Below the pieces are notes generated by a model, which made no database searches, had not been told where the DNA came from, and worked only from the letters and a program-made list of their open reading frames with translations. A stretch of 64,000 bases of DNA from an uncultured Candidatus Binatia bacterium (lineage in GTDB: Bacteria > Desulfobacterota > Binatia > Bin18). The DNA lies in NCBI GenBank assembly GCA_958296235.1, contig OY282457.1:992501-1056500 (forward strand). The letters run 5' to 3'. Positions 1-64,000 of the stretch are shown here, piece by piece. The translations under genes were made by a program, and so were the position numbers. How positions within the stretch are numbered: the first letter of the stretch is position 1; each line of letters opens with the position of its first letter.

Positions 1-1135
1 TACAACCCAGACCCAGGTTGTTCCTCTGGATAGCACTCCGTCCCAGAGAGACCTTTATCCTCTTGCCACTCCCCCTATCGCAGCTCCGCTACAAGACAAG
101 ATTCAACTCCTCCAACAAATCGATGAAGAAGCACGGGCGTATGACTCTCGGATTACCAACGTTCTCGCCTCCGTTGCGGTTGAGCAGAAAAATGTTCTTA
201 TCCTTTCATCGGACGGCGGCGTCGCTGCGGACATACGCCCGCTCCTGCGTCTTCAAGTGACTTGTATTGCTGAGGATGGCACGACACGGCAACAAGGGAG
301 CTATGGCGGCGGTGGGCGCGTCGAGTTTGATTTTGTCTATGACGATGCGCGCTGGAAAACCTTTACGCAAGAAGCCGCCCGTCAAGCCATTCTCGGGCTT
401 GAGGCCGTTGACGCTCCTGCGGGTTCCCTGTCGGTCGTGTTGGGGTCTGGTTGGCCGGGCATTCTTCTGCACGAGGCTATTGGCCATGGCCTTGAGGGCG
501 ATTTCAACCGCAAGAAAGTGTCGGCTTTTAGCGATCGCCTAGGCCAACGCGTCGCGTCCGAACTCTGTACCGTCGTTGATGACGGTACCCTCCCGAACCG
601 TCGCGGGTCTTTAAATTGTGACGATGAAGGCACGCCCACCGGTCGCACGGTACTCATAGAAAACGGCACCCTCACCAGCTATCTGCAGGACCGCCTCAAC
701 GCGAAGCTGATGCATATGCAACCGACCGGGAACGGGCGCCGCGAGAGCTTTGCACACATGCCCATGCCACGCATGACGAATACCTTCATGCTGCCTGGCG
801 AATCAACGCCGGAAGATATTATTCGCTCGGTTCAGAACGGCCTGTATGCTGTCTCTTTTGGAGGTGGCCAGGTTGACATCACAAGTGGGAAATTCGTTTT
901 TTCCGCAAGTGAGGCATATCTGATTGAAAATGGGAAAGTAACGCGACCCGTCAAAGGCGCTACGCTGATAGGGAATGGGCCGGATGTTCTGACACGGATT
1001 TCCATGGTCGGCAATGATCTCAAGCTTGACGCAGGCATTGGTACGTGCGGCAAAGAAGGCCAGTCCGTCCCGGTTGGCGTCGGGCTTCCCACTATCCGAG
1101 TCGATGGGCTTACTGTTGGCGGAACGCAGGCATAG
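1..1135 (+). CDS. tldD: Metalloprotease TldD, 5' end beyond window
   Basis: The reading frame is open from the first bases of the window to the TAG at 1133-1135, so the N-terminus lies upstream. TldD is the catalytic subunit of the TldD/TldE (PmbA) zinc metalloprotease, which matures modified peptides and degrades unfolded peptides in the cytosol. The HExxxH zinc motif is visible in [11 protein letters not shown] near 470-500. It is followed by the family's [10 protein letters not shown] and [10 protein letters not shown] segments and the C-terminal [14 protein letters not shown] block. The next gene is its partner pmbA/tldE, as in many bacteria, so a heterodimer is likely. The ATG-like starts inside the window are internal and were not used. 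Confidence 0.95.
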
Positions 1136-1204
1136 GAAGCGTGACGCACGCCCGAGCACCTTCCGTATGCGGTTGAGTCTTCCCCAACGCAGTAAAGGAC
1201 AGAT

Positions 1205-2545
1205 ATGGACCTGACAGAACTTGCCGCAGATATTCTCGATCAAGCCCGTCAGCAGGGCGCAACCGCCGGAGATGTAGTGATTGCAAGCGGGGAATCCTTT
1301 GCTGCGGGTATTCGCCTGGGAAAAGTCGAGAAAATTCAAAACTCCCAAGAGCAACGGATGGGGCTCCGCCTGTTTGCCGATCAGAGTAGCGCTATTACCT
1401 CAACCGCAAATTTTGCTCAGGCCGCATTACAGGCTTTTGTTACGGAAACCCTCGATCTTGCCAAAGCGACTGCGACGGATGAATTTTCCGGCCTGCCCGA
1501 CCAGTCAGATTTAGCCCAGGACGTTCCAGACCTTGATCTCTCCGACACCAGTGCACCCCTCACGCTAGAAGAGAAACTTGCGCGGGCCCAAGAGGCGGAG
1601 GAAGCGGCGTTTGCCCACGATTCAAGAATTACGAATTCTGAGGGCGCCGAGTTTGCGAACGCCGCTCGTGAAACAGTCTATGCAAACTCCCTGGGATTTT
1701 GTGGCGGCTACCACACCACGAGCTTCTCACTGAGTGTTGTTCCGGTCGCTTCCCAAGACGGAGGGATGCAGCGAGATTACTGGTATTCATCGCAACGCAA
1801 ACTCAAAGCCCTTGAAGCGGCAAAAGTGATCGGCCAAAAAGCCGCAGAACGGACAGTACGGCGTCTTGGGGCGAAACAGGTACGGACCCAAGAAGCGCCG
1901 GTTGTCTTTGAACCGGAAATGGCGGCCAGTCTGCTCCGTCATCTGGCCAACGCGATTTCTGGCTCGGCCTTATATCGAAAGACTTCTTTCCTGTTAGATA
2001 AAATCGGCGAAAAGGTTGCGGCAGATGGGCTCTTTGTCGAAGACCACGCCCGCCTGCCTTCTGCTTTAGGCTCAAAGCCTTTTGATGGAGAAGGACTGCC
2101 GACCCGCCAGAATGTTATCGTTGAGGATGGGGTGCTCACGAGCTATCTCCTGGACACCTATTCGGCACGCAAACTCGGACTCCAATCCACGGGCAACGCC
2201 AGCCGCTCTTTTGCGGATACTCCGGCGGCCAGCACGACGAATTTCTTCTTACGACCGGGTACGACCCCCCCCAAGGATATTATTCAGTCAGTTCGCTCCG
2301 GCTTATATGTCACAGAGCTTTCTGGATTCGGCGTCAATCCCGTAACAGGCGATTATTCGCGGGGAGCGGTTGGGCTGTGGATCGAAGACGGGGAGATCGC
2401 CTATCCGGTTGAGGAGATCACTATCGCCGGCAATCTCCTCGACATGTTCAAAAATATTGAGGTTATAGGCAATGACTTGGAACGGCGTAGTCCTGTTTCC
2501 GCACCAACAGTGAAAATTTCCCGTATGACGATTGCCGGAACATAA
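1205..2545 (+). CDS. pmbA: PmbA/TldE, non-catalytic partner of TldD
   Basis: A 446-residue protein of normal family length. It resembles TldD throughout but lacks the HExxxH zinc motif: the corresponding region (about residues 235-270) reads VFEPEMAASLLRHLANAISG, as expected for TldE/PmbA. Conserved C-terminal features include STGNASRSFADTPAAS, the TNFFLRPG segment and GLYVTELSGFGVNPVTGDYSRG. The ATG at 1205 is preceded by AAAGGAC. It follows tldD by 69 bp on the same strand and is probably co-transcribed. Together they would form the TldD/E protease that trims peptide precursors. Confidence 0.95.
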   Translation: MDLTELAADILDQARQQGATAGDVVIASGESFAAGIRLGKVEKIQNSQEQRMGLRLFADQSSAITSTANFAQAALQAFVTETLDLAKATATDEFSGLPDQSDLAQDVPDLDLSDTSAPLTLEEKLARAQEAEEAAFAHDSRITNSEGAEFANAARETVYANSLGFCGGYHTTSFSLSVVPVASQDGGMQRDYWYSSQRKLKALEAAKVIGQKAAERTVRRLGAKQVRTQEAPVVFEPEMAASLLRHLANAISGSALYRKTSFLLDKIGEKVAADGLFVEDHARLPSALGSKPFDGEGLPTRQNVIVEDGVLTSYLLDTYSARKLGLQSTGNASRSFADTPAASTTNFFLRPGTTPPKDIIQSVRSGLYVTELSGFGVNPVTGDYSRGAVGLWIEDGEIAYPVEEITIAGNLLDMFKNIEVIGNDLERRSPVSAPTVKISRMTIAGT

Positions 2546-2591
2546 TCGTCCTTTTGCCAAATACGCGGGAAGGCGTTAGGCTACGCCCGGC

Positions 2592-4499
2592 GTGCGACAA
2601 AAACTTTACGACTATCTCGCGGACCGGCCAGGCGGAGCAACTTCAGCCGAGTTACTCCATGAGATTTTCGTCTCAGGCGCGACTGCTCTTTTTCCTTCTC
2701 CTCCTTCTCCACGTGACCCGGAGTTGGGTACACGCCTCATCCATGCGGCCCTTGGCGCGGACCAGAACTGTTCCTACGATGCGAAAACAGACCGCTGGAC
2801 GCTCACACCTCACGCCGCCCTCAATAGACCACTCCACGCTACCCAGTTTGTCGTTCTCGACCTCGAAACAACCGGCCTCAAGCCTGGTAAATCTGCCATT
2901 ACCGAAGTCGCCGCGATTCGCGTCAGCCACGGGAATCTTGGCGAAGAATTTCATACCTTGCTCAATCCGGGGCAGCATGTTCCAGCAGGGATAACCCGTT
3001 TGACTGGCATCACCGACGCCATGCTCAGGGACCAGCCGCGGGTTGAGACTGTCTTTCCTCAGTTCCAGCAATTTCTCGGTCTGGCAGTCATCGTTGCCCA
3101 TAATGCCAGTTTTGACCTTGGCTTCCTCAACTTCGAGGTGCAACGTCTCGCCTCTCCCCCTTTGCGCAACTCCTCAGTCTGCACCCTGAAGCTGGCCCGG
3201 CGACTCTTATCCGGCATTCGGTCCCGGTCACTCGACTCCGTCGCCGCCCACCTTGGCGTATCGTATCCGACCCAACATCGTGCCTCGGCCGACGCCCGCG
3301 TTACTGCAGAAATTTTTTGTATTTTTCTGGAACAACTCGCCCAACAAGGGGTCACTACGCTCGGCCAGTTGCTAGACTTTCAATACAGTGCCCGGGATGG
3401 CCGCCGTTTTGAATGCTTTGTTCCCCGCCCGACTCTGGCAAATATTCCGACCAGCCCCGGAGTGTATCGGATGCTTGATGCTGAGGGGCAGCTGCTCTAC
3501 ATCGGCAAAGCCAAAAATCTTCATCGTCGCGTCAACTCCTATTTTACCAATTCCTTGGGACACAGCGATAAGGTCCTCGACTTGGTCCGCCATGTGCGTG
3601 ACGTCAGATACGAACAGACCGGCTCGGAGCTTGAGGCGTCATTACGTGAGGCCGCCCTGATTTGCAGTCTGAAACCGCCATATAATCGGCTTTCCAAGCA
3701 TCTCCCCCGGGTCGCATTTCTCAAGCTCACCGTCCGGAATGCCTATCCCCGCCTGTCGGTCACGGCAAAGCCAGGCAGCGATCACGCCATGTATGTCGGG
3801 CCGTTTCGCAATCGTGACTTCGCCGAACGGGCCCAGCGGCTCCTGGCTCGGCTTTTTGGTCTCAGAACGTGTCAGGGCAACCTCTCACCAACTCCCGAGG
3901 CGTCGCCCTGCGTGAGCGGTCAAATTGGAGCATGCACAGCGCCGTGCGCGGCGCGAGTCTCACCTGAGACCTACCAGGAACAAGTGCAGCGTTTCCGCGC
4001 GGCTCTCAATGGTGAAGCCCCACTGTTTCGAGACGCATTAATAGCAAAACGTGACCGTCTTGCTGTGGACCTCCAGTACGAAAGTGCCGCCCGCTTACAG
4101 CAGGATATCGACTTGCTCGACCATATTCTCCATCTGCATCAGCGCTTTCATTGGATTGTGACCCGGTCGAATGCCTTGCTCTTATTACCCAGTCGCCAGG
4201 CCAGAGCGGCCCAGGCATATCTCGTCCTCAACGGACGCCTGATCGAAAACCGCACCGTCTCCAGTCTGAGCGACCTGGAATATTTGGCGGCCCTTGCGCA
4301 CAAACGTTTTGACCAGGATCGTGATGTCCCCCTGCGGCCCCACGAAATTGAGGCCAGTGTTATTCTCTCCGCCTGGTTGCGCAACCCAGATCAAGCGCAG
4401 AGCGCTGTTTTCCCGATTACCGCTCCGGCGACGCTTCATCACCAACGGGACGAGCTTGAGGCGGCCCTGAGCGACCTCCAACGCGTTGTGTTTGAGTGA
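2592..4499 (+). CDS. DEDDh exonuclease - UvrC-like GIY-YIG nuclease fusion
   Basis: 635 residues starting at GTG. Residues about 1-85 look like a small winged-helix-like region. Residues 90-255 are a DnaQ-type 3'-5' exonuclease: FVVLDLETTGL gives the first D and E, IVAHNASFDLGFL the next D, and HRASADAR the catalytic H and D. From about residue 280 a GIY-YIG domain follows (GVYRMLDAEGQLLYIGKAKN), then a UvrC-like N-terminal region with a UVR-like stretch. The C-terminal RNase H-like nuclease and HhH domains of full UvrC are absent, so at most a Cho-like incision is expected. Exonuclease-UvrC fusions are known in bacteria; the repair role here is inferred from domains. The ribosome-binding site is weak. 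Confidence 0.85.
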   Translation: MRQKLYDYLADRPGGATSAELLHEIFVSGATALFPSPPSPRDPELGTRLIHAALGADQNCSYDAKTDRWTLTPHAALNRPLHATQFVVLDLETTGLKPGKSAITEVAAIRVSHGNLGEEFHTLLNPGQHVPAGITRLTGITDAMLRDQPRVETVFPQFQQFLGLAVIVAHNASFDLGFLNFEVQRLASPPLRNSSVCTLKLARRLLSGIRSRSLDSVAAHLGVSYPTQHRASADARVTAEIFCIFLEQLAQQGVTTLGQLLDFQYSARDGRRFECFVPRPTLANIPTSPGVYRMLDAEGQLLYIGKAKNLHRRVNSYFTNSLGHSDKVLDLVRHVRDVRYEQTGSELEASLREAALICSLKPPYNRLSKHLPRVAFLKLTVRNAYPRLSVTAKPGSDHAMYVGPFRNRDFAERAQRLLARLFGLRTCQGNLSPTPEASPCVSGQIGACTAPCAARVSPETYQEQVQRFRAALNGEAPLFRDALIAKRDRLAVDLQYESAARLQQDIDLLDHILHLHQRFHWIVTRSNALLLLPSRQARAAQAYLVLNGRLIENRTVSSLSDLEYLAALAHKRFDQDRDVPLRPHEIEASVILSAWLRNPDQAQSAVFPITAPATLHHQRDELEAALSDLQRVVFE

Positions 4500-4532
4500 G
4501 AACAATCAGAGGACGAGAAAGCCTCCAGGGAC

Positions 4533-4561
4533 TTGCGACCCGCCGAACCGCCCCCTATAGT
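4533..4561 (+). promoter_or_regulatory. Sigma-70-type promoter giving a leaderless start
   Basis: TTGCGA (4533-4538), a 17-bp spacer and TATAGT (4556-4561). The ATG of the following gene is at 4571, so transcription is predicted to start within about 3 nt of the start codon. No Shine-Dalgarno sequence precedes that ATG. Confidence 0.6.
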
Positions 4562-4570
4562 TTGCCCAGC

Positions 4571-6250
4571 ATGACAGCGACGACAGCCACTACACGCTTG
4601 CAGGAATTGCTCAAGCGGCCCGAGCCGGCTTTGGTCCTGGGGGCACACGACGCCCTCTCTGCAAAGCTGGCCCAGGAGGCCGGATTTGATGCCATCTGGG
4701 CCAGCGGTTTTGGCATCTCGGCCACCAATGCCATGCCGGACGCCAATATACTCACAATGAGTGAGACCCTGGAGGCGGTGCGTCGGATGAGCGCTGCGGT
4801 GCGTATTCCGGTGATTGCCGATTGTGACAACGGATTTGGCAATGCCATCAATGTCATGCGTACAGTGGCCGAGTATGAGCATGCAGGGGTGGCCGGCATT
4901 TGTATTGAGGACAATATTTTTCCCAAACGCTGCAGTTTTTACGCCGGAGTCCAGCGCGAACTCGTCCCGATTGACGAGCACGCCCGGAAAATCCAGGCGG
5001 CTAAGGCCGCGCGGCAGAATACCGACTTTGTCATTATTGCTCGCACAGAAGCTTTTATTGCGGGCTGGGGGAAACACGAGGCGCTACGTCGGGCCCGGGC
5101 CTATGCTGAGGCCGGCGCCGATGCCATCCTCATCCATTCCAAAGCCGCGACGTTCGATGAAGAACTGAAAGATTTTGCGGCAAGCTGGGACAGGCCCTGC
5201 CCGCTCGTATCCGTGCCAACGACCTATGCCGATATCACGGCTCACGACCTTGCCGCCGCCGGTTTTCAGCTCGTCATTTTCGCCAATCAAACCCTGCGCG
5301 CCGCCGTCACCGGGATGCGAAACGCGCTGGCGACCCTCAAACAGGAGGGCCGGCCGGCTGCGGTCGACGAGCAGATTGTTGCCTTGCCCGAAATCTACGA
5401 CCTCGTCGGTGTGCCAGACCTCCAGGCCAATGAAAAGAAATTTTTGGTCCCTGGCGGACATGAGGTAACCGCTATCATTATTGCGGCCGGCTTTGAGGAA
5501 GACCTCTTACCCCTGATTGAGGACCGTCCCAAAGCCATGCTTGAAATCAAGGGCAAGACCATCCTGGAGCGACAGATTCAGGCGCTGAACGAGTGCGGGG
5601 TGAAAGATATCGTCGTTGTCCGAGGCTATCACAAGGAGCAAATCAACCTGCCGAATATTCGCTATTATGACAACGACCGCTTCCGTGAGACTGGCGAACT
5701 CGCGTCCCTCTTTCTGGCCGAGACGGAGATGACGGGCCGCTTCCTCTTTCTCTACTCAGACATCCTGCTTGATCCTTCCATTCTCGAAAAATTGCTCAAG
5801 TCTCAAGCTGATATCAGCATCGTGGTTGATCGAGCCTGGAATGATCATGAACCGGGACAGGCAGAGATCCGAACGAAACAGCCGGACTTGGTAGTTACCC
5901 ATCAGCCTCCCAAAACAGGCTATCGCTACCTCCCTACCGCCGAGCCCACGACGCTGACGCAGATCGGCCAACATATTACCCAACAGGATGCTGATGGCGA
6001 ATTTATTGGTCTCGCCATGTTTTCTGCCTCGGGGGCGCAAGCTTTACGGACAACTTATCAAGAGCTTCAGATGACCCGTGTGGCACGTCGCTTCCATGAA
6101 GCGAGCGGCCTGGAAACCGCGGCCTTCACCGACATGCTCCAAGAACTCATTAATCGCAAACATGACATCGCCTGTGTGGACATTTATAAAGGCTGGCTTG
6201 AAATCGATACCTTCGAGGATTACCGACGCGCCTGGGCAAAAATCCACTAG
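4571..6250 (+). CDS. PEP mutase/isocitrate lyase-family domain fused to NTP transferase
   Basis: 559 residues. Residues 1-290 are a PEP mutase/isocitrate lyase superfamily barrel (GAHDALSAKLAQEAGFDAIW, ADCDNGFGN, IEDNIFPKRCS). True PEP mutases carry EDKx5NS at this place. Here it reads EDNx5CS (residues 113-122), with Cys121 where the mutase has its key Asn, as in C-C lyases of the superfamily. Residues 325-559 are a nucleotidyltransferase of the PntC/LicC type (RPKAMLEIKGKTILERQ, FLYSDILLD, GWLEIDTFEDYRRAW), but its GxGxR loop is replaced by GFEEDLL. The usual family role would be phosphonate synthesis plus nucleotide activation of a headgroup; the altered motifs make the reaction uncertain. 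The ATG at 4571 was chosen from homology and the promoter; the frame opens 75 nt earlier. Confidence 0.75.
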   Translation: MTATTATTRLQELLKRPEPALVLGAHDALSAKLAQEAGFDAIWASGFGISATNAMPDANILTMSETLEAVRRMSAAVRIPVIADCDNGFGNAINVMRTVAEYEHAGVAGICIEDNIFPKRCSFYAGVQRELVPIDEHARKIQAAKAARQNTDFVIIARTEAFIAGWGKHEALRRARAYAEAGADAILIHSKAATFDEELKDFAASWDRPCPLVSVPTTYADITAHDLAAAGFQLVIFANQTLRAAVTGMRNALATLKQEGRPAAVDEQIVALPEIYDLVGVPDLQANEKKFLVPGGHEVTAIIIAAGFEEDLLPLIEDRPKAMLEIKGKTILERQIQALNECGVKDIVVVRGYHKEQINLPNIRYYDNDRFRETGELASLFLAETEMTGRFLFLYSDILLDPSILEKLLKSQADISIVVDRAWNDHEPGQAEIRTKQPDLVVTHQPPKTGYRYLPTAEPTTLTQIGQHITQQDADGEFIGLAMFSASGAQALRTTYQELQMTRVARRFHEASGLETAAFTDMLQELINRKHDIACVDIYKGWLEIDTFEDYRRAWAKIH

Positions 6251-6309
6251 CCCCAAGAGGGCTGGTACGAGCATCCGGGCTTGCTTCACCGTCTCAAGTG
6301 GAGTGGTCT

Positions 6310-7275
6310 ATGGACGTACAGAACATTGAGACTCTCATTAAAGACGAGTATGCGTCTTTCTTGCGTGAGCGGGACAACTGGAGCCTGACCGCTGGTCCGC
6401 AGGACCTGGAGCTTGTCGCCCACGCGCTGCGCGTCCTCTTGCACGCGCGGACCACCCCAGACTTCTTGGACGACTATCGTGCGCTCGTAGCCTGCCAGAA
6501 TGTGGACGGAGGCTGGAGTCCTCTCTCTTCCGACACCGAGAGTACCGTCTGGGTATCGGCGTTTTGCGGTCTGATGCTTATCCGCGGCAACCGTTCTCTT
6601 CAGCAGGCCCAACTCAGCCAGTCGGTCCGGCAAGCCATCGACTATTTTCTTGATACCCAGCATCAGGACGGCCGGTGGGTTGACCCGGCCTGGGCCGACC
6701 TGGATACGACCAGCCATCCGGTCAGTTTTTTTAATGTGGTCATGGCCTTGGGCGAACCCCACAGACAGCAGGAGGTCCGACGGGCCTGGCAGCAAGGCAT
6801 GCGCTTTATTATCGACAATCAGAGTTCGGATGGCGGCTGGTACGATGAGGAGTTTCACCCGTCCGGCGTGGAGATTACTGCCCACCTCATCCAGGATGCC
6901 CTGGTCGCCGACCTCGTTCTTGGTCAACAGGTTAGCGGGGTCCGCGCGGCGTGTGCCAAAGGGGCGGGCCGGTTGTGCGACTGGCAGGCCCAGGCCGGCT
7001 GGTGGGACGAAGAGAACATCGACCATACTATGGACTGTACACGGTCGCTCATGCTGGTGACCCATATTCTGGAAGACTCCGACAAGCGAGATACTATTAT
7101 GCGTGGCCTCAGCTGGATTCTGGACAATAAGAACGACCACGGCTGGGGCGATTTTCCAGGTATGGAGACAAATCTGGAGCGCACTTGTGACGGCCTCGAT
7201 ACGCTGCTGAAATATCAAGCCTATAGCCGCAGCGAAACGCACGCTGTTGTCAAACTCTGGGGATATCTCCCCTAG
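6310..7275 (+). CDS. Prenyltransferase/squalene-cyclase repeat protein
   Basis: A 321-residue protein made almost entirely of QW-like repeats of the alpha/alpha-barrel fold: QNVDGGWSP, QHQDGRWVD, QSSDGGWYDE, QAQAGWWDEE and NKNDHGWGDF. This corresponds to only one of the two barrels of a triterpene cyclase (usually over 600 residues). The DxDD proton-donor motif is not clearly present; the closest is DLDTTS in the second repeat. It may be a single-barrel terpene cyclase-like enzyme or a binding protein. The ATG at 6310 has GGAG 6 nt upstream. It sits 59 bp after the PEP-mutase fusion and 20 bp before a Rieske gene, suggesting an operon. Substrate unknown. Confidence 0.65.
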   Translation: MDVQNIETLIKDEYASFLRERDNWSLTAGPQDLELVAHALRVLLHARTTPDFLDDYRALVACQNVDGGWSPLSSDTESTVWVSAFCGLMLIRGNRSLQQAQLSQSVRQAIDYFLDTQHQDGRWVDPAWADLDTTSHPVSFFNVVMALGEPHRQQEVRRAWQQGMRFIIDNQSSDGGWYDEEFHPSGVEITAHLIQDALVADLVLGQQVSGVRAACAKGAGRLCDWQAQAGWWDEENIDHTMDCTRSLMLVTHILEDSDKRDTIMRGLSWILDNKNDHGWGDFPGMETNLERTCDGLDTLLKYQAYSRSETHAVVKLWGYLP

Positions 7276-7295
7276 GCCTCCGTTGCCTCTGATTT

Positions 7296-7622
7296 ATGCC
7301 GTCGTTGCATACTCCGGCAAGCGGTTGGCAGGCTGCCTGCCAGGCCGACGAGCTTCTTCCCGGCGAACGGAAGCTCGTCACACTTGACGGCGTGGAGATT
7401 GCTCTTTTCAATATCGCCGGAGCCGTCTTCGCCATCAACAACCGCTGCCCTCACCGTAAGGGCCCCTTGATTCGTGGCTACACAGATAGTGCCGGCGGCA
7501 TCAAATGTCCGATGCACGGCTGGCGATTTGATCTGCGGACCGGCCAGAGCCGGCGGCCGGCCCAAGCGACGACGTACCGGACAAAAACCGAGGGTGGTAT
7601 TCTCTATCTTGCACTCCCGTAA
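7296..7622 (+). CDS. Rieske [2Fe-2S] ferredoxin, NirD-like
   Basis: A 108-residue soluble Rieske protein. The cluster ligands are C-P-H-R and C-P-M-H (CPHRKGPLIRGY and IKCPMHGWRFDL), separated by about 17 residues. There is no signal peptide or membrane anchor, so it would be a cytosolic electron carrier or the small subunit of an oxygenase or reductase. It follows the QW-repeat gene by 20 bp and ends the three-gene plus-strand run. Its partner enzyme is not obvious; the neighbours suggest a role in the same uncharacterised pathway. Confidence 0.8.
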   Translation: MPSLHTPASGWQAACQADELLPGERKLVTLDGVEIALFNIAGAVFAINNRCPHRKGPLIRGYTDSAGGIKCPMHGWRFDLRTGQSRRPAQATTYRTKTEGGILYLALP

Positions 7623-7782
7623 CCCGCGTTTTAGAGAGCAATATGTTCAACCGAGATCGGACAGGTTGAAGCCACAATCGCACCGATCAACCGGATTCTT
7701 CCGGCAGGGATGAAACTCGTCCCGTATTACGAACAAAAGACACTGATAGACGTGGCGTCCATCCCCGCTGACTCCTGATTCT

Positions 7783-10700
7783 TTATCCCTCAGCCTGTCT
7801 GTGAGCCCTGAACTCCGCTGCCCAGCAGTACAGAACCGGCACGACAAATACGGTCAGCAGAGCGATGGCCATGCCGCCGAAAGACGGGATGGCCATCGGC
7901 ACCATGATATCGGCCCCACGGCCCCGCGAGGTGAGCACGGGGAAAAGGGCCAAGAGTGTCGTTGCCGTAGTCATCAATGCCGGCCGTATGCGCCGTTGAG
8001 CGGCCTCAAGGACCGCAGCCCGAATTTCCTCTCTCGTTCCGGGCGCGTGTGTGTCAAACCGCTGTTTGAGATAGGTTGCTATCAGGACGCCGTTATCCGC
8101 CGCAATCCCAAACAGCGCAATAAAGCCGACCCACACCGCTACGCTCAAATTAAAGGGACGGACCTGAAACAGGTCACGGAAATTTGTTTCCCCCACAGCG
8201 AAATTCAAGAACCAGTCTTGGGCATAGAGCCATAACAGAAGAAACCCGCCTGCCCACGCGACAAAGATACCCGAGAAGATAAATACGGTTGTCAGGGCTG
8301 AGCGGAATTGCAGATACAGAATGAGAAAAATCACAAAGAGGGTGAGCGGAATAACAATGCGCAAACGCTTCTTTGCTCGAAGCTGGTTCTCATAACTGCC
8401 GGCAAAGGCATAGCTGACTCCTGCTGGCAGTTGCCATTCGCCTCGCGCAATTTTGTCTTGCAGATAAGCCTGCGCCGCCTCGACGACTTCAACTTCGGCA
8501 TGGCCGGACTTTTTGTCAAAGACCACATAGCTCGTCAGAAAGGTATCCTCACTCTTAATCACCTGAGCGCGCCGTTCGAATGCGATGTCTGCAAGCTCGC
8601 GGAGCGGGATGTGTTGGCCGAGTGGCGTGGGAATGAGAATCCCGCCCAATGTTTCCAGGTCGTTCCGCAGTTCTCGGAGATACCGAATCCGTACCGGATA
8701 CCGCTCTCGTCCCTCAATCGTCAGGGTCAGCGGCTTTCCACCGACGGCAACTTCGATGATGTCCTGGACATCCTTGATCGTGAGCCCATAGCGGGCGATC
8801 TGAGCGCGATTAATCCGAATCTCCAGATACGGCTTACCAACGACACGGTCCGCGACAACGGTTGCCGGCTCAATCGTCGGCACCTCTTTCAGCCACGTTT
8901 CAATTTGTTGTCCGACGGCATCAATAATTTCCAGGCTGGGTCCTTTGACTTTGACTCCCATGGACGCCCGCATCCCGGATTGCAGCATCACGACCCGAGC
9001 GGCGATGGGTTGGAGCTTGGGCGCGGACGTGACGCCTGGGATTTTGGCGACCTGGACGATTTCATTCCAGATATCATCGGGAGTACGAATATGAGACCGC
9101 CACTGTCGATACGGTCGCCCATCCGGGTCTGGAATAAGCCGTCCCTGCGCATCGCGAACAAATGCCTCAGTGTCCACGTCATAGCGAAAAGAGGCAGGAT
9201 ATCCATGGGCATCGACGCGGTACTCCGACTTGTAGTTGATGACGTTCTCAAACATGGAAATAGGAGCCGGGTCGAGTGAAGAATCGACCCGTCCCAGTTT
9301 CCCCACGCTCAATTCGACCTCAGGAATCGAGGACACTGCCATATCGAGCTTCTTCACGACATCCAGCGCTTCCCCAATGGACGCATGCGGCATGGTCGTC
9401 GGCATATACAGAAACGCCCCTTCGTCGAGTGGCGGCATAAACTCCTCGCCCATACGCGCCCACATCGCTCCACCTGCGACCACCGCACTGAGAGGAATGG
9501 CGGCGAACAGGAGTTTGTGCTGGAGGCACCAACCGAGGAGGCGTGGGTACGCATCCTGAAAAAACTTGAAGAAGGTCAGTGCCAGGGCAATCAGCATGCC
9601 GACAAAGACCATATTGAGGGGCGTTCCTGTTTCAACTCCAATAGGGAGCCAGGACCGGACAAGCAAGAACAGCGTGGTCACGATAATGGCAGCCGGAACA
9701 ACGTAGCGTTCGGAACGGGAAAACCACTCATAACGAGAGAGCATCCTATCACGCGCCAGGTTATAGACACCCAGCAGCAGCAGGACGAGACCAGGAAAAG
9801 GACAGGTCCCCATCAGAAGGAGGCCGGCAGCAGCCTCTGCGAGAGCCAGGCCCCGCCTCAGCCTTGGCCGCCCCGTCCAATCACGAAAAAGGAGGTGTGC
9901 GGCCGATGGGAGAACGATCAGCGCAACAAACAGCGCTCCAAGAAGAGCAAATGTCTTGGTGTACGCCAATGGCGCAAACAGTTTTCCTTCCGCGGCCTGA
10001 AGGGCAAACACGGGCAGAAAACTCACAACCGTCGTCAGGGCCGCGGTACGCACCGCCCCTGCAACTTCGATAGTTGCTTCATAGACTATCTCCAGACGGC
10101 TCTTACCGGCTGGGGCGGCGTTGAGGTGGAAGAGAATATTCTCACACAGCACGATGCCCATATCGACCATCGTGCCAATGGCTATGGCAATGCCGGAGAG
10201 CGCCACAATATTGGCCTGCACCTGAAACGATTGCATGAGGATAAAGGCAATAAGGATCGCCAGAGGAAGCACAAGCGCAATCAAGACAGCACTCATCAGG
10301 TGGAAGACCATAACGACCACCACAATGATGGTCACGAGGATTTCTTCCGTCAGGGCGGCCTTGAGCGTCCCGAGGGTCTCAAGAATCAATCCGGTCCGGT
10401 CATAGAAGGGCACGATCGTGAGTTTTGACAGCGTGCCGTCAGTGAAGGTCTTTTCCGGTAGACCGGGAGAAATTTCTTCAATCTTCGCCCGTACGTTCTG
10501 GATGGTGGCGAGTGGATTCTCGCCATAGCGGACAACCACGACCCCACCCACGACCTCAGCCCCGTCTTTATCGAGCGCCCCACGTCGCAGGGCCGGACCA
10601 AGACGCACCTGAGCGACATCTTTGACCTGAACCGGAATATTGTTCTCCCGAACGGCGATAGCGATGTCCTCAATATCCTGGAGCGTCTGGATAAAGCCCA

Positions 10701-11451
10701 CGCCACGGATGACATATTCCACCCGGTTCACTTCGATAGTTCGCGCGCCGACATCGAGATTGGAATTCCGGACCGCGTGTATGATCCGGGCAAGACTGAC
10801 GTCATACGCCCGAAGCGCATCAGGGTTGATGTCGATTTGGTACTCTTTGACAAATCCGCCGATGGAGGCCACTTCGGCGACTCCCTCCGCCCCTTGCAAC
10901 GCATAGCGGACGTACCAATCCTGGACGCTGCGAATCTCGTCCAGATTCCAGCCACCGGTCGGCCTGCCCTCAGGATCACGCCCTTCGAGCGTATACCAAA
11001 AGACCTGCCCCAGGGCGGTCGCATCCGGTCCCAGGGCAGGAGAAACATCGTCCGGCAACAGCCCCTGTGGAAGACTGGAGAGCTTTTCCAGCACGCGCGA
11101 CCGTGACCAATAGAAGTCGATGTCATCCTTAAAAATAATGTAGATGGATGAGTATCCAAAATAGGAAAAGCTCCTGATGGTTTTAACACCGGGCAGCCCC
11201 AGGAGGGAAACCGTCAGCGGATAGCTGATTTGGTCCTCAACATCACGCGGAGACCGTCCCGGCCACTTCGTAAAGACAATTTGCTGATTCTCGCCAATGT
11301 CCGGGATGGCATCGACCGGAACAGGATTTCGAGGGAGGAAATCGAGCTTCCAATCAAAAGGAGCGACCATGACGCCCCACGCAGTCATGCAGACAACGAA
11401 GAGGGTAACGATCAACTTATTTTCCAGGCAAAAACGAATGGCGGCGTTCAT
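7783..11451 (-). CDS. cusA: Heavy-metal efflux RND pump, CusA/CzcA family
   Basis: About 1222 residues, normal for HME-RND pumps: a TM helix near the N-terminus (CLENKLIVTLFVVCMTAWGV), two periplasmic loops and further TM bundles. The segments RVVMLQSGMRASMGVKVKG and DPAPISMFE carry methionines at the positions that bind Cu(I)/Ag(I) in CusA, favouring monovalent copper/silver over the Zn/Co/Cd type. It is the inner-membrane proton antiporter of the tripartite pump encoded with the next two genes. The ATG at 11451 is preferred. An upstream in-frame TTG at 11481 would overlap the adaptor stop codon (TTGA), so coupled initiation there is possible. Confidence 0.92.
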   Translation of the reverse strand: MNAAIRFCLENKLIVTLFVVCMTAWGVMVAPFDWKLDFLPRNPVPVDAIPDIGENQQIVFTKWPGRSPRDVEDQISYPLTVSLLGLPGVKTIRSFSYFGYSSIYIIFKDDIDFYWSRSRVLEKLSSLPQGLLPDDVSPALGPDATALGQVFWYTLEGRDPEGRPTGGWNLDEIRSVQDWYVRYALQGAEGVAEVASIGGFVKEYQIDINPDALRAYDVSLARIIHAVRNSNLDVGARTIEVNRVEYVIRGVGFIQTLQDIEDIAIAVRENNIPVQVKDVAQVRLGPALRRGALDKDGAEVVGGVVVVRYGENPLATIQNVRAKIEEISPGLPEKTFTDGTLSKLTIVPFYDRTGLILETLGTLKAALTEEILVTIIVVVVMVFHLMSAVLIALVLPLAILIAFILMQSFQVQANIVALSGIAIAIGTMVDMGIVLCENILFHLNAAPAGKSRLEIVYEATIEVAGAVRTAALTTVVSFLPVFALQAAEGKLFAPLAYTKTFALLGALFVALIVLPSAAHLLFRDWTGRPRLRRGLALAEAAAGLLLMGTCPFPGLVLLLLGVYNLARDRMLSRYEWFSRSERYVVPAAIIVTTLFLLVRSWLPIGVETGTPLNMVFVGMLIALALTFFKFFQDAYPRLLGWCLQHKLLFAAIPLSAVVAGGAMWARMGEEFMPPLDEGAFLYMPTTMPHASIGEALDVVKKLDMAVSSIPEVELSVGKLGRVDSSLDPAPISMFENVINYKSEYRVDAHGYPASFRYDVDTEAFVRDAQGRLIPDPDGRPYRQWRSHIRTPDDIWNEIVQVAKIPGVTSAPKLQPIAARVVMLQSGMRASMGVKVKGPSLEIIDAVGQQIETWLKEVPTIEPATVVADRVVGKPYLEIRINRAQIARYGLTIKDVQDIIEVAVGGKPLTLTIEGRERYPVRIRYLRELRNDLETLGGILIPTPLGQHIPLRELADIAFERRAQVIKSEDTFLTSYVVFDKKSGHAEVEVVEAAQAYLQDKIARGEWQLPAGVSYAFAGSYENQLRAKKRLRIVIPLTLFVIFLILYLQFRSALTTVFIFSGIFVAWAGGFLLLWLYAQDWFLNFAVGETNFRDLFQVRPFNLSVAVWVGFIALFGIAADNGVLIATYLKQRFDTHAPGTREEIRAAVLEAAQRRIRPALMTTATTLLALFPVLTSRGRGADIMVPMAIPSFGGMAIALLTVFVVPVLYCWAAEFRAHRQAEG

Positions 11452-11477
11452 AGTGCGCTCTGGGATATGGCCGGGAG

Positions 11478-12854
11478 TCAATGCCGATGGGCGCCGCCGG
11501 CCTGCCCCCCGTGTGGATTCATCATGCTGCGTTTACCCTGAATCTGGAGGTCTGCGTCAATTTTGAACGAACCGCTTGAAACGACACGCTCTCCCGCGCG
11601 GAGCCCCTCTCTAACAACGTAATAGTCCCCCGCGCGTGGACCGAGCGTAATGGTTCGGCCCTCGTAAGCCCCAGTGTCCGGTTTCTGCACGTATACAATG
11701 GCGCGCTTCCCAGTAATGAGCGGCGCTGACGCAGGAATGACCAGCGGTGGCCCGGCCTCGCGCTCATGCTCGTGCTCATGGTTGTGGCCAACCAGCGGGA
11801 AGTTGTCGGCCAGGACCAGGGGCATTCCGCAAATCGGACAACTTCCCGCCGTCGTGCGCATCACCTCTGGATGCATGGGGCAGATATATTGTCCGCTATA
11901 AGAAGGCCCCACAACGGTTCCCCGGTCCGAAATCTGAGCCTTGATCGTTGCGGTGACGAACAGCCCAGGCTTCAGCCTGAGGTCAGGATTTTCAACATTT
12001 ACGCGCACCCGGACTGTCCGTGTTCCAGCGTCAAGGAAAGGCTGAACAAACGACACCACTCCGTGAAATCCCTCTCCGGGGAACGCCTCGGCCCGAAATG
12101 CCACCGGTTGCCCATAGCGAATCCAGGACAGATCAGATTCATAGGCGTCCAGATACAGCCAGAGATGTGACAGATCGGCAATCGTGTAAATCCTGGCGCC
12201 GGTGTTCACATACATGCCCTCGTTGATCTGCTTCTCCACCACAATCCCGCCCATAGGCGCGTAGATGGTGACATGCTCATCGGCCTGCCTCTGCTGCTCA
12301 ATCTGGCCTACCTGCGTATCCGTCAGTCCCAAAAGGCGCAGCTTGTCGCGCGCGGCTTGCACCGAGCGCTCTGAAGAGCGTTTCACGATGGTACTGGCGC
12401 TTCCACGCAGCCGGGCGAGTGAACGGGCCGTCTGAATCAGCTCTTCCTGAGCAGAAAGTAATTCCGGGCTGTAGAGAGAGACCATATGGTCCCCCGGGTT
12501 GACGCGAATCCCGGTATAGTTCACGTACAGGCGGTCAACGCGTCCGGGCACCCAGGCAGTAATATGCTTGAGCCGCGTTTCGTCATAATCAATCTTCCCG
12601 GCGAGCCGTACCTCCCGCTCGACCCATTTCCGTTCCACCAGCGCGGTCTCAAGCTGGATCAACTTCCTGGCGGCGTCACTGAGCAGCATCTCCTGACCAG
12701 AGGTCTCCGGTGCTCTTCCATGCGGGGCGGTGGCCGGCAAGGTGTGTCCCGATGTGTCATGCCCGGCGTGCTGAGCGATGCTATTCCCAATCCCTGTCAA
12801 TATCGTCAGACACAGGAGCAAGCCTTTTATCACGAAAACGTTGATATTCTCCAT
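11478..12854 (-). CDS. cusB: Efflux RND periplasmic adaptor with internal metal-binding domain (CusB-like)
   Basis: A 458-residue membrane-fusion protein with an N-terminal signal segment and barrel-sandwich/beta-barrel signatures (WVPGRVDRLYVNYTGIRVNPGD, GMYVNTGARIYTIADLSHLW). After the beta-barrel, near residue 330, lies a heavy-metal-binding domain (YICPMHPEV ... CPICGMPLV) followed by a His/Glu run (HNHEHEHERE). The membrane-proximal domain resumes after it. In many relatives this domain is N-terminal; here it is internal. It would bridge the CusA and TolC components and may ferry Cu/Ag. The ATG at 12854 has GGGGAAGG upstream; a GTG at 12863 is the alternative. It lies 5 bp after the outer-membrane gene. 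Confidence 0.9.
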   Translation of the reverse strand: MENINVFVIKGLLLCLTILTGIGNSIAQHAGHDTSGHTLPATAPHGRAPETSGQEMLLSDAARKLIQLETALVERKWVEREVRLAGKIDYDETRLKHITAWVPGRVDRLYVNYTGIRVNPGDHMVSLYSPELLSAQEELIQTARSLARLRGSASTIVKRSSERSVQAARDKLRLLGLTDTQVGQIEQQRQADEHVTIYAPMGGIVVEKQINEGMYVNTGARIYTIADLSHLWLYLDAYESDLSWIRYGQPVAFRAEAFPGEGFHGVVSFVQPFLDAGTRTVRVRVNVENPDLRLKPGLFVTATIKAQISDRGTVVGPSYSGQYICPMHPEVMRTTAGSCPICGMPLVLADNFPLVGHNHEHEHEREAGPPLVIPASAPLITGKRAIVYVQKPDTGAYEGRTITLGPRAGDYYVVREGLRAGERVVSSGSFKIDADLQIQGKRSMMNPHGGQAGGAHRH

Positions 12855-12859
12855 TGGAT

Positions 12860-14308
12860 TCACCTTCCCCTCTCTTCAGTGGAGAGGAAATCACTGTATC
12901 CACCCCTCAGCATAAAAAGCTTCGCGATGGCGATGGCTCGGTCCGTTCGCGCCCGGCTCAAAGAGAGTTCAAAATCCAGCAACCTCCGGCCTGAATCGAG
13001 CACATCCAAGAAGCCGGCCGCGCCACTTTCATAGGCAGTAAAGCTGGCCTCAATAGACTCTTCGGCTTTGGGCAGCAGCGTATGGGTAAAGAGAGCCGTC
13101 TTGCGCTCGGCATCTCGTAGCGCAAATCGCGCGCGGGCAAAGTCTGAGGCTAACACGGCGGCACTATTCCGACGCTGCTCCTCAATGCTGTATTGCCGCA
13201 GGACCGCTTCCTCGACTCTCGCCTGATTCTTCTGCCAATAGATCGGGAGAGTCATTGAGAGCGTCGGCAGCAGGGCATCCTTGCCGCTGTCCATTGGCCC
13301 CGGACGCTTATCCGTCGCGATATAATCAAGGCCGAGAGTAAAATCAGGGTAAGCCGTCTTTCCGGCCAGTTCGACGCCCACGCGTCTCGCCTGAATGAGC
13401 GCATCGAAGCGCGCAAGCTCAGGATTGCCTGTGAGGACAGTCTCTTCGGTCAACTGCCGGGCCGCTCTCGCTTCTGCATCCAGAGTCGGGTCCAGGAGCA
13501 GGCCGGGAGGAAGGTGAACAGGTGTCGTCGTGGGACGGTTCAACAGCGCGTTGAACGCCGCTTGGGTCGGTTGTCTGACCTCACGGAATTCCGCGAGGTG
13601 GTCCTCTAATTGTCCCAGTTCGGTCTGCACGCGAACCAGATCGCTATGTGTCCCGATCCCAGAGCGAAAACGGACCTGAAGGACTTTTTCCCAGGATTGA
13701 ACAAGCTGGAGAGTCTCTTCGGCAATACGGACCGCAGCCTGGAGATAGGCCAGTTCGGCATACGTCCTGGCCACGTCAAAAACGAGTTTATTCTTGAGGC
13801 TCAGAAAACGAGAGAATGCCGCGCGCGCCTCGAAATCTGCCTCATCGCCACGTAGCGTCAGCGTTCCGAACCACGGAAACGCCTGGCTAATGCCGAGCCG
13901 ATGCTGTTGCGCCCCGGTACGAGTCTCAACCGAACGCAGAAAATATCCATAGGTCAGTCGGGGGTCAGCGAGAGCAGTGACGTGAGGACGTTTTTTGAGA
14001 GCCGCTTGATAGGCCGCAAAACTCCCCCGCAGCTCAGCGCTGTTTTCGAGCGCCGAGCGGAGATAGCCATACAGAGTCTCAGGAAAGCGTCCTGGCGTAG
14101 CGGCGCTGGACTCCGCCGGTCTCCCTGGGGCGCTGACCGTACCAGGCGAGCCTTCTCCCAGAACGGGTCGCAAAGCATTGCCCTGAGGCAGGGGAGATGG
14201 CCCTCCTCCGGTACGCGCAGAGAGGGGAGCCGTCGCGCACCCCAACGGCAGAGGAGTTATGACGGCCAGTGCAATAACCAGGAATCGCCTCGCAAAACCG
14301 TTCATCAT
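12860..14308 (-). CDS. cusC: TolC-family outer-membrane efflux lipoprotein (CusC-like)
   Basis: A 482-residue outer membrane efflux protein with a lipobox-type signal (VITPLPLGCATAP, lipid Cys near residue 24). It has two repeated coiled-coil halves typical of the OEP family (for example YAELAYLQAAVRIAEETLQL and the C-terminal FTAYESGAAGFLDVLDSGRR). It is the exit duct for the CusBA pump and the first structural gene of the minus-strand operon. The MM start leaves two adjacent ATGs (14308 and 14305). Confidence 0.9.
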   Translation of the reverse strand: MMNGFARRFLVIALAVITPLPLGCATAPLSARTGGGPSPLPQGNALRPVLGEGSPGTVSAPGRPAESSAATPGRFPETLYGYLRSALENSAELRGSFAAYQAALKKRPHVTALADPRLTYGYFLRSVETRTGAQQHRLGISQAFPWFGTLTLRGDEADFEARAAFSRFLSLKNKLVFDVARTYAELAYLQAAVRIAEETLQLVQSWEKVLQVRFRSGIGTHSDLVRVQTELGQLEDHLAEFREVRQPTQAAFNALLNRPTTTPVHLPPGLLLDPTLDAEARAARQLTEETVLTGNPELARFDALIQARRVGVELAGKTAYPDFTLGLDYIATDKRPGPMDSGKDALLPTLSMTLPIYWQKNQARVEEAVLRQYSIEEQRRNSAAVLASDFARARFALRDAERKTALFTHTLLPKAEESIEASFTAYESGAAGFLDVLDSGRRLLDFELSLSRARTDRAIAIAKLFMLRGGYSDFLSTEERGR

Positions 14309-14442
14309 AATAAGAGGCTACTTTCTCAATACGGGTGGTATTGTGCGTCTTCGGAAGACAGACAGGGCGCGTTCGACGGCAGTACGCCGTCGCAACACAG
14401 ACAATGAGAACTACCACCGTCCAGGTGATAGCGTGGGGGGGA

Positions 14443-14844
14443 TTAGAGACGGAAAATAGAGAAGGACAGATACAGTGGGACAGACCGTTGCGCCCGCCCT
14501 GCTGAGAGTTGAAGGTCAAGGGATACTGGCCGGGAGGAGACACTCACTGAGGCGGACGAGAACGCGAGGGAACGCGACGCAGACGAGCTTGCAGACAGTT
14601 CCTCGCCTCCCAGCACCAGAGGCTTGAGAAAGAAATGCTCTCCACAATCTGGACATTGCTCAGGAGTGGAATGCGACTCTCTGTCCGGTGTATGGCACGG
14701 GGCGGTCTGAGCGCTCTGCGCTGCATCAGGCGGAGAGACGCTGGGCGTCCGAGTATGACCGGCAGCAAAGCACATCTGCGTGCAATGCAGGAGCAGTGCC
14801 AGAAAAAGAAAGGTGACACAATACTGCTGGTAAACTCGACCCAT
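14443..14844 (-). CDS. Small secreted Cys/His-containing protein upstream of cusCBA
   Basis: 133 residues with an N-terminal signal peptide (VTFLFLALLLHCTQMCFAAG). A central segment contains PCHTPDRESHSTPEQCPDCGEHF, shown here as two overlapping pieces PCHTPDRESHS and TPEQCPDCGEHF. The C-terminal third is Ser-rich and low in complexity. It lies 134 bp upstream of, and on the same strand as, the efflux operon. Short metal-ligand-rich periplasmic proteins are common at such loci, so a role in copper/silver binding or sensing is inferred. I do not recognise a named family. Confidence 0.6.
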   Translation of the reverse strand: MGRVYQQYCVTFLFLALLLHCTQMCFAAGHTRTPSVSPPDAAQSAQTAPCHTPDRESHSTPEQCPDCGEHFFLKPLVLGGEELSASSSASRSLAFSSASVSVSSRPVSLDLQLSAGRAQRSVPLYLSFSIFRL

Positions 14845-14985
14845 AGTGTTACGTTAGCACGAGAGGAGAATTGAAACCACATATCCCCCGTCTGCTCGGA
14901 GAGCCAGGCGCCCGACGTGCAGGACCGTGATACGGCCCTCCTCAATACTGACTGTTCAGGATAGAGCCGAGAAACGAGCACAGCG

Positions 14986-16137
14986 ATGAACTGCCAGCGC
15001 GATTTATTTTCTTTGCCCGACGGCCAGCATTACCTCAACTGTGCCTATATGTCGCCGTTGTTAAAAGCCGTTGAGACAGCCGGGATCAACGGTCTGCGAC
15101 GCAAAGCCGCGCCCGCCGAGATTACGCCCGCGGATTTTTTTGATCCAGCAGAAGAACTGCGCCTGGCGTTCGCCCGACTCGTTCACACCTCGCCCGAGCG
15201 AATCGCCCTGGTCCCCGCGGTCAGCTATGGGATGGGTATCGCGACATACAACCTGCCGCTCACACCGGAACAGAACGTCGTGATTCCCGGAGAAGAGTTC
15301 CCGAGCAATGTCTACCCCTGGCTGGAGCAGTGCAAGCGCACGCGAGCAACCTTGCGCAGGGTTGACCGGCCCCGAAAAACGCGCGCGCCGGGAACAGTCT
15401 GGAACACACGATTTCTCGAAGCCATCGATACCGATACTGCCGTCGTGGCCCTGAGCAGTGTGCACTGGACAGACGGCACGCTCTTTGAGTTGGAACAGAT
15501 TGGACAGCGCGCCCGCGAGATGGGCGCGCTGTTTATTGTGGACGGCACCCAGTCGGTCGGCGCGCTGCCGTTTGACTTTGAGCAGGTTCAGCCCGACCTT
15601 TTGGTCTGCGCCGGCTATAAATGGCTGCTGGGCCCCTACCAGTACAGCTTCGCGGCTGTCGGTGATCGCTTACTGCATGGGGAGCCATTTGAACAGAACT
15701 GGATTAACCGGAAAGACAGCCAGCATTTCAGCGCCTTAATCAATTACCAGTCTGAATACCAACCAGGGGCTCGACGCTTTGATACCGGGGAGCGCTCGAA
15801 TTTTATTATGATTCCCATGCTCCTCGCAGCCCTCAAGCAGATCAATGAATGGGGGGTCAACAATATTCAGCGTTACTGCGCGCAGTTGAGCGCAGAACTT
15901 GGTCAGGCCCTTGACGGGACTCCCTACACGGTCGTGCCACCGCGCGAGCGCGCAGCCCACTTATTTGGTGTTCGGATTGCCGATACCGAGCAGACGCCCG
16001 CTATTCTCGAAGCGTTGCGTCAGCGCGCCGTGTATGTCTCACAGCGTGGCACTTCCATTCGCGTGTCACCGCATGTCTACAATACTGAGGAAGATATTAT
16101 GGCTCTGGCTGAGGCGCTACGAGCAGCGGTACGCTAA
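14986..16137 (+). CDS. Class V aminotransferase, cysteine-desulfurase-like
   Basis: A 383-residue fold-type I PLP enzyme. The PLP-binding context VDGTQSVGALPFDF supplies the Asp/Gln pair and CAGYKWLLGPYQYSF carries the Schiff-base Lys. The C-terminal RQRAVYVSQRGTSIRVSPHVYN is typical of the class V subgroup annotated as aminotransferase, kynureninase-like or cysteine desulfurase-like. No loop Cys typical of IscS/SufS is evident, so desulfurase activity is unproven. It is divergent from the copper locus and precedes the sulfur module by about 1.8 kb. Substrate unknown. Confidence 0.8.
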   Translation: MNCQRDLFSLPDGQHYLNCAYMSPLLKAVETAGINGLRRKAAPAEITPADFFDPAEELRLAFARLVHTSPERIALVPAVSYGMGIATYNLPLTPEQNVVIPGEEFPSNVYPWLEQCKRTRATLRRVDRPRKTRAPGTVWNTRFLEAIDTDTAVVALSSVHWTDGTLFELEQIGQRAREMGALFIVDGTQSVGALPFDFEQVQPDLLVCAGYKWLLGPYQYSFAAVGDRLLHGEPFEQNWINRKDSQHFSALINYQSEYQPGARRFDTGERSNFIMIPMLLAALKQINEWGVNNIQRYCAQLSAELGQALDGTPYTVVPPRERAAHLFGVRIADTEQTPAILEALRQRAVYVSQRGTSIRVSPHVYNTEEDIMALAEALRAAVR

Positions 16138-16392
16138 CCCCTCCTGCCGGTATCTTTTAACTGGGCTTGTGAGCTTGTCGGCTTTGACCATTTGATGTAT
16201 GGCTCTGATTTTCTTATGGTGAATGGCCGACCGATGGGTTAGACTACTTCTTCCTTGGAAAGGCGGCCACTCTCCACAGAAGAAAAACGGAAGATGGAGA
16301 GTGGCAATAGGGAGCGGTTTCTGAAACGCTGGATGGACAAACCGGAACAAAAATTGTTCAGTATGGGCAAGGGTTAAAGAAGGGGGAAAATC

Positions 16393-16824
16393 ATGCCTAC
16401 GAAGACGTCTCTCGCGGTAGCGATGCTCATGGCCGCCTTGACATGGACCGGATGCGAGTTGGGGGCGGGCCCGGAAGAAATCGACAGTGTTGAAACAAGA
16501 AGCAGCAGTATTGTGGTCACCGAGATCAACGACTTTGAGTGTTATCGAGCGGAGATCCAGTCCGTAGAGCAGCCCCCCCAGTTTTTTCCCCAGAACGAAG
16601 GGGAGACAGGGAAAGTTGTCAATGGCGAGACCACGATTCCTGTACAAGTACTCCGTGGCACCTTCACCATTACCAAGGTCCAGCTTACTATCCCGGAAAA
16701 TTGCGGATCGGTGAACGGAGAGATTGAATATAGGGGCGATCCCAAGTCTAATGTGTCTCGTCCTTTCCCGCTTACTTTTAACTTAGGGGACACCGAGACC
16801 TTTCCGCGGCACACCTTCAAATAG
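16393..16824 (+). CDS. Putative lipoprotein, unknown function
   Basis: 143 residues. The signal peptide ends in the lipobox LTWTGCELGAG, predicting a lipid-anchored periplasmic protein. The mature part has a beta-rich look (INDFECYRAEIQSVEQPPQF, TIPVQVLRGTFTITKVQL) with two cysteines (FECY, PENCGS) that could pair. A good ribosome-binding site (AGGGGGA) precedes the ATG. It is flanked by a PLP enzyme gene and a convergent lipoprotein gene. I recognise no family. Confidence 0.6.
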   Translation: MPTKTSLAVAMLMAALTWTGCELGAGPEEIDSVETRSSSIVVTEINDFECYRAEIQSVEQPPQFFPQNEGETGKVVNGETTIPVQVLRGTFTITKVQLTIPENCGSVNGEIEYRGDPKSNVSRPFPLTFNLGDTETFPRHTFK

Positions 16825-16914
16825 CGTCTCGGTCCCCTCTGCATACGGCCCGGCTGGTCCGCCGTTTCCGTGCGACCTCGATACGGTGAAACCGCTATAG
16901 AGATCGGGGCCGGA

Positions 16915-17814
16915 CTACGTCCCCCCTCTTTCGTAGTACTCAAAAATACGAAAGATAATCCGCGTCGGTCTGAAATAGGAGGCGTTCTTATTGACGACCT
17001 GGCGCTTGACCGTTTGGGTCGTCCAATTGCCAAAGGCGTCGTACCGATAGGTAAACATCTCGGCGTGGCGCTGCCGCCCATCGTCTACGTACACAATACG
17101 CTCGGTCGGATCGCCGTTGTTATTGAAGTGAATGTCCGTTCGCTCACTCAGCCGGGAGTTCGCGGCATAGACAAAAGAGACTCGGGTCACCAGGGTTCCC
17201 TGAAAATCGCGGTGGTAGACGACCTTCTTCACCAGCGTATCTGCCGCGTCATACCACAACTGCTCTTCAATATTGCCCTGAACATCGTAACGCGAGACTG
17301 TGCGGTTTTTCAGCTTATCGCCCGGCTGATAGGTCTGGGACTCGATTTCCCAGCCCTGGTCGTCATACTGAAAATCTGTTCGTTCTGTCAGCACATCCCC
17401 GGCCGAATATGAACGCGACTCAGCCGGGGCTCCATGCTCGGCATAGGATGAGACAGCGCGTCCCAAAAGGCGGTTCTCCGGCCCGTAGCGCCGCACTTCT
17501 CTTTCATTTGTACGCGCGTCGTACAAAAAGATCGCGCGCTCGCGGAGCGTTCCATCCGAGTCATACGAGAGGCGCTCAGTGCAATGGCCACGCCGGTCAA
17601 ACCGATCAGTACGAATCGGCAGTTCTGCCTGCGACTCCCACGTGTCACCCTGTTTCACTAAGTCGGCCCGAAAGATGGATACCGCTCTGACGGGCCCCCG
17701 CAGTCCGAGAACGTCCCGTTCGGTCTCCGTTTGCTGTCTCGGGCCAGGAGAGCGCACGCTTTCGCAGGACAGGCAGAGCAGTCCAAGGAGAAAGGTGCCG
17801 AGGAACCGATACAT
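16915..17814 (-). CDS. Lipoprotein with YD/RHS-like beta repeats
   Basis: 299 residues. The signal peptide MYRFLGTFLLGLLCLSCES carries a lipobox Cys. The mature chain is a series of about 20-residue repeats of the YD/RHS or MORN-like sort (RLSYDSDGTLRERAIFLYD, RTDFQYDDQGWEIESQTY, VSRYDVQGNIEEQLWYD, FTYRYDAFGNWTTQTV), suggesting an elongated beta structure at the cell surface or in the periplasm. There is no toxin tip or RHS core cage. The ATG at 17814 is chosen because it starts the signal peptide; the frame opens 21 nt earlier. Divergent from the persulfide dioxygenase gene. Function unknown. Confidence 0.65.
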   Translation of the reverse strand: MYRFLGTFLLGLLCLSCESVRSPGPRQQTETERDVLGLRGPVRAVSIFRADLVKQGDTWESQAELPIRTDRFDRRGHCTERLSYDSDGTLRERAIFLYDARTNEREVRRYGPENRLLGRAVSSYAEHGAPAESRSYSAGDVLTERTDFQYDDQGWEIESQTYQPGDKLKNRTVSRYDVQGNIEEQLWYDAADTLVKKVVYHRDFQGTLVTRVSFVYAANSRLSERTDIHFNNNGDPTERIVYVDDGRQRHAEMFTYRYDAFGNWTTQTVKRQVVNKNASYFRPTRIIFRIFEYYERGGT

Positions 17815-17915
17815 ATGACCCCTGAGCCCCGGCATTATTTTCTCTTTTCCGTATTTGAAAAAAATATGGTAGATTTCATGCGATTTGCCTTCACTTCAGC
17901 TGAAGAGCGCTCATT

Positions 17916-18953
17916 ATGCTGTTTCGCGAACTCAACCGCAGCGCCACAAAGACCTATCTGATTGGGTGCGAAAAAACACAGGAAGTCGCCCTCATTGATC
18001 CAGTCCTGGAAAAAACCGACCGCTATCTCGCCCTGCTCGCCTATTATGGATATACGCTCAACAGCATTATCGATACGCACACCCACGCGGATCATCTGAC
18101 GGGGAGTTGGGAATTACGGGCTCTGACCGATGCGCCCGTCATCATGCATAGGCGCGCGCCCGCCCCGCATGTTGATATGCATGTCGAAGACGGACAGCTC
18201 ATCCGGGTGGGGACACTCACCATACAGGTGCTCGCAACCCCCGGCCATACACCTGACAGCATGTGCCTGCACGCTCTGGAGCGGGTGTTCACCGGCGATA
18301 CCCTTTTTATCCACGGCACCGGACGGACCGACTTTCCCGGTGGCGATCCTGGCGCTCAGTACGACAGCATCTATCACAAGCTGTTTCCGCTGCCCGACAG
18401 TACGCTGGTCTTTCCCGGTCATGATTACCGCGGTCATACCCAGTCCACTATTGGCGAAGAAAAGCAGACAAATCCGCGCGTAGCAGGCCGCAGTCGCCGG
18501 GAATATGTCGATTTGATGAACAACCTCCACCTCTCGCTGCCCGATAAAATTCAGGAAGTTCTCCAACCGAACCAGTCCGCCATTGAAGATCAATCCATCC
18601 AGTTTCCGAGCCTCTCTGCGCTGAATGGCGTGCGTCAGCTTTCCGCCCAAGAGGTCCAGGCTCAACGGGAGAGCGCGACCCCCCCGCTCTTGCTCGATGT
18701 TCGTGAGCCAGACGAATACAGCGACGATCTTGGCCATATACCGGGCAGCATCCTCATCCCCCTCAAGGAGGTCCCGGTTCGTGCCAGAGAAATGGAACAA
18801 CACAAGAACGCCAATATCATCGTTGTGTGTCGGGCCGGAGTCCGCAGCACAACGGCCGCCGCCATTCTGACCGGTCTTGGATTCGAGCGTGTTTCAAATC
18901 TCAAAGGGGGGATGCTGGACTGGAATGAACAACAGTTGCCCATTGCGCGCTGA
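17916..18953 (+). CDS. Persulfide dioxygenase (ETHE1-like) - rhodanese fusion
   Basis: 345 residues. Residues 1-235 form a metallo-beta-lactamase fold of the ETHE1/persulfide dioxygenase group: THTHADHLTG, ATPGHTPDS, GRTDFPGGD and FPGHDYRG give the metal and substrate ligands. Residues 250-345 are a rhodanese domain with active-site loop VCRAGVRS (catalytic Cys). ETHE1-type enzymes oxidise glutathione persulfide to sulfite; the rhodanese may move sulfane sulfur to or from glutathione or thiosulfate. Such fusions are known. It opens a plus-strand run with a molybdoenzyme and SulP, implying sulfide/persulfide oxidation. No signal peptide, so cytosolic. Confidence 0.88.
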   Translation: MLFRELNRSATKTYLIGCEKTQEVALIDPVLEKTDRYLALLAYYGYTLNSIIDTHTHADHLTGSWELRALTDAPVIMHRRAPAPHVDMHVEDGQLIRVGTLTIQVLATPGHTPDSMCLHALERVFTGDTLFIHGTGRTDFPGGDPGAQYDSIYHKLFPLPDSTLVFPGHDYRGHTQSTIGEEKQTNPRVAGRSRREYVDLMNNLHLSLPDKIQEVLQPNQSAIEDQSIQFPSLSALNGVRQLSAQEVQAQRESATPPLLLDVREPDEYSDDLGHIPGSILIPLKEVPVRAREMEQHKNANIIVVCRAGVRSTTAAAILTGLGFERVSNLKGGMLDWNEQQLPIAR

Positions 18954-19028
18954 TGGGGAGAGCCTAGCGGTTCATCCGAGACACGTTCATCCAAGACACC
19001 GCGCGTAATGCGGGAAGGAGCAAACTGC

Positions 19029-20573
19029 ATGGAAACAGCCCCTCACGAAGTGTCCCGCGCGGCATCTGGAGTGAAATGGGCCAAGGTCATTGATCACACC
19101 AAATGTATTGGTTGCCACGCGTGCAGCACGGCCTGCAAATCAGAGAACCAGGTCCCGGTCTCGGTCAATCGCACCTATGTGAAATACACCGATGTGGGCA
19201 CCTTCCCAAACGCTCGGCGGGCTTTTCAGGTCACGCGGTGCAATCAGTGTCAGGACGCGCCCTGCACCCACGCCTGTCCGACCGCAGCCATGTACGCCCG
19301 CTCTGACGGTATTGTGGATTTCGACAAGTCCCTCTGTATTGGCTGCAAAGCCTGTATTGCGGCCTGTCCGTACGATGCGATCTTTATCAATCCCGAAGAC
19401 CACTCGGCCGAGAAGTGCAACTTCTGTGCGCATCGGGTCGATATGAACCTGGAGCCGGCCTGCGTTGTGGTGTGCCCGACAGAGGCAATCCTGGTTGGCG
19501 ACCTGAATGACCCCAGTTCACGCGTCGCCGCCATCGTGGGCCGGGAGCCCGTTGCGGTGCGTCGCCCTGAAAAGGAAACCCACCCCAAACTGTTCTACAC
19601 CGGCGCGCACCAGGCCACGCTCGACCCGCTGGCTGCTGCACGGCCCGAAGGCGGGCTTTTCATGTGGAGCGAGCAGGGCCGGGAATCGCAGCAGGTGATC
19701 TCAGGCCATCCGACCCGGCACAATAGCTCGGCCCGGGCCGTGTTGGCCTATGACGTGCCGCACCGCGCCCCGTGGGACTGGCGGCTGAGCCTGTACACCT
19801 GGACCAAAGGGCTGGCCTCGGGAGCCTATCTGATTCCGGCTTTTCTGGTGCTCTTTGGCCTGCTGAGTCCAGAGCATATGCTCTGGCAATGGCTGGCCCC
19901 AATTCTGAGCGGACTGTTTCTCGCCCTCACTGGTCTGATTCTCATTGCCGATTTGGACCACCCCGAGCGCTTTGGGCTGATCTTTACCCGCCCGCAGTGG
20001 AGGAGTTGGTTAGTCCGGGGCGCTTTTATTCTCCTGGGGTTTGGCAGCGTTCTGTTCCTCCATTTTTTGGCGAGCCTATTGACAAGCGAAACGGTATGGC
20101 AGTCGGGCCTGATGCTGCTCGGTATCCCCCTGGGCGTGCTGACCAGTGTATATACCGCCTATCTCTTTGCCCAATCGACCGCCCGTGACTTATGGCAAAA
20201 CCCGCTCCTGCCCCTCCATTTTCTCGTCCAAACGCTTATCGCGGGAGCCGCGGCGGTCATCCTCTGTGCGGTCTGGTGGGCGCCTGGTGTGGTTCCGCCG
20301 GTCGCCATCCTCCTGGGAATAGCGAGTGCGCTGCATCTCCTGCTGGTGAGCGGGGAATTCACGCTGCACCATCCCACCGTCCATGCCCATCTCGCCGCCG
20401 CCGAGCTGACGAAAGGTCAGTACCGGATGTATTTCTGGGGTGGTACACTCCTTATCTCTCTCGGCCTTCTCGCTCCCTGGGCCGGCATACCGGCAGGGTG
20501 CGCCGCCCTCATTGGGATATTGGCGCATGAGCACGCCTATGTGCAGGCAGGCCAAAGCGTACCGCTCGCTTAG
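19029..20573 (+). CDS. Fused 4Fe-4S ferredoxin / NrfD-DmsC-type membrane subunit
   Basis: 514 residues. The N-terminal 190 residues have four Cys groups binding four [4Fe-4S] clusters (CIGCHACSTACK, CNQCQDAPCTHACP, CIGCKACIAACP, CNFCAHRVD...CVVVCP). After a linker, about eight hydrophobic segments from residue 255 onward resemble the DmsC/NrfD quinone-interacting subunit. This combines the SoeB/PsrB and SoeC/PsrC roles in one chain. It would pass electrons from the adjacent molybdoenzyme to the quinone pool. The ATG at 19029 has GGAAGGAG 8 nt upstream. It ends 11 bp before the molybdoenzyme gene. Confidence 0.88.
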   Translation: METAPHEVSRAASGVKWAKVIDHTKCIGCHACSTACKSENQVPVSVNRTYVKYTDVGTFPNARRAFQVTRCNQCQDAPCTHACPTAAMYARSDGIVDFDKSLCIGCKACIAACPYDAIFINPEDHSAEKCNFCAHRVDMNLEPACVVVCPTEAILVGDLNDPSSRVAAIVGREPVAVRRPEKETHPKLFYTGAHQATLDPLAAARPEGGLFMWSEQGRESQQVISGHPTRHNSSARAVLAYDVPHRAPWDWRLSLYTWTKGLASGAYLIPAFLVLFGLLSPEHMLWQWLAPILSGLFLALTGLILIADLDHPERFGLIFTRPQWRSWLVRGAFILLGFGSVLFLHFLASLLTSETVWQSGLMLLGIPLGVLTSVYTAYLFAQSTARDLWQNPLLPLHFLVQTLIAGAAAVILCAVWWAPGVVPPVAILLGIASALHLLLVSGEFTLHHPTVHAHLAAAELTKGQYRMYFWGGTLLISLGLLAPWAGIPAGCAALIGILAHEHAYVQAGQSVPLA

Positions 20574-20584
20574 GGGCTATTGCT

Positions 20585-23545
20585 ATGAGTATTGAGCGAC
20601 CCACTACACGCGTGTCTGCCGCTCGCCAGGATACGGAGGCGCGAGGCGAGACTTTTTATCCAGGCCCGAGTCGTAACCACCTGGCGGCTTTTCCTCCCAA
20701 GGAACGCTGGGACGATTGGGTTGAACTTGATTCACGCGCCTGGCCGCAGCGCGTCGAACAACGGTCCATGCTTATTCCCACCACCTGCTTTAACTGCGAG
20801 TCGGCCTGTGGCCTGCTGGCCTATGTCGATCCAGAGACGCTCAGCATCAGAAAGTTCGAGGGCAACCCTGAACATCCGGCCTCACGGGGCCGGAACTGCG
20901 CCAAGGGCCCGGCCACACTCAACCAGATCAATGACCCTGACCGCATCCTCCATCCGCTGAAACGGACGGGAAAACGCGGCGAGGGAAAGTGGCAACAGGT
21001 CTCTTGGGACGAAGCCCTGCATGATATTGCCGGCCGTCTCCGGCGGGCGCTCCAGGAAGGCCGGCACAACGAAATCATGTACCACGTTGGTCGCCCTGGC
21101 GAGGACGGCTACACCGAACGCGTCCTGGCCGCCTGGGGTGTCGATGGCCACAACTCCCATACCAATATCTGTTCGTCCGGGGCCCGCGCCGGGTATCATT
21201 TCTGGATGGGGGCGGACCGCCCCAGCCCCGACCATGAACATGCCGAGGTCATCCTTCTCATCAGCGCCCACCTGGAATCAGGTCATTATTTTAATCCGCA
21301 CGCCCAGCGTATTATGGACGCCAAGCAGCGTGGGGCCAAGCTCGTCGTCTTTGACGTCCGCCTGTCCAATAGCGCCACCCATGCCGACCATTGGGTCGCG
21401 CCCTATCCGGGCAGTGAGGCCGCCATTCTCCTGGCTATAGCCAACCACCTGGTTCAGAACGAACGCTATAACCGGACCTTCGTCCATGACTGGTGGAACT
21501 GGCAGGAATATCTCCGGGAAGAGCGGCCCGACCTGGAGCCCACGTTTGAGAACTTTGAAGCCGTGCTGAAACAGCTCTATACGCAATACAGTTTCGACTT
21601 TGCCGCCCAGGAATCCGGCGTCAGTCCGCAAACTCTTGAAGCCATCGCCAGCTTGGTTGCCTCGGCTGGAACGCGGCTGGCGACCCACACCTGGCGGAGC
21701 GCGTCTGCCGGGAATCTCGGCGGCTGGCAGGTCGCGCGAGCGCTGTTTTTCCTCAACGCGCTTACGGGTTCTGTAGCAACACCGGGCGGGACGTATCCCA
21801 ACGCCTGGAACAAGTTTGTGCCGCGGCCCATCCATACCCCACCCCATCCGCCTATGTGGAATACGCTTTCCTGGCCAGCCGAGTACCCGCTGGCCATTCA
21901 CGAACTCTCCTTTCTTTTGCCGCATTTTCTGAAGGAGGGACGCGCTAAACTCGATGTCTACTTCACGCGCGTGTATAACCCGGTCTGGACCAATCCCGAT
22001 GGGTTCTCGTGGATTGAAACCCTCAGTGATGAACAGAAAATCGGCCTGCACATCGCCCTGACTCCAACCTGGAACGAGAGCGCCTATTTCGCCGATTACA
22101 TCCTGCCCATGGGCGTCGGCAGCGAGCGCCACGATACGCATTCGTACGAAACGCACGACGCCCAGTGGCTCGGGTTCCGTCAGCCCGTCCTGAGAACCGC
22201 CAGAGAACGCCTCGGCCAGCCGGTGACAGACACGCGCCAGGCAAACCCCGGCAAAGTCTGGGAAGAGAACGAGTTCTGGATCGAGTTATCCTGGCAGGTC
22301 GACCCGGATGGCGCGCTGGGGATACGCCAATATTTTGAATCCAAAGCGCACCCCGGCCAGAAGCTGACCCTTGACGAGTATTACGGGTTTATCTTTGAGC
22401 AGTCAGTCCCTGGGCTCCCGGCGCAGGCCGCGGCCCAGGGACTCTCACCGCTGGCCTATATGCGGCGCTACGGCGCATTTGAAATACAAAAAAACATCGG
22501 CGCCGTCCACGCCCAAACGGTCCCGCCGGCCGAACTGGACAATACTCAGGTTGATAGTCTAGGCCGCGTCTTTGCCGCAAGTCCCAAGCCGGCCAGTCCG
22601 AATATCGTCCCCCTGCCCTCGCCGGACGGCGGTCCAGACGGCCGTCGCCGTGTCGGGATTCAGATAAACACCCGCAAGACCCAAGCAACTCAAGAGACCC
22701 TCAAGACCCAAGCAACCTCCGTATATCGCGGCTTTCCAACGCCGAGCGGACGTCTCGAGTTTTATTCCAAGACCCTCAAGGACTGGGGCTGGCCGGAATA
22801 CGCCCTGCCCACCTATAGCCAGAGTCATATCCATCCCGACCGGCTCGCAGACGACCAAATGGTCCTGATCCCGACCTTTCGCCTGCCAGTCCAGATCCAT
22901 ACGCGGAGCGCAAATGCAAAATGGCTGGACGAGATTGCCCACACGAACCCGCTCTGGCTGCATCCCGGGGATGCCAAACGCCTGGGCGTGCGCACAGGAG
23001 CCCTCGTCCGGGTCGAAACCGAGATCGGCTATTTTGTGCTCAAAGCCTGGGTGACAGAAGGAATTCGACCCGGCATCGTTGGCTGTAGCCACCACATGGG
23101 TCGCTGGAAGCTCGACCAGGCCGGCCAGCGGCAGATGATGGCCACAGTCGGACTCGACCGAAACGGCAGTCAATGGCACTTGTCCCGCAAACAGGGAGTC
23201 CAGGGCTATCCGAGTGAGGATGCCGATAGCGCCCGCATCTGGTGGACGGATACCGGCGTACATCAGAATCTCACCTTTCCGGTCCACCCCGACCCGGTCT
23301 CCGGCATGCACTGCTGGCACCAGGCCGTTCGAGTCCGCCCCGCCCAAAAGGACGATCAGTATGGAGATATCCAGGTTGACACGGAAAAATCGCATGCCGC
23401 GTATAAGAAGTGGCTCGAACTGACCCGGCCGGCCAGTCAGGTTTCGCCCGACGGTACGCGACGCCCCTACTGGATGTTACGTCCGCTCAAGCCGGGTCGA
23501 GAGCACTATCAACTGCCTGAGACGGAGCGACCGCCTAAGGACTGA
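20585..23545 (+). CDS. Cytoplasmic molybdopterin oxidoreductase, SoeA/PsrA-like
   Basis: 986 residues of the DMSO-reductase superfamily. The N-terminal [4Fe-4S] motif is CFNCESAC...NCAKG; the molybdenum-proximal segment is HTNICSSGARAGY, and the C-terminal molydopterin-binding domain begins near residue 735. No twin-arginine signal is present, so the enzyme is probably cytoplasmic, as for the sulfite dehydrogenase SoeA. With the fused Fe-S/NrfD subunit it would oxidise sulfite to sulfate; polysulfide or another substrate cannot be excluded. Near residue 700 there is a short internal duplication (KTQATQET, LKTQATS). The stop codon overlaps the SulP start by one base (TGATG). Confidence 0.85.
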   Translation: MSIERPTTRVSAARQDTEARGETFYPGPSRNHLAAFPPKERWDDWVELDSRAWPQRVEQRSMLIPTTCFNCESACGLLAYVDPETLSIRKFEGNPEHPASRGRNCAKGPATLNQINDPDRILHPLKRTGKRGEGKWQQVSWDEALHDIAGRLRRALQEGRHNEIMYHVGRPGEDGYTERVLAAWGVDGHNSHTNICSSGARAGYHFWMGADRPSPDHEHAEVILLISAHLESGHYFNPHAQRIMDAKQRGAKLVVFDVRLSNSATHADHWVAPYPGSEAAILLAIANHLVQNERYNRTFVHDWWNWQEYLREERPDLEPTFENFEAVLKQLYTQYSFDFAAQESGVSPQTLEAIASLVASAGTRLATHTWRSASAGNLGGWQVARALFFLNALTGSVATPGGTYPNAWNKFVPRPIHTPPHPPMWNTLSWPAEYPLAIHELSFLLPHFLKEGRAKLDVYFTRVYNPVWTNPDGFSWIETLSDEQKIGLHIALTPTWNESAYFADYILPMGVGSERHDTHSYETHDAQWLGFRQPVLRTARERLGQPVTDTRQANPGKVWEENEFWIELSWQVDPDGALGIRQYFESKAHPGQKLTLDEYYGFIFEQSVPGLPAQAAAQGLSPLAYMRRYGAFEIQKNIGAVHAQTVPPAELDNTQVDSLGRVFAASPKPASPNIVPLPSPDGGPDGRRRVGIQINTRKTQATQETLKTQATSVYRGFPTPSGRLEFYSKTLKDWGWPEYALPTYSQSHIHPDRLADDQMVLIPTFRLPVQIHTRSANAKWLDEIAHTNPLWLHPGDAKRLGVRTGALVRVETEIGYFVLKAWVTEGIRPGIVGCSHHMGRWKLDQAGQRQMMATVGLDRNGSQWHLSRKQGVQGYPSEDADSARIWWTDTGVHQNLTFPVHPDPVSGMHCWHQAVRVRPAQKDDQYGDIQVDTEKSHAAYKKWLELTRPASQVSPDGTRRPYWMLRPLKPGREHYQLPETERPPKD

Positions 23546-25317
23546 TGACGCGCTTTCTCCCGTTTCTCGACCTCCGGGCTTACCAGCTTCGTCATCTCCC
23601 TCGGGATCTGCTCGCCAGTCCGAGCGTGACCTTTCTCGACATTCCCCAAGGCGTGGCCTATGCCATGATCGCCGGTCTTCCCCCGGCCATGGGCCTGTAT
23701 GCGGCCGCCCTGCCGGCCATAGTGGGCGCGCTGTTCCGCAGCTCCCGTCATGTTGTGACCGGCCCCACGAACGCCGTGAGTCTGCTGGTTGGCACGGCCG
23801 TCGCCGCCGAGGTGGCGCACGGTGGCGCGAGCCCCATGACTGTCGGAGTCACCCTGGCTTTTATGGTTGGGGTGATGCAATTTCTCGCTGGAGCGCTGCG
23901 CCTCGACGCGCTCGCCGATTATATTTCGCAGCCAGTTGTCCGGGGATATATCTCAGGAGCCGCAGTCCTGATTATGATCGGCCAGCTTCCCAATGCAACC
24001 GGCACGACCCGCGTTGCCGGCAATCCCGCCCAGATGATCAGCGGATGGGTGGCTTCGCTCTCGGAAGCCCAGGCGCTCGCCGTTTTTTTCACGCTCGGCA
24101 CCCTTGTGTGCGTCCTGTATCTGCGCCGCTTTTACCCCCGTTTGCCAGCCTCGATTATCGCCCTGGGGCTCAGCATCGGTGTGGCCCGCGTCTTTCAGTT
24201 GTCTGACGCCGGGCTCCAACGAGTTGCCGACCTCGCTCCTCTGCCAACCGGCCTGCCGCCGCTCACCGTCCCGCACTTGGACCAGTGGGCGGGTCTGCTC
24301 CCGACAGCCATTGCTTGTGCCGTCCTGTCCCTGGTTGAGTCCAGTTCTGTGGCGCGGACGCTGGCGGCCAAGTCGGGCCAGCGGCTCGATATGGCCGCCG
24401 AATTTTCAGGCCAGGGACTGGCAAACATCGCCGCGGCTTTCTCCGGCGGCTATCCGGTCAGTGGCAGTCTGGCTCGTTCAACCTTAAATCAGCAAGCCGG
24501 TGCCCAGAGCCGTCTATCGGCGCTGTTTTGCGGCCTGTTGATGCTGGCCGTGCTGCTCGTTCTCGGACCTGTGGTCAATCAGGCCCCGATTGCAAGTCTG
24601 GCCGGTCTGTTGTTCGTCCTGGCCTCCGACCTCATTGATAGGGAGCGCATCCGTATGATACTGCGCGGCACCCGAGGCGACCGGGTGGCGTTTCTCGCCA
24701 CGCTGGTCGGGACGTGGCTCGTACCGCTCGACCAAGCCATTTATATTGGCGTCGGGATCAGTATTCTCCTCTTTTTACGCCGCGCCCAACTGCTCACCGT
24801 CCGAGAGATGACGATCGGCGAGAAAGGCCGCTTTCGAGAGGTTGACCATGAGCAGGAAGAGCGGGGGCGGCACTGTTCCGCTATTCGTATCCTCAACCTG
24901 ACGGGCCCATTATTTTTTGCGGCCGGCGGAGAACTTCAAGCCACGCTTGAGCGCATGCATGCCGAACCTCATATCCGTGTCATTATTCTCCGCATCCGCC
25001 AGACGCAGGGCTTGGATATCACCATCGCCAGCCTGCTCGAATCCAGCCAACGTCAGTTGGCGAGCGCCGGTAAAACCCTTCTCGTCCTGGGCCTGCGCCC
25101 CGAGGCCATGCAGTTATTTGAAAAAACCGGCATTGCTGCACGTATCGGGCCGGCGAATCTTTTCCCCGCTCAATCCGGCTGGTTTACCGCCCTGGAGGCC
25201 GCTCTCCGCCGCGCCCTCACCCTGGCAGGAGAGCATAGCTGCGGCACGCACTGTCCTTTTGCCACCTATCTCAGCGCTCAGGAGGCGCTCCGGGGTCGTC
25301 CCACGGCATTGTGTTGA
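23545..25317 (+). CDS. SulP-family anion permease with STAS domain
   Basis: A 590-residue SulP transporter: about 11 hydrophobic segments to residue 410 (DIPQGVAYAMIAGLPPAMGLYA is the family signature, given here as DIPQGVAYAMIAG and LPPAMGLYA) and a C-terminal STAS domain (CSAIRILNLTGPLFFAAGG onward). Translationally coupled to the molybdoenzyme by the TGATG overlap. SulP proteins move sulfate, bicarbonate or other anions. Because it follows a putative sulfite-oxidising complex, sulfate movement is the natural guess. Only 3 bp separate its stop codon from a truncated toxin gene. Confidence 0.88.
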   Translation: MTRFLPFLDLRAYQLRHLPRDLLASPSVTFLDIPQGVAYAMIAGLPPAMGLYAAALPAIVGALFRSSRHVVTGPTNAVSLLVGTAVAAEVAHGGASPMTVGVTLAFMVGVMQFLAGALRLDALADYISQPVVRGYISGAAVLIMIGQLPNATGTTRVAGNPAQMISGWVASLSEAQALAVFFTLGTLVCVLYLRRFYPRLPASIIALGLSIGVARVFQLSDAGLQRVADLAPLPTGLPPLTVPHLDQWAGLLPTAIACAVLSLVESSSVARTLAAKSGQRLDMAAEFSGQGLANIAAAFSGGYPVSGSLARSTLNQQAGAQSRLSALFCGLLMLAVLLVLGPVVNQAPIASLAGLLFVLASDLIDRERIRMILRGTRGDRVAFLATLVGTWLVPLDQAIYIGVGISILLFLRRAQLLTVREMTIGEKGRFREVDHEQEERGRHCSAIRILNLTGPLFFAAGGELQATLERMHAEPHIRVIILRIRQTQGLDITIASLLESSQRQLASAGKTLLVLGLRPEAMQLFEKTGIAARIGPANLFPAQSGWFTALEAALRRALTLAGEHSCGTHCPFATYLSAQEALRGRPTALC

Positions 25318-25320
25318 CAT

Positions 25321-25479
25321 AAGGCACCCATCGAGGCAGACCGTTATCCCAAGCAGAACATTATCGTGCTCAACATTGACGGCTACGTCTATCTGGTGCC
25401 TTACCTGAAGACGAGGGGCACCCGTTTCCTGAAAACCATCATTCCCAGTCGCAAAGCAACCAAGGAGTACCTCGGATGA
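25321..25479 (+). pseudogene. 5'-truncated toxin gene (BrnT-like)
   Basis: An open stretch of 52 codons without a start, preceded in frame by a TGA at 25315. It encodes the C-terminal half of a small type II toxin, ending LKTIIPSRKATKEYLG. The N-terminal half (about 40 residues in relatives) is missing, the break falling at the end of the SulP gene. The stop overlaps the antitoxin start in the ATGA manner typical of TA pairs. The toxin should be inactive; the family name is from motif memory. Confidence 0.65.
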
Positions 25480-25760
25480 ATCAGAATCGGCTCAAATTGG
25501 ACGAGGAGGAACGCTCTATCCTCCAGGACTTCGAGCGTGGAGAGTTTGAAAGTATCACAAACTTCAGGGCGGAGAAGCAACGGCTAGAGGCTGCTGCAAG
25601 CCAGACGCTCCAGAAAGGCAAACGTATCAATATTCGGATATCAGCCCGAGATTTGGAAAAAATTAAAAAGCGGGCCGTCGCCGAAGGGATGCCGTACCAG
25701 ACTCTCATTACCAGCACCTTACACAAGTTTGTGACGGGTCAACTCAAGGAGGCTCAATAA
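25476..25760 (+). CDS. Ribbon-helix-helix antitoxin (CopG/BrnA-like)
   Basis: 94 residues. The C-terminal half INIRISARDLEKIKKRAVAE + GMPYQTLITSTLHKFVTGQL is a ribbon-helix-helix DNA-binding domain. The N-terminal half is charged and helical and would wrap the toxin. The ATG overlaps the stop of the truncated toxin by 4 bp (ATGA). It appears intact while its toxin is broken, so it is now an orphan repressor/antitoxin. Confidence 0.78.
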   Translation: MNQNRLKLDEEERSILQDFERGEFESITNFRAEKQRLEAAASQTLQKGKRINIRISARDLEKIKKRAVAEGMPYQTLITSTLHKFVTGQLKEAQ

Positions 25761-25951
25761 ACTGTGTGAGGATAGCTCCTATCTGCGTCTGCCCTGCGGT
25801 TTCTTATGCTTTCGACCCAGAAGGCACGATAACGTTGGAAGTCCACACTCGCTCCGCCCGTTCCAAAATCCCCTTGCCTTGGCCTTTGCGTCTGGTTACG
25901 TTGAGGCGGTCTTACAGGAGGGGCCTTCATACAGGGGAAGGATGTCACCGG

Positions 25952-27337
25952 ATGTCGCAGTACGTCGAAGGACCAGACGCGGGTCTTGTTATTGAAGACC
26001 ATGCCCAACTCATCGAATACTTCTTCAACGCCGCAAAGCCCCGAGAGAAATGGCGCATTGGCACAGAGTACGAACTGCTCGGCGTGTCACGTCGGAGTGG
26101 CCGCGCTGCGCGCTACTCCGGACGGCGCGGCATTGAGCATATCCTGAGCCGCCTGGCCGACTCCCTGGAATGGGAACCCCAGGAAGAAGAAGGCCGCATT
26201 ATCGCCCTCCAAGGCGAGCGCGCTAATATCGCGCTGGAACCCGGCGCGCAACTCGAACTCTCCGGCGAACAATGCGAGACCGTCCATTGTGCGGACAAAG
26301 AACTCCGTCGCCACCTCAAGCATCTGCTGCCCATTGCGGACGCATTGGACATTGACTTCGTGAACCTGGGAGTCCAGCCGGTCAGCCCCCTCAACGATAT
26401 CGAGTGGATTCCCAAAACGCGCTATCAGATCATGGGGCCGTATATGGAGCGGGTCGGCACGCTGGGGCATCGCATGATGAAGCAAACCGCGTCCATTCAG
26501 GTCAATTTCGACTTCAGCGACGAAGCCGATGCCATGCTGAAGTTCAAGACCAGCATGGGACTCGTGCCCATCCTGTCCGCCATGTTTGCCAACTCCCCGA
26601 TTTCAGATGGCAGGCTGAACGGTTTCATGACCATGCGCGGCCACGTCTGGACCGAGACGGACAAGCGCCGGTGTGGTTTGCTGCCCTTTGCTTTTGCGGA
26701 CGCTCCGACGTTTGAAGACTATGCCGAATACGCGCTGAATACTCCCATGTATTTCATCGTGCGCAAGGGCCAGTGGATCAATATGACCCACATGTCCTTT
26801 CGCCAATTCCTGGAGGCCGGCCACGCCGGGGAACGCCCTACCCTGGAAGACTGGGGCATGCATCTGACGACCCTCTTTCCAGAAGTGCGGATCAAAAAAT
26901 ACCTGGAGATTCGCTGTTTCGACAACCAGCCATTTGCATACATGCTGGCCGTACCGGCCCTCACCAAGGGTATCTTTTTCGATACTGACCCCCTGCTGGC
27001 CGCCTGGGATCTCGTCAAAAAATGGAGCTGGGAAGAACGCCTCGAAGCCTATTATCAGGCCCATCGCCAGGCCCTGGGCGCACGCGTGCGGGGCATCCGC
27101 CTGCTCGACCTGGCCAAAGAGTTGGTCACGATTGCCTGGGAGGGCTTGGAGCGACACAACGACTGCAACGAGGCCGGAGAAAATGAGACGATCTATCTCG
27201 AACGGCTACGTGAGGAGATCGACCAGGGCCAGTGTCCGGCCTATCACGTTGTTGAAGAGTGGATGACCCACTGGAACTACGACGCCAAGCGCCTCATTGC
27301 CGGCACGGCCTACCGGCTGCCGGATGAGGACGAATAA
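25952..27337 (+). CDS. gshA: Glutamate-cysteine ligase, plant/proteobacterial type
   Basis: A 461-residue GCS2-type ligase that joins glutamate and cysteine, the first step of glutathione synthesis. Visible family segments: KWRIGTEYELLGV, ALEPGAQLELSGEQ, YMERVGTLGHRMMKQTASIQ, QVNFDFSDEADAMLKF and EIRCFDNQPFAYMLAVPAL. The frame is open 186 nt further upstream, but that part has no family resemblance. The ATG at 25952 starts MSQYVEGPD and has GGGGAAGG about 9 nt before it. It lies downstream of the persulfide dioxygenase/SulP run, which would use glutathione persulfide. A glutathione synthetase gene is not in the window. Confidence 0.9.
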   Translation: MSQYVEGPDAGLVIEDHAQLIEYFFNAAKPREKWRIGTEYELLGVSRRSGRAARYSGRRGIEHILSRLADSLEWEPQEEEGRIIALQGERANIALEPGAQLELSGEQCETVHCADKELRRHLKHLLPIADALDIDFVNLGVQPVSPLNDIEWIPKTRYQIMGPYMERVGTLGHRMMKQTASIQVNFDFSDEADAMLKFKTSMGLVPILSAMFANSPISDGRLNGFMTMRGHVWTETDKRRCGLLPFAFADAPTFEDYAEYALNTPMYFIVRKGQWINMTHMSFRQFLEAGHAGERPTLEDWGMHLTTLFPEVRIKKYLEIRCFDNQPFAYMLAVPALTKGIFFDTDPLLAAWDLVKKWSWEERLEAYYQAHRQALGARVRGIRLLDLAKELVTIAWEGLERHNDCNEAGENETIYLERLREEIDQGQCPAYHVVEEWMTHWNYDAKRLIAGTAYRLPDEDE

Positions 27338-28012
27338 GCGTCCCTGCCCTCCCTGGACCGCGGTTGAAGGCTCCGGTCCTTGCTAGGCTCTGTCGATAGC
27401 TTCTGGCAAATTCTCATTTTCATGAGGCGGGCTAATACTTTTGCGCGACTTTTACCCTTTTTTTCGCCTTATTTGGGCGGGTCTGAGCGGGTTATTTTGT
27501 TGACGGTCCTACCCCCCCCCCTCTGCGGGCGAAAGTGAGCAAAAACAGGTACTTAGCTTTTTATATGACACTTTTATGACACATAAGGTCCAGCAGGCTC
27601 GGTTGTGCGGGTTGGGCATCATGTTTGCCTTGTACCGCATCTTGCTGGGGATGCAAAGAGGCTGCTCGATTGAAATATAAGACCTCTTGCCGTTTCTTGG
27701 CCGGCGGGTTTTGTGCCGGATACTTCCATACCCGCGGCCCGCTTCCACTCTACGCACTCCCACCCGTCCGCATCCAGGGCCGGGTATTCACCGGCATAGC
27801 CTGCCACGCAGATTTGATTCCTATTTTAACTATCAGAAAAACTGATACTTATGCAAAATTCTCATTTCAATTGGAAATTCAGGCGAGGCTATCTCAGTTA
27901 TAGGACTGAATCGTTGCGTTGCTGATAAATTTTCAACCCAGGGAGAAACCGTTATTGTGTTGCGCTACACGCTATAGATAAATAATACTCGAAGGCCCAA
28001 GGAGGCGAACCA
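27338..28012. other. Non-coding stretch at left edge of defence island
   Basis: 675 bp with no supportable gene. It contains a run of nine C at about 27511-27519 and becomes A+T-richer towards 27,900. An inverted repeat TATCAG-aaaaa-CTGATA lies at 27831-27847. The right end carries the putative promoter of the giant HTH gene. Short open frames here have no recognisable motif. The composition change suggests an island junction, but no integrase or attachment site was seen. Confidence 0.5.
27960..27988 (+). promoter_or_regulatory. Putative promoter of the giant HTH gene
   Basis: TTGCGC (27960-27965), a 17-bp spacer and TAATAC (27983-27988), 25 nt upstream of the ATG at 28013, which has an AAGGAGG ribosome-binding site. 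The -35 region overlaps a small inverted repeat GTGT-tgcgct-ACAC, a possible autoregulatory site for the encoded HTH. Confidence 0.4.
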
Positions 28013-31000
28013 ATGCGCGACAAATCAGAAAACCGTGTACATCCGGGTATTTACACAAGGGAGCATGTCATCCCGCCGGCAATGTCAGTGACGCAGGCCG
28101 CGAAGAGACTGGAAGTTGGAAGGCCCGCTCTGTCGAACTTTCTGAACGGAAAGTCGTCATTGTCTCCTGACATGGCCGTCAAGCTGGAGAAATCCTTTGG
28201 TGCCGACCGGCAGAAGCTCCTTGGTCTTCAGGCAGCGTTCGACCTTCACAAGCAGCGCGAGAAAGAGAAGACCGTTACCGCGCACCGCGATGTTCTTCCT
28301 TTCCTAACCATCAAGGCTAGGCAAATCGAGGATTGGGCGGACCGCATTATTGAGGCTCGCCATTTGCTGTCGGTACTTCTGCGTAAGCTGGTGCATTCAA
28401 CCGGCCATGGACTCCGGCGCGTTGACTTCCCCGGTTATGACAACGCGGAACGGAAAGGCTGGGACGGGTTTATCCAAGCGGACGCGGCGACGCCGTGGAT
28501 TCCTGAAGGCGAATCCGGCTGGGAGTTTGGCACCAGTCAGAGGCCGAGTAAAAAGGCTGAGCACGATTATGGGCTGCGCCTTGTTTCTATCCCTCCGGCT
28601 GAGAGGTCCGAATGCACCTTTGTCTTTGTCACCCCGCGCAATTGGCCCGGCAAAACCGATTGGGCCAAAAGTAAAAACGCGAAAGGCGAATGGAAGGCGG
28701 TGAGAGCATTCGACGCAAGCGACTTGGAGCAGTGGCTAGAAGAGTCTATTCCCGCCCAGATGTGGCTTGCCGAACAACTCAACCTGCCAGCCCACGGGTT
28801 CGAGACGCTGGAGCGGTGCAGGCAGCGCTGGGAGGATGCGAGCGAGCCGAAGATGGTCCCCGAGATATTCGAGCCTTCAATCACCGCGTACCGAGAGTCC
28901 TTCAAAAATTGGCTCGAAAAACCGAGTGAAAAACCGTTTGTGGTCGCAGCCGATTCCAAGGATGAGGCGCTTGCGTTTCTCTCATGTCTGTTTCGGGACA
29001 GAGACATTGCAACCCGCTGGGGAGCCCTCGCAGTCGTTTTCAAATCTGTTGAGACGCTACGGACCCTGTCAAATTCGTCGTCACCCTTCATTCCAATCGT
29101 CCGCACCGAAGAAGCCGAACGAGAACTGGCCGCTGTCTACCGTCAATTTCACTGCATTATCGTCCGTCCCCGCAATGCGGTTGACTCAAAGCCGGATATC
29201 GCTCTTGACCTGTTGAACTACGAAACCTTCAAAAATGGTCTCGTCGCGATGGGCATCAAGGACGACAGAGTCGAGCGACTTGCAAGAGAATCGGGACGCT
29301 CGCCGACCATTCTGCGGCGGCGGCTCTCAAAGATTGACGCTATCAGGAAGCCCCAATGGGCCGGAGACTTAAAAACGGCAAGGAGTCTGATCCCGATGAC
29401 TTTGATCGGCGCGTGGCACGCAGCATCCAACGCTGATCGTGATATTGTACGCACTCTCGCGGATGCGCCTTATGAGCAGGTTGAAGAGAGCGTTACGCGC
29501 CTCCTTGAATTCGACGACTCCCCCGTCTGGTCCACCGGACAATATCCCGAATATCCCGGACAATATCACGGCGTCGCCTCGAAAATTGATGCGTTGTTCG
29601 CGGTCAACAAGTCTGTGTCTGCAAACGACCTGGTTGAGTTCTTTCGGCTTGCTGAATACGTGCTTTCGGAGAGTGATCCGGCACTTGAGCTTCCAGAGGA
29701 CGAAAGATGGGCCAAGGTGAGGGATCACTCTGCTGCCCTGCGTAAGGGTGTCTGCGAAACTCTTGTCATCCTGTCTGTCCACGGCAACAATCTGTTCCGG
29801 GAGCGGCTTGGCGTTGACGTCGAGGGGCGTGTTTCCTGTCTCATCCGAAAACTTCTTACGCCGCTCTCTCTCGACAAACTACTCTCGCAAGGCAATGACC
29901 TCCCGCACTACGCCGAAGCGGCACCGGAAGAGTTTCTGAGTCTGATCAAAGCGGACCTGCAAAAGCCTGAACCAGTGGTGCTGGGCTTGCTAAAACCCGT
30001 CAAAAACGGTTTCTGGGATTCTCCGAAACGGTCGGGGCTGCTGTGGGCGCTGGAATGCCTTGCCTGGAAACACCTCGGGCAGGTAAGCCTGATACTGGCG
30101 CAATTGTCGAAAACCGTTATCAACGACAACTGGACGAACAAGCCGATAGCCAGCCTTCAGGCAACGTATCGGTCGTGGATGCCGCAAACCGCGGCTTCGC
30201 TTGAGGAGCGGATACAGGCCCTTGAGAGGCTGACGAAACAATTCCCTGATATCGCTTGGCAGATTTGTATCGATCAGATCAACTATAGGTCCCGGATAGG
30301 GATTTACAGCTACAGGCCGCGTTGGCGCAGCGACGCTTCAGGGGCCGGTCGGCCGTCTACCGGGAAAGAAGTCGACGAATTTAACCGTAAGGCGCTTGAC
30401 CTTGCACTCGCATGGCCTTGTCACGACCAGAAGACGCTCAGCGACCTTAGTGAGCAATTGCCAAGGCTGGCAGAGGAAGACCAGAGCAGAGTTTGGGATT
30501 TGATTGACGCTTGGGCAGACTCGGAAACAGATGAAACAGCCAAAGCCCATCTTCGAGAACGGATACGCCAGTCCACGTTTACCCTGGATGTGAATGACCT
30601 CACAAAAGACCGGGGACGCAAGGCATACGAAAAGCTGCAGCCCCGCGATCTCATTACCCGACACACCTGGCTTTTCGACAAAGAATGGATTGATCTGCCT
30701 ATGGAGGAGGCCCGGAGTGAAGGATTCGACTCCTCCAAATTCGAGGAGAAAGTCAAGAAACTCCGCGCTACGGCGATGAAGGAGATATGGCAGGAGCACG
30801 GGTTTGAAGGGGTAAAGTCGCTCTTGTCCCGCAGTGATGCACCGAATGCCGTTGGACGTTCTTTGGAACCATGTATCGAAGACCCGCAGATGCAGACCGA
30901 TCTGTTACGGCACTGCCTTTCCGTTACCGGCGACATGGAGAGAAAATTTGATGGCTGTGTCCAAGGATTCCTCCTGTCTTGTGCGGACGAAGTGCGCGAT

Positions 31001-32083
31001 GCCGTTCTCTCGACCGTTGCCGGAAGTATGGACGCGAATCGGATCGTACGGTTGTTCTGCTGCGCGCCATTCAAGCAGCATACATGGCACCTGCTTAACC
31101 GATATGACAAGAAAATCAGGGAGAAATACTGGCGGGAGGTCTTCCCTCTTCCCTGGGGACCCTACAGCGAGATGGAACTGATCGAAATCATAGATCGCCT
31201 GCTTGAAGCAAAGCGCCCCCGCGCTGCTTTCCAGACTGTGAACCGCATCAATTGGGACCAAGTCGAGACAGCGCGGCTAAAGCGTCTTCTTCTCGCCGTT
31301 GCCACCGTGGATGCTGAACCAGCGGACCTGTACAGACCTGACGCTTGGCATATTTCGGAGGCATTGGATTCGCTTGATGGCCGCACCGGTGTCAGCTCGG
31401 ACGAGATGGCACAGCTTGAGTTCATGTTCATGGCTGCTCTTGAGCACAGCGAACACGGCATTCCCAATCTGGAGCGGCAAATCGCCGATTCCCCGGCGCT
31501 CTTCGTTCAAATGCTGGCTCTGGCGTACAAACGTAACGACGACGGGCAGGACCCCCCCGAATGGCGGATCGAAGACCCCAAGCGGCACGAGGAGTTAGCT
31601 TGCGCCGTCTCCCGTCTTCTTCGGCTTATCAAGCATATTCCGGGGACCGGCCCGGACGGAAAGGTGGCTGCCGAAGAGCTGTATGCCTGGATGACCGCGA
31701 CACAGCGACTCTGCGCCGAATACGGACGTGCCGAGGTTGGTGATCTGATGATCGGTGAACTTCTGTCTAAGTCCCCTGCTGAACAGGACGGCAGTTGGCC
31801 GTGTCTTCCGGTCTGCGAGGCGATGGAAAGGATTGCTTCCCCAAAGATCAGAGAGGGTTTCATCATTGGCGTCTATAACAGTCGTGGCGTGCACTCACGA
31901 GGTATGGACGAGGGAGGAGATCAGGAACGTGAGCTTGCCGCAAAATACCGCGGCTGGGCAAAGCTACGCGCCTTCGACCATCCTTATGTCAACAGCGTTC
32001 TCGAAAGCGTTGCTGCCGGATACGATCGAGATGCGGCGGGGGAGGACAACCAAAGAAAAATTGAAAAGAGGCTGGGGCATTGA
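28013..32083 (+). CDS. 1356-residue protein with HigA-type HTH, putative defence protein
   Basis: Residues about 10-85 are a HigA-like helix-turn-helix (HPGIYTREHVIPPAMSVTQA, LSNFLNGKSSLSPDMAVKLE). Residues 130-260 form a second conserved-looking block with GWDG (D151), WEFG (E171), KKAEHDY and FVFVTPRNW; its acidic/Lys pattern faintly recalls a restriction-endonuclease-like fold, not proven. Residues 290-480 have an alternating beta/alpha look with no Walker A (PFVVAADSKDEALAFL where a P-loop would sit) and end in a winged-helix-like RLARESGRSPTILRRRLSKI. Residues 500-1356 appear all-helical and repeat-like. No transmembrane segment. It converges on hsdS with a 60-bp gap, so it lies in the R-M/TA island. 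An antiphage role is inference. Start chosen by AAGGAGG. Confidence 0.6.
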   Translation: MRDKSENRVHPGIYTREHVIPPAMSVTQAAKRLEVGRPALSNFLNGKSSLSPDMAVKLEKSFGADRQKLLGLQAAFDLHKQREKEKTVTAHRDVLPFLTIKARQIEDWADRIIEARHLLSVLLRKLVHSTGHGLRRVDFPGYDNAERKGWDGFIQADAATPWIPEGESGWEFGTSQRPSKKAEHDYGLRLVSIPPAERSECTFVFVTPRNWPGKTDWAKSKNAKGEWKAVRAFDASDLEQWLEESIPAQMWLAEQLNLPAHGFETLERCRQRWEDASEPKMVPEIFEPSITAYRESFKNWLEKPSEKPFVVAADSKDEALAFLSCLFRDRDIATRWGALAVVFKSVETLRTLSNSSSPFIPIVRTEEAERELAAVYRQFHCIIVRPRNAVDSKPDIALDLLNYETFKNGLVAMGIKDDRVERLARESGRSPTILRRRLSKIDAIRKPQWAGDLKTARSLIPMTLIGAWHAASNADRDIVRTLADAPYEQVEESVTRLLEFDDSPVWSTGQYPEYPGQYHGVASKIDALFAVNKSVSANDLVEFFRLAEYVLSESDPALELPEDERWAKVRDHSAALRKGVCETLVILSVHGNNLFRERLGVDVEGRVSCLIRKLLTPLSLDKLLSQGNDLPHYAEAAPEEFLSLIKADLQKPEPVVLGLLKPVKNGFWDSPKRSGLLWALECLAWKHLGQVSLILAQLSKTVINDNWTNKPIASLQATYRSWMPQTAASLEERIQALERLTKQFPDIAWQICIDQINYRSRIGIYSYRPRWRSDASGAGRPSTGKEVDEFNRKALDLALAWPCHDQKTLSDLSEQLPRLAEEDQSRVWDLIDAWADSETDETAKAHLRERIRQSTFTLDVNDLTKDRGRKAYEKLQPRDLITRHTWLFDKEWIDLPMEEARSEGFDSSKFEEKVKKLRATAMKEIWQEHGFEGVKSLLSRSDAPNAVGRSLEPCIEDPQMQTDLLRHCLSVTGDMERKFDGCVQGFLLSCADEVRDAVLSTVAGSMDANRIVRLFCCAPFKQHTWHLLNRYDKKIREKYWREVFPLPWGPYSEMELIEIIDRLLEAKRPRAAFQTVNRINWDQVETARLKRLLLAVATVDAEPADLYRPDAWHISEALDSLDGRTGVSSDEMAQLEFMFMAALEHSEHGIPNLERQIADSPALFVQMLALAYKRNDDGQDPPEWRIEDPKRHEELACAVSRLLRLIKHIPGTGPDGKVAAEELYAWMTATQRLCAEYGRAEVGDLMIGELLSKSPAEQDGSWPCLPVCEAMERIASPKIREGFIIGVYNSRGVHSRGMDEGGDQERELAAKYRGWAKLRAFDHPYVNSVLESVAAGYDRDAAGEDNQRKIEKRLGH

Positions 32084-32143
32084 AAGAAGCTAGAGGAAAT
32101 ACACATGAAATATGACCTTCTTCGGATAGCTTTGAGGGAACTT

Positions 32144-33877
32144 CTAGTCAGCCGTCAATTGAGGATGATTTCTATGCGGCTCCAGGGCCTCATGCAACAA
32201 AGCGCCCACCAGCCGCCCCCGCGTTTCGTCACCCATAGCAAGGCTCCCCTCCAGCCGGTCACACACCGCCATCATCTCATCGACTTTGGCGACGATGCGG
32301 CGCTGCTCGGCAAGAGGTGGGAGGGGCACTAGCATCTCAGTCAAAATGCCGAGATTGATATTCTTCTGTGCCGTGGACGGAGCAAATTCGTGAAGGTTCG
32401 CCTTTGCGGTCCGAATAAAGTATTCAAAGTAGCGGGCGCTTCCGAAGCTGTCGTGGGGGATTAAACCGACCACGCTGTCGGGGAAGCAGGCGTCAAATGT
32501 CAATATACCGCTGTCAGCGATATTTGCCGCTATCGTGATACAGAGTGTTCCAGCCGGCCACAGAGCACTTTGCGTGAGGCCAATATCGTTGTAGTGGTTC
32601 GTGTATGTTTTGATAGTGCCTCCAGACCGAGCTACATCGCCGGTCTGAATGAAAGGGTACTTTCCGTTTTCGTAGAGAATTGGATCGTTGCGTGGCCGAT
32701 GTTTCGACTTGCCGCGTCCGAACGTCCCGACCTCCGGGAGTCGTGCCCAAATCCATCCGGTTGGTAGGTCAAAAGGAGCATTCGTACTATCAGCCGGCGG
32801 TAGAGGCTTTGACTTCTTGATTGTCCCGGTTTTCTCTAAGCTTGATCGGTCCGCAGCAATCCGCTTCAACAACTCCGCCGCCGGCTCATCATCCGGGTCC
32901 TGCTCCACCAGCTTCCCCCGCACGGCCAAGTTCAGGATGGTCTGACGCAGCGCCTTCACCTGTTCAGGCCGCGTGGTCATCGGGGCGAGGTTGTTCAGGA
33001 CAAATGCGACGTGTTCCCGGAACGTCGCTTGGTCTGGATCGGGGGCATTCAGGCGGGCGAGGCTTGCCGCGGCCAGCCGGGTTCGCGCTGTCTCCCGTTC
33101 CGCCCGTGCCGCCTCCAGCCGGTCGCACAGCCCCATCAGTTCATCGACCTTGGCGACGATGCGGCATTGTTCGGCGAAGGGCGGGAGGGGAAACGGTGAA
33201 TGAGCGAAGTATTCCGCCGGCACCCGCTTCTGGCCGGCGGTGCCGGTCATCCTTGGAATGCCGGTTTCGATAAAGTTCGGACTCTTGAGGAACAGAACAA
33301 TGAAGTTCGGATCGACGAATAATGGACGGACAATATGCAACTCTGTAGTGCCGCTTCCAAGCCCGCCGATCAGGTTTCGGAAGACGGTCGATTTTCCGTT
33401 CTGAAAACACGGCGTGATTTTCGCCAAGCCAACATCCCCTTCGGCAAAATGCGTGTAACCCCTTTTGATCTCTCCCCAGGGTCGAATCTCGTGGGTGCAT
33501 GTCACGCCGTAGTCGGCTGGAATCATCGGCATCGGGATGAATGACGCCTGAACATCGTCTGCTGTCTCGTTCCTCGGACTCAGGATGCCGATCTCCGCAA
33601 TTTGACTCCATGTCCAGTTTGCAGGCAGCGGAAACGGCAAGTCCCTCTCTGTCAGCGGCGGAATTGCTTTTGGCTTTCTTATCTCCCCCGCCTGCACCAT
33701 CCGCGCCTTCTCCGCGGCAATCCGCTTCACCAACTCCGCCGCCGGCTCATCATCCGGGTCCTGCGGCACGAGCTTGCCCCGTACCGCCAAGTCGAGAATG
33801 AACCGGCGTAGCCGCTGAACCGCCTCGGGGGTCTGCATCAGACGGTCAAAATTGGTCAGCAGGGCCTCAATGCTCAT
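32144..33877 (-). CDS. hsdS: Type I restriction-modification specificity subunit HsdS
   Basis: 577 residues with two target-recognition domains, each followed by a conserved helical region. The repeats are visible as LPPFAEQCRIVAKVDELMGL and LPPLAEQRRIVAKVDEMMAV, and upstream as KLVPQDPDDEPAAELVKRIA and KLVEQDPDDEPAAELLKRIA. HsdS sets the bipartite DNA target for both methylation and cleavage. It is on the same strand as hsdM and hsdR but separated from hsdM by about 2 kb of toxin-antitoxin genes, so it probably needs its own promoter. Slightly longer than usual because of an N-terminal helical extension. Confidence 0.93.
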   Translation of the reverse strand: MSIEALLTNFDRLMQTPEAVQRLRRFILDLAVRGKLVPQDPDDEPAAELVKRIAAEKARMVQAGEIRKPKAIPPLTERDLPFPLPANWTWSQIAEIGILSPRNETADDVQASFIPMPMIPADYGVTCTHEIRPWGEIKRGYTHFAEGDVGLAKITPCFQNGKSTVFRNLIGGLGSGTTELHIVRPLFVDPNFIVLFLKSPNFIETGIPRMTGTAGQKRVPAEYFAHSPFPLPPFAEQCRIVAKVDELMGLCDRLEAARAERETARTRLAAASLARLNAPDPDQATFREHVAFVLNNLAPMTTRPEQVKALRQTILNLAVRGKLVEQDPDDEPAAELLKRIAADRSSLEKTGTIKKSKPLPPADSTNAPFDLPTGWIWARLPEVGTFGRGKSKHRPRNDPILYENGKYPFIQTGDVARSGGTIKTYTNHYNDIGLTQSALWPAGTLCITIAANIADSGILTFDACFPDSVVGLIPHDSFGSARYFEYFIRTAKANLHEFAPSTAQKNINLGILTEMLVPLPPLAEQRRIVAKVDEMMAVCDRLEGSLAMGDETRGRLVGALLHEALEPHRNHPQLTAD

Positions 33878-33954
33878 CGTCCCAGGGCTTCGCTCCCGTC
33901 AGTGGCCGCGTACACTCTTTCCGTTACGAAGACCCTGTTCAAAAAAATTCGGGC

Positions 33955-34086
33955 TTAGGGAATAACCTCAAAGCCTATCTGCTGAAAGTGGCGGTCCAGC
34001 GTCAGTGCACGACGAATTTTCAACTCTCGCATCACTACGAAACTGCAACAGTCGGTAAAGGAAAAGTCCTTATCCCTGTAGCGGCG
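33955..34086 (-). pseudogene. VapC (PIN domain) C-terminal remnant
   Basis: The last 43 codons of a VapC-type toxin remain, including RYRDKDFSFTDCCSFVVM and ALTLDRHFQQIGFEVIP, which hold the third and fourth acidic positions of the PIN fold. The first about 85 residues, with the DxN/E motifs, are missing: the antitoxin stop at 34109 is followed almost at once by this tail in another frame. A deletion between antitoxin and toxin 3' end is the simplest cause. No active RNase is expected. Confidence 0.7.
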
Positions 34087-34108
34087 GCCGTATCCACAAA
34101 CAGCAGCC

Positions 34109-34354
34109 TCACCGGTACAGCACCTCATCGTGCCGCACCGCGGCGTCCCCGGACTTCGACGCGCCCACGGGCGGAGCCTCGTACAGCGGGTCCGATTCCA
34201 AAGGCACACCGTCGAGCGGAGGACTGCCGACAGGGATGATATCGAAAGCCGGGCGACTTCTGTACAGAACGGTAAACCGCTCCCCACGGCGTACTTTCTC
34301 GACAACATCTTGCAGACGTTCACGGAGCTGTTTGGCGCTGATAGTTTCAGGCAT
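34109..34354 (-). CDS. Phd/YefM-type antitoxin, intact, toxin lost
   Basis: 81 residues: ISAKQLRERLQDVVEKVRRG + ERFTVLYRSRPAFDIIPVG is the Phd/YefM DNA-binding N-terminus, and the C-terminus DEVLYR matches the normal end of these antitoxins. The ATG at 34354 is preceded by GGAGG lying in the loop of a small hairpin (AAAGAG-gagg-CTCTTT on the coding strand). The cognate VapC survives only as a C-terminal fragment, so it is probably an orphan. Confidence 0.75.
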   Translation of the reverse strand: MPETISAKQLRERLQDVVEKVRRGERFTVLYRSRPAFDIIPVGSPPLDGVPLESDPLYEAPPVGASKSGDAAVRHDEVLYR

Positions 34355-34355
34355 C

Positions 34356-34414
34356 AAAGAGCCTCCTCTTTCTAAAGTGAAGTTTAACTTAAAATAATTT
34401 TTTCTCTAGCCCAA
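34356..34414 (-). promoter_or_regulatory. Promoter, operator and RBS hairpin of orphan antitoxin
   Basis: On the minus strand, TTGGGC (34409-34414), 17 bp, TAAGTT (34386-34391). The -10 overlaps the palindrome AAGTTTAACTT (34380-34390), a likely autoregulatory operator. Downstream, AAAGAG-gagg-CTCTTT (34356-34371) forms a 6-bp stem that places the GGAGG ribosome-binding site in its loop. Confidence 0.5.
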
Positions 34415-34468
34415 GTTGTCCGAGAAGAACGGGCCGGACGGTGATCGTTCGACGGAACCAAGTGGCAA

Positions 34469-34894
34469 TCACCCTTCCCACGGATTGAAAACCGGAACAC
34501 CGGTTTGACGAAAGTCCTCCTCGTTGCGGGTGCACACAACCAGAGAATGTATGTATGCGGTGGCCGCAATGAAGAGGTCAGGCTGGCTGAAAGTGATCGA
34601 ATTTTCTCGACCCCGCGCCACCATCCGACGCCATTCCAGGATCACATCCTCATCCACAGGCAGGATACGCCCGGCAAACCAAGGCCGCAGCCGGTGGTCG
34701 AGCCACACCGTAAGCTCATTACGAAACGTGGGGTCAGGCTGTCTTTCAATGCCATACCGAATCTCGGCCAGGGTAACGCTGCTGAGGAACAGGCTGTCTA
34801 TGGCCTGCGCGTCCGACCAGGCTTTGACATGACTATCGGGCCGCTTCTTGCGGAGTTCGGAGACAACATTGGTATCGAGTAGCCAGCCCGTCAC
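34469..34894 (-). CDS. vapC: PIN-domain RNase toxin, VapC/FitB-like
   Basis: A complete 141-residue PIN protein: LLDTNVVSELRKKRPD (first acidic Asp and Glu), SSVTLAEIRYGIERQ (Glu), FSQPDLFIAATAYIHSLVV (Asp) and TRNEEDF (Asp/Asn). The family cleaves RNA, often initiator tRNA or rRNA loops, when its antitoxin is lost. The start overlaps the antitoxin stop by 4 bp (ATGA), so translation is coupled. It lies between hsdM and hsdS. All catalytic acids seem present. Confidence 0.9.
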   Translation of the reverse strand: MTGWLLDTNVVSELRKKRPDSHVKAWSDAQAIDSLFLSSVTLAEIRYGIERQPDPTFRNELTVWLDHRLRPWFAGRILPVDEDVILEWRRMVARGRENSITFSQPDLFIAATAYIHSLVVCTRNEEDFRQTGVPVFNPWEG

Positions 34895-35193
34895 AACTCA
34901 ACCTCACGGACCGGACTCCGAACACCGTCTCCCCCGAATGTGATACGGCTCAGCGGAGATTGGGACAGGAGTTCGTGTAAGCTGCTGGATTGCTCCTGTG
35001 CCTGGAGGGCTTCAAATGTATCTGCCGCAACGATGACCACGGCGTCCTTCCCATGAACCGTGACCCGTTGCGGTTGCCCGGACGTGGCAAGACGAACGAG
35101 TTCGCTAAACTTTGCCTTGGCCTCTCCCAACTTCCAGCCAGGAGTCGGCATGGGGCTGGTCCGTCTGGCTTGACGAGATTTATTCAAGGACAT
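34891..35193 (-). CDS. vapB: Phd/YefM-type antitoxin of the intact PIN toxin
   Basis: 100 residues. GWKLGEAKAKFSELVRLATS + GQPQRVTVHGKDAVVIVAAD is the Phd/YefM DNA-binding fold; the C-terminal tail (SSSLHELLSQSPLSRITFGG) would cover the toxin active site. Coupled to the PIN toxin by a 4-bp overlap. Promoter and palindrome lie just upstream, consistent with autorepression by the complex. Confidence 0.88.
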   Translation of the reverse strand: MSLNKSRQARRTSPMPTPGWKLGEAKAKFSELVRLATSGQPQRVTVHGKDAVVIVAADTFEALQAQEQSSSLHELLSQSPLSRITFGGDGVRSPVREVEL

Positions 35194-35202
35194 TTCTCCC
35201 TA

Positions 35203-35246
35203 TGACTAGATTAGTCAAACTTAGGGGAAATAGCGGGTTGCGTCAA
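35203..35246 (-). promoter_or_regulatory. Promoter and operator of the intact Phd-PIN pair
   Basis: Minus-strand TTGACG (35241-35246), 17-bp spacer, TAAGTT (35218-35223), then a perfect palindrome TGACTA-gat-TAGTCA as read on the plus strand (35203-35217) about 10 nt before the antitoxin ATG. The location at the transcription start suits antitoxin repression. Confidence 0.6.
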
Positions 35247-35355
35247 ACTCGTTCTATCCAGCCGGGGCTGAAACGGCAGAATGTTCCCAAACGGCATGGA
35301 CGCAGCCTCCGAACGGGATTCTTGACTTATACGAACATCGTATTACATATTGGTC

Positions 35356-35454
35356 GTGGCGATACGGTCGTTTGCGGACAGGGATACGGAGACTGTTTGG
35401 CTTGACAAGCGGGTACGCCGTTTCCAGGGCATCCAAGCCCAAGCCAGGAGATAA
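35356..35454 (+). pseudogene. HigB toxin N-terminal remnant
   Basis: A GTG-started frame of 32 codons giving VAIRSFADRDTETVWLDKRV then RRFQGIQAQARR before TAA. This matches the N-terminus of HigB/RelE-family toxins (about 92 residues), with the rest missing. It is followed 13 bp later by an intact higA, the normal toxin-first order of HigBA loci. A deletion has removed the catalytic C-terminal part. Confidence 0.65.
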
Positions 35455-35467
35455 CGGACTACCACTG

Positions 35468-35761
35468 ATGATCGGACCCATACATCCGGGCGTGACTCTC
35501 CGTGAGGATTTCATGCAGCCCTACAAGCTGAGCGCCAACAGCCTCTCAAAGGCGCTCGGTATTTCGCAAAACCGCGTCAGCGATATCGTGCGTGGACGGC
35601 GTGGCATTACAGCCGATACCGCGCTCAGGCTTGAACATGCCTTTGGTGTGTCCGCTTCATTCTGGCTCAACCTTCAGTCCCATTACGAGCTTGAGGTCGC
35701 CAAGCGGGAGGCAGGATCGGCCATCAGAAAGACCGTGAAGCGGCTCGCCAGCGCCGCTTGA
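35468..35761 (+). CDS. higA: HigA-family antitoxin
   Basis: 97 residues beginning MIGPIHPGVTLREDFMQPYK. The HTH is SANSLSKALGISQNRVSDIV + RGRRGITADTALRLEHAFG, followed by the family's SASFWLNLQSHYELEVAK. The ATG at 35468 was chosen over an upstream in-frame start at 35372 because the family begins here. Its HigB partner is truncated, so it is probably an orphan antitoxin/repressor. It resembles the N-terminal HTH of the giant protein 3.4 kb away. Confidence 0.88.
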   Translation: MIGPIHPGVTLREDFMQPYKLSANSLSKALGISQNRVSDIVRGRRGITADTALRLEHAFGVSASFWLNLQSHYELEVAKREAGSAIRKTVKRLASAA

Positions 35762-35877
35762 ACGCTCTGGGGCGTAACACGCTAATCTGTAGCCATATCG
35801 TTCTGCTCTCGTCATGCCGGACATGAGCCGGCCTCCAGCCGGCGGAAGGGGCTGAAACGGGAGATTGCAAGCGGCCT

Positions 35878-37335
35878 TTATCGCAGCAGCGCTTCCGCCA
35901 ATATCGCCTTCAACTGATCCCGCAAATCCGAGACCTCAGCTTCAGTCGTATCCAGCTTGGCTCGTAGCTCTTGCGGGTCGCCAAGGTCGTCTGCCTGGGT
36001 GTGCGGGTTTTTGATGTCGAGGTTGTAGCCGCGCGCCTTGATGTCGTCCGCGCTCACTTTCCAGGCGTGCTCGGTTTCCTCGCGGCCCGCGCGGTCCGGC
36101 CCGCCCCACCAGTCGATGCAGGCTTGCAAATGCTCCAACCGGATCGGCTTGGTCATGGAATAGGCTTTCTGGCCCTCGGGCACGCGGTGTTCGTAGAACC
36201 AGATGTCTGTGGTCGGCGCGCCCTTCTCGAAAAACAGCAGGTTGGTGCCAATGGAGGCGTAAGGTTTGAAGACGGAGTTGGGCAGGCGCACAATGGTGTG
36301 CAGCTGGCACTCCTCCAGCAGGTGTTCCTTGAGCCGCGTCTTGACGCCCTCGCCAAACAGCGAACCGTCGGGCAGCACCACCGCGGCGCGTCCACCCGGC
36401 TTCAGCAGGCGGATGATAAGCGCCAGGAACAGGTCCGCGGTTTCCTTGGTGCGGAAATGCTGGGGGAAGTTGCTTTCAATACCGTCTTCCTCCTTGCCGC
36501 CAAAGGGCGGGTTGGTCAGCACAATGTCCACCCGGTCCTTTTGCTCCCAGCTTATGTAGGGCCGCGCCAGGGTGTTGTCGTGGCGGACAAAGCTCGGGTC
36601 CTCAATGCTGTGCAGCAGCATATTGGTCACGCACAGCATATGCGGCAACTGCTTCTTTTCCACGGCGCGGAGGGCAGCCTGTATGGTGCGCTCGTCCCCG
36701 GGCCGCTTGACGTAGTGCGCGCGCATGTGGCGCAAAGCGCTGGTCAGAAATCCGCCCGTGCCGCAGGCCGGGTCGAACAGGGTTTCACCCGGTTTGGGGT
36801 CAATGCGGTCGGCCATGAAGGCGGTGACGGCGCGCGGCGTATAATACTCACCGGCGTTGCCGGCGGATTGCAGGTCGTTCAGAAGCTGCTCGTAGATGTC
36901 GCCAAAGTGCAGGCGTTCGGTCAGGTCGTTGAAGTCGATGCCGTTGATCTTGTTTACCACTTGGCGCATGAGCTGGCCGGACTTCATGTAGTTGTAGGCG
37001 TCCTCGAACACGTCGCGCACCACCCGACCGCGGTTGTCGGGCTGGCCGGTCGCCTGAAGATTCTTGAGAGCCGGGAACAGGTCTTTGTCAATAAAAGCCA
37101 GCAGGGAGTCGCCGGTGCGGCCCTCGGGGTCAGCGGCCCAGGCCCGCCATTGAAACCGTTCGGGTATAGGGGAAGTGTAGCCGGGCTGGAGGAGTTCGAG
37201 CTCCTGGTCCTGATCGTCAATGATCTTGAGAAAGAACATCCAGCACAACTGGCTGATGCGCTGGGCGTCGCCGTCCACGCCCGTGTCCTGGCGCATGATG
37301 TTCTGGATGGATTTGACCAGGGTGCGGACAGACAT
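35878..37335 (-). CDS. hsdM: Type I R-M methyltransferase subunit HsdM
   Basis: 485 residues. The HsdM N-terminal helical domain is followed by the N6-adenine methyltransferase core with motif I FDPACGTGGFL and motif IV NPPFGG. The C-terminus (TTEAEVSDLRDQLKAILAEA) is a coiled coil for contact with HsdS. With HsdS it forms the modification enzyme, and with HsdR the restriction complex. It starts 3 bp after hsdR ends. Confidence 0.95.
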   Translation of the reverse strand: MSVRTLVKSIQNIMRQDTGVDGDAQRISQLCWMFFLKIIDDQDQELELLQPGYTSPIPERFQWRAWAADPEGRTGDSLLAFIDKDLFPALKNLQATGQPDNRGRVVRDVFEDAYNYMKSGQLMRQVVNKINGIDFNDLTERLHFGDIYEQLLNDLQSAGNAGEYYTPRAVTAFMADRIDPKPGETLFDPACGTGGFLTSALRHMRAHYVKRPGDERTIQAALRAVEKKQLPHMLCVTNMLLHSIEDPSFVRHDNTLARPYISWEQKDRVDIVLTNPPFGGKEEDGIESNFPQHFRTKETADLFLALIIRLLKPGGRAAVVLPDGSLFGEGVKTRLKEHLLEECQLHTIVRLPNSVFKPYASIGTNLLFFEKGAPTTDIWFYEHRVPEGQKAYSMTKPIRLEHLQACIDWWGGPDRAGREETEHAWKVSADDIKARGYNLDIKNPHTQADDLGDPQELRAKLDTTEAEVSDLRDQLKAILAEALLR

Positions 37336-37338
37336 GGC

Positions 37339-39768
37339 TTACGCGGTTTCCTGATACAGCGCGGCTTGCAGGTCGTGCACAGCCTTGACGAAACCCGCCT
37401 TGCTGCCAAAGGCTTTGACCAACTGCACCGGCGTGCCGAGCTTGTCGAGCGGCGGGATGCGCAGCACCGAGACATCATCGAGGTTGAGTACGCCCTCGTC
37501 CGCATATTTGGCGAGCAGGGCATTCAGCACGCCGCGGGCCTGGCCGCTGTATCTGGCGAACACGTCCCGCTTTCTGACATTCTCGGCCCGCTCACCCCGG
37601 GTCAGCGGCTTGGCGTCAAAGGCCAGGTGGCAAATGAGGTCAAAGGGGTCAAAGTCTTTGCCCAGGCTCTCGGCGATAACGTCAAGCGCCAGCCCCTCGG
37701 CCTCCAACTCCTCAAGAATGGCCTGTTTGCGCTCCGCGGCCTTCCAGCGCCGGAGGAAATCGTCCAGGCTGGCAAAACGCTTTTTAAGCGCCTTTCTGGT
37801 AAAGTCGCGCAAGGACTCGGTGACCAGCTTGCCATACTGGTCCAGATACTCGATGCGCTCAGCAACAATGCTGGCGCTCACATTGTCCACATATACCTTG
37901 CGCCGTTTCTCTGGCCGCGGCCACGCAAAAGGATCGACCACAATTTCTTCGATTTCTGCCTCTTCTTCGTCCGGTAGCGGATAATCCTCGGGCGGCGCAA
38001 TGGGCTCGCCCTCGCCTGGCTCGTATATCTGGGCCGGCGCGCCGTCGAAATCCGGGTCGGAAAAATGGCCGGTCGCACCCCGGAAATCCATCAGGGTAAA
38101 GTAGAACTTGCGCGTATCGTCGTGCACGCGGGTGCCGCGTCCGACAATCTGCTTGAACTCGGTCATGGAACCGACCTGGCGGTCAAGCACGATGAGCCGA
38201 CAGGTCTGGACATCCACCCCGGTCGAGAGCAGACGCGAGGTAGTAACCAACACGGGATATCTGGATTCCGGGTCAATGAAGTTGTCCAGTTGGGCCTGCC
38301 CCTCGGCATCGCCGCCAGTGATACGCATGACGTAGCGGTGGTGCTCGCCTGCCAGGTCGGCGTTCTCATTGACGAGCGCCTGTCTCATGCGGCCGGCGTG
38401 CTCCTGGTCAACACAGAAGATAATCGCCTTTTGGAAGCGGTCGCCGCTTTCTTTCAAGAACTGCGTGACCTTGCCAGCCACGAGCTTGGTCCGTTCGTCC
38501 AATACCAGGCTGCGGTCAAAGTCCCTGGTGTTATAGATACGGTCTTCGACCTCGTTGCCGTCCCGGTCCAACTGACCTTGTTCCGGGCGATAGCCTTCTA
38601 TGTCGCGGTCGATGTGAACCTTAATGACCTTGTACGGAGCCAGAAAACCGTCGTGGATGCCCTGTTTCAGCGAATAGGAATAGACCGGCTGGCCGAAATA
38701 ATCGATGTTGGAAGCGTAGCGGGTTTCCTTGGGCGTTGCCGTCAGACCGATATGGGTGGCCGCCGAGAAATAGTCCAGGATTTCCCGCCAGGCCGAATCC
38801 TCGGCTGCGCTGCCGCGGTGGCACTCGTCAATCACAATCAGGTCAAAGAAGCCGGGCGAAAACTCGCGAAAGACCTTCTGGCCGTCCTCCGGCCCGGTCA
38901 GAGCCTGATAGAGGCCCAGATAGATTTCGTAAGATGTATTGACCGTCAGCGTTGCGTCAGGATTGCGAACAATCGTTCCTGCGTCTGACGAAAGTTTCGC
39001 CATAACGCCCTCAAACGGTCGGAAATCGTTCACCATCGTCTGGTCAACCAGGATGTTGCGGTCGGCCAGAAACAGTATGCGCCGCTTGCGACCCGCCTTC
39101 CACAGCCGCCAGATAATCTGAAAGGCGGTGTAGGTCTTGCCCGTCCCGGTGGCCATGACCAGCAGGAGACGCTCGCGGCCTGTGGCAATGGCTTCAACCG
39201 CGGCGTTGATGGCGTTGACCTGGTAGTAGCGCGGGGTCTTACCCCTGCCATCGGTGAAATAATCCTGCAAGACAACGGTCTCGGCCTCTTGCGCCATGTC
39301 CTTCCAGACACGATAGCGCTCCCACAGTTCGGACGGCGAGGGAAAGGCGTTCAAACTGAGGCGGGTCTCTTGCGCGGGGCTCAGGCCGGTCCGGTCGTGG
39401 AACACAAAGCCCTGGCCGTTGGAGGAAAAGACAAAAGGAATATGCAGCGTCTCGGCATAGTCCAGGGCTTGCTGCATACCATCGCCAGGCGCGTGGGCGC
39501 TGTCCTTGGCTTCAATCAGGGCAAGGGGGATGCCGGGCTTGTAGTACAGCACGTAGTCGGCCCGTTTGGCCTTGCCCCGGCTGACCAGCTTGCCGCGCAC
39601 GATAATGCGGCCCTTGGTGAAGCTGACCTCGCGGCGAATCTGCGTGGCCTCGTCCCAGCCGGCCCGGTACAGGGCTGGCGTAATGAACTTGGCCCGCGTA
39701 TCGCTCTCGCTCAGCCTGTTCTGTGCCTCGGCAGTCACGCTCCCATCCTTCGGCTTGCTTACGTTCAT
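37339..39768 (-). CDS. hsdR: Type I R-M restriction subunit HsdR, EcoEI-like
   Basis: 809 residues. The N-terminal nuclease domain has the PD-(D/E)xK signature within LALIEAKDSAHAPGDGMQQA (E-A-K). The superfamily 2 translocase follows with Walker A MATGTGKTYTAF, Walker B DECHRG and motif VI IVGRGTRVHDD. The C-terminal EcoEI-type region runs from about residue 640. It is the first gene of the hsd operon and would translocate and cut unmodified DNA. Upstream lies the tandem MITE-like repeat. No frameshift is seen. Confidence 0.95.
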   Translation of the reverse strand: MNVSKPKDGSVTAEAQNRLSESDTRAKFITPALYRAGWDEATQIRREVSFTKGRIIVRGKLVSRGKAKRADYVLYYKPGIPLALIEAKDSAHAPGDGMQQALDYAETLHIPFVFSSNGQGFVFHDRTGLSPAQETRLSLNAFPSPSELWERYRVWKDMAQEAETVVLQDYFTDGRGKTPRYYQVNAINAAVEAIATGRERLLLVMATGTGKTYTAFQIIWRLWKAGRKRRILFLADRNILVDQTMVNDFRPFEGVMAKLSSDAGTIVRNPDATLTVNTSYEIYLGLYQALTGPEDGQKVFREFSPGFFDLIVIDECHRGSAAEDSAWREILDYFSAATHIGLTATPKETRYASNIDYFGQPVYSYSLKQGIHDGFLAPYKVIKVHIDRDIEGYRPEQGQLDRDGNEVEDRIYNTRDFDRSLVLDERTKLVAGKVTQFLKESGDRFQKAIIFCVDQEHAGRMRQALVNENADLAGEHHRYVMRITGGDAEGQAQLDNFIDPESRYPVLVTTSRLLSTGVDVQTCRLIVLDRQVGSMTEFKQIVGRGTRVHDDTRKFYFTLMDFRGATGHFSDPDFDGAPAQIYEPGEGEPIAPPEDYPLPDEEEAEIEEIVVDPFAWPRPEKRRKVYVDNVSASIVAERIEYLDQYGKLVTESLRDFTRKALKKRFASLDDFLRRWKAAERKQAILEELEAEGLALDVIAESLGKDFDPFDLICHLAFDAKPLTRGERAENVRKRDVFARYSGQARGVLNALLAKYADEGVLNLDDVSVLRIPPLDKLGTPVQLVKAFGSKAGFVKAVHDLQAALYQETA

Positions 39769-39829
39769 TCTATCTCACCACCCCGCGCCGGAACAGCGCC
39801 TCCCCCCGTCTTATCCCCTCTCCCCTGGA

Positions 39830-40031
39830 ACGTGTGATGCAAATTACATTCCTCGGCGGCCCCCCGCTCCCCTGCGCCGGGCCTGTCGGCGACCGGGGGC
39901 CAGGAGTGCGGGCTTCCAGCCCGCAAGCGGCCAAGATGGCCGCTCTCCCAGGAAGCCGGAGGGCGAGCGGCCCGAGGCGGGGGCCGCCGGACCGGTTCCG
40001 GGAGGCTTACGCCACAATAGGCATCACACGT
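39830..40031. mobile_element. MITE-like TIR element, copy 1
   Basis: 202 bp bounded by perfect 11-bp inverted repeats ACGTGTGATGC (39830-39840) and GCATCACACGT (40021-40031). It is flanked by the direct repeat CTGGA on both sides; the uninterrupted site TCCCCTGGAGGGAGA occurs once at about 40340. No transposase frame inside. The interior is G+C-rich with several smaller palindromes. Confidence 0.7.
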
Positions 40032-40087
40032 CTGGAGGGAGAGGGCCAGGGTGAGGGGGCTCCCCGTCTTATCCCCTCTCCCCCGGA

Positions 40088-40288
40088 ACGTGTGATGCAG
40101 ATTACATTCCTCGGCGGCCCCCGCTCCCCTGCGCCGGGCCTGTCGGCGACCGGGGGCCAGGAGTGCGGGCTTCCAGCCCGCAAGCGGCCAAGATGGCCGC
40201 TCTCCCAGGAAGCCGGAGGGCGAGCGGCCCGAGGCGGGGGCCGCCGGACCGGTTCCGGGAGGCTTACGCCACAATAGGCATCACACAT
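40088..40288. mobile_element. MITE-like TIR element, copy 2
   Basis: 201 bp, nearly identical to copy 1 and 258 bp downstream of it. Left end ACGTGTGATGC; right end GCATCACACAT (one mismatch to the inverted repeat). The flanks are CCGGA and CTGGA, that is, the target duplication with one change. It probably arose by tandem duplication together with its flank, not by a fresh insertion. Confidence 0.7.
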
Positions 40289-40543
40289 CTGGAGGGAGAG
40301 GGCCAGAGAGAGGGGGTTCTCCGTCTTATCCCCTCTCCCCTGGAGGGAGAGGGTCAGGGTGAGGGGGTTCCCTGATCCCCACGCAATCCGCCACATAGCA
40401 CAGGCAGGTGCGGACAGGCTGCCCGCACTCACAGAGGAGGAACGCCCCCTGACTTCCAACCCCTCGCCCTTCTCATTCTGTTTCCCCTGTCCCCGTTTCG
40501 TGTTATGAAGCCGGTACAGAATGACTGGAATAAGGAGGGTCGT

Positions 40544-41512
<969 letters not shown>

Positions 41513-41542
41513 GAACCCCCACTACCCTTACGGAGAAGCATT

Positions 41543-42556
41543 ATGGCAGAGCGAGAGTTGAATTTTGGCGAAGCGCTGAATGAAGCCATGCGTCAAGAAA
41601 TGCAGCGCGACCCGAAAGTTATCTTAATGGGAGAGGATGTTGCCGGCGGGGCCGATATCGATCACCTCGAAGGCGATGAAGCCTGGGGCGGCGTCCTGGG
41701 CGTGACAAAAGGTCTGGTCCAGGAATTTGGTCGGGCGCGCGTTATCGATACACCCATCAGCGAGTCCGGTTTTATTGGCGCCGCGGTTGGCGCCGCGGCC
41801 ACTGGCCTGCGACCCATTGCCGAGATGATGTTCGTGGGTTTTATGGGCGTGTGTTTTGATCAGCTCCTGAACCAGGGCGCAAAACTCCGCTATATGTTTG
41901 GCGGCAAAGCCAAAGTCCCGCTTGTGATTCGGACCATCTGCGGAGGTGGCTACCGCGCCGCGGCCCAGCACTCTCAGGTGTTGCACTCACTCTTTACCCA
42001 TATTCCGGGCCTCAAAACGGTCGTGCCATCCACCCCGTATGACGCCAAAGGGCTCCTGATTTCGGCGATCCGGGATGACGATCTGGTGATCTTCTTTGAG
42101 GACATCACGTTTGGCGGCATAAAGGGCGCTGTGCCGGAGGAAGACTACACCATTCCGTTTGGAAAGGCGGACATCAAGCGCGCCGGCGATGATGTCACAG
42201 TCGTTGCCATCGGCAAGATGGTGCACCATTCCCTGGCCGCGGCCACGGAGCTGGAAAAGCAGGGCAAGAGCGCCGAGGTGATTGACCCCCGCACCCTCTC
42301 GCCCTTTGACGAAGAGACGGTTTTGACATCGGTTGAGAAGACGGGCCGGCTGGTGATCGCCGACGAATCGCACCCACGCTGCAATGTGGCAACCGATATC
42401 GCGGCTATGGTTGCGGACAAGGGGTTTGATTATTTGAACGCGCCCATAAAAATGGTGACTGCCCCTCACACCCCGGTGCCGTTCAGCCCGCCCCTGGAAG
42501 ATCATTATCTGCCCAACCCGCAGAAAATCAGCGCGGCAGCCCTGGGGCTGTTTTAG
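41543..42556 (+). CDS. acoB: ThDP-dependent dehydrogenase E1 beta subunit
   Basis: 337 residues, transketolase-like. The family segments MGEDVAGGADIDHLEGDEAW, IDTPISESGFIGAAVGAAAT and VIRTICGGGYRAAAQHSQVL are present, and a C-terminal transketolase domain (EVIDPRTLSPFDEETVLTSV) follows. It pairs with the alpha subunit 30 bp upstream; GGAGAAG precedes the ATG. Acetoin versus pyruvate specificity cannot be decided from sequence alone. Confidence 0.9.
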   Translation: MAERELNFGEALNEAMRQEMQRDPKVILMGEDVAGGADIDHLEGDEAWGGVLGVTKGLVQEFGRARVIDTPISESGFIGAAVGAAATGLRPIAEMMFVGFMGVCFDQLLNQGAKLRYMFGGKAKVPLVIRTICGGGYRAAAQHSQVLHSLFTHIPGLKTVVPSTPYDAKGLLISAIRDDDLVIFFEDITFGGIKGAVPEEDYTIPFGKADIKRAGDDVTVVAIGKMVHHSLAAATELEKQGKSAEVIDPRTLSPFDEETVLTSVEKTGRLVIADESHPRCNVATDIAAMVADKGFDYLNAPIKMVTAPHTPVPFSPPLEDHYLPNPQKISAAALGLF

Positions 42557-42612
42557 GAACAGGGTCGGGGTTGGGGAAGCCTGAATTCCTAACCTCTAGC
42601 CCCCAATTTCTC

Positions 42613-43590
42613 ATGTCATCCGTCGGCATTATTGCAAACCCACGCGCGGGCAAGGACATCCGCCGCCTGGTAGCCCACGGCTCTATTCTCGATACCCAAG
42701 AAAAGGTCTATATCGTCCGGCGGGCCATTCTCGGCATTCAGGGCGCCGGGGCGGACGAAGTGGTCCTCTTTCCTGACCCGGCCAATATCTTTACCAAAGC
42801 CCTGTCCGGGATTGAGAACGAGCTGCGTATCAGCCCGCGTTTCCTTGAAATGTCGATTTTTGACGAGGCCAGCGATTCGACCCGGGCGGCGCAACTCATG
42901 CGCGAGCAGGGAGTGGCCTGCGTCATTGTCATCGGTGGCGACGGCACCAACCGGGTGGTCACCAAAGGGAGTGGCAGCATGCCGCTCGTTCCGCTTTCAA
43001 CTGGAACGAATAATGCCTTTCCCCAGTTTTTGGAGTCTACTCTGGCCGGCCTGGCCGCTGGCTATTATGCGGCCCGCCAGTTCTCCCCGGAGACGTGTAG
43101 CCGTCCGACCAAACGGCTCAACCTGTACCGCAACGGGACGCTCGAAGACATCGCCCTGGTTGATGCAGCCGTGTGCGACTACCAGTTTGTGGGTGCCAGG
43201 GCCGTGTGGGAGGCCGAGCGCCTCAAAGAACTCTTTCTGACCCAGGGCCAGCCCACGAATATCGGCCTGGCCTCAATCGGCGGCAGCCTGCATCCTATCC
43301 GTCCGGCTGACGACGCCGGGCTGTATGTCCGCCTTGGAGGCAATACCCGCTCGATTAACGCGCCGATTGCCCCCGGAATGGTGGTCTCCGTCCCTGTCCA
43401 GCATCACGGCCTGATGGAGCTTGGCACTCGGCTGCCCGTCACTTTCACGCCCTCGATTATTGCGCTCGACGGTGAGCGGGAACTGGTGGTGAATGCAGAC
43501 GACCGGTGGGAAGTCGAACTCTCCTGGGACGGCCCGCGGGTACTGGATATTGAAAAGGTCATGGACGCCGCCCGGCCCGCAACCGCTTGA
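42613..43590 (+). CDS. acoX: AcoX-like ATP-NAD kinase-family protein
   Basis: 325 residues starting at MSSVGIIANPRAGKDIRRLV, which is the NAD-kinase-like nucleotide loop. VIVIGGDGTNRVV contains the GGDGT motif and VPLSTGTNNAFP the NE/NT-type loop. AcoX occurs in acetoin catabolic operons, but its biochemical role is not established. The ATG at 42613 is used; an upstream in-frame start at 42571 adds only vector-like residues without homology. It follows E1 beta by 56 bp. Confidence 0.82.
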   Translation: MSSVGIIANPRAGKDIRRLVAHGSILDTQEKVYIVRRAILGIQGAGADEVVLFPDPANIFTKALSGIENELRISPRFLEMSIFDEASDSTRAAQLMREQGVACVIVIGGDGTNRVVTKGSGSMPLVPLSTGTNNAFPQFLESTLAGLAAGYYAARQFSPETCSRPTKRLNLYRNGTLEDIALVDAAVCDYQFVGARAVWEAERLKELFLTQGQPTNIGLASIGGSLHPIRPADDAGLYVRLGGNTRSINAPIAPGMVVSVPVQHHGLMELGTRLPVTFTPSIIALDGERELVVNADDRWEVELSWDGPRVLDIEKVMDAARPATA

Positions 43591-43614
43591 GCCTGCGCGC
43601 CCAGGAAACGCCGC

Positions 43615-44583
43615 ATGAAAATTGTTCTGTGCTCCACCCATTTCCCCCATTGTTCCGAGATGCTGCGCAACTATCTGCCGGATGACACCATTATTGCCTG
43701 CCCCGCGGAGGAGGTGCTGAGCGCGACCCGCGACGCGGATGTGGTTGTGCCAACTATGCACCGCGTGGATGCGGAGATTATTCAAGCCACCTCGGCGCGC
43801 ATGATCCATCAGTTCGGCGTCGGGCTCGAAGGCGTGGATATTCCGGTTGCGACCCACCAGGGCATCTATGTTGCGAATGTTCCAGGGCACGAAGGGACAG
43901 GAAACGCGGCCTCAGTCGCGGAGCACGCTATTTTTCTGATGCTCGCCCTGGCCCGAAAATTTCCCCAGGCCGCGGAGAATGTGCGCAGCGGTGTCTTTGG
44001 CTCGCCTATGGGCAAGGGATTGCTGAATAAGACGGTCGCCATTCTCGGCGTGGGGAGTATCGGGACGGAGCTGGCCAGCCGCCTGCGCCATTTTGACGTG
44101 CGTCTGCTGGGTCTGAAACAACACCCGTCCGAGCGCGTAAAAAAAGAATACGGGTTTGACTTTCTCGGTGGGCCGCCCGACCTCAGTCACGCCCTGGCAG
44201 CAGCCGACTTCGTTGTCCTGGCCCTGCCGGTCACGCCCCACACGCGGGGGGTCATCAATGCGCCGGCCCTGGCCGGCATGAAGCGCACCGCCTACCTCAT
44301 TAACGTTGGGCGCGGCCCGGTCATCAATCATGACGCCCTGGTTGCGGCCCTGGCCGCGAAAGACATCGCCGGGGCGGCCCTGGACGTTTTCTGGGACGAG
44401 CCGACCGACCCGGACGACCCGCTGTTCCAATATAATGTGATTGCCACACCCCACACCGCGGGCGTGACCGATTTGTCGTATAACGACATCGCGCGCGGCC
44501 TGGCCGCCAATGTCAACCGCCTGCGCGCCGGCGAGCCGCCGATCAACTGTGTCAATCTGGCAGAAGTCCAAGCCAGGTTATAG
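43615..44583 (+). CDS. D-2-hydroxyacid dehydrogenase, NAD-binding
   Basis: 322 residues of the phosphoglycerate dehydrogenase/glyoxylate reductase superfamily. The Rossmann motif is GVGSIGTELASRL; the catalytic Arg lies in YLINVGRGPVI, the acid in ALDVFWDEP and the His in IATPHTAGVTD. It would reduce a 2-oxoacid or oxidise a D-2-hydroxyacid with NAD(P)H. It follows acoX by 24 bp and may belong to the same operon. Substrate not predictable. Confidence 0.85.
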   Translation: MKIVLCSTHFPHCSEMLRNYLPDDTIIACPAEEVLSATRDADVVVPTMHRVDAEIIQATSARMIHQFGVGLEGVDIPVATHQGIYVANVPGHEGTGNAASVAEHAIFLMLALARKFPQAAENVRSGVFGSPMGKGLLNKTVAILGVGSIGTELASRLRHFDVRLLGLKQHPSERVKKEYGFDFLGGPPDLSHALAAADFVVLALPVTPHTRGVINAPALAGMKRTAYLINVGRGPVINHDALVAALAAKDIAGAALDVFWDEPTDPDDPLFQYNVIATPHTAGVTDLSYNDIARGLAANVNRLRAGEPPINCVNLAEVQARL

Positions 44584-44599
44584 GGACGAAGAAAGAAGA

Positions 44600-44640
44600 G
44601 CCCCCTCACCCCAGCCCTCGCCCTCCAGGGGAGAGGGAGC
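44600..44640. repeat. Dispersed CCCTCACCC/GGGAGAGGG palindrome
   Basis: CCCCCTCACC ... CCCTCCAGGGGAGAGGG between two genes. It is the same G/C-rich repeat family seen at 40321-40365, 50677-50700 and, as a diverged hairpin, 51661-51690. Confidence 0.6.
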
Positions 44641-44646
44641 AAAGTT

Positions 44647-45411
44647 ATGCGCTTCTCTCAAGCTATCCACCTGATTTCAATTGGATTCCTGCTCTCCCTG
44701 CTCGTAGCCTGTGACAGCTCCACCCCGCCAAAACCGCCCCGCCAACCCACCCCGCTCGACCTGTCTACGGTGGGCATGATTTCCGGGAGCGTCCATTTCG
44801 AGGGTCCCGCGCCGGAGCAGAGCGTGCTGCAACTCCGCGGCTGGTCGGAATGCGCCGCCCAACACGAGGGCACGGTCTACGCCGGCGATGTGCTGGTCAC
44901 CAACGGCAGACTGCAAAATGCCCTGGTGTATATCAAGGACGGTCTGGGCGGGCGGGTTTTTGCCATTCCTGAAGAGCCGGTTGAGAATGACCAGAAAGGC
45001 TGTGTCTTTCTGCCGCGCGTTATGGGGCTGCAAGTCCATCAACCGATTCGCTATCTCAACAGCGATCCTATGGCCCATAATGTTCACGGACTGCCGCGCA
45101 ATTCTTCACCCTGGAACTTCAGTTTGGGGCTCAAGGGTACGTCGCGGAATGTGACCGTTGATGCTGAGGAAGTCGGCATTGAGGTCAAATGTGACATCCA
45201 CGGCTGGATGCGGAGTTATCTTGGCGTGTTCGACCATCCGTATTTTGCCCTGAGCGGTCAGGATGGATCATTCAGGCTCCAGAACGTTCCGCCAGGCGAG
45301 TATACCATCGCGGCCTGGCACGAGCGGTTTGGCGTGACCTCGCAGAAAATTGCTCTGCCTGAAAAGGGAGAGGCAGAGGTCGCGCTGACGTTTCAGGCAG
45401 AAGGGGTGTAG
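44647..45411 (+). CDS. Lipoprotein with cupredoxin-like and carboxypeptidase-regulatory-like domains
   Basis: 254 residues. The signal peptide ends LLSLLVACDSS (lipobox Cys). Residues 130-205 resemble a cupredoxin: MAHNVHG supplies His and KCDIHGWM supplies Cys, His and Met with C-x2-H-x2-M spacing, a complete type I copper ligand set. Residues 205-250 look like a carboxypeptidase regulatory-like beta sandwich (GSFRLQNVPPGEYTIAAWHE). A periplasmic copper electron carrier is plausible. No partner oxidase is adjacent; a PuuD-like membrane protein is encoded convergently. Confidence 0.7.
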   Translation: MRFSQAIHLISIGFLLSLLVACDSSTPPKPPRQPTPLDLSTVGMISGSVHFEGPAPEQSVLQLRGWSECAAQHEGTVYAGDVLVTNGRLQNALVYIKDGLGGRVFAIPEEPVENDQKGCVFLPRVMGLQVHQPIRYLNSDPMAHNVHGLPRNSSPWNFSLGLKGTSRNVTVDAEEVGIEVKCDIHGWMRSYLGVFDHPYFALSGQDGSFRLQNVPPGEYTIAAWHERFGVTSQKIALPEKGEAEVALTFQAEGV

Positions 45412-45479
45412 AAAATTACATTTTCACAAGCATTCCTGTGCCTTCAGATAGCTGCCGAGCGACTCCCCTCCTGCCAGCC

Positions 45480-46100
45480 CTAATCGACCGGCCAGTCCTT
45501 AGCGACTTTTCCGCCGACCTGGAAAATCAGGTGATAGGCCAGCCCGAAGCCCAGCCCCAGAACAATAATCAGCCACAACGGCCCAAAGGTAATTGACGGA
45601 TAATGTCCAGAACCGGCGAGCATGCCGAACAGCATGGGAACGGACAGAAAGGTGTTTGTGCGAGAGGCGAGCAAGGCCCGCTTGGGCAGCGTCGGGTCCG
45701 GGGCCTCGCCCTTGACTGTAGCGGTGATAATCTGCTGCTGGGCCGGCCAGATAATAAACCAGACGTTAAACCACATAATCGTGCCGAACAGCGCGCCCAT
45801 GCTGATCCATAGCCCGGCGCTCGACCCGAACAGGCCGGCATCGCCAGTAAAACCGCTCCCCAGCAGGAAGTATTTCCACAGGATCAGCAGCAGACCGGAC
45901 AGAAAGGTGAACATGGCTCCCCAGCGGAACCACCACAGCGTGCGCGGCATGATTTGCGGCACGACTTGTTTGCGGACATCCGCTTCGAGCGCGCCCTGAA
46001 AATGGGCATTAATAAGATTGAAGTAGTACAGCAGTCCAATCCAGGTGATACCGGCCAGTAAATGGATCCAGCGGAATAGCGCTTGAAGAATATCGTCCAT
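45480..46100 (-). CDS. PuuD-like (urate oxidase N-terminal domain) membrane protein
   Basis: 206 residues with about five hydrophobic segments, beginning MDDILQALFRWIHLLAGITW (His in TM1). FRWGAMFTFLSGLLLILWKY and FNVWFIIWPAQQQIITATV are typical of the Urate_ox_N membrane domain. Full PuuD has an added cytochrome c domain, which is absent here. Its real substrate is uncertain, as these short homologues occur widely without purine genes. Confidence 0.75.
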   Translation of the reverse strand: MDDILQALFRWIHLLAGITWIGLLYYFNLINAHFQGALEADVRKQVVPQIMPRTLWWFRWGAMFTFLSGLLLILWKYFLLGSGFTGDAGLFGSSAGLWISMGALFGTIMWFNVWFIIWPAQQQIITATVKGEAPDPTLPKRALLASRTNTFLSVPMLFGMLAGSGHYPSITFGPLWLIIVLGLGFGLAYHLIFQVGGKVAKDWPVD

Positions 46101-46278
46101 TGTCTTTCCTCCGTGTGTCTCTGCCTCTTTCCCGTGCCGCCACTAAAGACTGTCGCAGAGCAGGAGTCAATAACAGGGCAGCCTGACAGGTGAAAAGGAC
46201 GGACTATCTCTGAGCGAAACGCTTCGCTAAGGAAAAAAACGGGAATCACATGCGCTCGCACACAAAGGGGGAAATCGC

Positions 46279-46650
46279 GTGCAATATCTTCTGATTGGAC
46301 TGGGAGGCTTCTTCGGGGCAAACGCACGCTTTCTGGTTTCGAGCTGGGCGGCGCGGCTTCTGGGCGTCAGCTTTCCGTACGGGACGTTTATCGCCAATAT
46401 CAGCGGGAGTTTTCTCCTGGGCGTGACTATCGCCATCCTGCATGACCGCGGTCTCCTGGCATCCCCACAGCGACACTTTTTTGTCGTTGGATTTCTGGGG
46501 GCCTATACCACCTTCTCGACATTCGCGTATGAGTCCATGCAGTTGTTTCAGAACGGCGCTGTTCTTCTCGGCGTGTTGAATATTGTCGGCAGCGTTCTGG
46601 TCGGCCTGCTGGCTGTTGGGTGTGGTTTCTGGCTTGGCAGATTATTGTAA
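46279..46650 (+). CDS. crcB: Fluoride channel CrcB/Fluc
   Basis: 123 residues with four TM segments. GLGGFFGANARFLVSSW, YGTFIANISGSFLLG (the Asn of the pore) and GFLGAYTTFSTFAYES (the Phe/Thr track) are family hallmarks. It exports fluoride as a dual-topology dimer. The upstream leader has a perfect hairpin AGCGAA-acgc-TTCGCT (46213-46228), but I do not recognise the fluoride riboswitch consensus. The start codon is GTG. Confidence 0.93.
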   Translation: MQYLLIGLGGFFGANARFLVSSWAARLLGVSFPYGTFIANISGSFLLGVTIAILHDRGLLASPQRHFFVVGFLGAYTTFSTFAYESMQLFQNGAVLLGVLNIVGSVLVGLLAVGCGFWLGRLL

Positions 46651-46725
46651 ACCCCCGCGGCTTCCATTACCTATGCAGGACACAGACCTGTTCCACAGGT
46701 CATATCCGGGAGAGAAGGAACACCG

Positions 46726-47805
46726 ATGGAACATATCCCGCCAGGCTGGACCGAACCTGAAACCGTGGCTGTTCGTCCGCAAGCCACGCTTGACCTGAAC
46801 GTGGTGGATACCTATGTGCGCGCGCGGCTGCCCAAGGCTGACGGCCCGCTGACAGTTGTGCAATTTGCCGGCGGGCATGCCAATCTGACCTATCTGGTGC
46901 GCTTTGGCGCTCACGAATACGTCCTCCGCCGGCCGCCCGGTGGTCCGCTGGCTGTAGGGGCCTATGACATGGCTCGGGAGTTTCGGGCGCTGTCTGCCCT
47001 GTGGCCGGTTTTTCCACCCGCCTCGCGGCCGTATTTTTTTTGTGACGACACGAGCGTCCTGGGAGCGCCGTTTTTTGTCATGGAGCGTCGAAGCGGCCTG
47101 GTCATCCATAAAGACCTGCCGGCAGAGCAGCTTGGTCGGCCAGACGTGTATGCCCGCCTCAGTGCAGCCATTGTGGATACCTTGGTTGACTTCCACGCGG
47201 TAGACTACCGAGCAGTCGGGCTCGCAACCTTGGGCAAACCCCAGGGGTTTGTCGAACGGCAGGTTCGCAACTGGCGCAAGCGCTGGGAGTCGGCCAAGGT
47301 CGAAGAACTCCCGCTTATGGATGAGCTCGGCCAGTGGTTGGCAGGCCACGTGCCCACCTCGCCCCCTCCGACCCTGCTGCATAATGACTATAAGCTCGAC
47401 AATCTTATGGTCGACCCGACAGACATCACCCGAATTATTGCCCTCTTTGACTGGGACCAATGCACGCTCGGCGACCCGCTCATTGACTTGGGCCTGTTGC
47501 TCAATTACTGGACCCAGCACGATGACCCAGCGGGTCGGCGGGAGATTGCCCAAATGCCCGTTTTACCGGGGTTCTTATCCCGAGACGCCATAGTCCAGCG
47601 CTATGCGCTGCGGAGTGGCCGTGACGTCGGCAATATCAGATTTTATGAAACCTTCGCGCTGTGGAAAACGGCCGTCGTGGGTATGCAGCTCTTTGTGTTG
47701 TATAAGAACGGCCAGCTCAGAGACGAGCGCCTCAGCGATTTTGATCGCCGCGCTCTCATCCTGGCTGAGACCGCGCAGGCGGTCGCTCATCCCGGCCAGC
47801 TTTGA
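46726..47805 (+). CDS. APH-family phosphotransferase (ACAD10-like)
   Basis: 359 residues with an aminoglycoside-phosphotransferase/choline-kinase fold. The nucleotide-binding strand is FAGGHANLTYLVRFG, the catalytic loop LLHNDYKLDNLMVDP (H-x-D-x4-N) and the metal Asp FDWDQCTLGDPLIDLG. This subgroup is often annotated as an acyl-CoA-dehydrogenase-associated phosphotransferase that phosphorylates hydroxyacyl-CoA, so a metabolic role is likelier than drug resistance. AGAAGGA precedes the ATG. Confidence 0.82.
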   Translation: MEHIPPGWTEPETVAVRPQATLDLNVVDTYVRARLPKADGPLTVVQFAGGHANLTYLVRFGAHEYVLRRPPGGPLAVGAYDMAREFRALSALWPVFPPASRPYFFCDDTSVLGAPFFVMERRSGLVIHKDLPAEQLGRPDVYARLSAAIVDTLVDFHAVDYRAVGLATLGKPQGFVERQVRNWRKRWESAKVEELPLMDELGQWLAGHVPTSPPPTLLHNDYKLDNLMVDPTDITRIIALFDWDQCTLGDPLIDLGLLLNYWTQHDDPAGRREIAQMPVLPGFLSRDAIVQRYALRSGRDVGNIRFYETFALWKTAVVGMQLFVLYKNGQLRDERLSDFDRRALILAETAQAVAHPGQL

Positions 47806-47853
47806 TAGTGTGGGCCGGTTTTATTCGTAGACTGTCATTGGTTGCGACCACGC

Positions 47854-48051
47854 ATGAGCAACGCATTGTTTGCACGCTTCGGTTGTCTGCTGATCTGCTG
47901 TCTTGTTTTGAGCCAGTGTACTCCAGCGCGCCGCCTGCCGCCCCCTGCGCCTCAACGAATCAGTGTAACCCCGCCGTCCTCGCCGCCGGCGCCGCCGGTT
48001 TCGGCAGAAGAGTTGCTCAAGCGGTTCAACGCCGCTCTGGACCGGGCGTAA
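47854..48051 (+). CDS. Small proline-rich lipoprotein
   Basis: 65 residues. The signal peptide LLICCLVLSQCTPARR ends at a lipobox Cys, followed by a Pro-rich linker (LPPPAPQRI, PPSSPPAPP) and a short helix (SAEELLKRFNAALDRA). ATG at 47854 chosen. No family recognised; the ribosome-binding site is poor, so the call is tentative. Confidence 0.45.
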   Translation: MSNALFARFGCLLICCLVLSQCTPARRLPPPAPQRISVTPPSSPPAPPVSAEELLKRFNAALDRA

Positions 48052-48104
48052 GCCGGGTGGGGTTACGCCCGGTCCATCAACCCTGCGGCTCAGTACCAGG
48101 GAGG

Positions 48105-48695
48105 TTACTGAGCGGGAGCTTGCGCCGCCTGCCCCGGAGCAGAATCCGCGGGATGCAGCCGGCAGGTCTGCCCAATCTCCAGACCGAGTACATGAATCAA
48201 CCGACCGTAGCCGACGAACGTCACAATCCGCCAGCCCAGTTCCAGGATTTCCGGCTCGGTAAAATGCTCGCGTAATGCGTCAAACAGCGCAGGTGAAGCC
48301 AGGCGGTGATCTCCGGCCAGAACATCCGCAAAGCGGATGGCCGCTTTCTCTCGCGGCGTAAAGAGTTCACTGGTTTGGTACTGGGGCAGCGCTGCAATCA
48401 GTTCTTCCGTCACTCCTTGTTGCCTTGCCAAGGCAAACCGGGCGTGCATTCATAAATTGCAATCGTTGCGCTCGGCCACCTTGAGGCGCGCCAGCTCGGT
48501 CAGCTTCACATCAACATTGCCCCGTTCGCCCGACACCAACGGGAAATAGAAATTGATAAACGACTTGAACACCTCAGGCGCGTGGGCAAACACCTGCACG
48601 AACTCCGACCCGCCGAGTTCCTGGTCGTACTCGCGCATAATTGCCTGGAGTTCAGTGTCAACCTGATCAAAGGGAACCTTGCTCACCCGATCCAT
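48105..48695 (-). CDS. AhpD/carboxymuconolactone decarboxylase-family selenoprotein (TGA = Sec82)
   Basis: One continuous frame of 196 residues if the TGA at 48450-48452 is read as selenocysteine. The N-terminal part (MDRVSKVPF to ERNDCNL) and the C-terminal part (MHARFALARQQ to LEIGQTCRLH) are the two halves of one AhpD-like fold. The TGA falls exactly at the second position of the CxxC redox motif, giving C-N-L-U. A GGAGGAG site precedes the ATG at 48695. A SECIS-like hairpin follows the TGA (see separate entry). Members of the fold are peroxidases or decarboxylases; Cys-to-Sec versions of AhpD-like proteins are known from metagenomic surveys. The alternative is a nonsense mutation or a sequencing error. 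Confidence 0.75.
48419..48438 (-). promoter_or_regulatory. Bacterial SECIS-like hairpin
   Basis: Transcript GUUUGCCUUGGCAAGGCAAC begins 12 nt after the UGA. G pairs with the final C; the next U is bulged, then seven pairs (UUGCCUU with AAGGCAA) close a GGC loop. E. coli fdhF SECIS has the same layout: a bulged U in the upper stem and GG in the apical loop about 20 nt after UGA. Confidence 0.65.
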
Positions 48696-48848
48696 AGGAC
48701 TCCTCCCGCTTTCCAGTCTGTTTCCTCTCTTCTGCGATTTTTCAGAAAAAAGCAAGCGCTGGTTCGTCACGCTGAGGCGTCGCATTGACAGGCCGTTGTG
48801 TTTTCTGAACCATAAGAGCCCAGCTTTTCTGAACCATAAGAGCCCAGC

Positions 48849-49523
48849 ATGCCCGTCTACCAACTGACTGCGGAACTCGTCTTTCCCAACCCTGAATGGG
48901 CCAACCCGGAAGGACTGCTGGCGGTGGGCGGGGACCTGGGTCTCAAGCGTTTATTGCTGGCCTATCAACTCGGCATTTTTCCGTGGTATAGCGACGATTC
49001 CCCAATTCTCTGGTGGAGTCCGCCGCACCGCTGTGTTCTCGACCCGGACGGGTTTCATATCTCCCGCAGCCTGCGCCGGCTGCTCCGGCAGGAGCGCTTT
49101 GCGGTCACATTTGACCGGGCTTTTGAAGAGGTGGTCTACGCCTGCGCGGAAACCCGCCTGCGGAACGGAGAAGGCACCTGGATTACGCCCGATATGCTGA
49201 CCGCTTACTGCGCCCTGCATGAAGCCGGCTTTGCCCACTCGGCTGAAGCCTGGGACGACGGCGAGCTTGTCGGGGGGATTTACGGGGTGAGTTTGGGCCG
49301 CGCATTTTTCGGCGAGTCGATGTTCAAACGCGTGGCCAATGCCTCAAAAGTCGCCTTCTGTCGCTTAACCCAGCAGCTCCACCAATGGCGGTTTCAATTG
49401 ATCGACTGTCAGATCGTCAATCCGCATTTGCAACGGCTCGGAGCGTATGAAATTCCACGCAGCGTTTTTCTGCAGCGCCTCGCCGAGGCCCAGCAATTCC
49501 CGACCCGGCGCGGGAAATGGTGA
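48849..49523 (+). CDS. aat: Leucyl/phenylalanyl-tRNA-protein transferase
   Basis: 224 residues of normal length. FPNPEWANPEGLLAVGGDLG, ILWWSPPHRCVLDPD, GGIYGVSLGRAFFGESMFKR and NASKVAF are the family signatures. It adds Leu or Phe to proteins with N-terminal Arg/Lys, marking them for ClpAP via ClpS. No clp gene is nearby. Divergent from the selenoprotein gene, with about 150 bp between the two starts. Confidence 0.95.
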   Translation: MPVYQLTAELVFPNPEWANPEGLLAVGGDLGLKRLLLAYQLGIFPWYSDDSPILWWSPPHRCVLDPDGFHISRSLRRLLRQERFAVTFDRAFEEVVYACAETRLRNGEGTWITPDMLTAYCALHEAGFAHSAEAWDDGELVGGIYGVSLGRAFFGESMFKRVANASKVAFCRLTQQLHQWRFQLIDCQIVNPHLQRLGAYEIPRSVFLQRLAEAQQFPTRRGKW

Positions 49524-49564
49524 GGGTCATGTCCCACCGGCTACGCCGATGCTTGATCGACACC

Positions 49565-49585
49565 CCGGAACATATTATGTTCCGG
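49565..49585. promoter_or_regulatory. Perfect palindrome, probable operator of the VapBC pair
   Basis: Arms CCGGAACATA and TATGTTCCGG around a single T, 29 nt before the antitoxin ATG. The centre contains TATTAT (49573-49578), a likely -10 with TTGATC upstream (49552-49557, spacer 15). Operator over promoter suits autorepression by the TA complex. Confidence 0.6.
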
Positions 49586-49613
49586 TAACGTTTCCAGCAG
49601 AAGGAATATTGTC

Positions 49614-49928
49614 ATGCAATCGGACCGTGAAGGAGCAAAACAGCGGGTTGTTCGGCACCGCGCAAAGGTAGCCGCTCAGGGGGCGCGACGCGTTGAAGTC
49701 ACTGTCCCCGCCCAGGATGTCGGCATTGTGAGGGCTGTTGCTGGCGCGCTCCGCACGGGCGGCGACGAGGCGCGGCGAGTGCGCGACGCTCTCGCCTCTC
49801 TCACAGTGGTTGAACCCGCGCGAACCGGCGTCGAGCTGCTGGCCTTTCTACAGGCTTCTCCGCTTGTGGGGGAAGACTTGACAATCGAGCGGGACCGAAC
49901 GCCGGGCCGCGTGGTGGATTTTGAATAG
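49614..49928 (+). CDS. Putative antitoxin of PIN toxin
   Basis: 104 residues. The central RRVEVTVPAQDVGIVRAVAG is a short beta strand plus helix of ribbon-helix-helix type; the C-terminal tail (SPLVGEDLTIERDRTPGRVV) resembles toxin-wrapping tails. It overlaps the PIN toxin start by 1 bp and lies just after a strong palindrome. AGAAGGAA precedes the ATG. Family identity is inferred mainly from the pairing. Confidence 0.75.
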   Translation: MQSDREGAKQRVVRHRAKVAAQGARRVEVTVPAQDVGIVRAVAGALRTGGDEARRVRDALASLTVVEPARTGVELLAFLQASPLVGEDLTIERDRTPGRVVDFE

Positions 49929-50353
49929 TGGCGTTTCTGATCGACACGAACGTCATCAGCGAGACCTTCCGTCCGCGCCCCGCTCCTCAGGTGCTCGAAT
50001 GGGTCAGACGCCAGATGGCTGGCGACCTGTTTCTCGCGGCTATGAGCCTTGGGGAGTTGGTGCGCGGTGCCCGTCGTGTGAGGTCCAGGACGCGGCGGGA
50101 GCGCCTCGCCCGCTGGATCAATCACGATCTGGCCACACAGTTTCAGGGCCGTATCCTCCCCTTTGACCGGGAGGCGGCGGTAATCTGGGGGACCATTATG
50201 GGCGAGGGTGACAGGACCGGTCGGCCGAAACCCGTGGCGGACGCGCAGATCGCTGCGGTGGCGTTACGGCACGGCCTCACCCTGGCCACACGCAATATCC
50301 GGGATTTCAAAGACATGGGGGTGACGCTGCTCGATCCGTGGGCGACGGATTGA
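49928..50353 (+). CDS. vapC: PIN-domain toxin, VapC/FitB-like
   Basis: A 141-residue PIN domain starting at GTG. FLIDTNVISETFRPRP (Asp, Glu), AAMSLGELVRGARRVR (Glu), PVADAQIAAVALRHGLTLAT (Asp) and TRNIRDF (Asn/Asp) give the four acidic positions. The RNase toxin is intact and translationally coupled to the upstream antitoxin. It is unrelated in position to the R-M island TA cluster. Confidence 0.9.
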   Translation: MAFLIDTNVISETFRPRPAPQVLEWVRRQMAGDLFLAAMSLGELVRGARRVRSRTRRERLARWINHDLATQFQGRILPFDREAAVIWGTIMGEGDRTGRPKPVADAQIAAVALRHGLTLATRNIRDFKDMGVTLLDPWATD

Positions 50354-50823
50354 TAAGCCTAACCGGCAATTCTCAACCCGACGCGGGAAATGGTGAAACA
50401 TGAGAGCAAATGACGATGCGGTGTAGCCCACCCGTCATTCCTGCGAAAGCAGGAATCCGGGCCCCCTGCCCCTGCCGGCCGCTGGATACCGGATCACGTC
50501 CGGCATGACGGAGGCCCCCGGCACGGCGAGAGCTGCGCCAGTATGGCTGACGACGGGCGTTCTGAACGAAAAATCCCCTCCCTGGACGTGTGATGCAGAT
50601 TACATGGCTCGGCGGCCCCCAGACGGTTCGGCCCTCACTCCACCCCCGCTCCCAGCGGGAGCGGGCCTCTTGTTTTTCCCTCTCCCCTGGAGGGAGAGGG
50701 TGGCCCTGAGCCTGTCGAAGGGCCGGGTGAGGGGGCGGATGGACCATCTGGGGGGCCTGCGACACAATGCGCATCACACGTCCCTGGAGAGATGGCCCAA
50801 AGGGTCGGTGTGGGTTTGCCGCC
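50354..50823. repeat. Intergenic repeat field
   Basis: No gene. From left: an 8-bp hairpin ATTCCTGC-gaaa-GCAGGAAT (about 50436-50455) of the common dispersed type; a segment with CCGGATCACGTCCGGCATGA; the TIR element copy 3; inside it, CCCTCTCCCCTGGAGGGAGA and CCTGAGCCTGTCGAAGGGCC, both of which look like dispersed repeats. The area lies between convergent vapC and dapB. Confidence 0.65.
50586..50781. mobile_element. MITE-like TIR element, copy 3 (different interior)
   Basis: 196 bp bounded by ACGTGTGATGC (50586-50596) and GCATCACACGT (50771-50781), perfect 11-bp inverted repeats. It is flanked on both sides by CCCTGG, a probable target duplication. The ends continue to match copies 1 and 2 for about 20 bp (NNATTACAT-type and CACAAT-type), but the centre differs and contains other dispersed repeats. 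Confidence 0.65.
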
Positions 50824-51627
50824 TTACAACCCCAATACATCTTTCATCGAATACAGCCCGTTGGGCTTATCCGCCAACCACAAGGCGGCCCGGACCGCGC
50901 CACGGGCCAGGCATTCCCGGTTCAAGGCGCGATGAGTCAGTTCCAGGCGTTCGCCAAAACCGGCAAAGTGAACCGTATGCTCGCCTACGGTGTCGCCGCC
51001 GCGTAAGGTCATCATGCCGATTTCTTCGTCTGTCCGCTGACCCGTAATACCCTGACGGCCATACTTCGCGCTGTGGTCGAAATCCTTACCCTGCGCCTCG
51101 GCAATAATCCGGCCCAGAGCGAGCGCGGTTCCGCTGGGCGCGTCGATTTTGAAGCGATGGTGCATTTCCACCACCTCGGGATCAAAGTCTTTACCCACAA
51201 TCCTGGCCACGTCCTCCACGACCTTCATTAAGACATTCACCCCAACACTCATATTCGGGGCAATAAGAACCCGGCTCTGGGGTGCGATACGTTCCGCCTC
51301 GGCCCGCTGCTCAGCCGACAGACCAGTCGTCCCAATGGCAATGCCGGCTCCGCTGGCGACTGCCGTCCGCAGATGGTCCATTGCCGCATCGGCCAGGGTA
51401 AAGTCCAGGGCAACAGTGTCCGGGCCAGCCACCGCGGCGTAATCGCTCGTGACCGGCACGCCGAGTGATCCGATGCCGGCGGTTTCGCCAGCATCCGAGC
51501 CAAGGGCGGGATGGCCGGCCGCTTCGATTGCGCCAGCGAGCTGAGCGTCAGGATGTTCGTGAATGAGACGCACCAGCATTTTTCCCATGCGCCCGGCTGC
51601 GCCGCAGATAACAATATTCGTTCCCAT
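50824..51627 (-). CDS. dapB: 4-hydroxy-tetrahydrodipicolinate reductase
   Basis: 267 residues. The N-terminal NAD(P) motif is IVICGAAGRMGKMLV, the catalytic segment EMHHRFKIDAPSGTALALG (His pair and Lys). The enzyme reduces the DapA product in lysine/meso-DAP synthesis. It is the last gene of the arg-dap operon; an 85-bp gap with a hairpin separates it from dapA. Confidence 0.96.
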   Translation of the reverse strand: MGTNIVICGAAGRMGKMLVRLIHEHPDAQLAGAIEAAGHPALGSDAGETAGIGSLGVPVTSDYAAVAGPDTVALDFTLADAAMDHLRTAVASGAGIAIGTTGLSAEQRAEAERIAPQSRVLIAPNMSVGVNVLMKVVEDVARIVGKDFDPEVVEMHHRFKIDAPSGTALALGRIIAEAQGKDFDHSAKYGRQGITGQRTDEEIGMMTLRGGDTVGEHTVHFAGFGERLELTHRALNRECLARGAVRAALWLADKPNGLYSMKDVLGL

Positions 51628-51660
51628 GTCTCTTCCCCCGCTCTGTCTCGTATAAAGAAA

Positions 51661-51690
51661 GCCCCCTCACCCTGGCCAGAGTGAAGGGGC
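51661..51690. repeat. Hairpin between dapA and dapB
   Basis: GCCCCCTCACCCTGG joined to CCAGAGTGAAGGGGC, a 15-bp inverted repeat with two G-U mismatches and no spacer. It is a diverged member of the GGGAGAGGG repeat family. There is no T-tract, so it is not an obvious terminator but could modulate dapB readthrough. Confidence 0.55.
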
Positions 51691-51712
51691 AAGAACACGC
51701 TATGCAGCGTTG

Positions 51713-52588
51713 CTAAATCAGTTCGTATTTCTTGAGCGTGGCTTTCAGCTTTTCCTTGTTGGCGTCGGTCATGGGGGCCAGTGGCTGGCGCAGCTCGGCT
51801 TCACACATCCCCATCAGCGCCAGCGCGGTCTTGGCCGGAATCGGGTTGGTCTCGATAAACAGGGCGCGGATGAGCGGGACGAGGCGGAGTTGCAGGGCGG
51901 ACGCTTTGTCCCACTCCCTGTTCAGTCCGGCGTTTGCCAGCTCGGCCATAGCCTTGGGCGCAACATTGGCCGCGGTGCTGATAACGCCCGCGCCGCCCAG
52001 CGCCATCATGGAAAACGTCAGCGTGTCTTCGCCCGACAAAATGGCCAGGTTGTCACCACAGGCGAGCCGGATGTCGATCACCTGATCGACTGAGCCGGAG
52101 GCTTCTTTGACGCCAACAATATTCTCGATCCGGGCCAGACGGGCCATGGTCTCGGGCAGGATATTCGAGCCCGTTCGACTCGGGATATTGTAGAAAACGA
52201 TGGGGAAGCCCGCGGCCGCCTCTGCCACCGCTCTGTAATGCTGATAGATGCCTTCTTGCGGCGGTCGATTATAATACGGCGAGATCATAAGCGCGCCATC
52301 CGCCCCCACCTCTTGGGCTTCGCACGTCATACGGATGGCTTCCGCGGTTGCATTCGACCCCGTCCCGGCCAACACGGGCACACGTTTCCTGGCGGCCTCG
52401 ACAACCAGTTTGACCACCTGCGTGTGTTCCTGGTGAGAGAGCGTCGCAGACTCACCCGTTGTCCCACACGGAACGATCCCATGCGTCCCGCTTTTAATAT
52501 GCCATTCAACCAAATCTACCAGCCGTTGTTCATCGACGGCATTGTTCTTGAACGGCGTAACCAGCGCGACCAGTGATCCTGAAAACAT
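51713..52588 (-). CDS. dapA: 4-hydroxy-tetrahydrodipicolinate synthase
   Basis: A 291-residue aldolase-barrel enzyme. GTTGESATLSHQEH holds the substrate Thr-Thr, FYNIPSRTGSN the catalytic Tyr/Arg region and IVGVKEASG the Schiff-base Lys. It condenses pyruvate with aspartate semialdehyde, the first committed lysine/DAP step. It follows dapF by 44 bp in the operon. Confidence 0.96.
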   Translation of the reverse strand: MFSGSLVALVTPFKNNAVDEQRLVDLVEWHIKSGTHGIVPCGTTGESATLSHQEHTQVVKLVVEAARKRVPVLAGTGSNATAEAIRMTCEAQEVGADGALMISPYYNRPPQEGIYQHYRAVAEAAAGFPIVFYNIPSRTGSNILPETMARLARIENIVGVKEASGSVDQVIDIRLACGDNLAILSGEDTLTFSMMALGGAGVISTAANVAPKAMAELANAGLNREWDKASALQLRLVPLIRALFIETNPIPAKTALALMGMCEAELRQPLAPMTDANKEKLKATLKKYELI

Positions 52589-52632
52589 GCTGCCCTCCTG
52601 TTCTCTTTCGCGATGAAAGAAGAATGCCCATA

Positions 52633-53472
52633 CTACTCGACTTCGACGCTTCCTTCAAAGACTTCCTCCGCCGCGCCGGTCATATGGACATGGTTGTCTT
52701 CGGCGCGCCAGTCTATCTCCAGGTCTCCGCCGCGCAGGTGGACAATGACCCGGCGCTCGGATTTCCGGTTGAGGACCGCGGCCACGGCCGCTCCACAGGC
52801 CCCGGTGCCACAGGCCCCGGTTTCCCCGGAGCCGCGCTCCCACACCCGCATATTGAGTTCGGACGGACTGACCACCTGAATAAATTCGGTATTGACCCGG
52901 TTGGGGAAAAAGGCGTGACGCTCAAACTGAGGACCGATTTTTTCCAGCTCGACAGCCTCAACGTCATCGACAAAGGTGACACAGTGCGGATTCCCCATAG
53001 AGACGCAGGTCACGGCGTACGCGTGTCCGTCCACATGCAGCGGCTGATTCACAATTCGGCCTTCTGCGGCAACGGGGATTTGCGGCCCATCCAGGATGGG
53101 CTCGCCCATATCGACCGTCACGCGGGACACGCGGCCGTCTTCAACTTCGAGAAAGAGCGCCTTCAGCCCGGCGTCGGTGTCCACCCGGAGCGAATTGTCG
53201 GTCGCAATCCCGTGGTCGTAGAGATATTTCCCAACGCAACGAATCCCGTTGCCACACATTTCACCGCGACTGCCATCCGCGTTATACATCTCCATACGGG
53301 CATGAGCCGTCTCCGACGGGCAGATCAGAATAAGCCCATCCCCACCAATACCCGTTCGGCGCTGACTCACCTGCCGGGCAACCCTGGCAGGGTCGGGAAG
53401 CTGGATGTCGAACGCATTGACATAAATATAGTCGTTGCTGATACCGTGCATCTTGGTAAACGGAAGTTTCAT
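52633..53472 (-). CDS. dapF: Diaminopimelate epimerase
   Basis: 279 residues with the two active-site cysteines in MYNADGSRGEMCGNGIRCVG and in RGSGETGACGTGACGAAVAA. It converts LL-DAP to meso-DAP without PLP. In many genomes lysA lies just upstream; here an FN3 lipoprotein gene takes that place and no lysA is present. Confidence 0.96.
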   Translation of the reverse strand: MKLPFTKMHGISNDYIYVNAFDIQLPDPARVARQVSQRRTGIGGDGLILICPSETAHARMEMYNADGSRGEMCGNGIRCVGKYLYDHGIATDNSLRVDTDAGLKALFLEVEDGRVSRVTVDMGEPILDGPQIPVAAEGRIVNQPLHVDGHAYAVTCVSMGNPHCVTFVDDVEAVELEKIGPQFERHAFFPNRVNTEFIQVVSPSELNMRVWERGSGETGACGTGACGAAVAAVLNRKSERRVIVHLRGGDLEIDWRAEDNHVHMTGAAEEVFEGSVEVE

Positions 53473-53502
53473 GCCTGCTGCCTTCCACTGGCTGCCTACC
53501 GG

Positions 53503-53970
53503 CTAAGCCCCTCCGGCCGGCTCCGGCCAGACCAGCTCAACCGTATTGGAGACGTTCCCCAAATAGCCGTCCAAGGTGACGGCCAGGACGCGGTAGCGGT
53601 ACAAGGTGCCGGCCGTCAGCGGCTCGTCCGTATAGCTGAACCGCTTCTCTTGTTGAAAGCGATCACGGTCTTCTACCGGAATCAGCGCAAGCCGGGTGAA
53701 GGGCTGCCGGCCGGCCCCATCTCGTTGCGCCCGTAGTACCACAAATCCGCCCAAGTCGTCCATCTGGCTGCCATCCGCGTTGCGTTGGGGACGGCCCCAG
53801 CGCAACGTGACGCCCCGGTCTCCGAGGGTCAAGGCTAAATCACCAATCGCTTCGGGCGCAACGAGCGAGGGAGGACGAATACCTGTTTTATGCCCACAGG
53901 CGGAAACCAGCAGGAGCAACGCGCCAGCCCCAAGCAGACCGGCGAGAGCGTAGTGCCTCAGCACGGTCAT
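53503..53970 (-). CDS. LptM-like lipoprotein with fibronectin type III-like domain
   Basis: 155 residues. The signal peptide LGAGALLLLVSACGHKTGIR + PPSL carries a lipobox Cys followed by the GxK/T-G-x-x-P pattern of the small LptM/YifL lipoproteins that neighbour dapF in many Gram-negatives. Residues 40-150 look like an FN3 domain (GVTLRWGRPQRNADG, LYRYRVLAVTLDGYLGNVSN). The start overlaps the argH stop by 4 bp. Role in envelope assembly is only suggested by LptM resemblance. Confidence 0.72.
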   Translation of the reverse strand: MTVLRHYALAGLLGAGALLLLVSACGHKTGIRPPSLVAPEAIGDLALTLGDRGVTLRWGRPQRNADGSQMDDLGGFVVLRAQRDGAGRQPFTRLALIPVEDRDRFQQEKRFSYTDEPLTAGTLYRYRVLAVTLDGYLGNVSNTVELVWPEPAGGA

Positions 53971-55343
53971 ACTCCTGCCGAGCGCAGCTGACGCTCAACA
54001 TTCTTTTGGGCTGTCCCGCCATAGGACTGACGCCGCTCGACCGCGGCTTCCAGGCTCAGGCGCGGCAGCAGGTCAGCCTCAAACAAGGGAGAAAACTGCC
54101 GCCATTCTTGAAGCGTCAACTGGTGGAGCTCTTTTTCCTCGGCCACGCACCACTGGACCACCGCGCCCACAACGCTATGGGCCTGGCGAAACGGCAGCTT
54201 CTTCTCAACCAGATAGTCGGCGACGTCGGTTGCCAGCATGAATCCGCCCAGCGCCGCCTCAGTCAGTCGCTCGGTGTGGAAACGGAGCTGCCCGAGCATG
54301 GGCTCAAGGACAGTCAGAATGCCCTTGAGCGTGTCTACCGTGTCAAACAGCGGCTCCTTGTCCTCTTGCAGGTCACGATTATAGGTCAGCGGCAAGCCCT
54401 TGAGCACAGTCAGCAGGGCGAACAGATTGCCGTACAGGCGACCCGTCTTGCCACGAATAATTTCCGGGACATCTGGATTTTTCTTCTGGGGCATCATGGA
54501 ACTGCCGGTCGAAAAGGCCTCCGGTAAGTCAATAAAGCCGAATTCACTGCTCGACCACAGCACGAGTTCTTCGGACAAACGGCTGAGGTGCATCCCCAGT
54601 ATCGCTCCGCCGGACAGAAACTCGACGACAAAGTCTCGGTCGGCCACCGTATCCAGGCTGTTTTCACTCACCCGGGCAAACCCGAGCAAACGCGCAACAT
54701 AGGCGCGGTCAATCGGCAGCGTGGTGCCGGCCAGCGCCCCTGCTCCCAGGGGCAGGACATTGACGCGCGCGCCGCACTGCTGCAAGCGTTCGGCATCGCG
54801 GCTGAACATCTCGTGATAGGCGAGCAGATGGTGGGCCAGCAGCACGGGCTGAGCGCGCTGGAGATGGGTATAGCCGGGCAGGACAACGGCCCGGTGTCGC
54901 TTGGCCACTCGGGCCAGCCGTTTCTGCAAGCGGCTGAGGAGTTTGTGAATCGCCGCGATCTCGTCGCGCACAAAGAGGCGCATATCCAGCAAGACCTGAT
55001 CGTTGCGGCTGCGGGCCGTATGCAGCTTGCCGCCCAGCGCGCCGATTTTTTCCGTGAGCCGCCGCTCAATGGCCATGTGAATGTCTTCATCTGACGCCAG
55101 AAAGGGAAAGCGCTCCTGCGCCAGCTCACGCTCGATGTTTTTCAGCCCGGTCAGGATTTTCTGTCCCTCGGCGCGACTCAACAGCTTCTGTTTGACCAGC
55201 ATGCGACAGTGGGCCAGGCTGCCCTGAATATCGTAGCGGGCCAGGCGACGATCGAAGGCCAGCGAGGAGGTAAAGGCTTCCATACGCGGGTCGGCCGCGG
55301 CAGCAAATCGTCCGGCCCAGGCTTTTGTGCTTTTTGATTTCAT
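53967..55343 (-). CDS. argH: Argininosuccinate lyase
   Basis: 458 residues. The fumarase-superfamily signature GSSMMPQKKNPDVPEI holds the catalytic Ser loop; HTARSRNDQV and GYTHLQRAQPV are the other conserved regions. It releases arginine and fumarate, the last arginine step. 74 bp separate it from argG; the stop overlaps the lipoprotein start (ATGA). Confidence 0.97.
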   Translation of the reverse strand: MKSKSTKAWAGRFAAAADPRMEAFTSSLAFDRRLARYDIQGSLAHCRMLVKQKLLSRAEGQKILTGLKNIERELAQERFPFLASDEDIHMAIERRLTEKIGALGGKLHTARSRNDQVLLDMRLFVRDEIAAIHKLLSRLQKRLARVAKRHRAVVLPGYTHLQRAQPVLLAHHLLAYHEMFSRDAERLQQCGARVNVLPLGAGALAGTTLPIDRAYVARLLGFARVSENSLDTVADRDFVVEFLSGGAILGMHLSRLSEELVLWSSSEFGFIDLPEAFSTGSSMMPQKKNPDVPEIIRGKTGRLYGNLFALLTVLKGLPLTYNRDLQEDKEPLFDTVDTLKGILTVLEPMLGQLRFHTERLTEAALGGFMLATDVADYLVEKKLPFRQAHSVVGAVVQWCVAEEKELHQLTLQEWRQFSPLFEADLLPRLSLEAAVERRQSYGGTAQKNVERQLRSAGV

Positions 55344-55417
55344 TGAGGCCTACTGGACGGGGAGGCGCGGCGAGCGCCACCCCATTGATGCTCGGCTCTC
55401 AGGAGACGCCGGCAGCC

Positions 55418-56617
55418 CTATTTTTGGGCCAGCCCACGGATACGCAAACGCAGGGAATTGAGCCGGATAAATCCTTCTGCGTCTGCCTGTTGATACTCAC
55501 CGCTCTCATCGAAAGACGCCACCTCGGGATTGTATAAGCTTCGGTCGGATTTGCGGCCCACGACGATCACATTGCCCTTATACAGCTTGAGCCGGACTGT
55601 GCCGCTGACGTTTTGCTGCGACTCATCAACAGCCGCCTGGAGCATTTCGCGTTCAGGCGCAAACCAATAGCCATAATAAATCATCTCCGCGTAGCGCGGG
55701 ATCAGCGAGTCACGCAGATGCACGACTTCGCGGTCCAGGGTCAGCGTCTCCAGCGCCCGGTGCGCCGTATGCAGAATCGTCCCGCCGGGCGTTTCATACA
55801 CCCCCCGCGCCTTCATGCCTACATAGCGATTCTCGACCAGGTCGCACCGTCCGATACCGTGTTTCCCACCCAGCTCGTTGGCTTTGGCCAGCAGGCTGGC
55901 AGGAGACAGGACTGCGCCATTGATCGCCGTGGGATCGCCTGCCACAAAATCGATCTCAATATATTCCGGCCGGTCGGGGGCGTTCTCCGGTGAAACCGAC
56001 AGCAGGAACATATCCTCATACGGTTCCCGCCAGGGGTCTTCCAGAATGCCGCCTTCAAAACTCAGATGCAGCAGGTTGCGGTCTGTGCTGTAGGGCTTCT
56101 CCCGGCTGACCGGAATGGGAATCTGCCGCTCTTCGGCATAGGCGATGAGGTCGGCGCGGCCCTGCATATCCCATTCCCGCCAGGGGGCAATGACGGTGAT
56201 ATGCGGCTCCAGGGCATAATAGGTCAGCTCAAAGCGAACCTGGTCGTTGCCTTTTCCCGTTGCGCCATGCGAAACCGCATCCGCGCCTTCCTGACGGGCG
56301 ATTTCAATCTGGCGTTTCGCTATCAGCGGCCGGGCGATGGACGTCCCCAGCAGATAGCCGTCTTCGTAAGAGGTGTTGGCGCGCAGCATCGGAAAAACAT
56401 AGTCGCGCACGAACTCCTCGCGCAGGTCTTCAATATAAATCGCGCTGGCCCCAACCGCCTGGGCTTTCTCTTCGACGGGCGCGAGTTCCTCGCCCTGGCC
56501 AAGGTCGGCGCAAAAGGCAATCACCTCGCAGCCATAGCTATCAATCAACCAGCGCAGAATGACTGAGGTATCGAGTCCGCCACTATAGGCCAGAACGACT
56601 TTTTTCACATCCACCAC
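55418..56617 (-). CDS. argG: Argininosuccinate synthase
   Basis: 399 residues starting [20 protein letters not shown], with the PP-loop [24 protein letters not shown] and other family blocks follow. The GTG at 56617 is preferred because AAAGGAA sits 8 nt upstream and homology begins here; the frame stays open for 41 more codons, overlapping the end of argF. GTG at 56614 is equally possible. It joins citrulline and aspartate with ATP. Confidence 0.95.
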
Positions 56618-56633
56618 AAGCGATTTCCTTTCG

Positions 56634-57566
56634 CTACAGACGGCTCGGCGCCGACTGGCCCTGGAGCAGCCAGACCATAATCGCCTTTTGGATATGCAGA
56701 CGGTTCTCGGACTGGTCAAACACGACCGACTGCGGGCCATCCAAAACGTCCGCCGTAATCTCTTCTCCCCGATGGGCGGGGAGACAGTGCATGACCAGCG
56801 CGTCCGATTTCGCCAGGCTCATCGCCTCGGCATTGACCTGATAGGCGGTGAACGCCTGGCGACGGACCGCCCCTTCCGCCTCTTGGCCCATGCTCGTCCA
56901 CACATCGGTATAAACCGCGTCCGCCTCACGCACGGCCTCGGCTACGGTATGAGTGACCGCAACCCGCGCGCCGGCTTGGCGCGTCTGCTCCAGGATAGCC
57001 CGGTCCGGCTCATATCCGGGCGGGCAGGCCAGCACGAAACGAAACGGCAGTTTCGCCGCGGCGTGTAACCAGGAGTGCACCACGTTATTGCCATCGCCGA
57101 CAAAGGCAATTTTCAGGCCCTCCAGCGCGCCCCGCTGTTCGAGCAGGGTCAAACAGTCGGCCAGGACCTGGCAGGGGTGGAGCAGATCGGACAAGCCGTT
57201 GATGACCGGAATCGTTGCGGCCTGGGCAAGTTCGGTCAGCGCCTGATGCGAGAAGGTTCGGGCCATGACGAGATCGACCCAGCGAGACAGGTTGCGCGCA
57301 ACGTCGGGAACGGTCTCCCGCGTGCCAAGACCGATATCCTGGGGTGAGAGATAAATCGCATACCCGCCCAGTTGGTCCATGCCGGCCTCGAACGTCACCC
57401 GGGTACGCAAGCTGGGCTTCTCAAAAATCATCGCCAGCGTTTTGCCCGCCAGGATCGGATGCGGCCAGCCTTCTTGGCGGTCAGCCTTGAGCCGCTGCGC
57501 CAAAGAGAAAAGCGCTTCGACCTCGTCTCGGGTCAAATCGCTGATACAGAGCAGGTCGCGTTTCAT
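56634..57566 (-). CDS. argF: Ornithine carbamoyltransferase
   Basis: 310 residues. The carbamoyl-phosphate loop reads [12 protein letters not shown] (S-x-R-T-R), [15 protein letters not shown] contains the HPxQ motif and [12 protein letters not shown] the ornithine-binding HCLP. Its start overlaps the argD stop by 4 bp. It makes citrulline. The Leu in SLRT differs from the classical STRT but is common outside enterics. Confidence 0.96.
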
Positions 57567-58756
57567 TGTTGGGCCAATACTTTTTCAAGGATGTCCAGGC
57601 CGGCGTCGATCTCATCTCTGGTGATAATCAGCGGCGGCAGGAAGCGCAGCACTTTTCCCGCGGCGCAATTGATCATCACCCCTTCGGTCAGACAGGTATC
57701 CGCAATTTTTCCCCCTTCGCGGTCGAGTTCGGCCCCCAGAATCAGGCCCTTGCCACGCACCTCGGTAATAAAGGAAAACCGCTCTTTCAACGCCTGAAGC
57801 CTGCTCAGGAAGTAGGTTCCCATCTCGGCGCAATTGTCGAGCACGCCCTCGTTGAGCAGGGTTTCCAGCACCGCAATCCCGGCTGCGCAGGCAATTGCAT
57901 TCCCGCCGAACGTTGAGCCGTGCGAGCCGAGGCTGAGGCTTTCCGCCACCTCGGCTGTCGTCAGCATGGCCCCAATCGGCACGCCCCCACCCAGCGCTTT
58001 GGCGAGCGGCATAATATCCGGGGCAACACCGGCGTGTTCGTAGGCAAAGAGTTTCCCGGTTCGACCGATACCGACTTGCACCTCGTCGAAAATAAGGAGC
58101 AGGCCGTTGCGGTCGCACAACTCGCGCAAGCCTCTGAGGTAGCCGTCGGGCGGCACGACCACGCCGCCTTCGCCCTGAATCGGCTCGACCAGAATCGCGA
58201 CGGTTGTATCCGATAGCGCCGCCTCCATAGCCGCCAGGTCACCAAACGGCACATAGCGGAAGCCCTCCAGCACCGGCCCGAACCCCTGGCGCACTTTTTC
58301 CTGGCCGGTGGCAGCAATTGTGGCCATAGTCCGGCCATGAAACGAGCCCAGCGTGGAGAGAATCTCGTAGCGCCCACCACGCTTATCCACCCCGTATTTG
58401 CGCGCCAGTTTAATCGAGGCTTCATTGGCCTCGGCCCCGCTGTTACAGAAGAACACCTTATCGGCAAACGAATGGGTGCACAGCAGTTCAGCCAGACGCG
58501 CCTGGGGAATAATATGATGCAGATTGGAAATATGCGTGAGCGTGGCAACCTGCTCCTGCACGGCTTTGACTACCGCGGGATGACACTGGCCCAGGTTCAT
58601 CACCGCCAGGCTGGCAAAAAAATCCAGATAGGACTTCCCTTCCGCGTCCCATAACCGGCAGCCTTCACCCCGGACAAAGGCAACCGGAAAACGGGCATAG
58701 GTAGAACACAGATATTGATTGTTCAGGTCAATGATTTCCTGGCTGGTTAGAGACAT
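57563..58756 (-). CDS. argD: Acetylornithine aminotransferase
   Basis: 397 residues, class III PLP enzyme. [40 protein letters not shown] and [15 protein letters not shown] (Schiff-base Lys) are diagnostic. The ATG at 58756 has GGGGGAAAG before it; 12 further in-frame codons upstream are not needed. It may also act as the DapC aminotransferase, as in other bacteria, which would suit an arg-dap operon. Confidence 0.95.
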
Positions 58757-58877
58757 ATGCTTTCCCCCTGGCTGCTTTGTCAGAAAAACCACACTTTTAT
58801 CGCCGCCGCGCGCGCTTCCGGCGGAAGCTCACCCCTATACACCTGCCCTCTGTTTTTGCCAAGAGCGCGAAAAAGCG

Positions 58878-59759
58878 TCACGCCGCGCGCCGGACCACTT
58901 CCGTCCCAATACCGGCTCTGGTCAAAATCTCCAGCAGGATGGCGTGGCGTACCCGGCCGTCAAGAATATACGCCTTTTGCGCCCCACCGTGCAGGGCGGC
59001 AATACAGCACTCGACCTTGGGAATCATCCCGGCATGAATGACGCCCTCTTCGATGAGCGCTTCCGCCTCAGCCGCGGTCAGCGTCGGCAGAAGGGTATCA
59101 TCCTTATCCTTAATCCCCGCGACGTCGGTCAGGAGAATAAACTTTTCGGCCTGGAGGGCTTCGGCTATTTTTCCGGCAACCAGGTCGGCGTTGATATTAT
59201 ACGTCTCACCGGCCAGGCCAATCCCAATCGGGGCGATGACCGGGATGAAGTCCTGGGCGGCCAAGGCGTGAATCACCCGCGGGTTCACGCCTATAATCTC
59301 TCCCACACACCCAATATCATGCTGCACGGTCCGCCCGTTTTCTTCCGTATCGACCAGCATTTTACGCGCCACGACCAGCTCGCCATCTTTGCCGGTAATC
59401 CCCACCGCGGGATTCCCCTGCCGATTGATGAGGGTGACAATCTCTTTATTGACTCGGTTGAGCACCATCTCGACCACTTCCATAGTCGGGGCATCGGTCA
59501 CGCGCATACCACGGACAAAATGCGAGGGAATATCCAGTCGCTTGAGCAACTGCCCGATCTGCGGACCACCGCCGTGGACGATAACCGGCTTCATACCCAC
59601 GTATTTAAGGAGAACGATGTCCTCGGCAAAGTGTTGCTTGAGGTCCGCGTCCTGCATGGCATGCCCGCCATATTTGATGACAATTGTCTTACCGGAAAAA
59701 CGACGAATAAACGGCAAGGCTTCCAGCAGGATATCGGCTTTTTGAATGAGTTCGTCCAT
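58878..59759 (-). CDS. argB: Acetylglutamate kinase
   Basis: 293 residues from [47 protein letters not shown] and the C-terminal [20 protein letters not shown] are the family signatures. It phosphorylates N-acetylglutamate and is the first gene of the operon. The ATG at 59759 was chosen on homology; an in-frame GTG lies 36 nt upstream. Confidence 0.95.
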
Positions 59760-59845
59760 ATACGGTCCAGGCGCGGGCCTGCGCGACGCAATCACGCTCC
59801 GTTTCTCTCAATCTGCAACGCCGTCCGTACTTGGTCAAGAGCGGC

Positions 59846-59873
59846 TTGGTTTCTGGGTTCGCTCGACTATAAT
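59846..59873 (+). promoter_or_regulatory. Sigma-70-type promoter of hemQ
   Basis: TTGGTT (59846-59851), 16-bp spacer, TATAAT (59868-59873), 39 nt before the hemQ ATG. The site lies in the divergent gap between argB and hemQ. Confidence 0.6.
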
Positions 59874-59912
59874 GAGGGCTGTGCGAGAGTTCGACGAGGG
59901 AGTTGCAGAAAA

Positions 59913-60764
59913 ATGGAAGAGATCGCCACAGCCATCCCCCCTGTACCACTCGCCCTTGAAGGCTCGGCCATACTCCACCAGATGTTTCGCGTGCGCTGGA
60001 CGGACTGGAAGGCCGTATCTGCCAGGGCCCAAAACGAGATTCTGGACGACGCACTACAAACCTTCACGGCAATGGAAGCGGAAGGCTCCGCACAAACCGG
60101 CCTCTTTTCCCTCTTGGGTCATAAGGGCGACCTCATGCTTGTCCACTTTCGGCCGACATTTGACGCCGTGAACGAGGCAGAGTTGCGGGTCGCCCGGCTC
60201 GGGCTGAGCGATTTTCTGGAGCCCACGACGTCGTATGTCTCGGTGGTCGAGCTCGGTCTGTATGAAGCCTCGATTCACTTATACCGCAGCCTGGACGAAC
60301 AGGGTCTCCAGCCGGACACAGCCGAGTGGCGCGCAGCCGTCGAGAAAGAGCTGGCTCAAAAACGTGAAGCCCTGGCCAGTCGAGTCTGGCCGTCCATTCC
60401 GGCCCGCCGCTATCTCAGCTTTTATCCGATGGATAAAAAGCGCGGCGAGGACAAAAACTGGTATCAGTTGCCCATTACTGCCCGGCAGCAGATGATGCGC
60501 GCACACGGCATGATCGGCCGTCGCTATGCCGGCCAGGTGACCCAGATTATCTCGGGCTCCATTGGTTTCGACGACTGGGAATGGGGTGTTGACCTTTTTG
60601 CCGATGATCCCCTGGTGTTCAAAAAACTGGTCTATGAGATGCGCTTTGACGAGGCCAGCGCAGTTTATGGGTTGTTCGGGTCGTTTTATCTGGGGCTGCG
60701 TTTTGCGGCCACAGAGCTCGGCAGTCTGCTGAACGGACGCGCCCCGGCCTTTCGGCAGGAGTAA
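59913..60764 (+). CDS. hemQ: Coproheme decarboxylase HemQ / chlorite dismutase family
   Basis: 283 residues. RYLSFYPMDKKRGEDKNWYQ is the HemQ-type loop holding the Tyr radical site and Lys, and QQMMRAHGMIGRRYAGQVTQ contains the proximal heme His. FDDWEWGVDLFADDPLVFKK follows. The Arg of true chlorite dismutases is not seen in its expected context, so HemQ (last step of coproporphyrin-dependent heme synthesis) is favoured. The ATG at 59913 with GAGGGAG upstream is used; the frame is open far upstream but antisense to argB/argD. Confidence 0.88.
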   Translation: MEEIATAIPPVPLALEGSAILHQMFRVRWTDWKAVSARAQNEILDDALQTFTAMEAEGSAQTGLFSLLGHKGDLMLVHFRPTFDAVNEAELRVARLGLSDFLEPTTSYVSVVELGLYEASIHLYRSLDEQGLQPDTAEWRAAVEKELAQKREALASRVWPSIPARRYLSFYPMDKKRGEDKNWYQLPITARQQMMRAHGMIGRRYAGQVTQIISGSIGFDDWEWGVDLFADDPLVFKKLVYEMRFDEASAVYGLFGSFYLGLRFAATELGSLLNGRAPAFRQE

Positions 60765-60822
60765 GCCCCAGTCCTGTCGCTTACTCTTTCTTTTCCGCTG
60801 GCGATCATTACAATAGCCGGCC

Positions 60823-61968
60823 ATGACAAGCGCAGACGTCGTCGTTCTTGGGGCCGGTGTGATCGGCAGTTCCATTGCCCATACCTTTGCCCGACACAAT
60901 GACAAGACCATCCTGGTCGATAAACAACAGCCGGGCCAGGAAGCGTCTGCTGCCGCGGCCGGGATTCTGGCCGTTTCCAGCGGACGCTCGAAGCGCGGCC
61001 CGATGTATCAGCTCAAGAAGGCCAGCCAAGCGCTCTACCCGGCACTGATTCAGGAGATTCAGCAGGCAACCGGCATTGATGTTGAATATCAAACCGTTGG
61101 CGTTTTGTGTCTCATCCGCAACGATGCAGACGAAAAAAAATACCGTAAGCTGTATAAGCTCAGACAAGAACAGGGCCATCCTGTCACTTGGCTGTCAGCC
61201 GAGGCAGTCCGGCAAGCCGAACCGGCTTTGACCCCCAACCTCCGTGGGGCCGTTCATTTTTCGAGCGATCATCATCTGCATAACGGCAAGCTGGCCGCGG
61301 CCTGGGCACGAGCGGCGGAACACTGCGGCGCACAACTGAGAACGGGCACAACAGTGACCGAGGTCCGCCTGACACACGGGCGCGTCCAGTCTGTCCGCAT
61401 CGGCGATGACTGGGTTGAGGCCGGGACGGTGGTGATTGCGACGGGCGCTTGGTCGCGTCAGGTCGGAGACCTGTTTGGTATCGCGCTTCCTGTCGAGCCG
61501 GCCAAAGGTCAGATGTTGGCCGTTCGCGCGACTCAGCTCAGCCACGTCATCTCGTGTGACGAACACTATCTGGTCCCGCGCAAAAACGGCGAGGTCATTA
61601 TTGGCTCAAGCGTCGAGTATGTCGGGCATACAAAGGACGTTACACTGGATACGATTCAGGCTTTTATTGACCGCTCAGAAGCGCTCGTGCCGGGGATAAG
61701 CAAGGCTCCACTCAGCCGGTTTTGGGCCGGCTTACGGCCTTATTCACCAACGCGTCGGCCCATTCTGTGCCGGGCGCCCGGCCTCGACAATGTTGTCCTG
61801 GCCACCGGTCACCATCGCAACGGCATTGTCCTGGCCCCCATTACCGGCAAGTTGATTTACGAACTGATCGCAACGGGCCAGCCCTCACTGGACCTGACCC
61901 CCTTTGCCCTGCCCGTGGAACCACCGCCGCCCCCAGGGCCGGACGAGTCGCCCGATGAGGCCGACTGA
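60823..61968 (+). CDS. thiO: Glycine oxidase ThiO-like FAD enzyme
   Basis: A 381-residue DAO-family flavoenzyme. The dinucleotide motif is VVVLGAGVIGSSIAHTFARH; FWAGLRPYSPTRRPILCRAP and VLATGHHRNGIVLAPITG are the ThiO-type substrate and FAD regions. It would oxidise glycine to the imine for thiazole synthesis; other amines are possible. TACAAT at 60809-60814 is only 8 nt before the ATG and no Shine-Dalgarno is seen, so the transcript may be leaderless. No other thi genes are adjacent. Confidence 0.85.
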   Translation: MTSADVVVLGAGVIGSSIAHTFARHNDKTILVDKQQPGQEASAAAAGILAVSSGRSKRGPMYQLKKASQALYPALIQEIQQATGIDVEYQTVGVLCLIRNDADEKKYRKLYKLRQEQGHPVTWLSAEAVRQAEPALTPNLRGAVHFSSDHHLHNGKLAAAWARAAEHCGAQLRTGTTVTEVRLTHGRVQSVRIGDDWVEAGTVVIATGAWSRQVGDLFGIALPVEPAKGQMLAVRATQLSHVISCDEHYLVPRKNGEVIIGSSVEYVGHTKDVTLDTIQAFIDRSEALVPGISKAPLSRFWAGLRPYSPTRRPILCRAPGLDNVVLATGHHRNGIVLAPITGKLIYELIATGQPSLDLTPFALPVEPPPPPGPDESPDEAD

Positions 61969-61980
61969 AACCCGGTCGCA

Positions 61981-62009
61981 TTGCCACGCCCAGAGCAGTG
62001 TGCGATAAT
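61981..62009 (+). promoter_or_regulatory. Promoter of the CDGSH gene
   Basis: TTGCCA (61981-61986), 17 bp, GATAAT (62004-62009), 51 nt before the ATG at 62061. Confidence 0.5.
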
Positions 62010-62060
62010 CCGTTCCGTTCAGGCGAGAGGGAAAGCCATATTTCAGAGGGAGGACACTGT

Positions 62061-62264
62061 ATGGACGAGGTTAAAATTCGCGTACTCAAAAACGGGCCGT
62101 ACGAGGTTAAAGGCGCTGTCACCGTCACGGATCAGAAGCGCAACCCGTACACGCTTGAGGACGACGCTATTTATCTGTGTCGTTGTGGTCAGTCGGCAAA
62201 TAAGCCGTTCTGCGACGGCACCCACACCGCAGCCGGCTTTAAGGGCGAAGAAACGGCCGAATAG
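62061..62264 (+). CDS. CDGSH-type [2Fe-2S] protein
   Basis: 67 residues. CRCGQSANKPFCDGTH matches the C-x-C-x2-S-x3-P-x-C-D-G-T-H motif of MitoNEET-like proteins; three Cys and one His bind a [2Fe-2S] cluster. The N-terminal half (VKIRVLKNGPYEVKGAVTVT) is a typical small beta lead-in. The ATG at 62061 has GAGGGAGG upstream. Cytosolic; redox or cluster-transfer role not known. Confidence 0.9.
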   Translation: MDEVKIRVLKNGPYEVKGAVTVTDQKRNPYTLEDDAIYLCRCGQSANKPFCDGTHTAAGFKGEETAE

Positions 62265-62289
62265 CGTACTGAACAAATACAAATTGGGG

Positions 62290-62928
62290 CTAGTCGCGCT
62301 TCAGACCTGTATCAGGCTTGGGCCCTTTCGTGTTTTCCAATGGGGCCGGCGGCGCAGCCTCGCTCAGGATGTGCACCGCGCGCACGCCGGCACCGTAGCG
62401 ATAGACCATTTCCCCGCCCCAATACCCCTGGACCGTCAGGCCGACTAAGCCAATCCCGGCCAGAATGATATACAGGAGCGGCAGCTGCCCGCGGATTTGC
62501 AGCCGCGCCACAAGCAGGATGATAAAAAATCCGAGCAGCGCATAGCCGCCGTATTCGTGGTAGAAGAGCAATTCCGCGACTTGGGGGTCAAAAACACTAT
62601 TGGGCTGGGGTAACTGTTGTTCGATCCAGCCGCTGATAACGGCCAGGCCCACCGCCCCAACACCCGCAAAGAAGCCAATCCGGCCAGCCTGCTGCCAGTC
62701 CTGCCGTCCGCTCAGGCTTCCGCCGCAGTCAAGGAGCGCGCCAAAGACAATCAGGGCAATGGCAAAATGAACACACACGGGATGCAGTAAAATAATGAGA
62801 CCGGCGTCAAGCGGTGGCACTGGCACGCCTTCATCAGCCCAACCGAAGCCGACAGTCAGCATGCAGCCGGAGATGAGCGCGCAGCCTACCTGCCTCCAGA
62901 GTTTCTCGTTCTTCATGGCGCTGGGCAT
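62290..62928 (-). CDS. DUF2231-family membrane protein
   Basis: 212 residues with four to five hydrophobic segments. LHPVCVHFAIALIVFGALLD is the HPxxVHF signature of the DUF2231 family, with two His in a membrane helix that may bind heme or metal. The C-terminal tail is charged. It converges on the CDGSH gene and diverges from a Rieske gene, forming a small cluster of redox genes. Function unknown. Confidence 0.78.
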   Translation of the reverse strand: MPSAMKNEKLWRQVGCALISGCMLTVGFGWADEGVPVPPLDAGLIILLHPVCVHFAIALIVFGALLDCGGSLSGRQDWQQAGRIGFFAGVGAVGLAVISGWIEQQLPQPNSVFDPQVAELLFYHEYGGYALLGFFIILLVARLQIRGQLPLLYIILAGIGLVGLTVQGYWGGEMVYRYGAGVRAVHILSEAAPPAPLENTKGPKPDTGLKRD

Positions 62929-63004
62929 CTGCGGGTCGATTTCCCTCCCCCGGTCTCGATGCTAGACTATGTTGAAATGTACGCTGATACTACAGGAGGT
63001 AGGA

Positions 63005-63382
63005 GTGCCACCGTCTGAGACGTCCCCTTCAGTCGCCGTCGCCCGGCTGGGCGAGATCGAGCCGGGCGAGACCAAAAAATTCATGCTGTCAGTCGAGGGA
63101 CGGGAAACCGAGTGTTTTCTGGTGCACTACGCTGGCCAGTACTTTGCGTACATCAACCGCTGTGCCCATGTGCCCATGACTATGGACTGGATCGATAACC
63201 AGTTCTTGACCGAAGACGGCCGCTATATCCTGTGCGCCACGCATGGGGCCGCTTTTGAGCCGAATACGGGCGAGTGCATTTTTGGTCCGCCGTGCGGAAA
63301 ATTCTTAGTCCGCGTTCCGCTCACTATAGACGGCGACCGGATTCTGGCTGGCCAGCCGATTGAAAACGAGGCGCGCGACTGA
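63005..63382 (+). CDS. Rieske [2Fe-2S] domain protein
   Basis: 125 residues beginning at GTG 63005 with AGGAGG 5 nt upstream; an ATG 36 nt earlier lacks a site. The Rieske ligands are C-A-H (NRCAHVPMTMDW) and C-A-T-H (YILCATHGAAFEPNTGECIF). No transmembrane anchor. It is distinct from the Rieske protein at 7.3 kb. Likely an electron carrier for an unidentified enzyme. Confidence 0.85.
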   Translation: MPPSETSPSVAVARLGEIEPGETKKFMLSVEGRETECFLVHYAGQYFAYINRCAHVPMTMDWIDNQFLTEDGRYILCATHGAAFEPNTGECIFGPPCGKFLVRVPLTIDGDRILAGQPIENEARD

Positions 63383-63450
63383 TTCGTGACCCCCGTCGAG
63401 CCGTCGGGAGTTGGATACCGGCCGTTGACACAGGCTGCCACACCCAGCCT

Positions 63451-63702
63451 TTATTCCCACTCGTCACCGAAGTGGGCGCGCAGCAGCCGTTGTTTGAGAT
63501 AGTCCAGACTGCCGAGGTCTTCGATGATATCGCCGCCGGTATCATAAAAGAAAATCTCACCGCGCTTATTGCGTCCGATCGCCACCAGCCATTCGAGCTC
63601 ATCGCGATCTTCCAGCAGGTAATTGATGGTCTGCGAGACCCCTTTGGCAGGGATCAGCGTCACTTTTGAAGAGTGTGGTTTTTCTTGTGTATTTGATGGC
63701 AT
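63451..63702 (-). CDS. Small conserved-looking protein, unknown
   Basis: 83 residues, acidic, soluble (LEWLVAIGRNKRGEIFFYDT, LGSLDYLKQRLLRAHFGDEW). No signal peptide and no known motif. It sits between a convergent Rieske gene and an RNA methyltransferase gene on the same strand. Coding status rests on length, composition and position. Confidence 0.5.
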   Translation of the reverse strand: MPSNTQEKPHSSKVTLIPAKGVSQTINYLLEDRDELEWLVAIGRNKRGEIFFYDTGGDIIEDLGSLDYLKQRLLRAHFGDEWE

Positions 63703-63775
63703 GTGCTATCTCCACCGAAGCGCTTTTCCAGGGGCGGTACGGGGATGTTGCCCGAAACATAGGAGGCTGTTTTCA

Positions 63776-64000
63776 TCAAGTCAATACAGCAATCGCGATT
63801 GTTTCAATGTGGTAGGTATGGGGGAAAAGATCGACGGGCTGGAGGCGCTCAAGCCGGTATCCCAACTGGCCGAGACGGCGCATATCACGGGCGAGGGTCG
63901 CAGGGTCGCACGAGACGTAGACAATTTTTGGAATCTTGAGTCGCGGGATAGCGTCAAGGCTGTCAGCAGCCCCTGCCCGAGGCGGGTCCAATACCAGGAT
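63776..64000 (-). CDS. rlmD: 23S rRNA/tRNA uracil-C5 methyltransferase, C-terminal part
   Basis: The 3' end of a TrmA/RlmD-family gene; the 5' end lies beyond the window. Visible: LDPPRAGAADSL (the DPPRxG motif), VYVSCDPATLARDMRRL (catalytic Cys in SCDP) and the terminal HIETIAIAVL. The family methylates U in rRNA or tRNA with SAM. Which member it is cannot be decided from 74 residues. Confidence 0.88.
   Translation of the reverse strand: MLVLDPPRAGAADSLDAIPRLKIPKIVYVSCDPATLARDMRRLGQLGYRLERLQPVDLFPHTYHIETIAIAVLT

Follow-up and report, generated by a model that had tools for sequence, protein, structure and literature searches.

A candidate CxxU selenoprotein gene of the CMD/AhpD-like type in a Binatia genome, with a predicted, covariation-backed SECIS hairpin shared with paralogues

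The gene described here almost certainly encodes a selenoprotein: comparative analysis points to a small thiol redox enzyme of the CMD/AhpD fold in which an in-frame TGA would be read as selenocysteine (Sec), in place of the second Cys of a CxxC motif, by means of SelB and a hairpin immediately downstream. It lies in a window of 64,000 nucleotides from an uncultured Candidatus Binatia bacterium. The selenocysteine interpretation, first put forward in a sequence-only reading, is supported by the reading frame, the conservation of the TGA, the Cys counterparts in homologues, a covarying hairpin and a complete set of Sec machinery. With TGA translated as U, the minus-strand frame from 48695 to 48105 has the TGA at codon 82 as its sole interruption, and the joined translation of 196 residues confirms that two adjacent frames are in fact one. 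The mechanical list of open reading frames divides the gene into 48105..48449 and 48450..48863, just as had been foreseen of gene callers, and the joined gene corrects that annotation. Ahead of the ATG, a purine-rich GGAGGA is kept in six relatives.

Table 1 Coordinates of the predicted features and sequences of the inner stem-loops
Feature	Location	Strand	Remarks
Candidate CMD/AhpD-like selenoprotein gene	48105..48695	minus	196 codons + TAA; ATG 48695..48693
In-frame TGA, predicted selenocysteine codon 82	48450..48452	minus	8 orthologue loci also have TGA; distant relatives have TGC
CxxU redox motif C-N-L-U, codons 79-82	48450..48461	minus	
Shine-Dalgarno region	48696..48711	minus	GGGAGGAG / GCGGGAGGAGTCCT before ATG, read from sequence
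Predicted SECIS hairpin	48411..48446	minus	predicted fold + covariation
Covarying core stem of hairpin	48420-48436	minus	loop GGC at 48429-48427
Further TGA-bearing CMD gene	G000:C1:3572260-3572829		listed as CALU
Further TGA-bearing CMD gene	G000:C1:2645316-2645888		listed as CQLU
Further TGA-bearing CMD gene	G000:C1:1363619-1364131		listed as CLFU
Further TGA-bearing CMD gene	G000:C1:3190177-3190332		listed as CHYU
Inner stem-loop	window gene		GCCUU-GGC-AAGGC
Inner stem-loop	L042		GCUUU-GGC-AAAGC
Inner stem-loop	L043		GCCUC-GGC-GAGGC
Inner stem-loop	L044		GCAUC-GGU-GAUGC
Inner stem-loop	L039		GCUUC-GGG-GAAGC
Inner stem-loop	L061		GCACA-GGC-UGUGC
Inner stem-loop	L062		CCAUC-GGU-GAUGG
Inner stem-loop	L084		GUCUC-GGC-GAGAC

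The AhpD-like character of the joined product is borne out by a match to the Pfam CMD family PF02627, which covers residues 40-124 (E 2.4e-11, 43.9 bits against a gathering cut-off of 23) and runs across the TGA. The AlphaFold model is all-helical with a mean pLDDT of 80, Foldseek assigns it to the CMD/AhpD fold with a probability of 1.00, and structure and profile searches together match PA0269, the debrominase Bmp8 and AhpD-core proteins. Four positions show no variation in 17/17 sequences: E67, C79, position 82 and R86. In AhpD of M. tuberculosis, a Glu precedes the first Cys by 12 residues and a His follows the second by 4, and we take the spacing of E67, C79 and U82 to be that of Glu118, Cys130 and Cys133 in that enzyme. 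Glu67 is thus found at the spacing expected of AhpD sensu stricto, but position 86 is Arg throughout. With the relay His replaced by Arg86, the protein is AhpD-like rather than an AhpD, and its chemistry is uncertain.

A scan of GTDB genomes yielded eight orthologue loci at 66-94% identity, of which seven align over the whole or nearly the whole protein (79-94%); the eighth, L024, has a stop upstream and was used from codon 58 on only (66%). Their genomes are mostly labelled Candidatus Binatota or Binatia, with single ones labelled Desulfurellaceae, Deltaproteobacteria and Gammaproteobacteria. The equivalent of codon 82 is TGA in 8/8 of these loci and also in the paralogues, which places its position beyond chance, and while the preceding Leu codon differs among orthologues (TTA, CTG, CTC) the TGA is constant. 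All nine of the more distant relatives from the same scan (30-43% identity) carry TGC at this position, as does a homologue on a Novosphingobium plasmid. The proposed alignment with CMD/AhpD homologues therefore returns Cys at position 82, and the TGA does occupy the second Cys position of CxxC (C79-N-L-U82). The sequence-only reading had also named what would speak against it, namely missing selB or selC, reads with TGC or TGT at the codon, or relatives with unrelated residues there. What was found instead is that the sel genes are present, that the TGA recurs, and that no unrelated residue occupies the position among the eight orthologue loci and nine distant relatives.

These comparisons bear directly on whether the gene might be a pseudogene whose TGA arose by recent nonsense mutation, or whether a TGC or TGT was misread. 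Gene callers would indeed see two fragments, but eight loci from other assemblies, as well as paralogues, have TGA at the same codon, and its recurrence in independently assembled genomes shows that it is no read error. Purifying selection, moreover, acts on both sides of the TGA: against the five closest orthologues, dN/dS is 0.04-0.09 before it and 0.08-0.11 after it, so that the downstream part is selected as protein. We regard a pseudogene or sequencing error as extremely improbable. L017-L022 are collinear with the DNA around the gene to the limits of their flanks, and this collinearity includes the neighbouring genes, aat (Leu/Phe-tRNA transferase) and one of the APH type. Elsewhere in the window, 39700-40660 and 50373-51050 share peptide-like repeats in several frames, e.g. 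RPPASWESGHLGRLRAG; these stretches resemble a family of intergenic repeats that gives rise to spurious open reading frames.

The sequence-only reading had described a hairpin behind the TGA with a bulged U and an apical GG. Both the hairpin and the GG, which lies in the apical loop ~20 nt 3' of the UGA, have held up, whereas the bulged U (~48435) is not conserved in the paralogues, being missing in L042 and replaced by A in L043. Taken singly, the window hairpin folds with a z of -0.70 (38/200 shuffles are equally stable), and synonymous recodings of the gene fold as stably as the native sequence; single-sequence folding and synonymous recoding are strong for L039, L043, L064, L084, L085 and L089. 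Covariation was assessed on 12 representative Sec genes, all of equal register; L024, L040 and L089/L090 have a shifted hairpin. In this alignment 96.4% of cells are paired, double compensatory changes occur at 7/7 stem pairs, and the covariation score is 0.788; shuffling lowers it to 0.25, and sliding the partners to no more than 0.20. The GG at the start of the loop (48429-48428) is kept in 12/12 genes. In L024 the hairpin has 6 bp and a GGUC loop, and sits three bases closer to the TGA. The predicted SECIS is therefore carried by compensatory changes between paralogues, and not by the bulged U or by how the window sequence folds in isolation. An Rfam scan of the window gave no matches, which is no argument against a bacterial SECIS, since such elements are short and variable. 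The paralogues thus provide a covariation-backed model, a 7-bp stem with a GGN loop ~20 nt after the UGA, that may be used for finding similar genes.

The same covariation would go unaccounted for if the UGA were a true stop followed by a restart, giving two separate polypeptides. The window gene and the orthologues closest to it do have an ATG directly behind the TGA, but L023, L039, L044, L061, L062 and L084 have none there. Termination would also cut the CMD domain inside its active-site motif, through which the Cys homologues run uninterrupted, and we would give stop and restart a vanishingly small chance.

Decoding of the UGA as Sec further calls for selA, selB, selC and selD, and the suggested search recovered all four in the host genome (4.62 Mb, one contig, 98% complete). 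The matches to selA, selB and selD (595, 386 and 310 bits, respectively) all exceed their curated cut-offs. Both Rfam (68.6 bits) and ARAGORN identify a tRNA-Sec with a UCA anticodon, whose fold combines a long variable arm with a long D stem and an acceptor stem of 8 bp. A tRNA-Sec was found in 7/8 of the orthologue-bearing genomes.

A second tRNA-UCA gene, L001:2496-2576 (G000:C1:2957297-2957377, minus), is part of a duplicated segment and stands at a distance of 1 kb from selC. It corresponds to selC less 15 nt, with the variable arm gone, A73 for G73 and a few other changes. A tRNA-Cys is expected to have U73. The proximity of the second gene to selC raises the question of whether the UGA could be decoded as Cys or another residue, the more so as selC*-type tRNA-Cys with a UCA anticodon is known from some delta-proteobacteria (PMC7609411). 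Decoding by this tRNA nevertheless seems very unlikely: the gene is a selC without its variable arm that carries A73, it was not found in seven related genomes that have both the TGA and tRNA-Sec, and the covariation of the SECIS would be left unexplained.

Returning to Sec as the preferred reading, we propose the following mechanism. A ribosome arriving at UGA82 would encounter SelB, carrying Sec-tRNA-Sec and bound to the hairpin just downstream, so that Sec would be put in where termination would otherwise occur. In the product, a small all-helical enzyme of the CMD/AhpD fold, Cys79 and Sec82 could form a selenenylsulfide redox pair beside the conserved Glu67. We infer Sec insertion and Cys-Sec redox chemistry from these features, and the substrate may be a peroxide or another organic oxidant.

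The window gene is one of a group. The host genome contains 13 CMD matches, five of which have an in-frame TGA, all within a CxxU motif (CNLU in the window gene, and CALU, CQLU, CLFU and CHYU). The covarying hairpin is common to the first three of the four further genes in Table 1. TGA-bearing CMD matches number 5-6 in each of six related Binatia-like genomes and 2-3 in two more distant ones. In a tree, the window gene falls within 23 rows, every one of them Sec (support 95/98); the deep order of the tree is weak and compatible with one or with several origins of Sec. These observations place CxxU AhpD-like selenoproteins in Binatia with several paralogues per genome, whereas no TGA is present in the host genome's best match to formate dehydrogenase alpha. 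It is conceivable, and we hold this at somewhat less than even confidence, that Binatia harbour an undescribed lineage-specific expansion of Sec-dependent CMD enzymes, numbering 5-6 per genome and overlooked by present annotation. Such enzymes would have a dedicated role, such as reductive or peroxide chemistry acting on organic substrates. Other families of the phylum, too, contain distant TGA-bearing CMD genes, with CRHU in L039 (G199:C209:3668-4138) and CGVU in L040 (G243:C2:25880-26338). In L062 (G402:C71:623643-624611), a CxxU CMD gene adjoins a CMD copy from which both CxxU and CxxC are absent.

Among proteins of known structure, PA0269 (2ijc, 2o4d, 7xw1), Bmp8 (6ohi, 6ohj), 2prr and 3c1l share the CMD/AhpD fold with the window protein at 17-29% identity, and all are known as Cys proteins rather than Sec proteins. 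Over most of its length, the window gene is best matched in NCBIfam by NF053654 (YciW-related (seleno)protein) and TIGR01926 (peroxidase-related enzyme). It is a member of neither, scoring 69.5 bits against a cut-off of 310 and 47.3 bits against 81.8, respectively; paralogues and relatives score 50-83 bits for NF053654, also below 310, and no NCBIfam cut-off was reached by the window gene or the paralogues tested. As the scores fall so far below both cut-offs, the gene probably represents a separate but related subfamily within the already known CxxU AhpD-like selenoproteins. That such selenoproteins are established, as the sequence-only reading had stated, is correct: descriptions of CxxU selenoproteins of the AhpD-like and CMD types date from 2005 (PMC1088965) and 2008 (PMC2398784), and a 2026 review names several such families and enters a CxxU AhpD-like selenoprotein under TIGR01926 (PMC13188914). 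None of the papers searched mentions Binatota together with selenoproteins. The AhpD-like 1 (COG2128), AhpD-like 2 (pfam02627) and CMD-domain selenoproteins from the GOS and Sargasso Sea data are marine metagenome sequences, likened here to the window gene through their published descriptions (PMC1088965, PMC2398784). Like the window gene, they combine a CMD/AhpD domain with CxxU, and they share with it a hairpin directly after the UGA with a G in a small apical loop, as well as widespread Cys homologues.
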